This document shows positions 1-64,000 of a DNA stretch of 64,000 nt, piece after piece. Location of the stretch: assembly GCA_951394045.1 (NCBI GenBank), contig OX595991.1:310001-374000 (forward strand), written 5' to 3'. The position numbers were made by a program, and so were the translations under genes. The first letter of the stretch is position 1. Every line of letters begins with the position of its first letter. The notes beneath the pieces were generated by a model. It was not told where the DNA came from, made no database searches, and saw only the letters and a list, made by a program, of their open reading frames with translations. The DNA is from Nitzschia sp. DOCU1. Lineage: Eukaryota; Bacillariophyta; Bacillariophyceae; Bacillariales; Bacillariaceae.

Positions 1-3000
1 GTCGTCGGCCTTGAATAAGTATATTCCGAACACAACATGTGTCGACGTGTCCGTGCCGACCGGGGAGTGTGACTGTTGAAAGTCGATTCCAGGGATCATT
101 GTGAATCCCTTCGAACAGATCCTGACCTTGTATCTGATTGAACCGTCTGGTTCCACTTTCTTCTTGAAGACCGGCTTGGATTTCATCAACTTTTTGTTTA
201 ATTGTCGCGGTATGGACTTCGGCACTTTCTTCCAGCAACCTCGTTTGATAAAGTTGTTGATCTCGTTTGCCGTTCCATTTCTCCATTGTTCCACTTCCGG
301 TCCATTCAGGGCTTCTTTCATCGTCGTCGGTGTCCCATAATCTGACTCCATCATCATCACGTTTTCATAACAAAAGTTGACTTCTTTCGTAGATTTTGTG
401 CCGTCTTCTTCTGTGAATTCCGTCACTTCCGAACGATTCTCGACCATGGGATTGTAGGAGGTGTCGAGGCGACGTAGTTCTCGATCGATTCTCTCTCGTT
501 TTCGCTCCGCAGCAGTCTTAATTGGCTTCGGTGGTGGCGCGATTTCTTCCTCCCCACTGTCATTTTCTGTATCGTTTTGTTCCTCCCCAATTCTATTCCC
601 ATCGTCTTCTTTTTCTTCTTCTTCACCCTGGACCGACTCCTCTTCGAGGGTTGGATTGGGGGTTTTCGACTTAGGCGCTGGATCGTCGTCGTCGTTGTCA
701 GAATCTGACAAAACAGCCGCTGTGGAATTTCGATTTCGCAAAATACTGGCTGGTTGTTTATTCCTCCCTGCTGGCGGCGGCGGCGATGATGCGCGATTGG
801 AGTGTGTAGGGGGAACATCCTCGTCTTGAGGAATAATGTGGGGGCGGGGTGCATCCGTATCAGGTGGTGGTGTGTCGTCGATGCCGGGTGGCAATTCCTT
901 GATTTCCGCGTCTTGCTCAAAAATTGAAATGCCATTTCGCGGGTCGAGGCGCGAAAATGTGAGCCATTCAACGTCGCGGCTCTTGATGACGTGCTGAGTT
1001 TGTGGGTTGTACATACGGTACGTGTCCGGCGGGCGGCCTTGGGCGTATCCAACCATTAGCATTTTTATGCCTTTTTGTTTCCACTTGCCCGTGATTTGAG
1101 CGCGGTTTGTGACGATCACGGGACAGCCAAACTCAATTAGATGTGCGGCGAGTTTTGTCACGTCTTGATAAACCACGGCGTTCGCCGGCTCGGACCGCAC
1201 TGATGATAGGGTCACATTCTCCGTAGTGTTGTGGTAATTGATGGCTTCGCCCCATAAACGTTGTCGACCTTTCTCGTTAATTCCAGCTGCGAGCATCGAT
1301 GCGTTTGCTCGTGTTATCAGGACAGGAATTCTTCGTTCCACCACGCCATTCATTTGCGGGGTATGTGGTGCTGTCCTTTCCAGCGTGACTCCCAGTTCGA
1401 GGCATAGCTTTGATAGTGGGGCAACATTTTCTCCGGCGTTGTCACATCTTAGATACGTGACAGAGAATCCCAAACCTCGTAGTTCCATGATTATATCCCG
1501 TGCAAAATCCACCATTGGTCGTTTGCGCGCGTTGAATCTCACCCATGACTTTCATGAAAACTCGTCAACGGCGCAGAAGAGATATTTCGATCCTCCCAAG
1601 GTTTCGGTAAATGGTCCTGCCGCGTCCAGATAGATTCGTTCGCCCACTCGCTTAGCTTTTGCTAACGAGACTTTGCTGACTGCTTTTTGTCTCGCTTTTG
1701 CCAGACCGCAACCTTCGCATGGTAGTAAGGTTCCTTCCAGTTTGACGCCATAGTAGCGCGCGGTCTTGTGCAATAATTGGGGACTCTTATGCCCCCACTT
1801 GTCATGCGCTTCGGAAATGTCCATCGTTGCCGGCATCTTCTTTCCTTTTCCATAGGGCTGTCTTGGCTTGGGTGTGCCGTCGGGGCCAAGTTGATCATCC
1901 GGCACATCTTTCCAAATTTCTTGGTCATCCACATTTTCCGTCGCAGCATTATTTACCGTCGGGTAAACTTTGTATCGCCTGGCGCGCAGATACCACATCC
2001 CATTTTCCTTCTTGATGAAATTAACGCGTTTGTTGTTTCGCGTCATATAGCCTTCGTCCTCACTCATAATCAGCTTCCAACCTTGCTTTTGCAGTGGTTT
2101 CATTCCCATCACGTTTGTCGCGAAGGTTCGGCAATACAGGACTGGGTCAAGACATAGTCTTACTGGTGGTGGGTTGTCATAAGTCACAAGTCCCAGCATC
2201 CCTTCGTCTTCGCAAGCCACTAACTCGTTGCTTCCCACTCTGACTTCGGTGGTTGATGGTCTTCGGTTGGTCAAGGCTTCGTCTTCATTGATGATGTGCA
2301 ACGATGCACCAGTGTCGACGAGTAGATCGATGTCCGTCTTGTTGTTGCTGCTTTCGTTGTCGAGCTTCCATCCAACTTTCTTGCCAGATGGCTTTAGAGA
2401 CATCACAATTGGCGAGAGGCTTTGGCTGTCGTCGTCCTCCCCAATAATGAACACGGTTTCTCCATTGTCTTCGGTGATGGACGTCGTTTCCATGGGCTGT
2501 CGTTGGCTGAACCATTCGTTCCAGTAGTAATTTTGGTAGTCCAATGAGTCATCTGAGTCACTTCTCGTGATCAACGGCGGTAGATCTGACTCAATGCTTC
2601 GTTCGTCCTCTTCAACGGCGTCCCACATGTCTTCATCGTCGGCGTAACGAATAGTCTCGCCTGCATCGTAGCTCCATCCTTTGTCCCAGAAGTCGTCGCT
2701 TTCTTCGTTGTTGTACCAGTCGGATGGGTCTTTTTCGTCGTCCATTTCGTGTTCGATCAAATCGGGGAGCGAGTCATCTTCCTCGTCATTCTCGGCGGTG
2801 CTGCTTTGATTCTTGCCTTCGGCATCGTTCTTGGCACTGCCAGAGTCGCTTTTTGCATCTTCTTGGGTATCATCGTCGACGTCTTCATCATCGTCTTCCA
2901 ATATGTCGAAGTAATTTCGCGTCGAGACTTTCTCAACGGGTTCACTCGTCCTCTTCTTCGGAGTTCCGGCCACGGTCACCCAATCGACTTCACGATCGCA

Positions 3001-4011
3001 TTTCTCGAACTTGGTAGCATCGAAAGTGGTTCCTTTTTCGTTTTGGGCCTCAACTCCGTCTTCATCATGGACTTGGGTTCCATTTTCGTGATTTTTATCT
3101 TTCGTTACCGCTTCGACACAAAACGCTGCAACAAATCCAGTCTCGGAGTCCTTGGACGGACAATTGGCGGCCAGATGCCCTTGCTTCTTGCATTTGTAGC
3201 ACACATGATGCTCCATCACCGGCTTTCCGTCGCCTTTCTTGCTTTTCTCTTCATCGGCTCTTTTTCCTTTACAGTCTTGGACTCGGTGCCCTTGCTTTCC
3301 ACAATATTTGCAAAGGCCCTTGAATTTCTTCTGAAACTTCTTCTTCTTTTTGTCAACCTTTTCGGTAGTCATCGCAACGTTCTCGGAAGACTTCTTTCCT
3401 TTTCCATCTCCGCCGTCATACATTTCTTTCCATCGACGTTCGAGGTCTCGCGTGATCTCGCCCAGTTCTTTCTTCGCGATGCCATGTACGATTAGCGCCG
3501 TCTTTACCGCATCGTACTCACTCGTTAGCTTCGTCAAAAGATGGGTCTTGACTTGCAATTCGTCCATCACGTACTTCTTATCGATCTTTGCGAGTCTCTC
3601 ATTAATGAGAAAGATTCGGTTCTTGAAGTCTGTTGGCTTTTCTCCTTTCTTCATCGTCATTTTCACCAAATCTTCTTGCACCGACTGCAAGTCTTCTTGA
3701 TCATGCTGTTCGTATGACGCGACCAGAATATCCCAAGCTTTCTTCGGGTCATCTTCCGTCTCGGTCGTTATCATTGTGAACGCTGTTCCTTCTGTTGCAC
3801 AAATGATGTAGTCCATCGCCATCTCCCTGATAGCGATATCATCGACGTTTGTAGTGCTGGATAAGTCATCCGTAAATCCCTTGTAGAACTTCTTGCGTCT
3901 CGCATATGCCATCGACTTGATCTTCCATTCTCTGAACTTAGATGGTTCCGATCCGTCAAACTTGAACACCTTGAAGGTGTGCGAATCGGAAGTGTCTTCC
4001 TTACTCGTCAT
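1..4011 (-). pseudogene. copia gag-pol polyprotein with one internal stop, partial
   Basis: The frame starts at the ATG at 4009-4011 (protein begins MTSKEDTSD); an upstream TTG in frame is not needed. In order there is a gag domain, two CCHC zinc knuckles (CKYCGKQGHRVQDC and CYKCKKQGHLAANC, about residues 230-280), a long acidic stretch, an aspartic protease with LLVDTGAS near residue 564, a GAG-pre-integrase His/Cys zinc motif, and integrase starting at YLDAAGP. A TGA at 1552-1554 interrupts the integrase just after VDEFS. The same frame then stays open for 517 codons to base 1. It gives the second integrase Asp (RCDNAGEN), the Glu region (NGVVERR), an acidic linker and the RT start (IPGIDFQQSHSPV). 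The only visible lesion is this single stop. It could be a nonsense mutation, a readthrough site or a sequencing error. Confidence 0.9.
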
Positions 4012-4076
4012 CTTTCGTGTTGCGCTTTTTCGCAAATTCGTCGCTCGACCAATTTCTCCGTGAGAATTCAATCAAT

Positions 4077-4090
4077 CGCTTGATCAAGCG
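4077..4090. repeat. perfect 14-bp palindrome at the primer-binding position
   Basis: CGCTTGATCAAGCG is its own reverse complement and ends exactly where the LTR begins at 4091. In element orientation these are the first bases after the 5' LTR, where the tRNA primer-binding site normally lies. It does not begin with TGG, as expected for priming from a tRNA 3' CCA end. The element at 49290-55994 has an unrelated palindrome at the same place. Confidence 0.8.
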
Positions 4091-4576
4091 TGTTGAAATC
4101 TCTCGAGTCTGTACCTCGTCAGCTGAACTCTTGACTAGATTGACCACACTTGCCAATCGTCGTCAATGATACTGCTCGTGTCCTTTGCAACTTGCTAATG
4201 CAAAGGTCTCTACTTTTAGATAGTTTCTTTCACACACTTCGCTCCTTAGAGTTATGACTACAATACTAAACTCTCTCCATCCATCGCTGCTTCCGACTTT
4301 ATCGCAAACGATCGCTCTTTGCTTTATTCAAGTCTTCCAATATGAAGACTTTTCTTATCGCTTGTCTCCATGTAGTTGCTTAGCTAAATTAGCTTCACGT
4401 CAAGCTAGTTAGCGTCCGTTCCAAGATTCCAGATAGTGAATCTTTCCGTTGCCACTCCAAATGTTTTCTTCCTCTCTAGTAATCCGAAATTGATAGTCGG
4501 GGACTCGGAGCGCAGACGACTAAACGGACTGTCGACTCGATGGACTCCGATGACGTCGGCACCTCATTTTCCAACA
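4091..4576 (-). repeat. 5' LTR of the left copia element (486 bp)
   Basis: The boundaries are inferred from the terminal inverted repeat: the plus strand begins TGTTGAAAT and ends ATTTTCCAACA, giving TG...CA ends. The inner boundary is supported by the abutting palindrome. A second copy is not in the window, so the outer end at 4576 is less certain than the inner one. Confidence 0.7.
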
Positions 4577-4748
4577 GGTATCGACGTTGAGAACAGAAAC
4601 GACAGAACCCGAAAGCATCAGAGCACCAATCAACCCATCCCCATCTCATCCATGCTAATTGTTAATGCACTCAAGAGACGTCTGCTACAATAATCGGGGT
4701 TGTCGAGTCTTTTTTTCGCTTTCTGTTGTCATTTGCTATCGTCGCACA

Positions 4749-6266
4749 ATGGCTTTGTCGTCGACTTCAAATTTGACTCCCTGGCTGGCCCCTGCGTGTT
4801 TGACGTATCTGCAGAATTCCAAGGCTGCCAATAACAACCAGAAACCCAAACTTGTACAAATCCTCAGTCGGGGTGGTAACTTTTGGTCGACCCGCAAATG
4901 TGAAGGTGACGCTTGGTTGGTGGTTACGGACGGAAAGTACGCCGTGGTGGCTTATTTGACTCTCGCCTTGCGCAGACAGCTCCTGGACAATGATTTGTTT
5001 TCGAATTATGCACGTCATTGCGTGGGGTTACTTCCAAACGTTCAGTGGAAGATTTTGCCCGGGGGTTCATCTACGCCCTCTCAAGCAACCATTTTAGTCG
5101 GTGAATGGGTCTGTAAACCTGGACTTAATGGCATGATTGTGGCTGCAATGGCCATGATTCAGCCATTGTCAGAAGATATTACCATTCGACGAGCTTTGAA
5201 CGAACGAAAACAAAAACTGCTACAGCAGCGACAGCAGCAAGAACAACAACCACAACAGCCACCACCACCAGTTGTGCTCGGAAACGCCCAAGAAGTTTTG
5301 GAGGATCCATTACTATTGGAAGAATTACTAAAAATGGCGTCTTCTGGTTGGGAGGACGACGACGAAGATGATGATGACATGGCGGAAGACGATGACGACG
5401 AAGAAGTAGAAGACGAGGAAAAAGGAACACCCGGCAAAACACCAGCTACACAACAAGAACAAGATACTGATAATGACGACGACGACTATGAGATGAATCT
5501 AAAGGACATGTTGCAGACTCAAGAAGAATTTTCGCAAACATATCAGGGCGGAATTTTATTGACCCAACCATTCGATGCTCCGGCAGATCGCGAACATGAG
5601 CCTAGCCAGGAATACTCCGAAACGTATCTACTGACGCAGCCAACGAGTACCATGAACATGCGTCCTCCACCTAATCATCGGCCGCATCAAGATCTATCAC
5701 CTCAGCCATCGGACCAACCACCGCCAGTGGCTCCACCCGCTAATTCCACCAACACCATTTCGTCCATAGTGTTGGTCGAAGCTTGTACGCAAACCGAGAA
5801 TCATCGGGATGGACTACTACTACTACTAGACCGCAAGGATCCTACTACTGCTGATATCACAAGTCTCCCTGCTACACCCACTAAAAAGCTAGTGACAGCA
5901 CGGGATGTAACGTCTGTCACTAGCAATTTGTCCACATCATCTTTGAAGCGACCACGACGCACCTGGCGTGCTGGAGACACGGACGATGCGGATCAGGATT
6001 CGCTAAGCACCGATATGGCTGCCTCCTTTACGGCGACGACTACGGCCATACATGACGAGTCGACATCATTCTCCTCTTGCTGGGATCAAATCAAGGAACA
6101 ACTGGATAGTGATGATCCCACCATGACGGTCATTACGTGCAAAGTGGATCCACGAATGCGACATCCATTACGAAAAGGCGATTTGGCACGATGGTTACAC
6201 AAAAATGTTGTCGTCATGAGTCATGAGCACCCACAACATCACGAAACTAGCAGCATTTGGAGATAA
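4749..6266 (+). CDS. TPP1/Est3-like OB-fold protein candidate (telomere end protection)
   Basis: The ORF from 4749 gives 505 residues; an in-frame ATG at 4665 is an alternative start, but 4749 has the better context (ACAATGG). Residues 9-14 read LTPWLA. After about 40 residues come a strand ending WLVVTDGKYAVVAYLT and then ILVGEWVC. This layout (Pro-Trp near the start, a Leu-rich helix, then a V-[ST]-D-G-x-x strand followed by a strand with L-T/V) is that of the N-terminal OB fold of human TPP1/ACD and yeast Est3. The rest is low complexity: poly-Gln and poly-Pro (about 185-210), a long Asp/Glu tract, and two copies of an S-x-T-Y...LLTQP motif. A basic stretch (LKRPRRTWR) and a compact segment WDQIKEQL follow. 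The 3' end is uncertain: after the stop, another frame stays protein-like to about 6470, so further exons or a frameshift are possible. The family call rests on pattern recognition only. Confidence 0.5.
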   Translation: MALSSTSNLTPWLAPACLTYLQNSKAANNNQKPKLVQILSRGGNFWSTRKCEGDAWLVVTDGKYAVVAYLTLALRRQLLDNDLFSNYARHCVGLLPNVQWKILPGGSSTPSQATILVGEWVCKPGLNGMIVAAMAMIQPLSEDITIRRALNERKQKLLQQRQQQEQQPQQPPPPVVLGNAQEVLEDPLLLEELLKMASSGWEDDDEDDDDMAEDDDDEEVEDEEKGTPGKTPATQQEQDTDNDDDDYEMNLKDMLQTQEEFSQTYQGGILLTQPFDAPADREHEPSQEYSETYLLTQPTSTMNMRPPPNHRPHQDLSPQPSDQPPPVAPPANSTNTISSIVLVEACTQTENHRDGLLLLLDRKDPTTADITSLPATPTKKLVTARDVTSVTSNLSTSSLKRPRRTWRAGDTDDADQDSLSTDMAASFTATTTAIHDESTSFSSCWDQIKEQLDSDDPTMTVITCKVDPRMRHPLRKGDLARWLHKNVVVMSHEHPQHHETSSIWR

Positions 6267-6662
6267 ACTACAGCAACACGTGGGTTTCCGGGAAGGTGAG
6301 GCGCTATTGTTATGCTATTTGTTTCATCGGTGCTTGCTACTATGGAGCACCGCCCCAACCACATGAGAACTATGGTATCGCCAATCGGTGTACTCGCAAT
6401 GGTACAATTGGGGAACGCTATTAGAAGAAGCAAGACAAGATTTTACGGTTGACACAGTATCAGAGTGACCGCGCTTAGGAGTGACTGATCGTTATTTCTA
6501 ACGGGGAAGGTTATTGATTTCTCTCTGAATACAATCAACTGTCATGAGATTTTGAATAACATGTATGTAATCAAAACAGTTATTGCTTTACATGTCCGAG
6601 GAAAGATTAGCTACTAGCTAGCGACAGAGTGGCCCTGCCATTGTGGTCACCGTAGGAATCGT
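6267..6662. other. possible extra 3' coding sequence of the OB-fold gene
   Basis: A second frame beginning near 6238 reads TKLAAFGDKLQQHVGF and onward, reaches a TGA at about 6374, and continues as ELWYRQSVYSQWYNWGTLL to a TGA at about 6466. This looks more like protein than chance sequence and sits directly after the stop at 6266. A spliced or frameshifted C-terminus would explain it. No clear intron that bridges the frames was found. The remainder up to 6662 shows nothing recognisable. Confidence 0.3.
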
Positions 6663-7283
6663 CTACTGTTGTTTCAGCATAGCGGTAGCAACTGGCGAAA
6701 TTCTAGGTCGTTTGACGAGATTGATTCGCAACATGGCAAGGAGATTCTCACCGGAAACTCTTCGAGGTTCCTTATTACCATTTGGATTCGTTGCCAACAA
6801 GGCATTCTTCTGGAGGGCGGCCATCAGTTGGAATTCGCCAACGCTAAATTGGTATTCGCCGCCGCTCATTGTAGTTTGAGTTCTAATGCTTCCCTTTTGG
6901 TAAAATGAATCTTTGAGTGGTTCAAAACATTCCAAGATATCATCAAGGATATCTTTATCAGTCCAGTAATATTGGAGAGCCTCCACTAAGTGTTCCTTGA
7001 TTATCTCAAAGTGTGATCCGGTCAATCCAAGTTGGAAAAGGCGGTAGTGTTGGAGCGTCGCTCGATCATGCAACTTCGACATTTCAGTCTCATCCATTTC
7101 ACCGAGGGCTAAATCCAGTACGGATGTTTGTAGCTCGCAAAGATCATCGACGCTACTGAGACCGTGGAGTAGCTTTCCAAGTCGGCGATCTCCGAGCATT
7201 CTCTCCGACATTTCGTAGACGATCATTCCGTAATGCACGGAACCACCCATGCGGTCAACAATGTTCTTCTTGTATTGCATCAT
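6663..7283 (-). CDS. truncated-haemoglobin-like (globin-fold) protein
   Basis: Using the ATG at 7281-7283 gives 206 residues. The N-terminus (NIVDRMGGS, helix, then MLGDRRLGKLL) and the later block GLTGSHFEIIKEHLVEAL at about 86-103, followed by a helix with ILECFEPLKDSF, match the arrangement of group 1 truncated haemoglobins. These bind haem and usually handle O2 or NO. The proximal histidine is less clear than usual: His72 and His79 are both present, and His79 appears one residue off the expected spacing to the G-L-x-x-x-H-F block. An N-terminal Gly-Gly and a C-terminal extension of about 75 residues are visible. A plausible splice acceptor just upstream (near 7299) leaves open an extra 5' exon. 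Family call is moderate; haem binding is inferred. Confidence 0.5.
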   Translation of the reverse strand: MMQYKKNIVDRMGGSVHYGMIVYEMSERMLGDRRLGKLLHGLSSVDDLCELQTSVLDLALGEMDETEMSKLHDRATLQHYRLFQLGLTGSHFEIIKEHLVEALQYYWTDKDILDDILECFEPLKDSFYQKGSIRTQTTMSGGEYQFSVGEFQLMAALQKNALLATNPNGNKEPRRVSGENLLAMLRINLVKRPRISPVATAMLKQQ

Positions 7284-8480
7284 GATGACAACGCGATATC
7301 TGAATTGCAAGTGGTGGTGGAAATTGTTTTTTCTGAATTGTGAGACTGTCTCTACAATGCTCTTGGCCTCGCCTTTTCCTCTCGGACGGATATGGGAAAA
7401 AGTGAGGACGGCAATCGGGGTCCACGGATATTCTTTACGCAGTGAAAATGACGAATAAATGATATTTCCACCGGCTGAGTTGGTGCGGCCTTTATGTGCA
7501 AAAAGTCACTGTCATTTCCGACAATATTGCCGCCGAGCCAATATCTTCTTGGAACGATCGTACAATCGGATAAATAGGTTCACTCTTTACATTTGCTACT
7601 GCGTCGGCAGCAGTTCAGAAACATTTAACAAAATCGAATTCTTATGCCTCAACTGATAGCAGGAAACACCATTGACATTATGCAATCTGCTGTATGTTGT
7701 GTATGCGAGTGAAATGGACTGACTAAACTCACTGGATAATTTGTCAGATGTGAGAGTTTCCACCCGTGGCGTCGGGATCATCTGCCCTCATAGTGGGCAC
7801 GGAAGGTAGCAAAAGTCACCTCTGCCGCAGTTTGATAAGGGATCGAAAGGCACCGCTGGACAAGAAGAAACTCGTTGAGAATTTTTTCTGTTGCTATGAT
7901 ACAGGAGTAGTTAATTAGTGAAAAAGTACTATCAGGTTCACCATGCGGTAACAAAATGATACTAAATAATGAGACCAGTGACTGCCCACATCTTCTACTG
8001 CCTTCAAACGGACAATGAAGCTCCACGTATTCTGTATGCTGTACTACACACTGTAGATAACCCTGCTTCAACTTTTAGACTTTTTAATAGTACCGGTAGT
8101 TGCGGCGGGACCACAAAGACAGCTTTGCTCGAGATTGGAGGCCAGCCATCACGGCTACCGGTAGTCAAGTGACAAGGGCAGTAGCCAGTTTACGCTTATC
8201 TCAATGACACCTTCGTTGACGCGTCGAGCACCCTGAGCTACCGACATCTTTTTCAATTGGTTCGAAAACAAATTCACATGCATCCTTAATAGCGGGCTCA
8301 TCCAGAATTTCTAAACCAATTGGCCGCTTTGTGGAATCAATGGTAACGTAGGCCGAAACGTTGCCGTGCCCCCAAAGATCAGTTTCGAGTTCAAGCCGTA
8401 CGCTGGTTACGCTGATACGGCTCAATCGTTTCGAATACCCTTTTGTTGAGTGCTGCTAAGATAATCAAGAACACAACTCC
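7284..8480. other. intergenic, no convincing gene
   Basis: Only short ORFs with no recognisable composition are present. The longest with some protein character is a minus-strand frame at 8201-8425 (GHGNVSAYVTIDSTKRPIG...), which has no start context and no match I recognise; it may be a gene fragment. Nothing else stands out. Confidence 0.4.
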
Positions 8481-9617
8481 TTAGGGCTTTCCCGGTGTCG
8501 CCGATGCCTCTTGTTGGTATTCTGCTGTTCCGCTGCTAGTAGTGACCACTCTCTGCGCCTTGTCGTCGTTGTCGTCGTCGTCACTAGGACTCGTCCTTGA
8601 TAAAAGATCCTTGGACTTGGTGTAGGTAGTCTTGAGCGCTTGCACCAGGACTCCCCAAACGCTGGAAACGCCTGAACCAATAGCTGTAGAACCGTCGCCC
8701 TCTGTATCCTTCAAATCAACACCCGAGCCAGCATCGCTTGTATCCACAGACACGGCCGTGGATACCCCCTTTGGCGCTTGTTGGGGTTGTTGTTCTTGCT
8801 TTTGCTGTCGTTCGAGCCGCCGTTGCTGCATTGGAGATATCGATGGATCACTTTGGCGACTGCTAGTACCACTAGTCGATTCATTTTGGGATGCCAATAG
8901 TTCTGCTTCGAGTTGTTCCATTTGACGTTTGAGTTGTTGCAATTGTTGTAGATGTGGATTCGTTGTTGATGAAGTGGGGGGCGATTGAGCCGTCGACATG
9001 TTGCCATGGGCAATGCTGTCTTGTAATTGTGGCACTGTCATTTTGTCACTTGAACTAGGCAATTTGCCTTGCCACCAATCTAGCAAGAGCGACCAAGCAT
9101 CCCAAACACTCACAGAATTCTTGTGTGTGGCAGTATCGCCATTATCATCTCCCCAGAGGCGTTGCATTTGAGGCTTGGCGACCCATTCACAATAGGCCGC
9201 CAAGGCTAAACTAGGACTTGCTGCCAAGAGTAAATTCCAAAACCACCAATTGGAATTCATGACCAAATCATAGCGTGGGGGGCGTTGTGCAGTGATACTC
9301 TTGGCACCTGAGCTGCTAGTCGAGGCGCTGGGGTTTCTCCAAAAGGCAGTCAAGCTCTGCTGAGCCCATTCCAGGCGAGTGACCATGCGTTCGGCAATTA
9401 ACTCTTCGTCGGCAATCAACATCCTTTTCGTGCCAGTTGTAGTGCGAGAACGCAAACGATCCTTGACAGTGGGGAGACGGCGGCGTTTGCCATGGGATTT
9501 CGTGGCGGCTGAGGATGCCGATTTGCTGAGGTTGTTGTGCACCAGGCGCATCTCGGGTCGAATCATCATCCTTCGTTTCCATACCGCCGCCGATGGGGAA
9601 CGTCTCGACAGTATCAT
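8481..9617 (-). CDS. unknown single-pass membrane protein with coiled coil
   Basis: This 378-residue ORF begins with ATG at 9615-9617. I do not recognise the family. The first 70 residues are rich in Arg/Ser/Thr with few acids, which would suit an organelle-targeting or cytosolic basic region. A hydrophobic segment WWFWNLLLAASPSLALAAYC (about 124-143) is the one likely membrane span. A Gln/Leu-rich coiled coil (LQQLQQLKRQMEQLEAELL) follows near residue 225. The tail is Ser/Thr/Asp-rich and disordered. The length and the ordered order of basic N-terminus, span and coiled coil argue for a real gene. Confidence 0.6.
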   Translation of the reverse strand: MILSRRSPSAAVWKRRMMIRPEMRLVHNNLSKSASSAATKSHGKRRRLPTVKDRLRSRTTTGTKRMLIADEELIAERMVTRLEWAQQSLTAFWRNPSASTSSSGAKSITAQRPPRYDLVMNSNWWFWNLLLAASPSLALAAYCEWVAKPQMQRLWGDDNGDTATHKNSVSVWDAWSLLLDWWQGKLPSSSDKMTVPQLQDSIAHGNMSTAQSPPTSSTTNPHLQQLQQLKRQMEQLEAELLASQNESTSGTSSRQSDPSISPMQQRRLERQQKQEQQPQQAPKGVSTAVSVDTSDAGSGVDLKDTEGDGSTAIGSGVSSVWGVLVQALKTTYTKSKDLLSRTSPSDDDDNDDKAQRVVTTSSGTAEYQQEASATPGKP

Positions 9618-10795
9618 CCTGACGACCCTTCTAGTATTCGTTGCCGATCAATGATACATAGTGTTCATCCACCAAAGCTAGCTACGGTATCTACCTCTCT
9701 AGTCTTTTCGTCGTTCCATGAGAGCGTCGATCCAATGTGTTTCTTTTGGTCCACTCAGATCATCATCGTCGCATTCTAATGCGCGGCGGCAAAAGATTGC
9801 TGCAGTCTGGTGGGTCAAAAATTGAATCGGCAGGCAGGCCGGACAGACCACGGGCATATTTATTTCATAGCCTTCGAAGAGTGACGTGAGTGGCATCTCC
9901 CGGTGGCCGAAAATGACGAAAACGAACCTATGATAACTATCGGAGACTATGATTATCCACGTTCTTACTCCACTCGAGGTGTGAATAGTATAGAAGCAGT
10001 AGACTATTTCATACGTCTTGAATCAGCGTCTGCCATCATGCCGCCTCGCTTCAGCGGATATAGGAGTGACATCATGAGGAGTATCGGATGAAACAACGTT
10101 GCAGAATCGGCAACTCCTTTTCTGGTCGAGGACGAGCAAAGAAACAGAGAATCGACGCATCCAAGTTCTCATTCGAGAAAGATGACACATAGCATCGCCT
10201 TGTGAAAAGTAACAACAAGACCCCATGGTTTCATCGATACATACAACGCATGACCGCCCGCCCTCAAGTTGCGGAGGATTGATAATGCACACTCTTTCAT
10301 TGCTCTGTTGAAACGCGAAATTCCCCTGTCTCAGCATCGTTGTCGTCAAAGTCGACAGACCTTACAAAGCGACGGCATGCAACAGATATAGTCGTCCTCC
10401 AGTTTGGGCAAACAAGGTTTGGGTCCCTGACAAGGTATTCGTCAGATACGGCGGGAGCATCTCCATTTCCCTTGAGAGAAACGAAGAGAGTTCTTTTGGA
10501 TGCTCCTTTCCTAATTGCGCCAGATATACGTACCTATCCAAGGAAAGATTGCACGAATCCCTTTCTTCGCTGCACAACACAAATATCCTTGCCCGAAGTC
10601 GTCAGGAGGGATTCTTCTTCGCCACCGAAACAGGCAAAATAGATTGTCCGCCTGCTGCTAGGGCTTTTCTGGCCACTGATCGAGAGGCGCCCATATATTC
10701 CATTAATAGAAAGAGCTCGCGCACCACCCGAATCTTCACGATGATCGTCGCGACCAATCCCGGCAATTGGCCTTTTGGCTTGTGTATTCTCGTAA
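9618..10795. other. intergenic, no convincing gene
   Basis: Several ORFs of 60-108 codons exist on both strands, but none has domain-like composition or a coherent start. This is the upstream region of the leftward gene ending at 8481 and the downstream region of the leftward dehydrogenase. Confidence 0.4.
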
Positions 10796-11569
10796 TCATC
10801 CTCTTCCCATAAATGGCATTTGAGTCGCCATGATGGTCATGAATGGTACATTGACATCAAGTCCCAGATTGGCGAGATACACCACAGTCTTTGCGACGAC
10901 CTCGACCGACATGCGCGGTTCCACCACGGTCGCTCCATTGGGTTGCAATGCCCCCATCGTCGCCAGACGTTCTGTCATGGGTGTTTCCGCATTCCCAATA
11001 TCGATTTGAGAACAACAAATCCCAACAGCGCGTCCATCCAAATTGAGGGATTTGGTCAATCCCGTAATGGCGTGTTTGGCTGTAGTATAGGGAAGGCTCA
11101 AAGGACGAGGCGTCTGTGCTGAAATGGATCCATTGTTAATGATGCGTCCACCTCCTTGAGCTTTCATGATCGTCCATGCTTGTTGACTGCATAAAAAGGT
11201 ACCCGTCACATTGGTATCCATGACTTGTTGAAATGTTGAGGGAGGAACTTGTTCCAAGGGAAGGGGTGGACTAACGATTCCGGCGTTGTTAAAAAGCACA
11301 TCTAGCCTGCCAAAGCGACGCTGGGCTTGCTCAAATAGGTCTTTGACTTGATCGGCGTTTGAAACATCTGCCACTACCAACAAATAGCGAGGCTCATCCC
11401 AGCCTTGAGCTGTTTCTTGCAGTGGTGCCAGTCGCCGACCTGCCAGCACCAACGCATAGCCTGCTTGATACAAGGCATGGGCCGACGCTCGTCCAATGCC
11501 CGAGCCTGCCCCCGTAATCAAGGCAACTTTTCTTCCACCACTGTTAGAAGTAATCGAGGAGTCCCTCAT
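10796..11569 (-). CDS. short-chain dehydrogenase/reductase (SDR)
   Basis: The 257-residue single-exon protein has the classical SDR layout. The nucleotide-binding TGAGSGIG lies at 19-26, the NNAG motif at 94-97, Ser148/Ser150 in the NGSIS strand, and the catalytic Y-x-x-x-K as YTTAK at 161-165. The residue after the first beta strand is R-R (LAGRRL), which favours NADP(H) over NAD(H). Length is normal for a classical SDR. It lacks an obvious targeting peptide, so a cytosolic enzyme is likely. The substrate cannot be read from sequence. The ATG at 11567-11569 gives a full-length N-terminus. Confidence 0.92.
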   Translation of the reverse strand: MRDSSITSNSGGRKVALITGAGSGIGRASAHALYQAGYALVLAGRRLAPLQETAQGWDEPRYLLVVADVSNADQVKDLFEQAQRRFGRLDVLFNNAGIVSPPLPLEQVPPSTFQQVMDTNVTGTFLCSQQAWTIMKAQGGGRIINNGSISAQTPRPLSLPYTTAKHAITGLTKSLNLDGRAVGICCSQIDIGNAETPMTERLATMGALQPNGATVVEPRMSVEVVAKTVVYLANLGLDVNVPFMTIMATQMPFMGRG

Positions 11570-12550
11570 TCACCTCCATAATCAGACCTCAAAATGCTGC
11601 CAAGGAATTGTCATCGTCTTATCTCGCCATGGCGTCGACGGCATTTCGTTCGCGTTGTTGTGTCGACCATCCATCGTATCTTTTGGAAGGGTCATCGGCA
11701 TATGACCGCAACCATCTTTGGCGAAACCTCATTGGCCGGCGGATGTTGACGTCACACTCTCGGAACGAAGCGAAGTATCTTTTTTCCTTACCATTTTTTG
11801 TGACTCTAAAATTACAATGATGACACCGACAGGGATCTCCACGGGGATGACACTCCTCTGGATGTCTTCTTTCCAGAATGTAGCATGTTACAAACAGTTC
11901 GATGATAATGCTGCGGCTATTGCGGGAGCGCATTGGATTTCTTCCTCGTTCTACGACAGGTGCCGGCAGACCGCGTCGAGACGCGAGAGTTCCGAGGGAG
12001 TGCTCTGCTGATTCAGCTTTCCCGGCTATTGCGGCTACTAGCGACGGAAAATCCTGTTCTACCGGTAGAGCTAATGCAAACAATTATCTGGTTGCTTGGG
12101 GGAGTGCGAGAGGACAGCGACTACCTTATTCCCGACTATCGGGTGAGACGTTGCCCTGCACGTGCTTTGCCCCCGTTTGTGGCATGTCCATCGGGTGCTA
12201 ACCGCCCCATTTCTACAATGGGCGTGTTCGATTCTGGGCCCGACGGTATGGCTGGTTGGAGCTAGATTTCGTTATTCCGAATATGCACGTTGAGGATCCA
12301 GTCGATCTCCTTGGAGAGAAGTAAAGGCAGCAGAGTCGAATGACGGCACTTCGCTGGTGGATTGCGCATTTATTTTACATTTCATTACATGTATCATGAA
12401 TTCTATGACATGAACAAGATTTTTATGCACAAGTGCAGTCGGCACACTGCACGGCTGCTGCTGGGTCGAGAGGCGTACAGCTGCCAAGGCAATCCGCGGT
12501 GCAAGCCTGGTTTTTAATTGTCACCAAAGTTGCCGATCAACGACCCACAT
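11570..12550. other. intergenic with an unassigned ORF
   Basis: The plus-strand frame 11933-12265 contains a Leu-rich helical stretch (ALLIQLSRLLRLLATEN) and could be an exon or fragment. I could not connect it to a start by convincing splice sites. No other coding signal is visible. Confidence 0.3.
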
Positions 12551-12652
12551 CGGTGCATGATTTGTCCCCAATCATGATGGAAGTTGCCACGTTATAACCA
12601 ACATTATCGATAATCAGTGCACGAAACGTCCCCAATCATGATGGAAGTTGCC
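12551..12652. repeat. imperfect direct repeat, two 38-bp copies
   Basis: Copies at 12551-12588 and 12615-12652 share a perfect 25-bp core (12564-12588 and 12628-12652), spaced 64 bp apart. The second copy runs straight into a G homopolymer. The origin is unknown; it may be a small tandem duplication. Confidence 0.85.
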
Positions 12653-12654
12653 TC

Positions 12655-12673
12655 GGGGGGGGGGGGGGGGGGG
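12655..12673. repeat. run of 19 G
   Basis: An uninterrupted G homopolymer stands alone in otherwise mixed sequence, immediately after the direct repeat. Its exact length is uncertain, because homopolymers are error-prone in sequencing. Confidence 0.8.
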
Positions 12674-13027
12674 ACCAACCAAATAGCACGCTTGGTTGGT
12701 TACCCATGCAGGAATAGGTGCCAATTATTATGGACTCGGCCATGCTTGGCAGTCTCTGCTCATTCAATGGCCTGCAGCCAATGATTCTGCGCAAGCTGCA
12801 GAGAACTACCGTCCTGCGCACCCCACAGGCACACTTGTGTTCCAGCGCAAAAGGTCCAAGTTCGTTGTGACTCCTTGGCAAGTGATGATGCACCATTTTG
12901 TATAGATACCGTTGCATGAGATTGGTATGGAGAAGCCACCCTCTTCAAAAGATTGTGTAAGGTTCAGATTCTGCATCCATGATACAAACGGAAGAGTTTG
13001 CTGGATGCAAGGCACCAGCAGGTGCAC

Positions 13028-13118
13028 CCACCATTCACATCACAGCAAGTAATTTCAGTGATAGGAATGTTTGAGACATTTCTGTCATTGAAATCACTAG
13101 CTGTGATGTGAATGGTGG
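13028..13118. repeat. long foldback: 43-bp arms, 5-base loop
   Basis: Left arm 13028-13070 and right arm 13076-13118 are inverted copies with about 5 mismatches, separated by TTGAG. As RNA this would be one long, nearly continuous hairpin of the size of a small-RNA precursor; as DNA it could be a tiny foldback (MITE-like) element. No ORF covers it. No target-site duplication is evident at its ends. Confidence 0.85.
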
Positions 13119-13803
13119 AATTTCAATGATACGGGGGAGTTGATTCTTTGGATGCATAGCTACTACTACCAGCGGCATAGTATCTCGATGGCTGCTATTC
13201 ACCACAATCAACGCCCGCTCGAATGCCGCGATTGCAATTCATGAATCAACGAGATGCCAAGCTCGCCAATTCCCTGTCGGCTCCTACACATTGCAATGGA
13301 GATGCAAACGTAAGACGATGAGGACTACAATTGATTCAACAAGCAGGAAGGTTTTGGATGTTCATTTCTTGGAACCGTCGTATCGACCGGTCGCAATTCA
13401 TCATGTAGTACTACGAATACTAAGAAGTCGAATATAATAGTGGCTTTCAATCAATAACAACTTTGGCGCCTTTTCCAAGCATCCGTCGGGCTAGTGCACT
13501 GTCGCCATGGATAGCTACAAGCAGTAACGAATTCTATCTTCGATATCGCTATTCATGATGGCCGACGCACGGTCGTTCATTTCGAAGGCTTGGCGGTAGG
13601 TCGGCGAATCTTTGCGCTCACAACGGACTTTGGATTCTCCGCATGACTGACTACCGTAGGGCTTGCGTACCTGTGATGTCACATCGGAGAGTTCTCCCGA
13701 AAAATACACTATCATACTAGCACCATCATGTGGCGGTGATAGCCATTTTGTGGCTCACAATCACAAAGAACGATACGAAATCTCTCTAGTAGAGTCATCT
13801 ACC
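13119..13803. other. intergenic, upstream of the receptor-like gene
   Basis: No coding signal is visible. This stretch presumably contains the promoter of the rightward gene starting at 13804, but no specific element could be identified. Confidence 0.4.
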
Positions 13804-16800
13804 ATGGCAGTACCATCAATATGGCATCTACTCCTCTTGACACTCGCGTTTTGCTCCACAGTTGCTGTAGCCCAAGATAATGTAAGCAGTTCGAAGTGAC
13901 GATTGGATGGAATGAATGATATTCCGTTTCAGCCATCTCATCTCACCGTATCGCCGCCTATAGCTCGATCAACCTCCCCCGACGAAATGGTACATTGGAA
14001 CTCCCGAATTTACTGCCGACAGACTGGATTTGTTTTTGAAATATCCCATTAGCGATGTGATTCCCTACGATAATTTGTCTTGGAAACTGCTGGACGGGAC
14101 CGAATGCTCTAGTGGAGGTGCGAATGATATCACCACCAACGATTATCTGGGAGCCGAATTGACCATTGAAGATGACACTATCCCCGACGGAGACGGCACG
14201 GCTTGGAGATTTATCACCTTGGCATTCACCTTTGATCCCACTACTATTCGAAGCTCTCCCATTTTTTCCGACCAGGGTTTGGATCAATATTTAGAATTTT
14301 GCGTCCGCCTGAGTGCCAATTCCTCTCCAGCCGTCGTTCCAGGGGCTTTGGAGTTGTACTTTAAAGAAACGTCGGTATCGGTGCTTATTCAACAAGATGG
14401 ACAAGTCGATGCTGACCAAGTCGTGGTGACTCCGGCGGCGCCTGGTTCGGCAGGTGCTACGCAAGCCTACAAACTACGTGGCTTTTTGTGCAATGAAACC
14501 AATCATGAAATTGTTGATCCGCCTCCTATTTATCAAGGCATGTTGACCAAAGTCTGTGTTACACCCACCGCTGATGCCTTGGCAGATGGTATTTACATGC
14601 ATGCCATTGATACATTTACTTGGATCCGAGAAACTATTTTTCAGCCAGCAATTCTTCCCCATCAAGAAGTCCAAGTATTGACCAAAATCAATTGTGTTCC
14701 TGGCATGCGTGTGTGTTCGTTTGTCACGTTGCTCAAGGCCGACTTTTTCTATCGGCTCGGACGAGTATATGGAGCAGGGGTGGGGTGGTTACAAGTAAGT
14801 ATTATAATCTCTCGAGTGGAGTTGTCGAGTGGCATTCGATTCTCACTTGCTTTCTTTCTGACTGTCCCGACTTGGTGAATAGTTTGGTCAAGGTGACTAC
14901 AATGGCGACGAACGTCGACTCATCAAGGCCAGTGTGGAATTCGACTTGCCTTCTACTAGCAGCAATAGTGCCGACCCACAACAAGCGCATCGAAGAGTTC
15001 AAAGTACTATCAATGGGACAAGGCCCGATGGCGCGGACTATTCAACATATGCTGGAGCCGGACCGTTCGCTGTCGATTTGCCCGTCACGAGATTATATCG
15101 AGCCTATGGATGGTTGTGCGACACGGACAATCTAGAATTGGATCCCATGCAAAATCCTGTAGTCAAGGGAGATAAGGCTCGAGTATGTGTCACACCCGAT
15201 GATATTGCCATTAACCAAGACAATGTGAGAGTTCGCAACATTGACTCGTTCACGTGGAACCGAGAACAAATCAATGTTACTCAAGTGGCGATTACATCCA
15301 ATGCAAACGCGGAACCCAAAACGGAAATCTTTTGCACTCCAGGGTCTCTAGTTTGCGCGTTTGAAACCGAGCTCGATGATGCTTTCTTCAGCACTCCTGG
15401 TGCGGTTACTGGAAATGGAGTGGTATGGTTACAGTTTGGAGAGGACTCGAGACGAAGCTTGGCGGTCGATTTGCAACTGGTCGGGAAAAGTCCATCACAG
15501 AATCGTCACCGCAACCTTCAGTATAGTCTGGAAGACTTTGATTTTGGAGCATCCTACTTGCCCATTGCCGCTCCTGGCTTTGCCGGTGCGTCTCCGTTTG
15601 ACGTGGTAATCTATATCTTGCCTCCTGTCTCGGAGAGGGAGCTGTATAGCTGCCGAGCGTACGAATGCGACTACAGCAACAAGGAGTTTGTGTCGAATGA
15701 GGCCAAAAAGGAAGGAGATAGCATTCGAATGTGTGTCAGGCCATCCAAAGCGGCAGAAGACGTTGGAGTCCAAATGTGGAAAATTGAATGGTGGACATGG
15801 AAACAGGTCGACCGCATTCAAGAAGCTATTGTAAAGCAAGGCCAAGAAGCACCTGATGGACGAACAGTGCAATTCTGCTATCGGGGTATGGATGTTTGCT
15901 TCTTTCAAACCAGACTCATTCCCCTATTCTTCTCGGCGCCCCAGCCCAACTTTTTAAATGGAGACGGCGTCTGCTGGATTACGTTTGGGGAAGGATTTGC
16001 CTTTCCGGCGCCAATTACTATTGAGGAGAATCCCGAGAAGGGTGGCGCCGAAATCGATCCCACGGCGGATCCTTTGTACGCGGGCCAGAGCGATATTGCC
16101 ATTATGTTTCCTACCGATGGAAACTGGACCGTGCCGAAAGTGGTGTGCCCGCCCGAAGATCACACCTTAAAGGGATGGTGGGAAGACGAAGACGACACCA
16201 TGAAGGCCATCTACATAACTGCCATGACCCTTGCAGGCAGTGGCCTGTGCTGCCTCTGGGGGCTTTGCTTCTTTTGCAACCGTCGAGACAGAAAAGACAA
16301 AGAAGTAATTATTGACGAAAAGACGGGAAATGTGATCATCAATGTGGATGTGCAGGACACCATGAACACGCAGAAAATCATCGAAAAGAAAGAGGAATAT
16401 CATCTCGAGGAGACATTGAAGGAGACAAATACAGACGAGCGTAGCCATGGCTCGATTCGAAGCTCAACATCCAAGTCTAGAAGGAAACGCTTCAAGGGCA
16501 AAGTGAAGGACTTCGACGTCGCGTTTGGCGACGAAAAGCACCCTGGAACCATTGCTCTGAGGAAGAAGGTGCGAATTTACATCAAGAAGAACCCAGAAGA
16601 AACATACGGTCCCGAGGCATTCCGCAGCATCCGGAAGAAATTTGAGGATGGTTTCTTTCTTGTGCGAGACAGGGAAACGGGGGACTGGCGTGAAGCAAAG
16701 AAGAGCGAAACTGCTGCACATTTGGGAGAAATATGGGCCGAAGAAAAGAAAAAGGTTAAAGAAAAGGAAGGCGAGTACACTAGGGATGACCTCAAAGAAC

Positions 16801-16937
16801 TAGAACGAAAGGAAAGCCGGCGTGGCAAAAGCAAGAAGGTCGACAAGGAGGAATCTTCTACTGAAAAGGATGTCGAACTCAAAGCAGAACGCAAGCGAGA
16901 CCGAAAGAACAAGTCTAGTAGTTCAGATCGCACATAG
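13804..16937 (+). CDS. receptor-like type I membrane protein, three Cys-containing repeats and a DUF6824-like tail
   Basis: Exons are 13804-13881, 13964-14794 and 14883-16937, with introns of 82 and 88 bp and all phases consistent, giving 987 residues. Residues 1-23 are a signal peptide (LLLLTLAFCSTVAVA then QDN). The ectodomain has three related repeats. Each has an early Cys pair region (GFLCNET, GWLCDTD, YECDYSN), then [KR][VM]CV[TR]P, an aromatic F/W-TW motif, C-x-x-[GR]-x-x-V-C-x-F, and a late G-V-x-W-[LI]. One membrane span lies at about 744-768 (IYITAMTLAGSGLCCLWG). The cytoplasmic tail is highly charged. It contains, at about 845-925, a block with DVAFGDEKHPG, a Lys/Arg-rich helix, GFFLVRD and W-R-E-A. 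These match the H-P-G, G-R-F-L and W pattern of the stramenopile DUF6824 domain. Function is unknown; a cell-surface sensor or adhesion role is inference from architecture. Confidence 0.85.
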
Positions 16938-18241
16938 TATAGGGCATCAGAAACTGCGAATCCATGCGATCCCAACGCCAGTGTCGATGCATCCTTCTAA
17001 TAATCTAATACTACTGTTTGGTTTTGATATCTGAACGGAGCTTGTTATAAATTTCTGCCGATTGCAACTGACAGTGGGACCTGACGGCGGCCGCGAAAAC
17101 GAGAAGAAGGACGGATTCGTTTGGGCTGCTGTCAACTGGACCTACTACTAGCTTACAATATCTTGTAGCAGTAGTAGCAGCCCAGAGCGCCTTATTGGCG
17201 ACTATTTTAATTGCTAATGGTACTACCAACATACCGTACCATCTTTCATACGCAATAGAGAGTATTCGCGTCCGTCATGATAGATACAGCAACACCTTGT
17301 GATATCTTTTTCCCCCGCCGCACTCAAAGATGACGCAAGCTGTTGCAGCTGAGGCAATAGCTTATTAGCCATCTGCGCCCCATAGTCCAGTGCCATCTGG
17401 GAACCAGAGAACGCTGGATAGCGCGAACCCCTCCAATCAAACAAACGAGAACCAATGCTGAGGTCTCCACTTTCCTCCTTTGATCAAATAACTCGCTTCA
17501 GCGCAATGGCTGTGGCAGTGACACTCACACATCCGCCGACAAATAACTTGGCTCCTTTGGTCTGCATCTGCTCCCGTGGTAACACAATTGTACAGTTGTT
17601 GATGGACAGGCTTTTTTCTCCTTGTTCCGTACTTACCTAGTATGGTAGGACAGTTGACCAGCTAGATAGTTCCCACATGTGTGGGCCACGTCTGGTGTCA
17701 TTGGAAAAGCTTGGATTCCGACGTACGTACGATACTATCGTTGGTTTGAGTCGAAGATCGAGTACAACACAGGATGCTGGAGAAGCGTATGACGATCGCT
17801 TCAGGTTCCCACGATTCCGGAAAAGAGGCCGGCGCACGAAAACCTCTATGTATTTATGCCTGTGCCTAGCTTCTCCGGCGCTGAGCGCCAAAATCGTTGT
17901 ATTCAATCTCGTAGAAATGTGCAGCGGAGACTTCGAAAAACACTATCGGTTAATACGGACTATTGTCTGGCATGCGATCGTAATCTGATAGAGCAATGGT
18001 GGGAATCGGATGCAAAATACGATATTTTAACGCTTTTCAAAATGAATGTTTACGTACACATGCAAGACAGATTTGGAGAACAAAAAGCAGAACTTCTCAG
18101 GGCCGAAGCCCACCATTCGCGGGATTATTTCGATCTATTCCATAACTGTTTCGCCACTTTTTCGCCCACTCGACGTCGGAAGCACTCACTTTTTTCGACC
18201 AATTCACCTAGCGAAGTCGCCGCCCTCATTTTCTTTTTACC
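16938..18241. other. intergenic, no convincing gene
   Basis: Short ORFs on both strands (up to 130 codons, 17856-18248) lack recognisable features. The rightward ORF ending at 18248 overlaps the next gene's start in another frame and is probably chance. Confidence 0.35.
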
Positions 18242-18757
18242 ATGGTAGCCCAAGCAGGACGAGTTCCTTCCACCCCGATGGCAATCCGAACACGAGTTTC
18301 TGTTGAAGAGATTGACTATGAGCGCCGCCTTCGCAGGGAACGTTTGCACGAAGCCAAATTTACTCCCAGTCCGAGTAACAGAGGGAAAAGGGCGAATCCC
18401 GCGCATCCTTTGGTTGATGAAGACTCACGAAGCAGCAAGCGACGATGCGCTCTTTTCCCATTCACGGAAGACAATAATAACAAGGAAAACTCTGGCGTAC
18501 GCTCTTGGGACTCTCGCGTTTACCCCGCCCCCTCCTGCAGCAACAACGCCCTGCACTTTCGGAATCAGACTGAAGAACCTGTTATCCACATGGGTGGTGG
18601 TATCCGATCCCGATGGCAAGAGGCCGTTTCCTATCGGAACCTAAAGCCTCGCAATCTTTGTCTAGATCTCGAAGCAACAACGTCGAGACACGAAAAGCTT
18701 GAGACCCCCGTGAGGAAGATTTCGATCACTGATCCGCTGCCCTATATGCCGCTTTAA
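18242..18757 (+). CDS. small unknown protein with KEN box and RxxL motif
   Basis: A 171-residue single-exon ORF with a good start (ACCATGG). I do not recognise the family. It is basic and looks disordered. A KEN motif at 81-83 follows an Asn run, and an RxxL sits at 32-35 (R-E-R-L). Two TP sites (11-12, 41-42) and a basic cluster KRR near 66-68 are also present. KEN and RxxL together are the signals read by the anaphase-promoting complex, and TP sites with basic patches are typical of cyclin-dependent kinase substrates. A cell-cycle-regulated protein is a reasonable guess only; short motifs occur by chance. Confidence 0.5.
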   Translation: MVAQAGRVPSTPMAIRTRVSVEEIDYERRLRRERLHEAKFTPSPSNRGKRANPAHPLVDEDSRSSKRRCALFPFTEDNNNKENSGVRSWDSRVYPAPSCSNNALHFRNQTEEPVIHMGGGIRSRWQEAVSYRNLKPRNLCLDLEATTSRHEKLETPVRKISITDPLPYMPL

Positions 18758-21700
18758 AGCTTTTCTTGTACCCCGATTTTGCTTCCAAAGAATGATGAGT
18801 TATTCGTCATATACTTCCTTCCTTTCCAAGAAACTACCACGACACTTGTGGTATGCCGTCTTCACGACACAATTGTGTATCGGGCAATTATTCACCCATA
18901 TACTAGCATAATATAAAAGCATAGATGCCGCATTTTAAAATCTTTAACAACGTAGTGTCTGCTAACATGTTCTCGAGTACTAGCAAATGTAGCACCATGA
19001 CCACCACCACTCTAGAGTTGCCCGAAGACGACCACGCTGCCAAACATTTACCTGCTCGCTATCGACGTTTTGGTAATGCTCGATTTGTTGCTAACACAAC
19101 CTCAATTTGGCTTTGAAAATCTAACGGAGAAGCTCTCCATTCGATTTCTGGCCGTTTTCGTGTCGTAGCAGTAATGAAAGAACGATGACGAATCTACCGT
19201 CAACGAAGATTACCACCACCCCCTTGTACCACCCACGAGAGGAAACTTTTGAATTGTGTCCTGAAGTCCTCGAAGCAGACCTCTTCTATCCGCGAGAGAC
19301 GTATCGTCGATTGACATGGATCGTAGCAAGAGAAACGCCATGGCTTTGTCTCTCAGTCCTCAAGAAGCCATGTTTGTTCTTGGCGAAGTATCGTAGAGAG
19401 TGTGCTGCAAGTCAACTTGGCGTTATTTCTACGTTGAATGACGTAACTGGGTCGGCTTTCGCGCCATTTTTAGGGGGAATATCGATACGCGCGCGAAAAG
19501 CAAGAAACTCTCCGCTTCGGCACAAGAAGTAACAACGCTTCTACTGATGTGACTTGCCTCCGAATTAGTAGATTGCTCCTACCGACAACTTGAGGCTCTA
19601 CTGCGAATTTGCGTGTTGATTCTGCTCCAATCTGGAAGCAGACTGTTTTCTAGAGTATAATCTTGTTCACGAATCGGTGAGATGGTGTTGTTGAGGGGTA
19701 TGAGCGAAGTTGTGCTACCAAACTGGCATCCTTTCTTCATACATCTAAACTCGAGCGGTGTTTATCTTCTTATGCTGCTTATAAAGCCTCTCTTCTGCAT
19801 TTAGGGTACTACCAGAGTACCCACTATCCAGCAGCAGGAGTATCAGAAACAACAACGAAGCATGCATGTGTGGAAAGATCTTTTGTTGGCTGGTCCATTC
19901 AAAATCTTGAAGGTACAACAGCTCACTTTTGCCACGCCAAGATTCAGCTGTCAAGGATGTAGTCGCATAAGTATTGTGTGCAGAAGTACATTGAATCGAT
20001 GAATCGTCGCCAGTCGGAATGACTTCCTGGGTCGTCAACCCAAGGTGGCGCCAAGAAAGCAACGTTGGAAGGCCAAGCAGGAGTGCCGCGGACTGTATTT
20101 GGGGACCATGAACAAAATCACGACTTCGTCTTCTTCGTTGTGTTCGCCATTGCTCGAAGCGTGGACAATCCCAAGACGATCCGTTGAAATTTTGATAACG
20201 GTCGCTGGGCCAGGACATTGAGCGCCAGATTTCGTAGTAAAACGGCAAGGAGTAGATTGTCAATTGAAACGAGACTCGCCATAGACAGGTCACCAGAAGC
20301 GAACCACTCTTTAGTCCATGGTGCCACTTTCCATGATTGAACCGTCAGAGCCGATCCCCGGTGGCCAATGCTCCATCAGATTGTACATGATTGGGGGGAT
20401 ATTCTGAACGAATCAAACAATGGCATCGTCCCCGATTGCAAAAGAAGAGCCTCGTAGGAAAAGATGTGCGCCCTCTTTCATGGAGACTCCGACAATACGC
20501 CGCTGAATTTTTGGTTGTGCTTATTGTGTGCCTGAGATCAGAGGCTCATGGTGGTGGCCGAAAATTCCAAGCACCCGGTCCCGTTGTTGCTCGGCAGCAA
20601 GTTGTGCAACTCACTCGTGCCTTCCGCGCGTTCCCGCCAAAAATAGAGGCGCAAGCCGGATTGGTTGGATGGAGCCTTTCATGTGCTTAGTTCAGATTAT
20701 TGCCTTTGACCAGCCCGGCGCGCACATCCACGATCATGGGTTCCCGAACGGATGAAGCTTGGCTGTTCGGTTCGTTTGGGAGGAAGTGTGTTTTCTGTCT
20801 TCATGATGGACAACACATCATCTCAACACAAACTCATGATCTGCTCTCTGGACTTTTACTACTGATTGACATCAAACAATCTCGCGGCAACTCGCCACTT
20901 CTATAATCCTGTACCTGGTACGCTACGATGAAACTCTTTTCTCGGACGTCGCCAGCGGAAGATGACACTCTGATCATTTCCAACAGAACGCCTAGCCCTA
21001 CTGCCAAAGAAATTCTACTAAATCGGACCGCGACCCTGACAAAGTCCGTGACCTGCTCCATCCGAACTGCTGTTCTCAAGATGCGACGGGAAAACATGGA
21101 GGATGTTAGGGACGATTCTCTTGGTAAACAAGATACCGATGTTTGGTGCGCCGAAGGATCTGTGGAATGCGTGCTTGGAGCGTTTTAAGCGGGAACGAAG
21201 ATGGCGGCGAGAAGATATAAGATCGTCCCTATCCAATCGACAGCCCCCACGGAGATCCCTGAAAAGGCCGAAGTATTGTCCACTAGCTTGGCAACAATAC
21301 GGCTCCATTATGGGCGGCTCAAAGACCTCCTTTTTGGTTCGAGGCCGGTGCCTCGACGCCGTCGACGCCCACGACACCGACTTGAAGGTCGGATTATTGA
21401 TGATTGTTGTTAGTCGTCTCTGGCTTGCTATTGCTAGCGGCTGCAAAAGATTTATAGCCACATCTGTCTTGAGTAGGCTAAAAAAGTTTGTAGCCAAGAT
21501 AACGTTTTTGACCTTGGTGTTGTTCTTCTGTGTCGTTGTGTAGACCCAGCCTAACTTCTTCGGTTTCCTCTGGACGCCACCGACATCAACTAGTTCGTCA
21601 TCTTCTTGTGACCACCAGCAAGTAGTATTTTGGATCACAGGAATGTCCAGGCGCGCTCTCGATTTCGTATTCTTTCCCCACTCCGTGCTTTCAGTAGAAA

Positions 21701-22035
21701 GTCTTCCGTGCCGTCGCTAGTACGACAATCGAGTGTGTGGTAGAAGACGCTCGTCCGCGACTGAGCTAGAGAGTAGTACAATACTTCTAGCTCACACCCA
21801 TGTGAACTCTAGTCTGGCCTTCCTTACTGCTATGTTTTCATTTCTGCTCGGAAGCACTAGTTCTTGATTTCAGTAGGTGCTGGTGCCGACTACAATCTCG
21901 CGACGACACGTATCTATTGTTCATCATGGTGATTGCAATCTTCTACTATAACCATCTAGCATCCGAATGACCCAACATGTACTTTTTGGTTTTTCCTATT
22001 CTTAATATGTATTATCAAAGAAGATATTGTCGTCG
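18758..22035. other. 3.3-kb stretch without a convincing gene
   Basis: Many ORFs of 60-206 codons occur on both strands, the longest being 21018-21638 (minus) and 19745-20293 (minus), but none has domain-like order or a matching partner exon. A rightward pair at 18967-19116 (LELPEDDHAAKHLPARYRRFG) and 19185-19532 (PREETFELCPEVLEADLF) has protein-like composition and could be two exons of a small gene; no splice pair I tried kept the frame. Decayed gene remnants are possible. Confidence 0.3.
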
Positions 22036-22554
22036 TCAGCGACCCATCACCATCCAAAGCCGACAAGCAATTTTCCTCATTTCCCACTCGTGTATTTGTT
22101 GGACTGCATAGCCATACGTTCCCACTCCTGCAATGATTCTCATCGTCGTTCGTACCGCCGTCATGGAATAGTCCAGTCCATCATTAATTTGTTTTACAAA
22201 ATGGTACACATGGGACATTCGGCGGGAGTAATGGAATTGAAGGTGGCACATCGAACACATCTCCACGAGGTGGCACTTTTTGGCAAATCATAGGGCTGCA
22301 GCAACGCATTCAAGAGCCAAAAACGAAAACGGCACATTTCAACATGAGCCCAACGACACATCAATCATCCTGCATGAATCACATTCGCTATTACGTACCG
22401 CTCGACACTTTTCACAATAAAATCGATTGCTGCCCGCTGGTAGAATGGGTCCACCTTCTACTGGCTCTGGTTCGGCTGGAACGGCATGTTCAACAAAAAT
22501 ATCATGTTCTTCTTCGTGCTTTTTGGGATCGTCGTTATTATTTGGCGTCGACAT
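22036..22554 (-). CDS. small Cys-rich, probably zinc-binding protein, two exons
   Basis: Exon 1 is 22360-22554, exon 2 is 22036-22275, and the 84-bp intron (GTGTCG...AAAAAG) keeps phase 0, giving 144 residues. The first 45 residues are acidic and Pro-rich. Cysteines then appear as FYCEKC, ECDSC and CHLVEMCSMC, enough for one or two zinc sites, and the C-terminus has a hydrophobic stretch (RIIAGVGTYGYAV). The frame continuity of CxxC motifs across the intron is the main support. The acceptor is weak in pyrimidines. The family is not recognised. Confidence 0.45.
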
Positions 22555-23420
22555 TTTGGATGCTGGTCGTAAAATAGTCAAAAGGAGTCAAAAAAAACTG
22601 TCCGAATATTGAGATAAGAAATTTAATCAGAGAGTCAATCATGACATATATAGCCCAAGAACCAACCCGCAAAAGAAAGCGAAGGCAACCAGACGACGAG
22701 AAAGACAAGCAGAGCAAGTCGTGAGAAGACTAGTCGCGGCACAATCACAGAAATCACACATCACCCATTTCTTTGTTTGCCTCTTCCATTGTCGTCGTCT
22801 ACTCGAACCATCCAACATCTTTCATCCATCCAAACAATAATAACAACAACTAAACGTACCTTTGTTCAATGCTAGTTGTTTGTGGAACGGTTGTGTGGAG
22901 TCGCAAGAATGAAACTTTCGACTCGGATCGAAAAATCATGCCTTGTGTTGGGATCGTGCTCCTTGGGGCACGGGGTGCGCTGCGTTCTTCCATAGAAAAA
23001 AGTGCGCGCAACCAAAGTTTTGAGAAGTCGAACCCATCGTAGACACCCCTACAAAGTGCTACGCACGCAACGACGATGGCGTTGAGAGCCGTTGAGCTCT
23101 CGGACGAGGGGAATTCATGGCGCCTGTCCAATATTTCCAAGTCCCGCCCGAATGAGATGATGATGTCACATTGTGACATTGGTCTGGCCGTCATCTCCGC
23201 AAAATGAAAAACAGGCCGACGGATCCGACTTCTCTTCGCCCCTTCAATAACCCGGTATCCACCATGGCAAAAAGCGAAGGAACCTGCCGCCGCCTAGAAC
23301 TACTGTAGCCGGGAATCTAAAACCCGAACCTTCCAACACCACCCGGTCGTTCCATTCTTCGCATTGCTCAGATTCCTTCCGCATATCTTTTTGTCTTAAC
23401 TTAACACGCCGAAGACGACC
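22555..23420. other. intergenic between divergent genes
   Basis: This is the shared upstream region of the leftward Cys-rich gene and the rightward pyruvate carrier gene. A minus-strand ORF (22850-23194, 114 codons) shows no recognisable features. Confidence 0.4.
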
Positions 23421-24263
23421 ATGATGTTCTCTCGTGCATGTTCTTCCCGTCTGGTATCCAATGCCATTTTGCAGCGTTCTCGCTTTGCTGCGTCGAAATT
23501 AACGACAACTCCCAAGAGATTCTCGACTAGTACTGCTGCTGCTGCCGAAACAAAGAAAGGTTGGTGGTCCGATCCCAAATTCTGGGGTGGACTCGGCGCT
23601 TTGGCAGGATGGGGTATGAGTGGGGCTGCCATTTACGATGCCGCTCAACAAGGTCCTGAAGTCATTAGTATGACCATGACACCCGTCTTGATTGTCTATT
23701 CGACATTGTTTGCTCGGTGGGCCTATGTCGTAGTACCACCCAATCCTCTACTAATGTGGTGCCATGTTGCCAATGTCACGGCACAACTCAATCAAATGAG
23801 ACGAGCCTTGGAACATAAAATGAATAATGGCGAAGAACAACAAGTCAAAGACCTATTGACCAAGGTGGCCGTGGGGGGTGCCGCGACGGGAGTGGCCGTG
23901 GCGGCAGGCCCCAAGATGCGTCAAGTACTGAGTGGAGCTGGTTTGGGTGTTGTTTCGACCATTGCGGCAGCCGATGCTGGACCATTTACCGTCCATTTTT
24001 GGGCACCAATGTCCAAATGGTTTATTTCAGGAGCGTCCTTTTTGGAATTGCACCGTCCTACCGACAAGATTAGCTTGCCACAATACACGGCATTGACTCT
24101 GACGGGATTTTTCTTTTCGCGTTATGCCTTGTTGGTCACACCCATCAACTATACATTGTGCAGTGTCAATATTGCCTTGTTTGGTTCCTCGGCATGGCAT
24201 TTAGGACGAAAGATCAAGGCAGATTATATTGATGAAAAACAACCTCCCAAGACGGATGCCTAA
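23421..24263 (+). CDS. fused mitochondrial pyruvate carrier (MPC1-like plus MPC2-like in one chain)
   Basis: The 280-residue protein starts with a mitochondrial-type presequence rich in Arg/Ser/Thr (1-45). Residues 52-133 are MPC1-like: DPKFWG, then A-A-I-x-D, PE-x-IS-x-x-MT, YS-x-x-F-x-R, V-x-P-x-N, CH-x-x-N and Q. Residues 188-268 are MPC2-like: VHFWAP-x-x-KW, then RP-x-x-K-x-S-x-x-Q, TG-x-x-x-x-RY and P-x-N. Between them is a Gly/Ala-rich hydrophobic linker (148-184) that may add a membrane segment. Elsewhere MPC1 and MPC2 are separate subunits of about 110-130 residues that pair in the inner membrane to import pyruvate. Here one polypeptide would carry both in MPC1-then-MPC2 order. A single uninterrupted ORF makes a mis-joined gene model unlikely. 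Confidence 0.88.
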   Translation: MMFSRACSSRLVSNAILQRSRFAASKLTTTPKRFSTSTAAAAETKKGWWSDPKFWGGLGALAGWGMSGAAIYDAAQQGPEVISMTMTPVLIVYSTLFARWAYVVVPPNPLLMWCHVANVTAQLNQMRRALEHKMNNGEEQQVKDLLTKVAVGGAATGVAVAAGPKMRQVLSGAGLGVVSTIAAADAGPFTVHFWAPMSKWFISGASFLELHRPTDKISLPQYTALTLTGFFFSRYALLVTPINYTLCSVNIALFGSSAWHLGRKIKADYIDEKQPPKTDA

Positions 24264-25468
24264 AAAAAGACCAAGGTGCCTGCAGGAATCGGACTATTTC
24301 AACTGTCCCGATGAAGATCCAGCTGTCTCTCTCCAGAAGCACACAAATACGAACACGGCCTCTAATAACACCACACTACATTTATTCAATTGCACCGCAT
24401 CATTCATTCCTACCCCCAGCAAAATAAATACCGTTGGAATATACTACGATGTATGATTCTATTGTATAGTAGATCTCGATAGAAAACGTTCTCAAAATGT
24501 TCGATTTCGGGATGGTACTAGCTGCTCATTCCTCCCCCGTTGTTTCCTTCTTGTTTGTTGAAACAACAGTAGTCCACTTGGGCGGTGCCGGAATGCAAAA
24601 GTGGGAGCAAGACGCAGGTGCTAGCTAGCTACAGTATCATCTAAAAATGCGTACTATTCTTGCTTATGTCGTCTACTTGTGAACCGGTTTCACCGCTACT
24701 AATACGGGAGACCCCTAAGCGATAAGAGTACGACTATCGATGTACCCGAAGCACAGCATCTGAGTTCCACCATATGATGGTTAACGTTGCTTCTCCGGCA
24801 ATCTAGATATAGCAATCTAGTACCATTGCTTTCATGATGGCGCCAGGTACCTTCATACCACTAGCTAGTACCATACCACAAGCTAGCTAGTACCATGGGC
24901 CGCGGTACGCGAGGGTGCTGGCAGCTCGTCAGGAAGCGCGAACAGCAGGAGCTACTGCCGTTTCTGCTGCACGTGGACATCAAGGACCAAAGGCGACGAT
25001 CTTGTGATTGACGACTATCCGTTTGCAAACAATAGCATACAGGTTTGCAGCAGCGGTGCGCTAAACGCATAGAGAGGGTAGTACGGGGTACTACTGCTAC
25101 CACTAGAGAAAGGGCTCCAACTTTTCCTTCGCGGAGGCGCACGCAACGATGTAGGGGGCACACGAAAAAGAATAATGAGTGTCGAATTTCAATGAAATCC
25201 TGGAGCACTTCGGCGAAATCCAACGCACTATGTATTTTGTTTAACCGATGGATTCTGATGCGTTGCAAAAAGTCAATATAGCCCTGGGTTATATGCCCTT
25301 AGGGCGTTGAAACGTAATTGCAACCGGTTAAACCCGCTAAGTAATTTCGTTGTCTAGCATGCGTTTCCCTGGTTGTCACGCGTCACGCCGTTCCTTTGGT
25401 TTTTACCCGTCCGATCCTTCTCACAAATTTCTCGTTTCGCGTATTCTTAAGATCCTAAAAGAGTAACC
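24264..25468. other. intergenic, no gene seen
   Basis: Only chance ORFs are present. Near 24857-24897 the sequence ctagctagtaccat is repeated in short direct copies. The last 100 bases before 25469 are pyrimidine-rich and presumably form the promoter and leader of the next gene. Confidence 0.4.
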
Positions 25469-26500
25469 ATGATGTCCTCTGTCTTTACCGGAACCCGCCT
25501 TGCCTTCATTGTAGGTGAGACTCCCAAGAAGACCCGCAGTATCTACGACCGGGATGTTGACTTCGATGTTGTCAAAAACACCCATGCTGCCACGTCCGAT
25601 CCTTCGACTGTCAAGGCCATCAAGAAAGGAGAGCGCAGGGTTTTGAAGGCGGTCTGGGTTGCTATGGGTGTCCTGGCTATCCTGGTTCCTCTTCTTGTTC
25701 GTAACTCTAAAATGAACAAATTCCAGAACAACTCCTGGAACCAAATCGCCCAGCAGTATAACAGCTACCAGTCCCAGTACGCTGCTCAAAACCAGCAACA
25801 GGGACAGGCCAGGAGATTCTACGATATCCGCAACTGCAAGTGGTACAAGTTTAACTGCCAACCCCAGTACGTTGACGAGCAAGGTAACTGGGTTAGTGAG
25901 TGGGAGATGCAACAAGAGATGTATCGCCAAGAGATGGAACAGCAGCAACAGGCCTACGAGTACCAGGCACAGCAGTATCAGAACCAATACCAGAATCAGT
26001 ACCAGAACCAATATCAACAACAGTACAACCCATACCAGCAACAAGGTGGAGAGGCCACTGCTGCTCTCCGCTTCGTGTATGCCTGGCAAATCATCATGTG
26101 GGCTGCCATCGTCGCCTACGGAGTCTATGTCCTTCATTACAAGAAACGGCCCACCTTCCTTTTGGGAGTCCTTGCTGTTTGGTTCCAATTCAATTTCTTG
26201 TCCATGTTCATGCTCGCTGACAGCTCGGTTGTCCCTGAAAGCCAGCTCATGGATCTTGCTGGCTATTATGGCCAATTCTCGGTTCTCATGTACATGACCG
26301 ATGCTTGGTATGCCGCCATTGGCGTCATCTTTGGCTTTATCATTGCCGCCAACACCCGGGCACCCGTTGTAACCCTTCTCGACGAAGATGGCAGTGTCTC
26401 TGCTCTTTCGGAGGCCGAGGCCGGTGACTACCAAGCGTACGACGCCCCTGGTCTTGAACCCAAGGCCAAGGTCGAGGAAGAATATGTTCAGGTGGCATAA
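25469..26500 (+). CDS. unknown multi-pass membrane protein with Gln/Asn/Tyr-rich loop
   Basis: 343 residues, single exon, ATG ATG start. Not recognised. A span at about 60-79 (WVAMGVLAILVPLLV) is followed by a hydrophilic loop (85-200) very rich in Gln, Asn and Tyr, including tandem Q-N-Q-Y repeats. Three more spans follow: FVYAWQIIMWAAIVAYGVYV, FLLGVLAVWFQFNFLSMFML and AAIGVIFGFIIA. The tail is acidic. Codons are strongly biased to C-ending forms (AAC, TAC, ATC, AAG), unlike the neighbouring genes, which suggests high expression. Two cysteines (NCKWYKFNC) lie in the loop and could form a disulfide if it faces a lumen. Confidence 0.75.
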   Translation: MMSSVFTGTRLAFIVGETPKKTRSIYDRDVDFDVVKNTHAATSDPSTVKAIKKGERRVLKAVWVAMGVLAILVPLLVRNSKMNKFQNNSWNQIAQQYNSYQSQYAAQNQQQGQARRFYDIRNCKWYKFNCQPQYVDEQGNWVSEWEMQQEMYRQEMEQQQQAYEYQAQQYQNQYQNQYQNQYQQQYNPYQQQGGEATAALRFVYAWQIIMWAAIVAYGVYVLHYKKRPTFLLGVLAVWFQFNFLSMFMLADSSVVPESQLMDLAGYYGQFSVLMYMTDAWYAAIGVIFGFIIAANTRAPVVTLLDEDGSVSALSEAEAGDYQAYDAPGLEPKAKVEEEYVQVA

Positions 26501-26525
26501 GATGAGAACACCAAGCCATGCACTC

Positions 26526-26820
26526 GTGGCCATTGCACACAATTCATTTTTACATTTAAGGCATCAATGTGGTTTTGAGTAGGTAGTAAGAACCAAAAAG
26601 TAACGAAAGAATCATGCATACACTGCTTGTCCGCCTCTGCGTCGACGCCATCGTCAATCCCGAGTTTTGGGCCACTGTGGCCATTTGGCACAATTCATTT
26701 TTACATGCAAGGCATCAATGCGGATTTGAGTCGGTAGTAAGAACACTGCATGTCCGCCGCGTCTCTACTAGCTTTTGAGTCGAGCACCATCGTCAATCTC
26801 GAGTTTTTGGGTCACTAGTC
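26526..26820. repeat. imperfect tandem duplication downstream of the Gln/Tyr-rich gene
   Basis: Unit 1 (26526-26677) and unit 2 (26678 to about 26820) share blocks such as aattcatttttaca, ggcatcaatg, ggtagtaagaac and catcgtcaatc in the same order. Period is about 152 bp. It begins some 25 bp after the stop codon, so it probably duplicates part of the 3' UTR or terminator region. Confidence 0.75.
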
Positions 26821-27166
26821 GACAACAACGACTGAGAAATCTGACTCCATCGACTTCAACATTGGGATGACGTCGCCGCCCATCAGTGAAATCCCGTGTT
26901 GTTGAAAATAAGAAGCCGGCGACATGTGCCGCGTCATCCGCGCAGAGGCTAAAAGATCGTCGACATCGTCGATCCTTCCAGCCACCACATCGTTTTGAAT
27001 CTCATTCGTGTTGTTCCGACGACGAACGAATCTCCAGTAGAAAACCTCCCTGTCACATGACTCGAAACGTAAAAAAGTATCTCATTTACTTCATCTTCTT
27101 CTCCACAACCCCCATTGATAGAATCTTTCTCCTTGTATCGACAAAGGAATAGCAGCAGCAGGAATC
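26821..27166. other. intergenic, upstream of the App1-like gene
   Basis: No coding signal stands out. The sequence is mixed and contains no repeat beyond the tail of the tandem duplication. Confidence 0.4.
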
Positions 27167-28348
27167 ATGAAGGTGTGGGCGCTTCTCTTAACAATGGAAA
27201 ATTTAGCGGGTTACTTTACAGGCCGCATTGCCCCCGACGAGAGAGTCATTTTCTTCCCGACCAGTGCCTATCAACGGAATTCGACACATTGGAATTTGCC
27301 AGTTCATGGCTGGACCTTTCAACCAAAGGAAGATAGTGTGAAACGTGCTGCCTTTCGATCGTTGTTGCGTCGAGTTTTGAAGGTTCCTTCCAAATCCGAC
27401 GAAAAGCACATGCTAAATCATCGAGTCAAGTCGTTTGTCGTGGATAATAATCGATGGAAGCGACCCAAAATCATGCTAGCAGAAAAGGAGTATTCAATGC
27501 CACCATCGAAAAAGAATGGGCACTTTCAGACCAACTTGACATTGTCGACGGATGAATTAATAATGAGCAGCCAGTCGCTGGCGGCGGGGCAACAGGGTCA
27601 AGTGACATTGCCAAAATCTGTCAACTTTTACGCCTTGTCCAGCGATGGAAAACGCCAATACGGTGGTATAATCCATCTAGTACCACCAGAAGGAATTACT
27701 ATCCTATCCGACATTGATGATACCATCAAGATTACCAATGTGGTGAGCAAGAAGGAAATGCTTCGAAATACCTTCATGAAGGAATTCCAAGAGGTTCCTG
27801 GCATGGCACAAGTCTACCAACAATGGTTTTCGAATATCGCCGCCACTGATGAATCCCTCCATATTCATTTACATTTGCTTTCGGCATCCCTGTATCAATT
27901 GTACGAGGATCTAGAAGAATTTCGAGTCCGATGTGGATTTCCACCAGCCACGTATTCTCTCAAGACGGTTCGACCGACCAAGGTTAGTCAAACCCTTCAA
28001 ACCTTGTTTGAAGACGCATTCGAGTTCAAACGACGAACTTTGATTCGTTTATTTGAAACCTATCCCAATCGCAAGTTTGTCTTGGTGGGAGATACCGGTG
28101 AAAAGGATCCTAGAATCTACGCGTCCATGGCCCAAGAGTATCCGCATCAAGTTTTAGGAATATATCTGAGATTTGTCGCCAAGGGCGCCGACGATGATGT
28201 ATCATTACGAGTGCAGCAAGTTATGAACGACTATGACATTGCTAATGACAAGTGGACGATATTTGAAGATGCTTCCGAGCTATTATCGGTCGATTTGGCC
28301 ATGCTATACAAAAATCACGTTGCGGCAATAGGCAAAGTGACACAATGA
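27167..28348 (+). CDS. App1-like phosphatidate phosphatase (DUF2183 family)
   Basis: 393 residues, single exon. The catalytic domain starts at about residue 160 with the strand ITILSDIDDTIK, which carries the haloacid-dehalogenase-type DxDxT motif at about 182-186, followed by ITNV. Further family blocks are the Ser-containing LLSASLYQLYEDLEEF, the Lys-rich helix FKRRTLIRLF and LVGDTGEKDPRIYA with a conserved Asp-Pro. Yeast App1 converts phosphatidate to diacylglycerol at cortical actin patches; the Phe/Ser SH3-binding tail of App1 is absent here. The 160-residue N-terminus (GYFTGRIAPDERVIFFPTSAY...) matches the region that precedes the domain in other members. Lipid phosphatase activity is inferred from family. 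Confidence 0.88.
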   Translation: MKVWALLLTMENLAGYFTGRIAPDERVIFFPTSAYQRNSTHWNLPVHGWTFQPKEDSVKRAAFRSLLRRVLKVPSKSDEKHMLNHRVKSFVVDNNRWKRPKIMLAEKEYSMPPSKKNGHFQTNLTLSTDELIMSSQSLAAGQQGQVTLPKSVNFYALSSDGKRQYGGIIHLVPPEGITILSDIDDTIKITNVVSKKEMLRNTFMKEFQEVPGMAQVYQQWFSNIAATDESLHIHLHLLSASLYQLYEDLEEFRVRCGFPPATYSLKTVRPTKVSQTLQTLFEDAFEFKRRTLIRLFETYPNRKFVLVGDTGEKDPRIYASMAQEYPHQVLGIYLRFVAKGADDDVSLRVQQVMNDYDIANDKWTIFEDASELLSVDLAMLYKNHVAAIGKVTQ

Positions 28349-28596
28349 GTTTCTAGTAACCATCTTAGCTTTCAGTCCAGCTAGCCATGTCAAACGCAAA
28401 AGAGGCGTCCTAGAATAGAACTGATGGATGCTCGACAACCTGAATGCTAGCACGGAATGGTCTTTCTTTCATACGATAAAGAAGTTTTTCGCAACAGATC
28501 ATACCCCTCGGAGTAGCCGGACTCTGATTCCCGTAGACAGGCCGAGCCAAGGACCCTTTCTCCTATTGTGTAGCACGTTGCTAGATCCATAGATGA

Positions 28597-29856
28597 CTAT
28601 CCTAAATAACCTGCCTCTTTGAGAATGCGTTGTTCCCAGTCTCGATACCGATCGACCAATGGAGAACAATACGGTAGATTGGAATCCGGCATGGCAACCG
28701 CCAATTCCTCTAACGTGGGAAACGGCCCCAACATGTTCCAATATCGTTGATAGTCCGAATGAGCTAGACAAGATTTGTGCAAATCGGGTAGATACCTTGC
28801 ATAGTTGAAATGAGCATCCTCGGCAATAACCTGCACGGAAAAATTGGATCGCGTATAATCACGATGCAAGGCATTCAAGGCACCCATCAAGGGTGCATAG
28901 ACTACCGACTGGGGAAAGCACGTCATGAGTAAACAATACACAATGGCTTGACTGGTCCATTCGGAATGAAATGGTGGAATGGTCGCATACGGAAGTAGAT
29001 ACGGAACGACTGATCGTGGAATAGCCACCAACATGGCATCGGGTTTGCTCGTTGCCATCCAATTTGGCTCTACATGGTTTTTGACTCTGCGGCTTTCCAT
29101 GACGGACAACATGGTAGCTGGACGTGGTAGTATTGGCAGACATTGTAAAAATCGCCGCCAACATTCCACATTGTCGCCCGATTCGGGAGCCCAACATTCC
29201 AATCGAACATCTTCATCTAGAAAAATCCAATAGTCAAATGGCATTTTTTGTTCCAACAAGATGGCTTCTTTCGCCAACCAATTTCGTCCTTGTGTCCATG
29301 TTGTATTTTCCAAAAAGCGTGTGTAACAGTGGTGGGTGTCTGAAATTTTGTTCTTGTTCACGCCAGAATCGCACGTTGCATGATCCGACGCCGGAGTAAT
29401 GCGAACATTATAGGAACCGTACAGCAGAGTCAGCTCACCTGGTGCAACAACTGGGGAAATCTGTCCAAGAACAAGGTCATGCCACCATGGAAAATACTGA
29501 GCTTGACCCATGACGAGAAACAAGACGCTGTTCGTGACATTCTTGGTGCGAGGAGGGAGTCGTGTGGCATTATTAGTCTTCGACCGACTGCTGCTGGTGC
29601 TGGTGGACCAGGAATGATTAGTCGTATGACTACTCAAAGTTGTAGTACCCGGTGTTGCCACCACTTCTTCCAAAGAGGTTGACGACGACGATGATGACTC
29701 GATCAGTAGCGTCGGTAGGTTGGAACTGGAATGAATGGAACGCCCGATGGTCGTGGCGAGCAAAACGAGAAGGACCGCCGCCACCCCCGCTACTTTGCCA
29801 AGCCTCTTTCGCGCTCCGGAAGGACGAAAGTAGCAACAACGGGTCGGCGGTCCCAT
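28597..29856 (-). CDS. type II membrane protein, probable GT-A glycosyltransferase
   Basis: 419 residues, single exon, ATG at 29854-29856. A short basic cytoplasmic end is followed by a signal anchor (about 21-38, KVAGVAAVLLVLLATTIG) and a Ser/Thr-rich stem with N-glycosylation sequons, the standard Golgi enzyme plan. The luminal part has WIFLDEDVRLECW at about 210-222, where D-E-D could serve as the metal-binding DxD of a GT-A fold. Conserved-looking Cys and Trp residues follow. I do not recognise a named family. A second luminal candidate lies at 47353-48932 but is not similar in sequence. Confidence 0.65.
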   Translation of the reverse strand: MGPPTRCCYFRPSGARKRLGKVAGVAAVLLVLLATTIGRSIHSSSNLPTLLIESSSSSSTSLEEVVATPGTTTLSSHTTNHSWSTSTSSSRSKTNNATRLPPRTKNVTNSVLFLVMGQAQYFPWWHDLVLGQISPVVAPGELTLLYGSYNVRITPASDHATCDSGVNKNKISDTHHCYTRFLENTTWTQGRNWLAKEAILLEQKMPFDYWIFLDEDVRLECWAPESGDNVECWRRFLQCLPILPRPATMLSVMESRRVKNHVEPNWMATSKPDAMLVAIPRSVVPYLLPYATIPPFHSEWTSQAIVYCLLMTCFPQSVVYAPLMGALNALHRDYTRSNFSVQVIAEDAHFNYARYLPDLHKSCLAHSDYQRYWNMLGPFPTLEELAVAMPDSNLPYCSPLVDRYRDWEQRILKEAGYLG

Positions 29857-30085
29857 GGTGTCATCTTTCCGCGGAGGCTGTCATGGTCATGCATTCATCT
29901 CAGGGTGTGATGTGCTGGGGTGATGGGGGTCTCGTCCCGCTTTTCCCCTGGAGAGAGCGCGCGAGCAAGCCCGAGCGAGTCATTAAAGGAGACTGATGCT
30001 TCCACGAGAGGCTAATGGAAGTAACAGGACATACAACTAGAATGCCACCATTCTCTACAAGACAAAATGATGTAACCTGTGCAAG

Positions 30086-31033
30086 ATGTCGTCAGATTTG
30101 ACTGTCCGACCACTCGTTGACGGTGGATCGTTTGGAGCGGAAATTATTGGGGTCGATTTGGCCACGATTTGTTCCGACGTGTGCGACGATCATCGTGCGA
30201 AGATTCCCGCAGCAGCAACGCACAAGGAGATCTGCCAGTCCATTTATCAGGCATTCCTAGCCTTTGGTGTGCTGGTGTTTCGAAATCAACATGGTTTAAT
30301 ATCGCCTGAGAAATTAATCCAAGTCGCCAAGATTTTTGGAGAGGTTTCGGATTATCCGTTTGCCAAGGGAATGGAAGGCCATCCGCTGATTACCGAAATC
30401 ATCAAGGAACCCCACCAAACGAGCAATTTCGGGGGCATGTGGCATTCCGATACGACCTATCTTGAGCAACCTCCAAAATGTACACTGCTATATGCTGTAC
30501 AAACTCCTCCTTATGGATTGGGTGATACTCACTTTGCCGACATGTATCGTGCCTACGATCAACTTTCCGAAGAACTCAAAACAAAGTTAAAAGGACGTCG
30601 CGTCATTCAATCGTCCAGTCTCAACGCGGCAGTCTTGAGGGGAGATCATTTGGCTAGTGGGTCCATGCAGCAAAAAGTTGAATCGCCAGCAATAGATGAC
30701 ACGCCGCCATCTGATGGTAGTACATGTAGTGCGACCTTCCAAACCGCACATCCAGCCGTTCGAACGCACCCTGAAAATGGTCGAAAGGCACTCTTTGTCA
30801 ATCCTTCTCACTCGGCGCACTTTGAGGACGAAACGACAGAGAAAAGCCAAAGTTTATTGCATCAGCTATTTCAGCACTCTATACGGCCAGAGTTCACGCT
30901 TCGAATATCGTGGGAGCCGGGGACGCTGGTTGTGTGGGACAATCGATGCCTCATTCATTGCGCCATTAACGACTATAATGGTCATCGACGAGTGATGCGG
31001 CGGATAACGATTGCTGGAGACGTTCCCTATTAG
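30086..31033 (+). CDS. TauD/TfdA-family Fe(II)/2-oxoglutarate dioxygenase
   Basis: 315 residues, single exon. The fold starts with LVFRNQ (about 63-68), typical of the family. The metal-binding H-x-D is WHSDTTY (His120, Asp122) and the distal His is His291 in WDNRCLIHCAINDY. The 2-oxoglutarate-binding Arg is among Arg301-Arg306 in GHRRVMRR. The pattern matches taurine and 2,4-D type dioxygenases; the substrate is not deducible. No targeting peptide is evident. The gene ends 76 bp from the end of the convergent alanyl-tRNA synthetase gene. Confidence 0.92.
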   Translation: MSSDLTVRPLVDGGSFGAEIIGVDLATICSDVCDDHRAKIPAAATHKEICQSIYQAFLAFGVLVFRNQHGLISPEKLIQVAKIFGEVSDYPFAKGMEGHPLITEIIKEPHQTSNFGGMWHSDTTYLEQPPKCTLLYAVQTPPYGLGDTHFADMYRAYDQLSEELKTKLKGRRVIQSSSLNAAVLRGDHLASGSMQQKVESPAIDDTPPSDGSTCSATFQTAHPAVRTHPENGRKALFVNPSHSAHFEDETTEKSQSLLHQLFQHSIRPEFTLRISWEPGTLVVWDNRCLIHCAINDYNGHRRVMRRITIAGDVPY

Positions 31034-31109
31034 CTAGTTGCTACATAGTTCTACTTACAAAAGCACTTTCTATTTGTGGTCATGTCCAATCTCGAACGGC
31101 ACTTTGAAT

Positions 31110-34100
31110 CTAGAATTTCTTTGCTTTTTCAATCACGCCGTCAATCAGGCTAATATCAGGAACGGTACCTTGGGCACTGTCCTTCTTGCCACCACCCTTG
31201 CCTTCAGTTCCCTCGGTAGCAGCAGCCACCCAGGCCTTACAGTCCACATCAACTCCCTTGCCAGCCATGGCAAAGACCATGAAACGGTTACTTTCCTCAT
31301 CGGCAGAGACCAGCATAATAGCCTTGTCACTGATCTTCTTTCCAAAGGCAGTAGTAACATTCTTGGCGAGCTTGCCGTCAATACCAAAGTCAAAGCGGAA
31401 GACGACCTTGTTTCCTTCCGTGGCTTCACCGGCGGCAATGGCCTGTGCTTTGATTTCGTCAGTCATTCCGGCGAGTCGTTCCTTCTTGAAAGCAATCACC
31501 TTCTTGGTCAAAGCAGTCAGTCTCTCACGAAGCTCAATCTTCTTGACGGCAGACACAGTCAAAGCTTCCAGTTCGACTGACAGGGCCTTTGTCTGAGCCT
31601 CCAATTCGTCGCCTGCCAAAGCTTCGGCAGCGTTGACTTTGCCGGCGAATTCTTCGGCGGCGGCAATGGCCTTCTTGGCATCGTCCTTGGTCACAAAGAT
31701 GACACGTCGGATACCTTTGGCAATGCCTTCTTCGGACAAAAGACAAAAGGCTTCAGCTTCCCTAGTGTTGGTCAGGTGCGTTCCACCGCAGAACTCCACA
31801 CTGTATTCATTCCACATGGCGTCCTGAGGATTCGACAGGATCTCAGTAACAGGGCTAGGAGTAACAGCAACTACTCGGACGGGATCGGGATACTTTTCAC
31901 CAAAAACGGCACGCAAAGAAGAAATCTTCTCAGCTTCGGCGAGGGGAGCAACATAAGCGTCCACAGGAACTTCCTTGGCAATACGCTCCCGGCACAACGC
32001 TTCCACGTCGCCAAGTTGCTGAGGCGTCAATGGACCATTCCATGAAAAATCAAATCGTGACTTGAATTCGTCAACCAAGGAACCTTTTTGATCGACATCC
32101 ATGTTGCTCTTCTTGCCTTCTTTTTCTGGTCGCTTGACCAGTACTTCTCGAAGGGCATAGTTGAGTACATGCGTCATGGTGTGATTTGAGGCAATGGGGC
32201 GACGTCGATCGTAATCCACCTGACACGTGATCGAATCTCCCACGGATAGAGATCCTTCGGTCACTTGTCCCAAGTGCAAGACAAAGGAGCCAAACAATTG
32301 GACATTGCTCACAGTGACTGTGCAGGAGCCAGTCTTGATAGTACCCACGTCGTAGATTTGCCCTCCGGCCTCGGCGTAAAAGCTGGTCTTGTCCAATACC
32401 ACCCCGACCGTTGAGCTTTCCGGAGAGATCGTATCGACGAATCCAATTCCGTCTTCCGTTTCTCCGCGTCCAATAAACAAAGCCTTAACGGAGCATCCCT
32501 CAAGAGGCTTGTCCCACACGTACTTCTCACTGTCGTCGGTAGCAGGAACGCCCTTGCCGACCAAATGGGCAGTTTGCTCTGCCACCATGCGCATATCCTT
32601 TCCGGATCCAGCCGCCATCTTCTTCTTGTGAGCTTCCTCACTGATCTTTCGGTCCTCCTCCATTTTGGCTTCAAAACCTGCCATGTCGACAGTCAATCCC
32701 ATTTCTTCCGCCATGAGCTGCGTCAAGTCAATAGGAAATCCCATGGTAGCATACAAGAAGTGAGCGTCCGTTCCACTAAAGACCTTGTTCTCGCCAACGT
32801 TTTCGGCGTAAGACTTGAATTGCTTCAAACCATTGTCCAGGGTGCGTGAGAAGTCTTCCTCTTCGCCGCGAATGATTTCTGTCACGTAGTCTTGCTTTTC
32901 CGCAAGTTCAGGAAAGACGCCACTCATGACACTGACCAACTTGGGAACCAAAGTAGAAAAGAATCCTAGCTCGGCTCCGAGATTTTGGCGTCCATATCGA
33001 ACGGCACGACGAAGCACACGTCTCAAGACGTATCCACGTCCGTCATTCGATGGAACAGCGCCATCCGCAATGGCAAAGGAAAGAGTTCGGATATGATCCG
33101 CAATGACACGGTAGGCCATGTCGACAAATCCTTCATCTTCTGCTCCCACTTTGCCTGAATAGGCACGAGCTCCAGTGACCTTTTGAATCTCTTCAAAGAG
33201 TGGAATGAAAATGTCCGTATCGTAGTTGGAATCTACGCCTTGCAAAATGCTCGTGAGACGCTCAAACCCCATACCCGTATCGACGTGTTGGGCGGGCAAC
33301 AATCGGAGCGAGCCGTCAGCCTCACGATTGTATTGAATAAAGACATTATTCCAAATCTCAATGACATCGGGCAAGTCGGCATTGACCAATTTGGAAGCGT
33401 CGCGGCCACCAATTCGATCATAATGAATTTCCTGAAAAAAGTAAGCAACGAGTGGAAATAGTAGGTATAAGAATCCAATTATCAACCATAGCGAACGCTG
33501 CACAAATCAAACTCTCAATGCCGTACTAGGCAGCAACGTACCGTGCAGGGTCCACATGGTCCAGTAGCTCCCATTTCCCAAAAGTTATCCTTGGCATCAA
33601 ATGGCAAGACACGCTCGGCGGGCAAGAACTTGAGCCAGATAGTCCTGGCTTCTTCATCAGGAGGGGATTGTTCGTCTCCACCAAAATACGTGGCATACAA
33701 TCGCGACTTGTCCAACTTGAACTCTTCCGTCAAGCATTTCCAGGCCATTTCAATGGCTTCTTCTTTGAAATAATCTCCAAACGACCAGTTACCCAACATT
33801 TCAAAAAAGGTGTGGTGATACACATCCTTACCGACATCATCCAAATCGTTGTGCTTTCCACCCGCACGAATGCACTTTTGAGAATTGACGGCGCGTTTCA
33901 AGTTGGCCATGGGCAAACTGGGGTCACACGTTCCTAAAAAGAGCGGCTTGAACTGATTCATGCCAGCATTTGTAAACAACAAAGTGGGGTCATCCACAGG
34001 GACACAAGGACTGGACCTCCAAAAGACGTGTCCGTGCTGCTTGACGAAAAAGTCAATAAAGGTCTGGCGGACCTTTTCCATGGGCCAATCGTGCTTAGGT

Positions 34101-34114
34101 GCTTCCTCGCTCAT
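31110..34114 (-). CDS. AARS: alanyl-tRNA synthetase
   Basis: Exon 1 is 33542-34114 and exon 2 is 31110-33431; the 110-bp intron (GTACGT...TTTTTTCAG) joins GPCGPCT to EIHYDRIGG in frame, giving 964 residues, a normal length. Exon 1 carries the class II catalytic core ([32 protein letters not shown]). Exon 2 has motif 3 (GMGFERL) and the tRNA-recognition helices. Its editing domain has the HTMTH zinc site (usually H-x-x-x-H) and the CGGTH partner, and the C-terminal oligomerisation and DHHA1-like region ends the protein. The protein begins [11 protein letters not shown] with no presequence, so a cytosolic enzyme is likely. It charges tRNA-Ala and clears mischarged Ser and Gly. Confidence 0.97.
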
Positions 34115-34830
34115 GGTTGTAGTTTTTGTTTCGAATTGTAAGAGTAGTTTCTGCCGCTTTGATAGTCTTTGTTCAATGTTCTAGCTTGCTTTCCCGAGCC
34201 ACTATTACCAGTAATAATAGTAACAAAGGAAGAAGAAGTTATCAGAGCAAAGATTCCCAATGATAATCTCGAGACAAGTGTCTTTTGTCGTTTCTGCAAG
34301 TTCCGTGGGGTTTGGAGGACGATGATCCCAACGCTGCTAAAACGAAAGCACGAGAACCATCAAAAGTTTTAGTACGGTTCGATAGCGAGGGTTGACTCGC
34401 ACGATCGAATCAATTGTGGCGGGAAGGAGGCGATTGGCTCTTTCAGCTAAATCCGAAGTAGATCGTTACATATTTAACGTATCTCAACAAAGATACTTCG
34501 CAGTTTGAGCCAATAAAGTCATGGCTGTGGTTCCACGCGTGGATCTTGGGCGGATGTCGTCATCCCCGACGACGGGCAGATTATGAGGTTCCCAAATAGG
34601 TTCTGAGTCCTTCAACTAGCCGGTAGGATTTACGTAGCGGTGTCCCGATGGTTGCTTCCAAGCCATCAAACCACCATCGTCGTCGAGGACTTGTGGCTGT
34701 ATGCCGAAGTTACCGTAGCTGGAGGAACATCCAACCCCATCACCTACCACCCAACGACTTCGTCGGCATTGAAAGTGAGTGGGGACTATATTGTAGACCG
34801 CTACAATCACTTATACTACTACTAGCAACC
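34115..34830. other. divergent promoter region between AARS and PA2G4
   Basis: No coding signal is visible. It is the shared upstream region of two translation-related genes transcribed away from each other. A TATA-like tgttacatatttaacg occurs near 34460 but cannot be assigned. Confidence 0.4.
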
Positions 34831-36675
34831 ATGAGTGATGACGAAGGAAATGTGGAGGAAGTCGCTGCGGCAGAAGCTGGAGAAGAAGGTGAAGAAGTTA
34901 CCGACCTTTCCAACAGGTATGTCGTATCGCTGGTGGCCCGCTTCGCATTGCCAGTCTTATGAAAGGCTCGCTCACTTACCACTTTGCGTGTTGCTGCTGT
35001 CTCAGCGACGTTTGTACCAAGTACCAAGAAGCTGCTAAAGTTGTCAACTTGACATTGGAGGGTTTAGTGGGACAATGTATTCCTGGAGCGAAAATCTTGG
35101 ATCTTTGCGAGTTTGGCCACACGGTTATGGAAGCGCAGGCTGCCAAACTTTACACAAAGAAAGTCGACGGAAAGGCGGTGGATCGAGGAGTGGCCTTTCC
35201 CGTTTGTATTTCTGTGAATGATGTCGTCTGCAATCACTCTCCCCTCCCTACGGAAGAAACGGTAGGTACTTGATATGTGTTTTTTTCATCGGATTGTGGA
35301 TTGGCAGAGGATGGCTGTCGATGGGTCGGAACCAGTTGGTGTATGTTTGGGGCAATCTTTCATCGAGTCCTGCACTCCAGCCAACGTCATGTCCGAATTT
35401 ATCCTGTTCTGGCCGCTTACCAAGTGGGCCACGAGCTTGCTTGCGTTCCTTCGTGGAACGCAATCTTCCCTTGTGGGAGAAGGCGAGCCGAGACTGGTCC
35501 ACAGGTCAATTAAACGACAGGAAGAGAAAACCTGAACCGCCCTCGTGTAGTGGCAGTTGTATCACCCTCACGGGTCGGTCCTGTTGCTCGGCAGTGTTCA
35601 GAGCGAAGCAGTCTCTGTCCCCCTAGATGCATTCCCTTGCTTTTGTCAAGTTTGAGGCCCTCTGTTTTCATGGTTGCCTGATGCATATGGAGAGGCTGCT
35701 TCGAACAAATTCGTTGTCGTATCATCAATACAACATTTCTACATGGTACTAAACCCATCGTCCTTGTTCCATCTCTGTCCTTTCTACCCTCGACTCTCGG
35801 AATCACAGGAACCGCTGAAAGCTGGCGATATTGTAAAGATTGACTTGGGCTGCCACTTCGACGGATATATTGCCGTTGCCGCACACACGCTGGTGGTCCA
35901 GGAGTCGCCAGACGCCGAACCAACTATCGATCCTGCATTGGGTAATGTCGCCGTGGCTGCCTACAACGCCATGTTGGTGGCGGCCTCTTCAATAGCTGCT
36001 GGAAAGACCAACAAGGATGTTACTGCTTCTGTCGAACGGGTAGCCAAGGCCTACGGTGTGACTCCCATTTCGTCTGTTCGAATGCATCAAATGAAGCGAT
36101 ATGTTCTTGATGGAGTTAAGGAAGTGGCACTCAAGGAGGCTGGCCCAGAAGACCCTGAAGAAGAGAAGGTACCGGACTGCAAGTTTGAACAGTCGGAAGT
36201 TTATGCCGTCGATGTTGCCATGTCAACAGGCGATGGAAGGGCCCGGCCCGGTGTCTTGCGAACAACCGTCTTTAAGCGAAATGTCGAAAAACAATACCTA
36301 CTCAAGGTCAAGGCCTCTCGACAAGTCTTGGCCGAAGTAGACAAGAAGTACCCTACCATGCCCTTTACGATGCGTCACTTGAGTGACCTTCGCACGGCGA
36401 AATTGGGTATCAACGAATGCATTGCGCACCAGCTCTTGACTCCGTATCCCAGTTTGCACGAATATTCGGGCAAGGTGGCTCACTTCAAATGTACCGTACT
36501 TTTGTTGCCGTCGGGAACCGCGAGAGTAACGGGGTTGAGCCTTCCCTCGTATTTCACGACCGAAACGAAACCCGACGAAGAAACGGCTAAGATCATCGCG
36601 GAGATTGAGGATGCCGAAGCCAAGAGAGCGGCCAAAAAGGCTGCCAAGAAGGCCAGCAAGAAAAAGAAGAAATAA
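34831..36675 (+). CDS. PA2G4: proliferation-associated protein 2G4 / EBP1 (methionine aminopeptidase-like)
   Basis: Exons are 34831-34916, 35006-35261 and 35809-36675, joining at phases 2 and 0, giving 402 residues (human about 394). The pita-bread fold is recognised from VCTKYQEAAKVVN, VLDLCEFGHTVM-like, AFPVCISVNDVVCNHSP and LKAGDIVKIDLGCHFDGYIA. The residues that hold the two metals in true methionine aminopeptidases are partly replaced, as in EBP1, so peptidase activity is not expected. The acidic N-terminus and the Lys/Ala-rich C-terminus (KKAAKKASKKKKK) match the family; the basic tail binds rRNA near the ribosome exit tunnel. The first intron is 89 bp, but the second is 547 bp, several times longer than the others here. 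Confidence 0.95.
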
Positions 36676-36894
36676 ACTGGTTCTACTTCTCTGGAAAGTG
36701 GCGGAGTCGTCTTCTGGTGCTGCTGCTAGCAAGTGTCGAAGAAACGTATGGATCGTCGAAAGACTAGAAACAAGCCCTTCGATGAGTCCTGCAATAAATT
36801 AGATATCAATGTCGAGGAACTACACAGCTAAATAGTGCTGGGGTACGAGCGGCGGAGAACTGTCTCGCGAAAGAAATCGTTGAGAATGCGTTCC

Positions 36895-37254
36895 TTATAG
36901 TTTCGACTGAACTCCTCCTTGCTTCACCAATTCCTTTCTCGTTGCATTGACTACTAGAGTCAGTTTCATTGCCAAACCCATGTTCCCCTTGATCTTGAGC
37001 TGTCCTTGCATAAATGCTTGTTGCGGGGTCAGCTTTTTGTTCAAAATCTTGTGCAACGTTGCAAGAGAAGTCGTCACAACCAAGTCCGGTTTGGATTTGG
37101 GAGAAGCGGCAATATCTAGAGTGATAGACTTCGCATCATCCTTGTCGTCTTTCAGATGGAATTCCACACTGGCGTTGAACTTGTTTTTCAAGGTAGGATT
37201 TGCAACTACGGCTTCTTGCATCGCCGCAAAAATTTGTTCAGTTGAAGGTTCCAT
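36895..37254 (-). CDS. stand-alone SCP2 sterol-carrier protein with peroxisomal signal
   Basis: 119 residues from the ATG at 37252-37254. The whole protein is an SCP2 domain: helix 1 (IFAAMQEAVVANP), a strand pair around VEFHLKD and ITLDIA, then TTSLATLHKILNKKLTPQQAFMQGQLKIKGNMGLAMKL, where GQLKIKGN is the family signature. The last three residues are SKL, the canonical type 1 peroxisomal targeting signal. SCP2 domains bind lipids and fatty acyl-CoA and are often the tail of peroxisomal thiolases or 17-beta-dehydrogenases; here it stands alone. It lies convergent to PA2G4. Confidence 0.93.
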   Translation of the reverse strand: MEPSTEQIFAAMQEAVVANPTLKNKFNASVEFHLKDDKDDAKSITLDIAASPKSKPDLVVTTSLATLHKILNKKLTPQQAFMQGQLKIKGNMGLAMKLTLVVNATRKELVKQGGVQSKL

Positions 37255-37796
37255 GATTGCCAGTTTGAAGAAAGTTATTCTATCAAGTGATACGGTGCTG
37301 ATAAGCAAGGGGCGAAAGGTGCAAGGTGTAATGAAACCCGACGAAGCTAGCTACGGGTAGGTTTGATCGAAGCAAAGGTTGTCCCCACCTTTTGGTCGAT
37401 CGGCCTCTGCCGATGAGACGAAGTTTCCCTCCAGTTTTTGTGCTGACGACGCGGGACGACTTGTTCGACTGGTGCTCGTCTGTCACTCAATCAGTCCTCG
37501 TCGGTATCGATTCCTCTCAACTTCCTTTCACTACTCTAGTGATAGCAAGAACGTACTCTACTGATAATAGCAGGAACTATACCAAACCATTGGGGACCCA
37601 AACCCGTTAGGGCACACATCGAATGATACCTTTGCTTCCTTCAACTTCAGTGCGTTTTCGTCCTTTGCTCTGGGTCTTTCTGACTAAGTTGCTACTGCTG
37701 GAGTGCCCCACGATGTACGAATACGACTGTAGCCACTCTAGAAAGTCGTAGACATAGTAGCAAAGCACACAAGTCTATTTGAATAAGTTGACCTAT
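37255..37796. other. intergenic between tandem leftward genes
   Basis: Upstream of the SCP2 gene and downstream of the PrsW gene. Only short ORFs are present, with no features recognised. Confidence 0.4.
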
Positions 37797-40700
37797 TTAT
37801 ACAAGTTCTACCTCCGAAATACGCTTGCCAGATTTGTTCGCATCTGGATTCTGGTAGTTGGAACCGAGAGCCGATTTTTCCTTCTCTTCCAGCACGATCA
37901 AGCGCTGCCGTTGCTGGCGATTTTGTCGGTAGTACCAAGAAAGCCCACCCATCATGATAAGGACAATGCTGACCCACGCCACAACGTTAACAATCACAGG
38001 GTTGTAGGGAGGCTCGTTGGGATCAAAGTTCCCTCCATTCTTTTCCAAGTACGTGTCCCATGCCGACTCGATGTAAATGTTAATGGCCAACAAGGTGGCA
38101 TCGAAAGATCCGTGCATAATAACAGCTGGTAAAATGATGCGGCCGACGCCAATACGGTTCTTCTCGTCCGTATCGCACTCGACATACTTGCGGATGACGC
38201 TGATGCTTTGCATGGCCGCCGCCAAGGCGTGGACTGGAAACAAAGAGCGGAAGAGCAGGACGATCCACTCTTCGATCACTCCACCGGAATGGTCTTCACC
38301 CGAGTTGGCCTCGGCTCCGCCCAGCAAAAAGACGTACAGAAAGTTCTCGGCGCAAGCCAAACCGACAGCCACGGAAATCATGCCAGTGGTGACAGCCGCC
38401 GCCTTTTGTCGATACGTTCGAACATCATTGTCGTCTTCCTCGAATTCTTCCTCCGAGCTGCTGGGATTGAGCTCGGTCCGGACGGGGCTCTTGGTACGGC
38501 CTCGAGTGCTTCGGTGCGAAGCACGTGATGAGACGGATCGATCATCATCGTCGTCATAGCCAGTGCCACCTCGTTTGTTTGTGTTCTCCACTTGATGAGA
38601 GCTGAATGGATACTTGACGATTCCTCCTTGGACGGCACGTTCGTCTTGGGAAACTCGGGCAAGTCCAGTCAAGAAGATAAGATCAGGATGCTCCACGCAT
38701 CGAAAGGTGTAGTATTTGCAAAGCTCTTCGGTAATAGCGGCAACAATGTAGGCGTTGACGAGTTCTCCAATAATCCAACACCATTTGTAATTGTCCACGA
38801 CCCAAACGGTAAAATTATCCGAGATGAGTTCTCCAACGGCAAAGCCCATGTACGCCAAGGTCAACATGATGTTCACCAACATTCCTTCAAAGAAAAAAGC
38901 AGCTGGAACGGCAATCATGAAACCAGCCGCAAAGAACTTGATGACGGCATCCAAACTCAAGTCGGACTTGTGGAAGATCCAGTGAATGAGGTAGAGTACT
39001 ATGAAACTTTGAGCAAATGTCGCCACCAAAATGACCATATCGGGCCACGAAAACGACGCATTGGGATTAAACAAGAGTGTCGCGGAGATGATAATGAAAC
39101 AAATCAAGAACCACGCCAATGTGTAACGGGACAATCGACTGAGCGCCTGAAAATGGGGCATAAAGCCTGCCTTTTTGCGTGACTTGCCCAACCATCCTCT
39201 TCGCAAGTCATTGACGTTCTTTTGATACTCATGAAAGGGCTGGTGAGTAATGAAATCGACGCGTTGATACCGCGTGGGCACAAGTAAACGAATCTCTCGA
39301 GCTTCTTGTGCCAAGGCACAAATCGACATGCACTGGAACCAACAACGGCAAAGAAGTCCGCAACAGCATCCCATCAGGCAGCTGAATCCACGAGAGACGC
39401 AGTCATGCTGATATGGAACTTTCTTGCGCTGTACCACTCCATCATCATCGACTTTTACATCGTCATCAATTTCATCTCCTTCCATGGGTGGATCAATGGG
39501 ATAACATCCACACAAAGTGTGACTGCACGCTCCTTCATATTGATCTTCGCGAGAATCTTGAAAGGCGACCCGCTTGACGCCTGCTGCGGCCGATGCATAG
39601 AACAAATGATCTTCTTGCGCCCGAGCTCGTACTAGATAGTATCGAGTTCGCATACGTCGACGACGACCCAAGACTCCCAGTACAATCAAAAAGGCAATAA
39701 TGAACGAGAGACGCAAATCCGCGGCCAAGTTGCGAGAGGAATCGCCTTGCTGTTGCTTGGAAGAAGAAGAAGAAGAATAGTACGATCCTCCTTTACTCGA
39801 TTGGCTCAATCCTCGCACCTTTGGTGTATCCTTAGGATCCATATCCCGGTACCATTCCTCCTTGAAAAAGTCAATGGCAGGTTCCCAAAGTCCTTCATGT
39901 ACATCCCGAATCTTGAAGATTCCATGAGTCGGATGAGGGCATTGTGCCAAAAAGACGGCTTTGGATTTCTTGAGGTTATTGGAAAACAACAACAATCGGC
40001 CATTCCCATCATCATTGGCAGCAGCAGCATCATCGCCTTGATCGTCTTCTTGGGCTTGATTGTCATCGCCATTACCATCATCATCATTGGCATAGTAATT
40101 ATTTTGTTGGTTACCGTTGTAATTGTTGGTTTCATATCCATCATAAAAGCCCTTGGCAAATCCGGACGATTCTCCACTTCCAAAACCCCAAATCACAAAG
40201 GTGGATGCAACTAGAATAAAGGTCAACAAGAGTGCGTAGGCGACAATCCGACTGGGCAAGGTACGTCGAGAAGTACTTCGTCCCCACCGGACTCCTCTTC
40301 GATCATTGCGCAATTGCAATAGATATTCGGTACGATTACTGAGAATCAATCCAAAACATCCCATGGCAGCACACACCAGAGCTTCATCCAAAAAGAGATT
40401 TTGAATGCTCGTACTAAAGCCCCGATATCTCAGGATGGTACCAATGGTGGTCGTGGCCGCATCATCCTCGGAAGTTCCATCTCCTCGTGTCGTGTAAGAA
40501 GTTTCATTGTCACCCATACTTCGCGTATCGCGGGTATAGGCGACACTTTGCGATTGATTGGCTCGGGATTCATAAGAATCTTCCGAATCGTCATCGCCAT
40601 GACTGGAATAGAACAAACGATGGTTGCTGCTGCGATTGGAAGTGGAGCGGGGCAAGGCGGCGGCATCGGCAGCTGTAGCCTTGATACGACGGGGACTATT

Positions 40701-41156
40701 GCTCAAGTGCTTTTTGGAGGACGAGGATGGACTTTTGGGACTCCGATGAGGTTTCAGGGGATGAGTTGCGGCAGGATCCCCTAGTTGTTCGCTCTTGTTT
40801 CGACTTCGTCCTCTCGACGAACTGCGACGACCACTACCACTGCTAGTAGGACTGGAAAGTCTAGTAGGAGAAGCCGCAGCAGCTTCGGCAGCTGCCGTCT
40901 TGCGTTCTTTACTAGACGATCGTCGAAACAAACTGGAAATGTTTCCTGTCAATAACGACTTTGGCTGTTGACGAAGAGGACTGGAAATGTAATGCTCGAC
41001 ACCTTCATTATGATCCTCGCTGCTCATGGTCGGAGGAGGAACATAGGCACCTGTATTCCCACGAGTACTAGCATCATCGTACGACTCGTCCTGTTCTCCA
41101 CTTGTGTCGATAACAGGAGTGGAGGAACGTCCTGCTTTTTTGCCCCATCGACTCAT
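37797..41156 (-). CDS. large PrsW-type multi-pass membrane protein with Cys-rich PLAC8-like segment
   Basis: 1119 residues, single exon, ATG at 41154-41156. Residues 1-230 are Ser/Arg-rich and disordered. Membrane spans start near residue 250. At about 589-620 a Cys cluster (FSCLMGCCCGLLCRCW, then CMSICALAQEARE) resembles the C-C-x...C-x-x-A-Q-x-x-R-E motif of PLAC8 proteins. The C-terminal third contains the PrsW signature: Glu-Glu in ITEELCKYY (about 809-810), Glu in CAENFLY (about 937), His in FPVHALAAA (about 976) and His/Asp in MHGSFD (about 1015-1019). PrsW proteins belong to the CAAX-protease/Rce1 superfamily, in which these Glu and His residues form the active site in the membrane. 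All four are present, so protease activity is plausible. An acidic, His/Ser-rich insertion separates the first and second motifs. Role unknown. Confidence 0.8.
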   Translation of the reverse strand: MSRWGKKAGRSSTPVIDTSGEQDESYDDASTRGNTGAYVPPPTMSSEDHNEGVEHYISSPLRQQPKSLLTGNISSLFRRSSSKERKTAAAEAAAASPTRLSSPTSSGSGRRSSSRGRSRNKSEQLGDPAATHPLKPHRSPKSPSSSSKKHLSNSPRRIKATAADAAALPRSTSNRSSNHRLFYSSHGDDDSEDSYESRANQSQSVAYTRDTRSMGDNETSYTTRGDGTSEDDAATTTIGTILRYRGFSTSIQNLFLDEALVCAAMGCFGLILSNRTEYLLQLRNDRRGVRWGRSTSRRTLPSRIVAYALLLTFILVASTFVIWGFGSGESSGFAKGFYDGYETNNYNGNQQNNYYANDDDGNGDDNQAQEDDQGDDAAAANDDGNGRLLLFSNNLKKSKAVFLAQCPHPTHGIFKIRDVHEGLWEPAIDFFKEEWYRDMDPKDTPKVRGLSQSSKGGSYYSSSSSSKQQQGDSSRNLAADLRLSFIIAFLIVLGVLGRRRRMRTRYYLVRARAQEDHLFYASAAAGVKRVAFQDSREDQYEGACSHTLCGCYPIDPPMEGDEIDDDVKVDDDGVVQRKKVPYQHDCVSRGFSCLMGCCCGLLCRCWFQCMSICALAQEAREIRLLVPTRYQRVDFITHQPFHEYQKNVNDLRRGWLGKSRKKAGFMPHFQALSRLSRYTLAWFLICFIIISATLLFNPNASFSWPDMVILVATFAQSFIVLYLIHWIFHKSDLSLDAVIKFFAAGFMIAVPAAFFFEGMLVNIMLTLAYMGFAVGELISDNFTVWVVDNYKWCWIIGELVNAYIVAAITEELCKYYTFRCVEHPDLIFLTGLARVSQDERAVQGGIVKYPFSSHQVENTNKRGGTGYDDDDDRSVSSRASHRSTRGRTKSPVRTELNPSSSEEEFEEDDNDVRTYRQKAAAVTTGMISVAVGLACAENFLYVFLLGGAEANSGEDHSGGVIEEWIVLLFRSLFPVHALAAAMQSISVIRKYVECDTDEKNRIGVGRIILPAVIMHGSFDATLLAINIYIESAWDTYLEKNGGNFDPNEPPYNPVIVNVVAWVSIVLIMMGGLSWYYRQNRQQRQRLIVLEEKEKSALGSNYQNPDANKSGKRISEVELV

Positions 41157-42278
41157 CTTTCCTCGCTACAGATAGTGTGATGATGTTGGACTACCGATGG
41201 ACCACAACCACTGCTTTTGCTGTATAAGATTCACCGCCCTCTTTGTTTGTTTGATTTTGATGGAGTGTCGATGGATCGGCGTTTGTGGAATGACACACAC
41301 AACGAGTGACTATCTATTCTAGAGGAAGCAACTCTTTCTCTACAGTCCCATAGCAGACTCTTTCAAAATTTGCAGATTGGCGGCGGAGGCGGCTGGCGTT
41401 CCTCTCCCTCCATTACTCCAAGGTGTCGTTTTGGATTTCGCGATCCAAATAGCCGAAAGAGTCTTCTACAAAACTTGTTTATAGATAAACATGTCTGTAT
41501 ACAAAACATAATCGCACACCGCGAAGCGCGCCAGAGGTGCCTGCCTCGCTAGCGCGAAGGTGTTTCAAACTCCAATGCTCTCTTCCGATCAACGAGCCTG
41601 CGAGTCACGTAAACAAAGTAGCGCTATCCACGGCCGGCGCGAAGGATGAGAAGCGGCGAGCTACGATAAATGATTCATTCGATTACGAGTGCCTACTATT
41701 CGTAGATACGATCGCTATTATCATAGGTATGAAGGCCATCCTCAGGCGGCGAACCACGTGGCGCAACTACTGTACTGTACACGAACCGCGCCACTCCCAC
41801 CCAGCCTCGCAAAAAACGAACGGCCTCTTTGGGGGCATCGTGTGTTTGGTTTTTTGGTTTGCATGCTGTTGGTTGTGGGGGGGTTGTCTTTTGCTGTCGC
41901 TGCAACTGGAGCAGCAGTCTCTTCTTATTGACCAACATTACAACTGCTGCTACGATCACCACTATTATTGCAACTGATATTGGTGTTGTTATTTGGAGGA
42001 TCTACCGTATCAACTCTAGTAGCGAAAGCATCGAGTGTGGTGGGGCGTCTTAACTGCTGTTCCCCCGATTTTCATTGATTGATTGATTGACTGTGTTGTT
42101 GCGTTGACTCCGGACAAGCCATTCATCGAATCACAAACCAACAGAGACGATACGAGCAGTGAAGAAATTACCTACAACATTCACATGGTGACACTGCGGA
42201 AGTTTTGGAGTTAATTTCTTTTTTCTCTTCTTCTTTTTATAAAACGTCTCCCCAGAGACGCAGATTGAATTTATCAGT
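41157..42278. other. divergent intergenic region
   Basis: This separates the leftward PrsW gene from the rightward KH gene. A gattgattgattga microsatellite lies at about 42077-42091. An ORF at 41537-41977 is rich in Cys and Trp with no recognisable fold and is probably chance. Confidence 0.4.
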
Positions 42279-45200
42279 ATGCCTCCTTCTTCGAAACGTC
42301 GCAATAATAACACGGGCGACGAGCAATCTTCCTTGGCGGCAGAAATGAAACGCAAAGAAACCTGCAGTAAGAATAGCAATCTCAGTGCGACAGTACTGGA
42401 CGATCAAGCCGAAGATCATCATCATCATCATCGCTATCCCCCGACTCGGCCCAACAATGATTCCAGGGATACCAATGGCACTACTACTACTACTAGTGTT
42501 ACTACCATTGTCGATACGGCAATGGCAGCAGATGGTACTACTGCTGGTTGTTTGCATTGTCATACTGTCTCTAAAGAAACACAAGTTCGTTGCGATGAAT
42601 GTCAATCCTACATTTGTCCGACGTGTCACTGGTGTCATGAATATCAAGCCAATCATGAAATTCGGGTGTGTGATCGATGCGATGCCTTTTATTGTCGTCA
42701 TTGTGATGAAATGGATCAATGCGATGATTGTGGAGAAGTTGTATGTGCCTCCTGTTCCACACTACTAAGTTGTAAATTTTGTGGTGGGGGACTCTGTGAA
42801 GAATGTGCGACTGCGTGTGGACGGTACGTAACTGTAGTGTAGTATTGGATTGAGTTGTGCTGTGTTGTGGTACGAGTCTCTGACAATCACTTCTTTCTTC
42901 TATTGCTATGATTCGACTTGCTACCTGTGCTTTGCTATTCTTTCTTTATCTTAAAGTTGTGGTATTGTTCTTTGTAGTCGAGATGCCAAATTTGCGGTGG
43001 ACTGTGATACTTGCCGTTTATCGTATTGTTTGGTATGTTTGGCGTCCGGCTCGAAGGATCCGTGTGTTCGATGTGGACATCGGCCTTCCAAACGCATGGA
43101 ACAGTTGGTTCACCTCAGGCTCAAATCGATTTACAAGGCATTCAAGCAATCCAGTCGATCACCCAAAAATATGAATTCATCGTCAGAGCAATACAATCAG
43201 GATCATCCTAATAATGATCATCATCATCACCACCATTACTATTCCAAAAAGAAAAGTGAAAGTGGACCGACCATTGAAGAATTGGAAGAAGGAATGGAAG
43301 AATTGCATCCCGACGCGGCGGCAAAAACGAGACGAAAATCATCAGACCCCGATAGTCATTCGTTATTGGCAGGAGCTGCGTTGGCCATGTCCATGTCATC
43401 CTTGCAAAATCAACAACATGATATAACGCCAGACTTTTTGGCGGAAAAGTTTTTGGAAGAAAAACAAAAAGAAGCCGATGCTGCCGCACAAGCCTTGTTG
43501 GCAGAACTCGAAGAAGAAGAGGAGGCCGCTAAAACGAAAAAGTCGAAAAAGAAACGCAAAAAGGAACGGCAACAAAAGGCCAAGAAAGATGATGACGACG
43601 AAGAGGAGGAGGATTCTAAACCAAAAGCGGCACCTAGCAAACAGGCAGGAAAGGAAAGAGAGCAGGAGCAACAGCCATTGGAAGCTAGTAGTACGCCTGC
43701 CAAGCCGTCGGCAACAGTACCAAAGGATGATGCATCGTCCAGAGGTGATTCTTCGACTCAAAAAGCTGGAAATGAGACTAGTAAGAGTACACCTGTGAAA
43801 AACTTGCCATCGCCACAAGCCATTTCGCCGTCAGATGCAAAATCGCCGTCAACGCCCGAAATTGATCCGTTTGAAAAGCGGCTTTTGGATTGCATTGATG
43901 AATCCGATATTGATGGCATTGAAGGAATTCTATTCGAGCTCAAGGGGGTCCCTGGGCGAGCCGCGCTACGAAAGAATGCCAAAAAGGCATTGAAGCGGCT
44001 CAAAGCGCCTGACACTGCTGCAACCGAAGAGGAAGAGCAAGCCATGATGAGGGAGCAGCAAGCGTCGTCTATTCCCGTGGCCACTAGTGGCCCTGTCGAA
44101 CTCCTAAAGTTGATTTCAGATCACAAAGTACCCGGGAAACAGCCCAATCGAGCCGAATGTGTCATGCAAATGTCTCCTATCGTTGTGGGTTGGGTTATTG
44201 GAAAGGGAGGTCAGCGAATTCGTGATTTGATGGAAGAAAGCGGTGCCAAGGTTTGGATTGATCAAGAAAAGGCCAGGCCGGAGGATCCTCGGAACGTGTA
44301 CATTAGTGGAGAACGCAAGGCTGTGGATCAAGCCGTTCATATGGTCAGGGAGATTGTTTCCAAGGCGCCGATTGAAGGAGCAGCTAAGTATGCCCCGGAA
44401 GATGACCCTGCTGATAACCCGCAAGAAGCCGTGGCCCGTATCCCTGGCGCACCAGCGGTAGCGGCGGCTCCTGTAGCGGATACGCCAACTCGAGCAGCAA
44501 AGCCCTTGATGCAGCAACAACAACAACTTTCGATTCCGGAGCCGGCTCCTGGCCTTGCCCCGCTTCAGGCAGTGCAATCTCTTGATCCTAATAACCAGGA
44601 GGAAACGTTTGAGCATGTCATGACCTGCGAAGCCCGCTTTGTTCCGTTGCTCATTGGAAAGCGGGGATGGGCTATCAAAGATATTCAGGACAAGAGTGGC
44701 GCTCGTGTCGACATTGATCAGACTGTGACTCCCCGTCAGATTCGTATTTCGGGCTCCAAGACTAGTGTGGAGAAGGCCATTCCGATGGTTCGAGACGTGT
44801 TGAGCTATCCTCATGCCCAGCCGCAGCCTGGAGGGGACGAATTACCCGATGGAATGGATCAGCTCTTGGGAGTTGCTGCCGCCTTGCAGCAACATGAAGC
44901 TTTACCCGGTGAAACACATGTGGATAACCGCCCGCATACGCCGCCGCCGTACAGCTACATCATGACTGGTGATGCGAAGAGCGCTATCTCGGCGTCTTCG
45001 TCCTTGTCGTCCACGCCGGAGCCTTCCATGGCATCAAGCACCAAGGCATTGCCGATACAGCTTGCTACGGGACCTTTGATCCCGCCGACCGACTACAACT
45101 TTTCTCCAGGTGCTCAGATGCATACCCCATCAGCTCCAAACCGTGGCCAGTACCTTCCTCAAGACATGCAACGAGGCTTGAATCGCATGGGTGACCGAGG

Positions 45201-46374
45201 AGCATTTGCGCCTCGTCCGCAGCAGGTGCCTCCTCCGGCCATGTACGGTACCAGGAGTGGGCTTATGGGCATCCAACACATTCCGGGGATGGGAATGCCG
45301 CCACCTCATCCGAATCATGATCAAATGTACAACCCGGGTCCAAAGCCCGCGCCTGCCCCGATGGGCCACGGCATGATGCACAATCCGCCGCCTCCAGCCG
45401 GATACAGTGGGAGCGCCATGGGTGCGCCAGGCTCTACAAAGGCGATTCATGACGGCTTTGGAATGATGGGACCGACGTTTCGCAGCACTTCAGGTGGTCC
45501 AGTGGGAATGCCACAGCACCAAATGATGCATCCGTCCCCGCAACAACCACAGATGAATCGATACAATTCCCTCCCCCCCGGTTCCTCGCTTGGCGGTGGT
45601 TTGCTGCCTGGCCAGGACGGTCCCTCGGTAGCCTTTGACAGTCGTGGGCCCAACCCCCTTGGAGGGTGGGATCGTGGGCCAGCGACTATCGACTATGCAC
45701 CTGCCCCAGGACTGCCTACAAGGAGCAGACTCCCTCAAGATACATTGCATGGAGCCTCCGGCCATCTTGGGCTCGGACCCGACTCTGGTGCTTTTGGAGC
45801 TTCCTTTCACCCTACCATCCCGCAGGATGGAGGTATGGCCAGGGGTGTCAATAGCTCCTCGGTACCGCTGGGAGGTGGGTTCGATTTGGGTCAGTCACTT
45901 GGTGTTGGTATGCCTCCTGGCGCACCTTTTTCGTCAGGCTTGGATCCTACAGGGAGTGCTCCGGGTCCGATGGAATCACTTCGTGATGATTCCAGAATCA
46001 TTGACAACCTGTTTGGTCCTTCGACAAATACTTCGTCGGTTGGCGGAAATACCGGAAGCAACAACGATCCGGCTCAAAGTCTGCTGACGGGGCTGCAAGG
46101 GCTATCGCTTGGGGGGACTGCCGGCTTGGGAACTGCAGGTGGGGCCGCCCTTCCTTCAATCGCTGTCGGAGGGACGGGCCTTTGGGGCGATCCTCTGCCT
46201 GACTGGAATCCTGCAACTGGAGCCGCATCCACCGTTTTGGATTCTGCAACCAACAAAGACTCGGCTCTACTAGACACCTCCATCCTGGCCGGCTTGCAGC
46301 CATTTCATTTAGATGAGGATGTCCAACAACATCCTCCGCAATCGCGATTCAACTGGGGATCGACAAATGCTTAA
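42279..46374 (+). CDS. CxxC-rich, double-KH RNA-binding protein
   Basis: Exon 1 is 42279-42823 and exon 2 is 42978-46374; the 154-bp intron (GTACGT...TTTGTAG) joins ACGR to RDAKFAVDCDTC in frame, giving 1313 residues. Residues about 90-212 hold a run of at least eleven C-x-x-C pairs (CLHC, CDEC, CPTC, CDRC, CRHC, CDDC, CASC, CKFC, CEEC, CDTC, CLVC, CVRC), which must bind several zinc ions. A coiled, Lys/Glu-rich stretch follows. Two KH domains lie at about 566-640 (VVGWVIGKGGQRIRDLMEE) and 725-790 (VPLLIGKRGWAIKDIQD); both keep the G-x-x-G loop that grips single-stranded RNA or DNA. The last 500 residues are Pro/Gly/Met/Ser-rich. A post-transcriptional regulator is likely; the domain pair recalls MEX-3, which has two KH domains but a C-terminal RING. 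Confidence 0.88.
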
Positions 46375-47352
46375 GCGGGCAACGGCATAGGAATCACTTC
46401 TCTCCGTTTATGTTTCTTGAAGAATGCTACACCAGAAGGGGACAAAGAGAAACCATGTTTGTTTCGTGCGTCTCAGGAAAGAAGGGAAGCCAATCACTGC
46501 GCGTTTGGTCTTTTCGCCTTCCTGGGCTGTGTTGTCGGGCATACTGCTTCGTGCCCGCCATATTATTTCAATCTACTTTTTCTCATTGTCTTCGCTCTGT
46601 CTCGTGGAGTGGAAGTGAAAGCATACTGCGCCGTGCGTTCACATTGCCATTTCATTGAGTATGTAAGCTGACCAGGCTCGCAGCCCCTGCGCTACTGCCG
46701 GTGCAGGAAGATGCTGTGATTTTGGTCCTTGCGGTGTGTAGCTATTCCTTAACAACCATAAAGTTCGTTGTTGTTACCGCCTCTCATAGCTAGAGTGATA
46801 GGCAGAACTAGAACTCGCGCGGGTAGACCAGGAAGAATGAGTAAGTCGAGCGTTCCAATCGAGGCTGGAAATAATACAGACATTTTCAATGAACATGGAC
46901 AACTCCTTGCGAGATTAAACTAGCAGTAGGTTGCACGTTGATTGGGTCCGTGCAATGCTAGTCTTTTTCGGCCCCCTTTAGATCGGTAACAGCAATAGTC
47001 GGCAAAGTGCTACATAAAGACATAACATCGCAAGTAGATCTCTAGCGGCCAAGCTATCATGGCATATGCCTTTCTACATCACCATCGTACATACGATGAG
47101 GTCTACCCTGCGTGATAGGGCTCCTCTCTGCATCCCGACACATCGTCGATGACGCTATCCTTTTATCGATTGAGGTGCCTCAACTTGACAAAGCCGTCTA
47201 TCGTAATACCGCCTGAATAGGTCTCCTACAATCAATGATCCCGCAGAAAGAAGCAGCAGCAACGGTACGACGAATGAAGGGAAGGAGGGCGTAATGCGGA
47301 ATCTCCTGAATGCCCTTCTAAGTGCGAGGTGACGCCAGTTGAGTTCGGCACC
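46375..47352. other. intergenic, no gene seen
   Basis: Three overlapping ORFs of 64-84 codons at 46410-46671 are chance reading frames in one stretch. No RNA gene fold was recognised. Confidence 0.4.
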
Positions 47353-48932
47353 ATGACACATCAAACGTCGTCGAGCGACAGTCGAAGATCCACCTCCATG
47401 TTTCAGCGAACTCTGTTGGCATTACTGTTGGTATCAGCCGCCCTGGTGAATATCTGGTCGACAAGTCAAGTCTCGCTTGTCTCTGTGTCAGATACGGAAG
47501 AAATCAACAATCCTCCCATCCGTAACTTCCAGCAACACCAGCCCCATCCTGCTCCGACTATTTCAGAGACTGGGGGTTCATCATCAGCTGTTTATTCTCG
47601 TGTCAAAAAGGATTTAGCGAAAGAAATTCATCTGGACGACGCCATTTTGCCCCCCATCGAGGCCGTCGCCGGTCCGTTGGCTCAAATCGATCCGGATTGG
47701 CGACCATTTTGGGGTCAACATCGTTCCGACCAAGACGTTGTCATGGGCGTGGCACAATATCTACCCTATCCCGAACTAGCCTTGTTTCTCGGCTCCTTGG
47801 CAGCCGTTAACTTTACAGGGGATGTCGTCTTGAGTGTCGACTTTGAACATTGGAAGAGTAACTATACTCGTGCGACCCATATCTGGTTCACCAAGTTCAT
47901 TCCCAAAGTATGGCCCAACTTGAACCTGATTCTCTATCAAAGTCGGTATGAACCAGCACTCGAGTTGGGAGCGCAACCAAACAAGCATAAAATGATGGGA
48001 ATGGCCAAGCTAATTAGGAATGCTACCTCGCTATTTGATCCAAGAGCGACACGAAGTTTTGTACAATTGCGGTTTGAATTCATGGCGTTATGGATTCGAC
48101 ATTACTCTACTCGCAGCCGAGTAGGAATCTTTGATGTTCATGATGTTCATTTTCAGTTGAATCCTTTTGAATTGACGGATCGACCCTTGCCACTGAGTCC
48201 CATCGGTGCGTTACATAGTACTATGGAAGGAGTTCATCGTCGGTGCATGGTCGTCCTTTCAATCACTCACGTGCTACATGTGTTGTTTTCAAATTTGTGG
48301 ATGTTCTTTTACTATTTCTAGACTGGCATTTTACCAAAGAATTTGGAAGTCGATTGGGTGCTACCGCACCATGGGTCAAGTGGTCTTGGGGTCGACCAAT
48401 GTTAGATCGTCTAAATGCATATCCTCCAATCAATCCTGGAACCATGTTGGGGGGACGACTTGCAGCCGAAGTGTACTTGCGAGCCATGGTGCAATATTTT
48501 GATGAAAGGGGAGGAGCAAGTCGAGGGTGGGGAGAGGATCAGGTGAGAATTACACTGGCTACGTGCGGGATGCTGCTGGTATTCCAAGATTGGCACACTC
48601 ACGATTACAATACGACCCAGGCTCATTCAACAGTCATGGCCTATACTGGATACTTGGTCAATCATACAAGCGTGCAGTTTCATCTGCACAAGCAGTTCCG
48701 TAAAGATAACCCGTTTACTTTTTTGGGAAACAATGCCCTGCGAGGAGCCGGCAAAGCACGGGCCTTGGTCAATGGCCAAGGTCAAGCTCTCAATGGTCCC
48801 ATTGTTGTACCAATCGTTCACAAGGGCGTTCCGGTACCTTGTCAAAGAGCCGAGGCCATGCGGGAGCAGTGGGTTAGTGACTTTGAACGGTACTATGAAA
48901 ATTACGTAGCGGGCAAGACTACTACGACCTAG
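47353..48932 (+). CDS. type II membrane protein, probable GT-A glycosyltransferase, two exons
   Basis: Exon 1 is 47353-48238 and exon 2 is 48322-48932; the 83-bp intron (GTCGGT...TTTCTAG) joins MEGVH to WHFTKEF in frame, giving 498 residues. The donor is weak, but it is the only one that keeps the frame. A signal anchor lies at about 20-35 (LLALLLVSAALVNIW). The luminal domain has VGIFDVHDVHFQLNPF, where D-V-H-D-V-x-F-Q is the metal-binding motif of a family of GT-A enzymes with a D-x-R-D-V-x-F-Q-x-x-P-F block. It later has INPGTMLGG and GEDQ, at the positions of the acceptor-side N-x-G and D-Q motifs. The substrate is unknown. Golgi location is inferred from topology. Confidence 0.75.
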
Positions 48933-49283
48933 TCGATGACGACGTTGAGGAATCTGCTGCTACAACCAGACGCAGTCCCAGTGAAACGACTGTTGGGGAT
49001 AGATAATGCTAGTCCAATAAGATAAGTAGTCATGGTACTACATCCGTCGCCGTGTGATGGGTTTATTTTGTTTTGTCGGCTGTCGTTTTCGCTTGCTAAT
49101 TCGCAATGTGAACTGACTACTTTGACTTCTCAATCACGAATTGAGTCTCCAGAAACTCTGCTGCAACCTTTTACCGCCGTGTAGGCAGTCTGCGCGCCTG
49201 CCCACATATCAATGACTTCTTTGACTAAATAAGCTATGGCTCGCCCGCTTTTTATTTTCCATTGTTATTCTTTTGAACGCATC
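48933..49283. other. intergenic, left flank of the complete retrotransposon
   Basis: No gene seen. Its last bases carry the left copy of the target-site duplication. Confidence 0.4.
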
Positions 49284-49289
49284 AGGTTG
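49284..49289. repeat. target-site duplication, left copy (AGGTTG)
   Basis: The same six bases recur at 55995-56000 just outside the other LTR. Copia elements usually make 5-bp duplications; the sixth base may be a coincidence. Confidence 0.85.
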
Positions 49290-49759
49290 TGTTACGAAAG
49301 GTCACACGTGGTATTTTAAAGTGCGTGTTATTTTAGTGTTTTCGTTTCTCCGGTCTACCAAAGAGTGAGAGCTTAAGAGTCCTCGTATCGACCATCTGTC
49401 GTGAGTCGTGTCTCTGGGGACTATAGCGCTTATGCGCCATCAATCAGCATCTCATGTTCTCCCCATGTACACGTGATTTCTCTCCGTTCTTCACATTGTA
49501 GTTGTATCCGTTCTCTGTCCCGGACTGTTCTCCTTTATTCTCTTGTTCTCCTTTTGTTAGGATGCGCCTTCAAGAGGTCTTTATTATTGTGACACCTTAT
49601 TGACATCCGCCATCAATGTCAGTCATGTGCTTATATGTTTGTCTGCTGATGTCACGTCGTGTCAGTCCTTTAGTGTTCATCTGTCTGTTTGTGTAATCCG
49701 TGTATTCCCTGTATTCGTATGTATGAATCCTTGGAGTCGGATATCAACATACTTCAACA
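49290..49759 (-). repeat. 3' LTR (470 bp)
   Basis: Begins TGTTACG and ends TTCAACA on the plus strand. It matches 55525-55994 base for base as far as I can compare. Confidence 0.97.
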
Positions 49760-49767
49760 CCCTTCCT
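49760..49767 (-). promoter_or_regulatory. polypurine tract for plus-strand priming
   Basis: In element orientation the bases AGGAAGGG directly precede the 3' LTR, the expected place and composition for the RNase H-resistant primer of second-strand synthesis. Confidence 0.75.
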
Positions 49768-49810
49768 GTTGATTTCCCGACGTCCATAATTCCTTGGCCT
49801 TCTGTCGAGC

Positions 49811-52800
49811 TTATGACTCAACTCGCCTGATGTATTTCTCTTTGTGATCATCGTAGATTTGCGAACTTACGTTCTTCGTGAACCAATCACTTAGATTCTC
49901 CGCAGTCTTCACGAAGATTATCTTGATAAATCCATCTTCAATGAATTCCGTTACGTATCTCGTTCGCAGGTCTAGATGCTTCGCTCGTGACGTCGTTGTC
50001 ACATTCTCCGCCATAAATATCGCTCCGATATTGTCAACGCGGCATATGATGGGCAATTTGACCTTTATTCCCATCGTTATCAGTAGTTGCACGATGAACT
50101 TGATTTCCTTTGCCGCTTCGGATAGTGCAACGATTTCGGCTTCGCTGCTACTTAAAGCGACGCTTCTTTGTGCCTTGGATTTCCAACTGATTGGCACGCC
50201 CAATAAGAATATCACGAATCCCGACACACTGATTCGCGTTTCTTTGTCTCCGGCCCAATCACTATCAGAGAATGCAACGATGTCCCATTCCTGATTTGTC
50301 CCGCTGAATTTCGGTTCAATTCTCAGTCCATAGTCTTCTGTATCCAATACAAACTTTATTGCCCTCTTCATTTCGTTAAATGCAGCGTGCGTCGGGCAAT
50401 CCAGAACTTTTGAAAGCTCTCGCACCACATTTGCGATGTCTGGTCTCGAATGTTTCACAAGATACAGCAACGTGCCAACTCCACTTCGATATTCTGTGTT
50501 CTTCTGGAGTAACGTTTGGCATCTTATCGTCTGGTCTCACTATCCCTTGTCCTGGAGTTCCCGGTGTCTTGTAGTGTGTCATCGTCCTGACGAGTTCTCC
50601 AAACTTAGCCTTCATTGATTTGATTAAATGAGGTTGACGCAACGTCGCTTTCGTTTTGTCTTCATTGAAGACAATGTTGCAACTCAAGTAGTCCGTCATA
50701 TCGTTCTCGATCTTTAGCGTAAAGCCTTGTTTTTTCAATCCTGCGATCGTACTGTCAATCGCTTTCTTCGTTCCGCAACAATAGCAGTCATCCACATAAA
50801 GCGCGATGAATATCATGCCATCGTCGTCGTTTCTCGTCAGTAGGCAAGGATCTGCGTATCCTTGTTTAAATCCAATTGCTTTCAGCTTCGCACTTAGCTT
50901 TTTAAAGAACTCTCTCGCAGATTGAATGAGTCCATAAATAGTCTGATTCAGCTTACAGCACAAAGCGTTTTCGTCTCTCACATGGGCGCCATTGTTCATC
51001 AATCCTTCGGGCGCGTCCATGTATATGTCTTCGGCTAAATCGCCATGTAGAAATGCCGTCTCGACATCGATGATCACGTTGTTCAGTTTGTAGATCATCG
51101 ACAACAGGATCATGATTCGGAATGTGATGTCGTTTACTACTGGAGCATAGCTCTCGGTAAAATCGACTCCTGGGATTTGGCTGTATCCGCAAGCTACCAA
51201 TCTGGCGCGAAACACGCCATTTCGTTTGACCTTAAATACCCATTTCGATTTAACGCAACGCCGATCTCGCGGAATTTGCGTACGCGGGATCAAAGTCCAC
51301 ACATTTCGATTTTCCATATCATTTAATTCCTTGTTGATAGCATCTCTCCATTTCTTTCTCTGCTTCGGGTCCTCATGGTCCCAAGCATCTTTAAATTTCG
51401 TAGGTTCATCGTACTCTACTTCTTCTTGCGCAAAGCAGTGGTCGATTAATAGATGCGCGGCATCCATCTCTGTCGCTGCTGCTTCGTTTTCAGTCGTCTC
51501 TTTTTCTTCTTCATTCGCACTTTCATTTTTAGACGACACTTGTGCGTTTTGAAAGTCCGTCGCATCATTTTCCCTTCCTAATCGATCAGCTGCTTTCGAC
51601 TCTTCGGATTCACCGGCGCCTGGATTGGGGTTGAAGAAAGTTTGGAGGCGTCGCAACTCGCGCTCCTGGCGTGTCATTCGGGCGGGCCGTTCCTGTTGAG
51701 TAGCTTGGTCGGGCTCCTCCCTTCCGGCTTCGGAGTCTGGGGGTTGCGATGCGTCCGTATCTCCATTCCCTTCCGGCTCCTCAGGTTCTGCTGACCTGAT
51801 AAGTTCATTTGTAATTCTCGTTTCCTCGGCGAGAGGAACAACTTCCTCATCGTCGTCATCGATAACCACAACTTTTGGTCTCGGATTCGTACCTTTGTAT
51901 TCCCCATACGTCTTGTTCAGCCATAGGATATCTCTGGACTGCAGCAGTCCATTAGTTTCCAAGTCGACAAGTCGATAGACATCGTCGGCGTGGTTTTTCG
52001 TGTATCCCACAAACATAGCTGTTCGACCCCGCTTATCCATTTTACTACGCATTTTCTTATCGTGGTAGTATGAAACGACCGCCATCTCTCCAAATGTTCT
52101 TAAGTGGCGGGCGTAAATAGGGTCTTTTTCGTATAGCTGCCGATGCGATGAGACTGGCTTGTTTTCCGATACAAGGATGTTCTCGGTATCCTGGTGATAA
52201 TTGGCACATTCAGTCCATGTGCCGATCCGAATCGGGTCATCCTTAAGTATCCCAGCATGATAGTATGATGCTCTGATACGGCCATAGAGTGTGGTGAACT
52301 TTCGCTCAACGCGTCCGTTCCTCTGTGGCGTACCAGCTCCTGTGTATTCAAAAATAGCGCCGGGGAACTCATCTCGGCACTTATCTTCGAAACTTTTGTT
52401 CTCACCGCTGTTATCGCACCGTATGTATTTGACTGTGTGCTCAGTCTTCGCCTTAATTTCCTTCAGCAGGCGTATCAAAACTCCTGCCGTCTCACTTTTC
52501 TGTTTAAGGAAGAACGACCATCCGTAGTCTGTGGCGTCGTCGAGCGCCATCAACCAGTATTTAGTTTGCGAGAAACTTTCGCCTTTCACGGACGAAATAT
52601 CGATGAATAGGCGCTCGCATGGTATCGCGCTTCTTTCACTCAACAATTTTGAAACTGCGCGTTGTTTCGCTTTAGCCTCGGCGCAGTATACGCATTGCGT
52701 CGGCTGTCCTGTCAGCTTCCAACCATAGAATTTAACTGTCTTTTTAATTATCTCTGTACCTACATGTCCGAGCTTAGTATGCGCTTCATCGTACCCAATG

Positions 52801-55397
52801 TTTGCGCCAAGCTCCATGGTAGGCATCGCTAGACTCTGGCCTACTGGGACCAGTTCAACCCCGCACACAAAGCTGTTCCCACTCTTGAACACCTTGTCGA
52901 ACGTGAGTCGAAAGTCGTCTTTTTCAATATATATGGAGGTCCCTTCGTTACCCAATTTGAAACCCCTTTTCAATGTAGCTGGTATAGAAATTAGATTGGC
53001 CACGAGTTCGGGCACAATCTTTACGTCCTTAAGTATGAATTCAACCGATTCTCCGTGTCGTCCCGTCATTCGAACCCGCTTATCGCCTACTCTCAGCGAT
53101 TTCATTATTACGCCTGATCGGCCCGTCTTTATTTCTGAGTAGGCGGAGCGCACGTTCTCTAAACCGTCGTCACTGTTTGAGAAGTGTGAGGTCGCTGCAG
53201 TATCTGCAAGCCACACATTTTGGCGAAACGACCTACTTTTCTCGAGATCGAGTAAAGCAACGTTGTCGGCTGCCTCGGAAATGTAGTCTTCGAGAGAACC
53301 AAGCGTATGGGCCGCCCATTTGAGCCCCGCTTGAATCATCGAGTTAATTTCGCGTTGAGAGAAGCCTCGTTCGCCATGTGCTCGCAACCGCGCGTTAAGG
53401 CCCGCGGTATCACACAAAAGGTCTTTCACATCATAAATGTCGATTTTCCGAATTGCGTTTTTCACATCGCTCACCCAGCGATGTTTGTTGCTGCTAATGA
53501 TGTGCTTGGAGGCTTCATAAAGAAGTCTCTCCATTGTCTCCTGCTCGGCCAGGTATCCCTTGATCGCGGTGAAACGCACGTGTTGCGCCATCTTCTTGTC
53601 TTGCTCAAGTTGTTTGTAAATTAACCAACTTTTATTCTTCTCGTCCCACCTTTTAATGGTGAACGATCCGTTCGGTTCCTTCGTCACGCGTAGCGAGTCG
53701 ATAAACATCTGCTCGGCCTCCGAATGGTCAGAACTACTCACAGTAGGAGTGTGGTAGTTAGCCGTAGTCATCCCCAATGGATGTTTGTCGCGTTTCGTGA
53801 TCGTCTTATCCATCTCAACGATGGTAATGGAATCGTCGTCGTTCGGGTAGACGACGATCTCCATGTTCGTGATCTTGGGATCGTCGACCTTCTTCTTCGA
53901 CTTGATCTTCTCATCGACCATGTCGACGATCCTTTTAACATCTTCCGTCTTGACAGACGAGACATCATCGAGGTCGATCGAAGTTCCTTCGACATCTTCA
54001 ATCTTAAATTTAAAACTATCTACACTCATCGGTTCAATGCTAGCGTAGGCATCGTCCCGTTCATCCATGAGTTCATCCTCTTCGTCTTGACCAAGTTTTG
54101 CACGCTTTGCGAATTCTTCAACCACACCCTCAACGATTTCGTGTTTCGTGGCGGCGATCTTACGATCGTCATCTTCGTTGAAAGTAGAAACTGAGTTGAA
54201 TAATCCTTCTTCATCAGAATCGTCCAAACCGTTGTTTATCAGACCGATCCCGTCGTGCATGCCTTGGGCATAGGCGCGTAGAAGTCGCCTATCGCCCTGT
54301 TCCCTCTCGTCGACTTGCTTGGTCGGCATCCTGGCTACCGAATTCTCCTCTCCATAGAGGATGAAGTCTTCAAAGCTCGCGTTAGCTTGGTCGTTTTCGA
54401 GCATCTGCAGAGCTCTTTCCGTTCCGTTGAAAGTCATCGTATTCTGTTCGTTCTTTCGTTTTGGGCAATTTGGTTTTATGTGACCGATTTGGTTACAGTA
54501 GAAGCACCTGACTTCCTTACCGTTTGCCCTCCCGTTCTCATGCGGTTTTTCGTTTTGCTTTTTCGAGCGGCAATCCGCTCCCTTGTGCCCGTGTTTCCCG
54601 CAGTGATAACACTTGCCCTTGAACATGGCACCTGCGAATTTCTTAGGGTTGTTCCTCGTTCCAGCGGTAAACAGAACCGTGTCCTGTTGACCATCATGGG
54701 GTCGTCGATTATCGGAATACTTACTTCCGCCATTGCGCTCGTATTTCAATTTCAGCTTTTCTTCGAGCTCGTCGATTTCCAGTGGGTCGTTCGGATCACC
54801 CACTCGGTCTTCGAGTGCTTCGATTACTGAGCTATATAACGGCGGCAGCGAGTTCAGAATCCTGTTAATTAAGCGAGTGTCCGATATTTGCTCAGCTCCA
54901 GATTCGTGTATTCGAATTCTGAGCTCTTCCATGTACGTTATATAATCCTCTGGATCTGTTCGCGGCGAACAGGTAGCCGAATAGAAAGACTCCTCCAATT
55001 TGGACTGCGTGGGAGCTGAGTGGCTCTCGAATTTTTGCTTCAGCCTCCTCCACGCGTCACTTGCATTTCCTGACTCGTATCCTGGTAGTTTACTCCGTTT
55101 CAAGTTCTTCAGCGCCAATCTGCCGGCGCGTGTACTTCCATCCATTGAGAGCGTTAAGTCATTAAAGACCTTTCTGTTCTTCTTTCGGAGCTCAATTCGC
55201 TCCTTCTCCGCTGGCACGTTCTCGTCCAGCACCTCTCGATCTAACGGGATCTCATCCCATGGTGTCTCGAGTGCCTCCAGCATATCTTTTGCCGCAGCTC
55301 GAGCTTCGTACTGTTGCTTCCATACTTGCCAGTCCTTCTTAAGCCCTGAAAACTTAAGGACTCTGATCGATTGTTCTTGCGTCACCGTTTCTGTCAT
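49811..55397 (-). pseudogene. copia gag-pol polyprotein with a single frameshift
   Basis: The main frame starts with the ATG at 55395-55397. It encodes gag, two CCHC knuckles (CYHCGKHGHKGADC near residue 262, then CFYCNQIGHIKPNC) and a protease with LADTAATSHF (Asp near 732). The GAG-pre-integrase zinc motif, integrase (RCDNSGEN and NGRVERKF carry the second Asp and the Glu) and RT with YVDD near residue 1534 follow. The reading shifts frame between about 50490 and 50507, at the RT/RNase H junction. The other frame then continues with EYRSGVGTLLYLVKHSRPDI and RNase H (FSDSDWAGD, SSSEAEIVALSEA) to a TAA at 49811. Copia elements normally use one frame here. One base gained or lost explains it; a sequencing error is possible because the LTRs are identical. 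Confidence 0.93.
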
Positions 55398-55512
55398 GGT
55401 CGTACTTCTTCCTGTAATTATAGCTTATCGTTAGCCTCACAAATCCGCTCTCTCTCTCTTATTTCTTACCGTTCGTCGGTACTTGAATCCTTATCCGTGT
55501 GCCTAAGTCTTG

Positions 55513-55524
55513 TACCGATCGGTA
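55513..55524. repeat. perfect 12-bp palindrome at the primer-binding position
   Basis: TACCGATCGGTA is its own reverse complement and ends at the base before the 5' LTR (55525). This is the same placement as the palindrome next to the LTR of the left element, with unrelated sequence. Confidence 0.85.
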
Positions 55525-55994
55525 TGTTACGAAAGGTCACACGTGGTATTTTAAAGTGCGTGTTATTTTAGTGTTTTCGTTTCTCCGGTCTACCAAAGAG
55601 TGAGAGCTTAAGAGTCCTCGTATCGACCATCTGTCGTGAGTCGTGTCTCTGGGGACTATAGCGCTTATGCGCCATCAATCAGCATCTCATGTTCTCCCCA
55701 TGTACACGTGATTTCTCTCCGTTCTTCACATTGTAGTTGTATCCGTTCTCTGTCCCGGACTGTTCTCCTTTATTCTCTTGTTCTCCTTTTGTTAGGATGC
55801 GCCTTCAAGAGGTCTTTATTATTGTGACACCTTATTGACATCCGCCATCAATGTCAGTCATGTGCTTATATGTTTGTCTGCTGATGTCACGTCGTGTCAG
55901 TCCTTTAGTGTTCATCTGTCTGTTTGTGTAATCCGTGTATTCCCTGTATTCGTATGTATGAATCCTTGGAGTCGGATATCAACATACTTCAACA
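55525..55994 (-). repeat. 5' LTR (470 bp)
   Basis: Same boundaries and sequence as the 3' LTR. It holds the element's promoter, firing leftward, away from the neighbouring selenoprotein gene. The 63-codon ORF inside it occurs in both LTRs and is not a gene. Confidence 0.97.
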
Positions 55995-56000
55995 AGGTTG
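55995..56000. repeat. target-site duplication, right copy (AGGTTG)
   Basis: Matches 49284-49289. It lies 43 bp upstream of the selenoprotein start codon. Confidence 0.85.
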
Positions 56001-56043
56001 CACGTTGCTTGCAAGATAATCCGATTGTATCGTCAGCCAAAGG

Positions 56044-56513
56044 ATGGGAAATCATTGTAGCTATGGGAGAAGCATCCGCGGTGACAACACAAAGAATGAT
56101 AACGATAAGAAGATCATCATCGTCATTCGGTATTGTGGAGCGTGAGGTATGCTGGCATCTTGTCTTATTATGGGTCCTGTGTTCCTCGAGCCTTTTTTGC
56201 CTTCTCTCTAACGTATTGTTTTTCAGGCGCTGCCAATTTCTTTTACAATCTCAAATCCTTCTTGGAACATTCGTCGTCAATAGGACCGCATATCAAAGTC
56301 GTGGAACGACGAGATTGGAGGGCGACGCAACGATTCGATGTAATTATCAAGGAAACGAATCAAGTGGTGTATTCAAAACTTCAAGAAGGTCTAGGCTGGC
56401 CTCGGGGTCAGAGAAAAAAGCAAATGATTGTGGATCGTATCTATGAGGCGTGCAAGGACAAGATCGGTCCCCTACCGACCGACAATTCTGCGGAAGGATC
56501 CTCGCCTCGCTAA
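56044..56513 (+). CDS. SelW-like selenoprotein (Rdx family), UGA-encoded selenocysteine
   Basis: Exon 1 is 56044-56146 and exon 2 is 56227-56513, with an 80-bp intron (GTATGC...TTTTTCAG). The frame crosses an in-frame TGA at 56143-56145. Read as selenocysteine (U), it gives IIIVIRYCGAUGAANFFY, the beta strand and CxxU redox motif (Cys31, Sec34) of SelW/SelT/SelH proteins. Exon 2 continues with RFDVIIKETNQVVYSKLQEGLGW and a final helix (QMIVDRIYEA), as in SelW. Total 129 residues. The ATG at 56044 is the first after an in-frame stop at 56017. The Sec codon lies one base before the exon end, so the next codon is split by the intron. A candidate SECIS follows in the 3' UTR. Family members are thioredoxin-fold oxidoreductases. 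A plain gene finder would truncate or miss it. Confidence 0.88.
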
Positions 56514-56576
56514 AATGGGATTCTTTTTGGTCCTCTAAGAATCTCAAACGAGCACTATTGCTTTCAAAAGTTTAGA

Positions 56577-56641
56577 CCAGTGTCTGGAGTGACAGGGGCT
56601 CTACCTTTTTTCGGCGTGGCTCCTCGATACAAGACAACTGG
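56577..56641 (+). promoter_or_regulatory. candidate SECIS element in the selenoprotein 3' UTR
   Basis: Starts 64 bases after the stop codon. Helix I pairs CCAGTGTCT with AGACAACTGG (one bulge). The core has TGAC (56590-56593) opposite CGAT (56625-56628), giving the tandem G-A pairs. Helix II pairs AGGGGCT with GGCTCCT including G-U pairs. The apical loop has CC, not the common AA, about ten bases past the core, as in rarer SECIS variants. Found by hand folding only. Confidence 0.45.
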
Positions 56642-57876
56642 GAATCGGATTGGAAAGACGTTTGACTTAACAGAGATTCCGTGGATCCTGCAGGATTTCC
56701 AGACTGAAGGACGCTTTACTAGCATCTCGTTTGGCAAGATGCCCGAGGCCAACTGAAAATATGAGTACGATCACGCTTGTTGGTGTAAAGTTATGGCGTG
56801 GCTGCCAAGTTGCTAGAGTCGTGGGCTACCATGCATTTTAAATTTCCGGTGCCGACCGCCGAACTATGCCGCCTTGACATTCACAGAACTTTTGCGCCTT
56901 CCTTATCGCAGAGATGGATATGTGGCAAGTTCTCTTGCCGATAGTTTCCTTCAGGATGATACGCGTCATCGCTTCCGGATGCTCTCAGCGGAGGTAGTGC
57001 CATGTCCTTCCAACGAATTCGTGACCAAGTTCGATAGTAATAAAGAGCTGATCGGTCGTTAAACGGCTGACAAGTAATAACTGGGTAGGGCCATCCTTTT
57101 CATCTCATTTTCGAAAGGAGAGCCACCTATGGCTAGCTAGTATCCGCATCCCACAACCGCTGGGCTCGCCCTGGAATTTGTTCTTCTCTTCTGCGCGCAG
57201 GGAGAGCTGCTGGCCTCGTATGACTACAGTAGTGCAAGGGCAGGGCTCACTCTAGCATTTCTCCTGTGCGAACGAGAGCTATTGGCTTTGTATGTTTCTA
57301 ATGGTGGAAATGTATAGTAGATGATCTTCTCGCATCTCTCTCTAGGGTAGGTCGTCGCAGACGCAAAGTGGTCGAAGTAATCACATTTCGCCAAGAACTC
57401 GACGACAGCGCGGCACCATCAGAAAACTGAAAAATTCGATTTTGCCGGTTGTTCTGCAGTGTTTCGGCCGCTGGCTTGCGTCGCTTGTCGTAAAATTCGT
57501 ACCAAAGCCTACGTCCCTCGCTTTCATTTCAGAGATTAGCTTTCCTCAAAGTTTTCTCCATTTTTGATTGCTACGAATGTTTTTACTCTGGAGAAGTTCG
57601 AAAAAGGTAAGATGAGGTATCCTTTGTCCATCCGACATCAATTCTCGTATCGCATTCATTCTCCATGACGATATGTAACTTCATACTGCACGTCGAGTGA
57701 CTTTCGCTGAACGAACCATGGCTTCATCGCTTGTGGCGCCCCGATGCCGGAGAAAGAGAACGCCTCCGTTAGGCAAGCCATGGGGCATTGTGGTGCCTGC
57801 ACAAGTGGGGACTATTCCAGGATAACAATTATCTCACAAGCTTTGCAATTGTCAACGATGCCAGCAAGATAACAGC
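56642..57876. other. intergenic, no gene seen
   Basis: Chance ORFs only, the longest about 62 codons. The last 300 bases should contain the promoter of the gene at 57877; no element could be assigned. Confidence 0.4.
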
Positions 57877-58883
57877 ATGTCCTCGTTTGTAGATCGCCTC
57901 AAGTCAGCCTTGGGAGGCGTGAGCTATGATCCTACAAAACGCCGCAGTGTCCAAAGTGCTATTCTCTACGAGGCCTACCGATGCATCGAGGACAGGCTTC
58001 CAAGCATGAAGCCGTTTCAGCGCAAAATTGCCTTCTACGACCAAGCCCGAGCACTCTTAGAGGCCACTGGCTTTTCGCCACAGGATCAAGTCGAAATCAT
58101 GTGGCGGACTGCAACTAGCAGGGAGGCTTTGACCCCTGATAGTGCCTGGAAGCGAGTGCGCCTTGTGGAGAAGGAAGTGGAACGGATTCGTGACAAAGTA
58201 AAACCGTTGTGTGAAGAGGGCAAGTCTCATGATGACGTTATCAAAGAGTTTATTCAGCAACAGTTTGTAAGTAAGGTGGCTATGTTCGATTGCGCTGATA
58301 TAGCAAGAATAACGAACGAGGAAATCTGGCGTCCCGTGGGTTGCAGTATGGGTGCTAACCCTTTCACAACCTTTATTGATTTCAGGAAATTGTTACCGGG
58401 CGCACGGGCCTACAATGTCCAGCGGGCTGGGAGCATGCTCATAACAATGTGATTATGACGTACCGTATGTACTATGACGGTGCCGATCCCGATCCCAAGC
58501 TACCGCCTCCGGAACCCTTCAAAGAAGTCGTGGTGCCGGCTAACAAAGCAGAAGAAGAAAGCTACTATCTGCGAGTGGGGGGTGAGATTGCACCGCCGTC
58601 GAATGGAGTAGCTGCTGCTGTAGCTCCATCTTCATCGGCATCAGGAGCAGCAACAACCGCAGGTAGCCCCGCCCCCATCGAATCAGCTGAAGATCGTATG
58701 GCCATTCTAAAGGAAGTCCGAGCCCACATGGATTTGCTCAACGACTTTGTCGGGGCCATTCCTCAAGAGCAATTGGTAGAACGTAAAAGAGAATTGTTTC
58801 AGGCCTTGCCAAGTGCTCCGCCAAGTACCGCAGAACGTGTGAAGCGTATCCGCCGTTCAGCGGTGCAAGGCGAAGTCAACTAA
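57877..58883 (+). CDS. unknown conserved-looking protein, two exons
   Basis: Exon 1 is 57877-58266 and exon 2 is 58386-58883; the 119-bp intron (GTAAGT...TTTCAG) is in phase 0, giving 295 residues. Residues 1-130 are helical and basic (YDPTKRRSVQSAILYEAYRC, then LVEKEVERIRDKVKPLCEEG). Exon 2 opens with EIVTGRTGLQCPAGWEHAHNNVIMTYRMYYDG, rich in His and aromatic residues, followed by a Pro/Ala/Ser linker (about 190-225) and a last helix with MAILKEVRAHMDLLNDFVGAI. The ordered segments and clean splice sites argue for a real gene. Family not recognised. Confidence 0.7.
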
Positions 58884-59018
58884 AATAATAAGTGGGGGCC
58901 ACTTGGCGCGGTTGCTATGGCAGCGGGAACGCGTTGCTTTGAACTGTACCACAAGAATAATAACGTAGCGAATGTTCTTCATTGAAAAATTATTTGCACT
59001 AGTTATATCTAGCTAGAT

Positions 59019-62000
59019 CTATACCGGCAACGTGGTGTGGAAGTACCGATTGTTGACATGCTGAACTCTATGGGCCAGATATCGAATGACCACGCCATCG
59101 ATCGCCGCCGTGACTTCCGGTTTGTTCTTGCGCATCCTTTCAAACTCGGCCTTGCTCAAACTATAAAGAACTGCCTTCTCTGAGGAGCATAGCAGCGTCG
59201 TCAGTCGCTTCGTGCCATGGACGAGTCCAAGCTCGCCGACAATGTTTCCTCGCTTGACCACTTCGGATGCCCCTGTATCTTCGATAATCGAAAGAAGCTC
59301 CCCGCACACTAGCAATTTCATTGAGTCACTTTCGGCTCCTGATTCCCACAGTGCATCGTCCTGAGAGACCTCCTCTCGTTTCATGGCGCTCAATAGAATA
59401 TCAATTGTCTTTTCCATGTTGCCTGTGGACTTGGGGAGCAATTCTCGAAAGAATCTTTTGGCATGAAACTTTTCTTCCTCCAGCGTCATGTTGATCGCGG
59501 CATAGTCGTCCAACTCGTTGAAATCCGTCGAGCATTCCAACGTTGGATCTTCTCTGGCGATCAAAATGTCTTCGGCAAATCGCAAAGCGTCGTCTAAGGA
59601 TTCGCAGACCCGGCCGTCCGCCTTGAGCGTCAGCAGCTGGGTAGCTCGCACCGAATGAGATCCCCTCGAGATCGAAATGGAGCCCTTTTGAACTTGAGGC
59701 GACATACCCGCTTCGTTCTTGGTGTGCGGTTGAGTCAGCTGGTTGTAATCTAGCCCGGCGGCGGCTACTTGACTAGCGGCCTCTGGGGACAGAGCCTCAC
59801 TCAAGGCATACTCGCACGGAAAGCCGCCCCGTCCACTGCCCGTGACAAAGATGGATACCTCCACATGAAATAGGCGATGGATGATTTTTTTAAGTTTGGC
59901 CACGGCATGGGCGGCCGAACTATCCATTCCGACCACCAAGGTAAAATCCACAATAACCACAATAGGAGATTCATTGTAATCATGCTTCTCTTTCAGAACG
60001 TGCTTGATCGTATCCGTTAACTGTGCCACATTTCCAAAGAATAGCTGTCAACACGAGGGTACCAGTTTGCTGAGATGCACATTGTCTTCGAGAAAGCCAA
60101 GACGCCTAATCAACCTCCGTCCTACTTACGTGGCCCTGCAATTGAAAGATCAAGATGCGCGATCGCCCGGTGGTGTCGTTTTCCAAAATGGCCCGGGACT
60201 TGACGCATCTCGTCCAAGCGCTACTTCGAAGCGTCGATGCCGTCAAGATTTGGCGAATCGGATTTTGGTAGTTGATGGACTGTACGGCATAGGTTGTCAA
60301 AGCGGCAATAACACCAGCTAGCAAAGCTGCTGTCATGCCCAAAGTCGTCATTACGAACGTAATCGCCCAGATTCCGGCATACTCCAAGTGATCATAATTT
60401 CCAAAAGCTGGAGGGGAGGGCGGCAGTTAGATCTATGCGTCTCTCGACGAGGAACTTTTTCGAACCAAAACTTACAGTCATACACGCCTTCCAATACCAA
60501 ATCGATCCCGATATGCAACAGCAATGTGCCTGCCATGCATCGTGGCAAATAACTCGCAATCGACGGTCCAATGACAAACAAGACCATGGTAAAAAGTACA
60601 ATAGCGAGAGATGAAATCTTCCCCTTGCCTCCCGACTTGGCGTACAAGACGGAATTCGAATACGTCATGTAAATCTGCAAGCCCCCACAAAGGCCCGACA
60701 AGGCATTGGCATATCCATGAGCGATCAATTCGGCATTCATGTCCGTGTCTAAAATAGCAAAAATACCAATGAGCAGAATACGCAATGGTGTGTTCCAACC
60801 TAGCATCATTGTCCATTGGATGATACCACCACTTACCCACATCTGTCGAAATGGCAAAGGCTGGAATGTTAATAGGAACATGGATCAATGAAAATGCCGC
60901 CAAAGCAATCATGGTTCCGGTACTTTGAAAGACGGCCGAAAAGGAAATGGTGGAAAAGTCAATGACGGTAAAGATATCCCATAAATGCGGGTCCTGCCAC
61001 ATGCTCGTCGGCGCGCCGTCTTCCGTGACAATCGACGGAAAGAAGTAACCTTGCGACGAGGCTTGTTCAATACTGACACCCGATAATCGCAAACCGAGAT
61101 AAAAGAGTGGTGTAATCAAACAGTAGTATACGGGCGACAAGAGTGGATACTTGGCATTGCCATGCTTGTCCTGGGTAATGTACTGTAGGAATCTCAAGAC
61201 GACTTCAAAGCCCAACACCACGGACAGCAAATGAAAGTTCTCCACTAGCCCTTGAAGGCCATCCATATCAAAGCTGAAAGTGACATCTGATGTGACTTCA
61301 ATCGCCGTCACGACAATGAATACACCAATTCCTCCTATGCACCCGACCAATACATGATTTGGAAAGAAATAAACAATCCGTCCCAATTTCCATTTTCCCA
61401 ACAAGTAAAATGTAATTCCGACCACTACCGAGCTGACAGCAAATAAAAAGAAGACTGTCGATAAGGCATCCAATCCATATCCTTGATTTCGAATGACTAT
61501 TTGACAGAGCGCATGTAAAAAGGGTACATTTTCCACCATTTGCAATCCAACGGGATTTTCAAATTTGGAAGCAAAGGTAAAGACCAGTTGACCTAAAAGT
61601 GTCGCGAACAAAAACATGCGAATTCCCAAGGCTTGTTTGCCAGCCAAAGGAAAGGTACCACTCACATCATCTCCTGTTGCTTCTGTAGACGTGGTCGTAT
61701 CCGTAGTGTCCATAGTATCGGCGGCTTTCCATCCAATGGGAAAATAACTAGCGCCAAACGGAATGGAAATCATGATATTCAACAAGGCTACGACTGCCAC
61801 TGCTGACGTTTGTTGAATCAAGTGGGACAACCAATGTGACGACGACGAACGTCGCTTGCCGCGAAGATGTTCGGCACCACTTGGACCACGTCGAAACGAA
61901 CTAGAAGAATGACTATGATCCAATTTGGGTAACATCAATGGCGTCATTTCCGCAGCAGCAGCAGCACTTTGTAATCCCGTCGCTTCTTCTTCATCTTCTC

Positions 62001-62523
62001 GTGTGGGTTCATTTTCAAAGATTTCGTCGGGATGCCGCAGACTTGGATCTTCCTGCATGGCCTGGTCGTCATCTGTAGTTCCGGCATCATCGTCACTACC
62101 AACAGTACCAGTCGATGTCGATCGTAAATAACTTGTATTCAAATCCACAATCAATCGTCGTGATCGCATGCGTGTTCCACTCAATAATTCTCGTGCGGCT
62201 CGTCGCATGGAAGCACTATGCACATCCAAGACATTTTCTTCTTCCTCGGGTGCTTCTTCGGTTGGATGCGTCGCTTGATAAATCGCACTGACGCGTCTCA
62301 TTGTTCGAGAAGGAGATACCGCAATGGATTGCCGTAATTGAGCACGAGACGGAGAAACCCCCAGACGATGATGATGCTGATAAACTTCGGCAGGGGTCGA
62401 AGCAAATCGGCGGGGTGGGGAAGTGGTAGTCGACGCCGATCGAGGCCGACGTTGTGGGACATCGCTGCGATGCATTCGTGTAGGAAGGGCCGATGGGTCG
62501 GTACTACTACTTTCGTGGCTCAT
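59019..62523 (-). CDS. SulP/SLC26-family anion transporter with STAS and cyclic-nucleotide-binding domains
   Basis: Exons in transcription order: 60837-62523, 60476-60748, 60130-60407, 59019-60044; introns 88, 68 and 85 bp; phases consistent; 1087 residues. The start is the ATG at 62521-62523 (MSHESSSTDP). Residues 1-230 are disordered and Ser/Arg-rich. The transporter core follows with many spans and family blocks such as HVPINIPAFAIST, then DMNAELIAHGYANALSGL and YSNSVLYAKSGG. The STAS domain is at about 725-860 (RILIFQLQGHLFFGNV and IVVIVDFTLVVGMDSSAAHAV). A cNMP-binding domain at about 960-1055 has the GELLSIIED and GNIVGELGLVHGTKRLTTLL blocks; the phosphate cassette lacks the usual R-S/T-A, so ligand binding is uncertain. 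Same plan as fungal and oomycete YGR125W-type SulP proteins. Transported ion unknown. Confidence 0.9.
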
Positions 62524-63126
62524 GGTTTTTCGAAGATAGTAGTGGTAGTTTCTACTGCGCACCCGGTCGTTAGTATCTTTCTACGTGGAAGGAATCTTGA
62601 TTGTGGCACGCAATGAATCGGATTTCCCGCGTCAATGACTGACCGACTCCACAATTTAAGATGTATACTATTTTCGCTAGCAAGAGTGGATGATGATTGT
62701 TTCAAGGCAACTAAACTGCAATCGTCATCCAAACGACATGATATCCGTCCATTGCAAGAGTGCAAAGTGAGAGAGTGCAAGACCTATTGCGATCTTTTGC
62801 CGCTGTGTGCGATCTTTTTGGAAGAGAGAGGTTTACATCCACCATCCTTCTAAATTCGAAAGAGTCGAGTCGAAGGCGCGCAGAGTCCATTGAGTCATTC
62901 TCACGTGAGTCCGCTCGCCAGCCACGGCGGTTTGCCGGCATGCGCGCTTGCGGCAGGGGAACGGTCGCCAGCCCGCCAGTCGGGTTGGGTCATTCATTCT
63001 CGTCGTCATCAACGTCATTTGATGGATGTGATGCGGTTGTTGTGATAGTTATCGTCGTCATATTTCCTGTTGGACACTTACTTGTTTGCCTTTTTGACTA
63101 CATAATAATCTTTAATATTATTGATC
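62524..63126. other. divergent promoter region
   Basis: Separates the leftward SulP gene from the rightward methyltransferase gene. No coding signal seen. A stretch of GTCGTC/GTT microsatellite-like sequence lies near 63000-63060. Confidence 0.4.
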
Positions 63127-64000
63127 ATGCCCCGCGCCTTGTCGAGACAACAGCAACGTCGATTACTAGGAGCTGGACGCAAAAATTTGTCGTCAGAACT
63201 ATGGATCCGAAATCCGTTAATATGGACGGCCTGTTTGCTCGTTTTAACCTTGATTGCCTATGTGAGCCGTGATTTCAATCAAGTCGCCCATTATCAAATC
63301 TTGGATGTGGCCTATTTAAAAGGAACAGCAGTGGCGTCGAATGTAAATGTAGCCAAAATGGCCGCAACAGCAGTGCCACCAGCAGCCGGAGTGACTCCCG
63401 TCGTACCAGCATCAAAGACTGCTTCTGCAGCAGCAGCAGTAGCACCAGTGCCGACCTCAACCAATAACGAGGAGAATGAAAGACTACTCACAGCTTGGAG
63501 ATCGGAAACCGAAACGGCATGTCATAACATGATGTCAGCCAATCAGCGTCAAGATACTCCCGCCGCTCGAGACGCCAAACAAGCCCTGGAAGAACAAGCC
63601 ATGTCCAAATTCACATTTCCCCCACCAACCGAAGCGTTGCCGGCCAATCATGAACCTTATCAATATTGTCGCAATGTCTTTATTGATTTGGGGACCAATA
63701 TTGGTGACTCCATTGGATATTTTGTGGATAATGCCTTGGATGTATGCACTCCAATTTGGATGGAAACGCACACTCGGACTCGTTTGGATTCTAGTTTTCC
63801 AAGACCACACCTCGATATTACGACTCTGGAAATTTCACACCGTGGCAATGGAAATAATCCATTGTTTGGAATGTTACAAAAAGAAATGCGCAAATCCATG
63901 GCGATTCCATCGAGCTTTTGTGTGTATGGTATGGAAGGGAATCCTGAATTTACGCCGCGTTTGCAAAAGCTGGAAAATTTTGTTCTTGGAACCAAACCAC
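63127..64000 (+). CDS. FkbM-like methyltransferase, type II membrane protein, 3' end missing
   Basis: The frame opens at the ATG at 63127-63129 and runs without a stop to the window edge (291 codons). A basic start is followed by a signal anchor (about 34-48, WTACLLVLTLIAYV), an Ala/Val/Pro-rich stem (about 70-115) and then a domain beginning VFIDLGTNIGDSIGYF at about 186-201. That D-L-G-x-N-x-G-D is the S-adenosylmethionine-binding motif I of FkbM-type methyltransferases. A later FCVYGMEGNPEF fits motif II with its acidic residue. A Golgi or secretory methyltransferase is likely. The rest of the fold is outside the window. Confidence 0.75.
   Translation, partial: MPRALSRQQQRRLLGAGRKNLSSELWIRNPLIWTACLLVLTLIAYVSRDFNQVAHYQILDVAYLKGTAVASNVNVAKMAATAVPPAAGVTPVVPASKTASAAAAVAPVPTSTNNEENERLLTAWRSETETACHNMMSANQRQDTPAARDAKQALEEQAMSKFTFPPPTEALPANHEPYQYCRNVFIDLGTNIGDSIGYFVDNALDVCTPIWMETHTRTRLDSSFPRPHLDITTLEISHRGNGNNPLFGMLQKEMRKSMAIPSSFCVYGMEGNPEFTPRLQKLENFVLGTKP

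Follow-up and report, generated by a model that had tools for sequence, protein, structure and literature searches.

A two-exon gene for a probable SelW-like selenoprotein, with its UGA codon at an exon end, in a diatom genome

Does an in-frame TGA at the very end of a short exon encode selenocysteine (Sec) or terminate translation? The question is raised by a gene within the 64-kb stretch of diatom DNA analysed here (hereafter, the window). For diatoms, 20 to 44 selenoprotein genes have been reported, and the widely distributed algal selenoprotein families include SELENOW (PMC7539508); the list given for Thalassiosira pseudonana (PMC2375036) has no SelW. We suggest, with a probability of about 0.9 and judging from sequence, that the window gene encodes, in two exons, a divergent Rdx-family selenoprotein that is SelW-like. 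The SelW family itself is already known; ordinary gene callers would overlook a gene of this build, as they are hit twice by a UGA at an exon end, where stop and intron coincide.

Gene layout and family of the joined protein

Exon 1 (56044..56146, plus strand) runs from ATG to TGA-G, that is, 34 codons and one base, and its start at 56044 is the first ATG downstream of an upstream in-frame stop. The exon would encode the first strand of the protein and a CGAU motif, TGT GGA GCG TGA (56134..56145, plus strand), with the proposed Sec codon at 56143-56145. Its 3' end reads ...TAT TGT GGA GCG TGA G, and the 5' end of exon 2 (56227..56513, plus strand; stop codon TAA at 56511-56513) reads GC GCT GCC. 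Between them lies a phase 1 intron of 80 nt (56147..56226, plus strand; GTATGC...TTTTTCAG). Joining the exons yields 390 nt in frame, interrupted by a single internal stop, the TGA at 56143-56145, and a protein of 129 residues including the TGA: MGNHC...KKIIIVIRYCGA-U-GAANFFYNLK...VVYSKLQEGLGWPRG...SSPR. The preliminary description had proposed two exons joined across a canonical 80-bp intron, a TGA at the Sec position of a CxxU motif at the exon end and a post-Sec codon split by the intron; on re-reading the sequence we found its coordinates right, the frame kept across the join, the CxxU with in-frame TGA that is asked of a selenoprotein W in place, and the codon divided as G|GC. The pattern TG[TC]N6TGAGGT occurs a single time over both strands of the 64-kb window, at the end of exon 1.

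With C typed in place of U, the joined protein matches Pfam Rdx (PF10262) over residues 26-102 (26.8 bits versus a cut-off of 22.6). No family match was returned by the Pfam search for exon 2 alone; since the Rdx match appears only with the exons joined, it is the join that makes the family. A comparison with SelW, SelT and SelH, which the preliminary description had recommended, came out in part: the Rdx cut-off is exceeded, but the score for NCBIfam TIGR02174 (SelT/SelW/SelH) is 24.2 bits, below the curated cut-off of 34.2. The protein is therefore filed here as Rdx, SelW-like, and not as canonical SelW. Like selenoprotein W (SELENOW), it appears to be a small single-domain Rdx protein in which CxxU closes the first strand, Sec is followed by Gly and an (L/V)xSK stretch comes later on. 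Unlike selenoprotein W, it has a tail after the domain and an N-terminal extension. The intron placement differs from that of vertebrate SelW as well: the window gene has its intron directly after the Sec codon, whereas exon 1 of vertebrate SelW is reported to end shortly before the CxxU motif (PMC3316567).

We propose that splicing would leave the UGA one base before the exon junction, where it would be read as selenocysteine by tRNA-Sec, whose genes the genome has. A SECIS in the 3' UTR, most likely the hairpin at 56577-56641 discussed below, would aid the insertion. From the family, the CGAU that closes the first strand is expected to be a thiol/selenol redox centre, like its counterpart in SelW, and the predicted product is most likely a small selenol/thiol redox protein.

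A paralogue, relatives and selenocysteine machinery

With the joined protein as query, a search of the genome (52,080,636 bases in 63 contigs) returned three places: one for each exon of the gene itself, and a third at C11:1468764-1469018 (minus strand, E 5.3e-4). The latter is a second SelW-like gene, L003. On its own strand it reads ATG...GTT CAA TTC TGT GGT GGA TGA G|GTACGT, then an intron of 194 nt, then |GC TAC GGG CGG CAG..., and its predicted protein is MSEKVKVHVQFCGG-U-GYGRQFMLL...EEYLEDL. The two genes share the Rdx domain, the TGA-G|GT exon end, the position of the motif, and the site and phase of the intron; they differ in intron length (194 versus 80 nt), and their proteins are only about 32% identical. 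L003 passes both family cut-offs (Rdx, 37.8; TIGR02174, 47.8 versus 34.2). That a pair of proteins so little alike should both have TGA at CxxU and an adjoining intron would be hard to explain by chance, and we regard L003 as the strongest support for reading the window gene as a selenoprotein gene.

As a single query, the window protein had no match among solved structures with an E value of 10 or below. A three-row profile built from the window protein, L003 and the related protein P0001 ranks selenoprotein W first among solved structures (E 4.9e-4). This match leans on the paralogue, which on its own has selenoprotein W (2npb) as its best solved structure at E 2.2e-5. The 2npb chain has a G-A-C-G-Y context at the motif.

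Among proteins from other sources, the window protein alone as query retrieved P0001 only, from 4 candidates; this protein retains exon 2, with 67% identity across 63% of the joined query. With the three-row profile, 221 candidates included 21 proteins with E no higher than 0.01. By eye, nine of the 21 (P0001, P0004, P0008, P0011, P0012, P0014, P0015, P0017 and P0021) have an unrelated, frequently hydrophobic stretch that extends as far as the residue preceding the post-Sec Gly, and in P0001 this stretch reaches exactly to the intron site of the window gene. Such a boundary in nine relatives is expected if the intron is conserved. The residues before Gly in the nine are S, T, A, S, I, L, T, L and Q; each can be encoded with A as the third codon base, which an AG|G acceptor in this phase requires, and all except Q (8/9) are compatible with YAG. 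P0020 diverges further along, and ten relatives start further downstream. A single protein, P0002, reads through the Sec site (CGGWGYGRQF), the other 20 of the 21 starting after it or in unrelated sequence. Its W, seen in the protein sequence, is what translation of a TGA under code 4 would give. Cys at the Sec site was found in none of the 21 relatives, P0002 being the one that covers the site. No further protein came from L003 as query (20 matches of 21 candidates), and no relatives were found in viral contigs, prokaryote contigs or phage records. P0012 is labelled Bacillariaceae sp. by its source; this label, and the look of the gene set in the window, point to a diatom as the origin of the DNA.

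The genome decodes Sec, as judged by the presence of tRNA-Sec, SepSecS and SelD. Of 13 genome matches to tRNA-Sec, five exceed the cut-off (loci L004 and L007; C5:639526-640069 and C6:887673-887758); four of these stand in tandem on contig C5, and four of the five are identical in sequence. ARAGORN, run on three loci, called all five tRNA-SeC with anticodon TCA. SepSecS was found, and SelD has two matches, one of them with TGA. The SelB search gave 27 matches, none over the cut-off, and did not single out eEFSec. TGA lies inside three of four GPx matches, one of two Sep15_SelM matches and one of four Rdx matches. This last one, the SelT-like gene L014, shares with the window gene the Rdx match and a TGA at the Sec site; it differs in being longer, with a hydrophobic insert, and its SelT name is a by-eye reading. 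Together with the Rdx match and the paralogue of the same layout, this machinery supports the SelW-like reading put forward in the preliminary description.

Several side observations were made in the same searches. A two-Rdx-domain protein (L012, L013 and L015; C10:1162533-1163256, minus strand) has CTGC (Cys) at both motifs. Of nine PF13911 matches, two contain TGA plus TAA and were left out of the selenoprotein count. L027 and L029 are near-copies of each other; both are AhpC-TSA_2 genes whose match contains one TGA and one TAA.

If the TGA were a true stop, exon 1 would give a short peptide, or an alternative splice skipping the TGA would give a protein without CxxU. When 36 in-frame GT/GC...AG joins were tried, with GC donors allowed, internal stops were indeed lacking in at least 14. 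However, all of the best 14 joins of the 36 lose the strand and motif common to Rdx proteins, the Rdx match needs the 56146/56227 join, and the paralogue retains the same TGA-G|GT; we consider a true stop highly improbable. Less far-fetched, but still improbable, is a protein nearer to MIEN1/Rdx12 or SelT than to SelW, as all of these have the Rdx fold and the window protein scores modestly against the Rdx profile. Against this, C17orf37/MIEN1 reaches only E 0.41 in the profile search in which SelW ranks first, and the window protein carries YCGAUG, which we take to be the SelW motif. The SelW-like selenoprotein remains our preferred reading of the gene.

SECIS candidates and an upstream LTR element

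The candidate SECIS hairpin (56577..56641, plus strand) begins 64 nt past the stop codon. Its helix I pairs CCAGTGTCT with AGAC-A-ACTGG, the core is formed by GTGA (56589-56592) and CGAT (56625-56628), and helix II (AGGGGCT/GGCTCCT) has 7 bp including two G-U pairs. A CC dinucleotide follows at 56604-56605, 11 nt after GTGA. In its GA/GA core and in CC replacing AA, the candidate resembles the CC-loop SECIS elements of mammalian SelM and SelO; among vertebrates, the substitution is described for these two genes of mammals only (PMC3316567). The window candidate would differ in being an independent case and in having G before the core, a feature reported for Ostreococcus (PMC2375036).

The stability of the hairpin is no greater than expected from its composition (minimum energy –23.4 versus a dinucleotide-shuffle mean of –23.88; z 0.14; 102/200 shuffles at least as stable), and its unconstrained minimum-energy fold pairs the CC with GG. 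Rfam SECIS_1 found no match in the window region, the whole genome, or eight loci including control selenoprotein genes; since the model misses the controls too, it is uninformative as a test here. A first SECIS descriptor missed 56577-56641 and reported 57697 instead. With a loose descriptor, in which the dinucleotide is held unpaired, the core at 56589 scores –20.3, which places it about joint tenth among the 74 hits from both strands of the 64 kb (10/74 at this score or better, about 0.08 per kb of strand). The loose descriptor also hits the 3' regions of the window, SelW2, SelT, GPxC and SelM loci, finds no hit in those of GPxA and GPxB, and has one hit in the whole SPS2 locus, upstream of the Sec codon.

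A strict descriptor allows one mismatch, followed by at least 7 contiguous pairs with AA/CC close behind; it was written after the structure had been seen, so its statistics are post hoc. The sole hit in 2 x 64 kb is 56577-56641. Shuffling the 500 nt after the stop produced at least one hit in 6/2000 trials, and in 0/2000 with helix I at –12 or better. Another 18 loci (118,986 nt) gave two hits, and one of seven other selenoprotein loci (GPxC) passes. Thus, the hand-folded SECIS of the preliminary description holds as to its position, core, CC and rare geometry, while its stability is like that of shuffled sequence and Rfam does not match it. We consider 56577-56641 a plausible SECIS and the best candidate, short of proof. 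On the 3' side of L003, SECIS candidates were seen at +130 (AA, uneven core) and at +76 (good core, without AA/CC), none of them clear.

A copia-like element stands immediately upstream of the gene. Its right LTR (55525..55994) ends 49 nt before the ATG and is identical to the left one (49290-49759) in 470/470 bases; AGGTTG flanks both LTRs on their outer sides. A long frame between the LTRs (50376-55424, minus strand) was recognised by eye as a copia-like gag-pol. On a plain reading, an LTR element has recently inserted into the leader or promoter of the gene. An element so young and so close to the ATG makes expression uncertain, and the gene may be silent or LTR-driven.

Two further alternatives leave the identity of the gene largely as it is. 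The gene could encode a selenoprotein served by another SECIS, such as the AA-type hairpin (ATGA, AA) at 57220..57273 (plus strand), which outscores the 56589 core in the loose descriptor (–25.2 versus –20.3). That hairpin, however, fails the strict geometry and lies about 700 nt past the stop, within a locally duplicated stretch (window positions about 57140-57310) in which the SECIS-like hairpin at 57220 is inverted, and we find such a substitution unlikely. Slightly easier to entertain, though still on the unlikely side, is a SelW-like gene recently switched off, in which the LTR element has severed the promoter, the intact frame is a leftover and this copy yields no Sec protein. Identical LTRs with matching flanks, the 49-nt distance and a gag-pol frame extending on the minus strand to 55424 would all suit a fresh disruption of this kind. 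On the other hand, the frame, splice sites and TGA context of the window gene are intact, and LTRs can bring promoter activity of their own; moreover, a switched-off copy concerns present expression and not gene identity. The reading of the locus as a SelW-like selenoprotein gene, with 56577-56641 as its candidate SECIS, is the one we carry forward.

Intron placement next to the proposed Sec codon

A stop located at least 50-55 nt upstream of an exon junction is held to expose the message to decay, and human SEPW1 mRNA is described as among the most selenium-sensitive (PMC4911915). In the window gene the UGA would lie so near the junction that it falls outside the 50-55 nt rule, and hence, if the rule extends to diatoms, failed Sec insertion at low selenium would spare the message. 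The same placing of the UGA in both paralogues suggests that it is old. It is tempting, but doubtful at present, to suppose that SelW genes of this lineage keep an intron one base after the Sec codon as an mRNA shield, and that the window gene combines it with a non-mammalian SECIS of the CC type. With two such genes in the same genome, it can be tested cleanly whether descent or selection has kept the intron site in place. In one of the pair, the window gene, an LTR element has freshly inserted at the 5' end.
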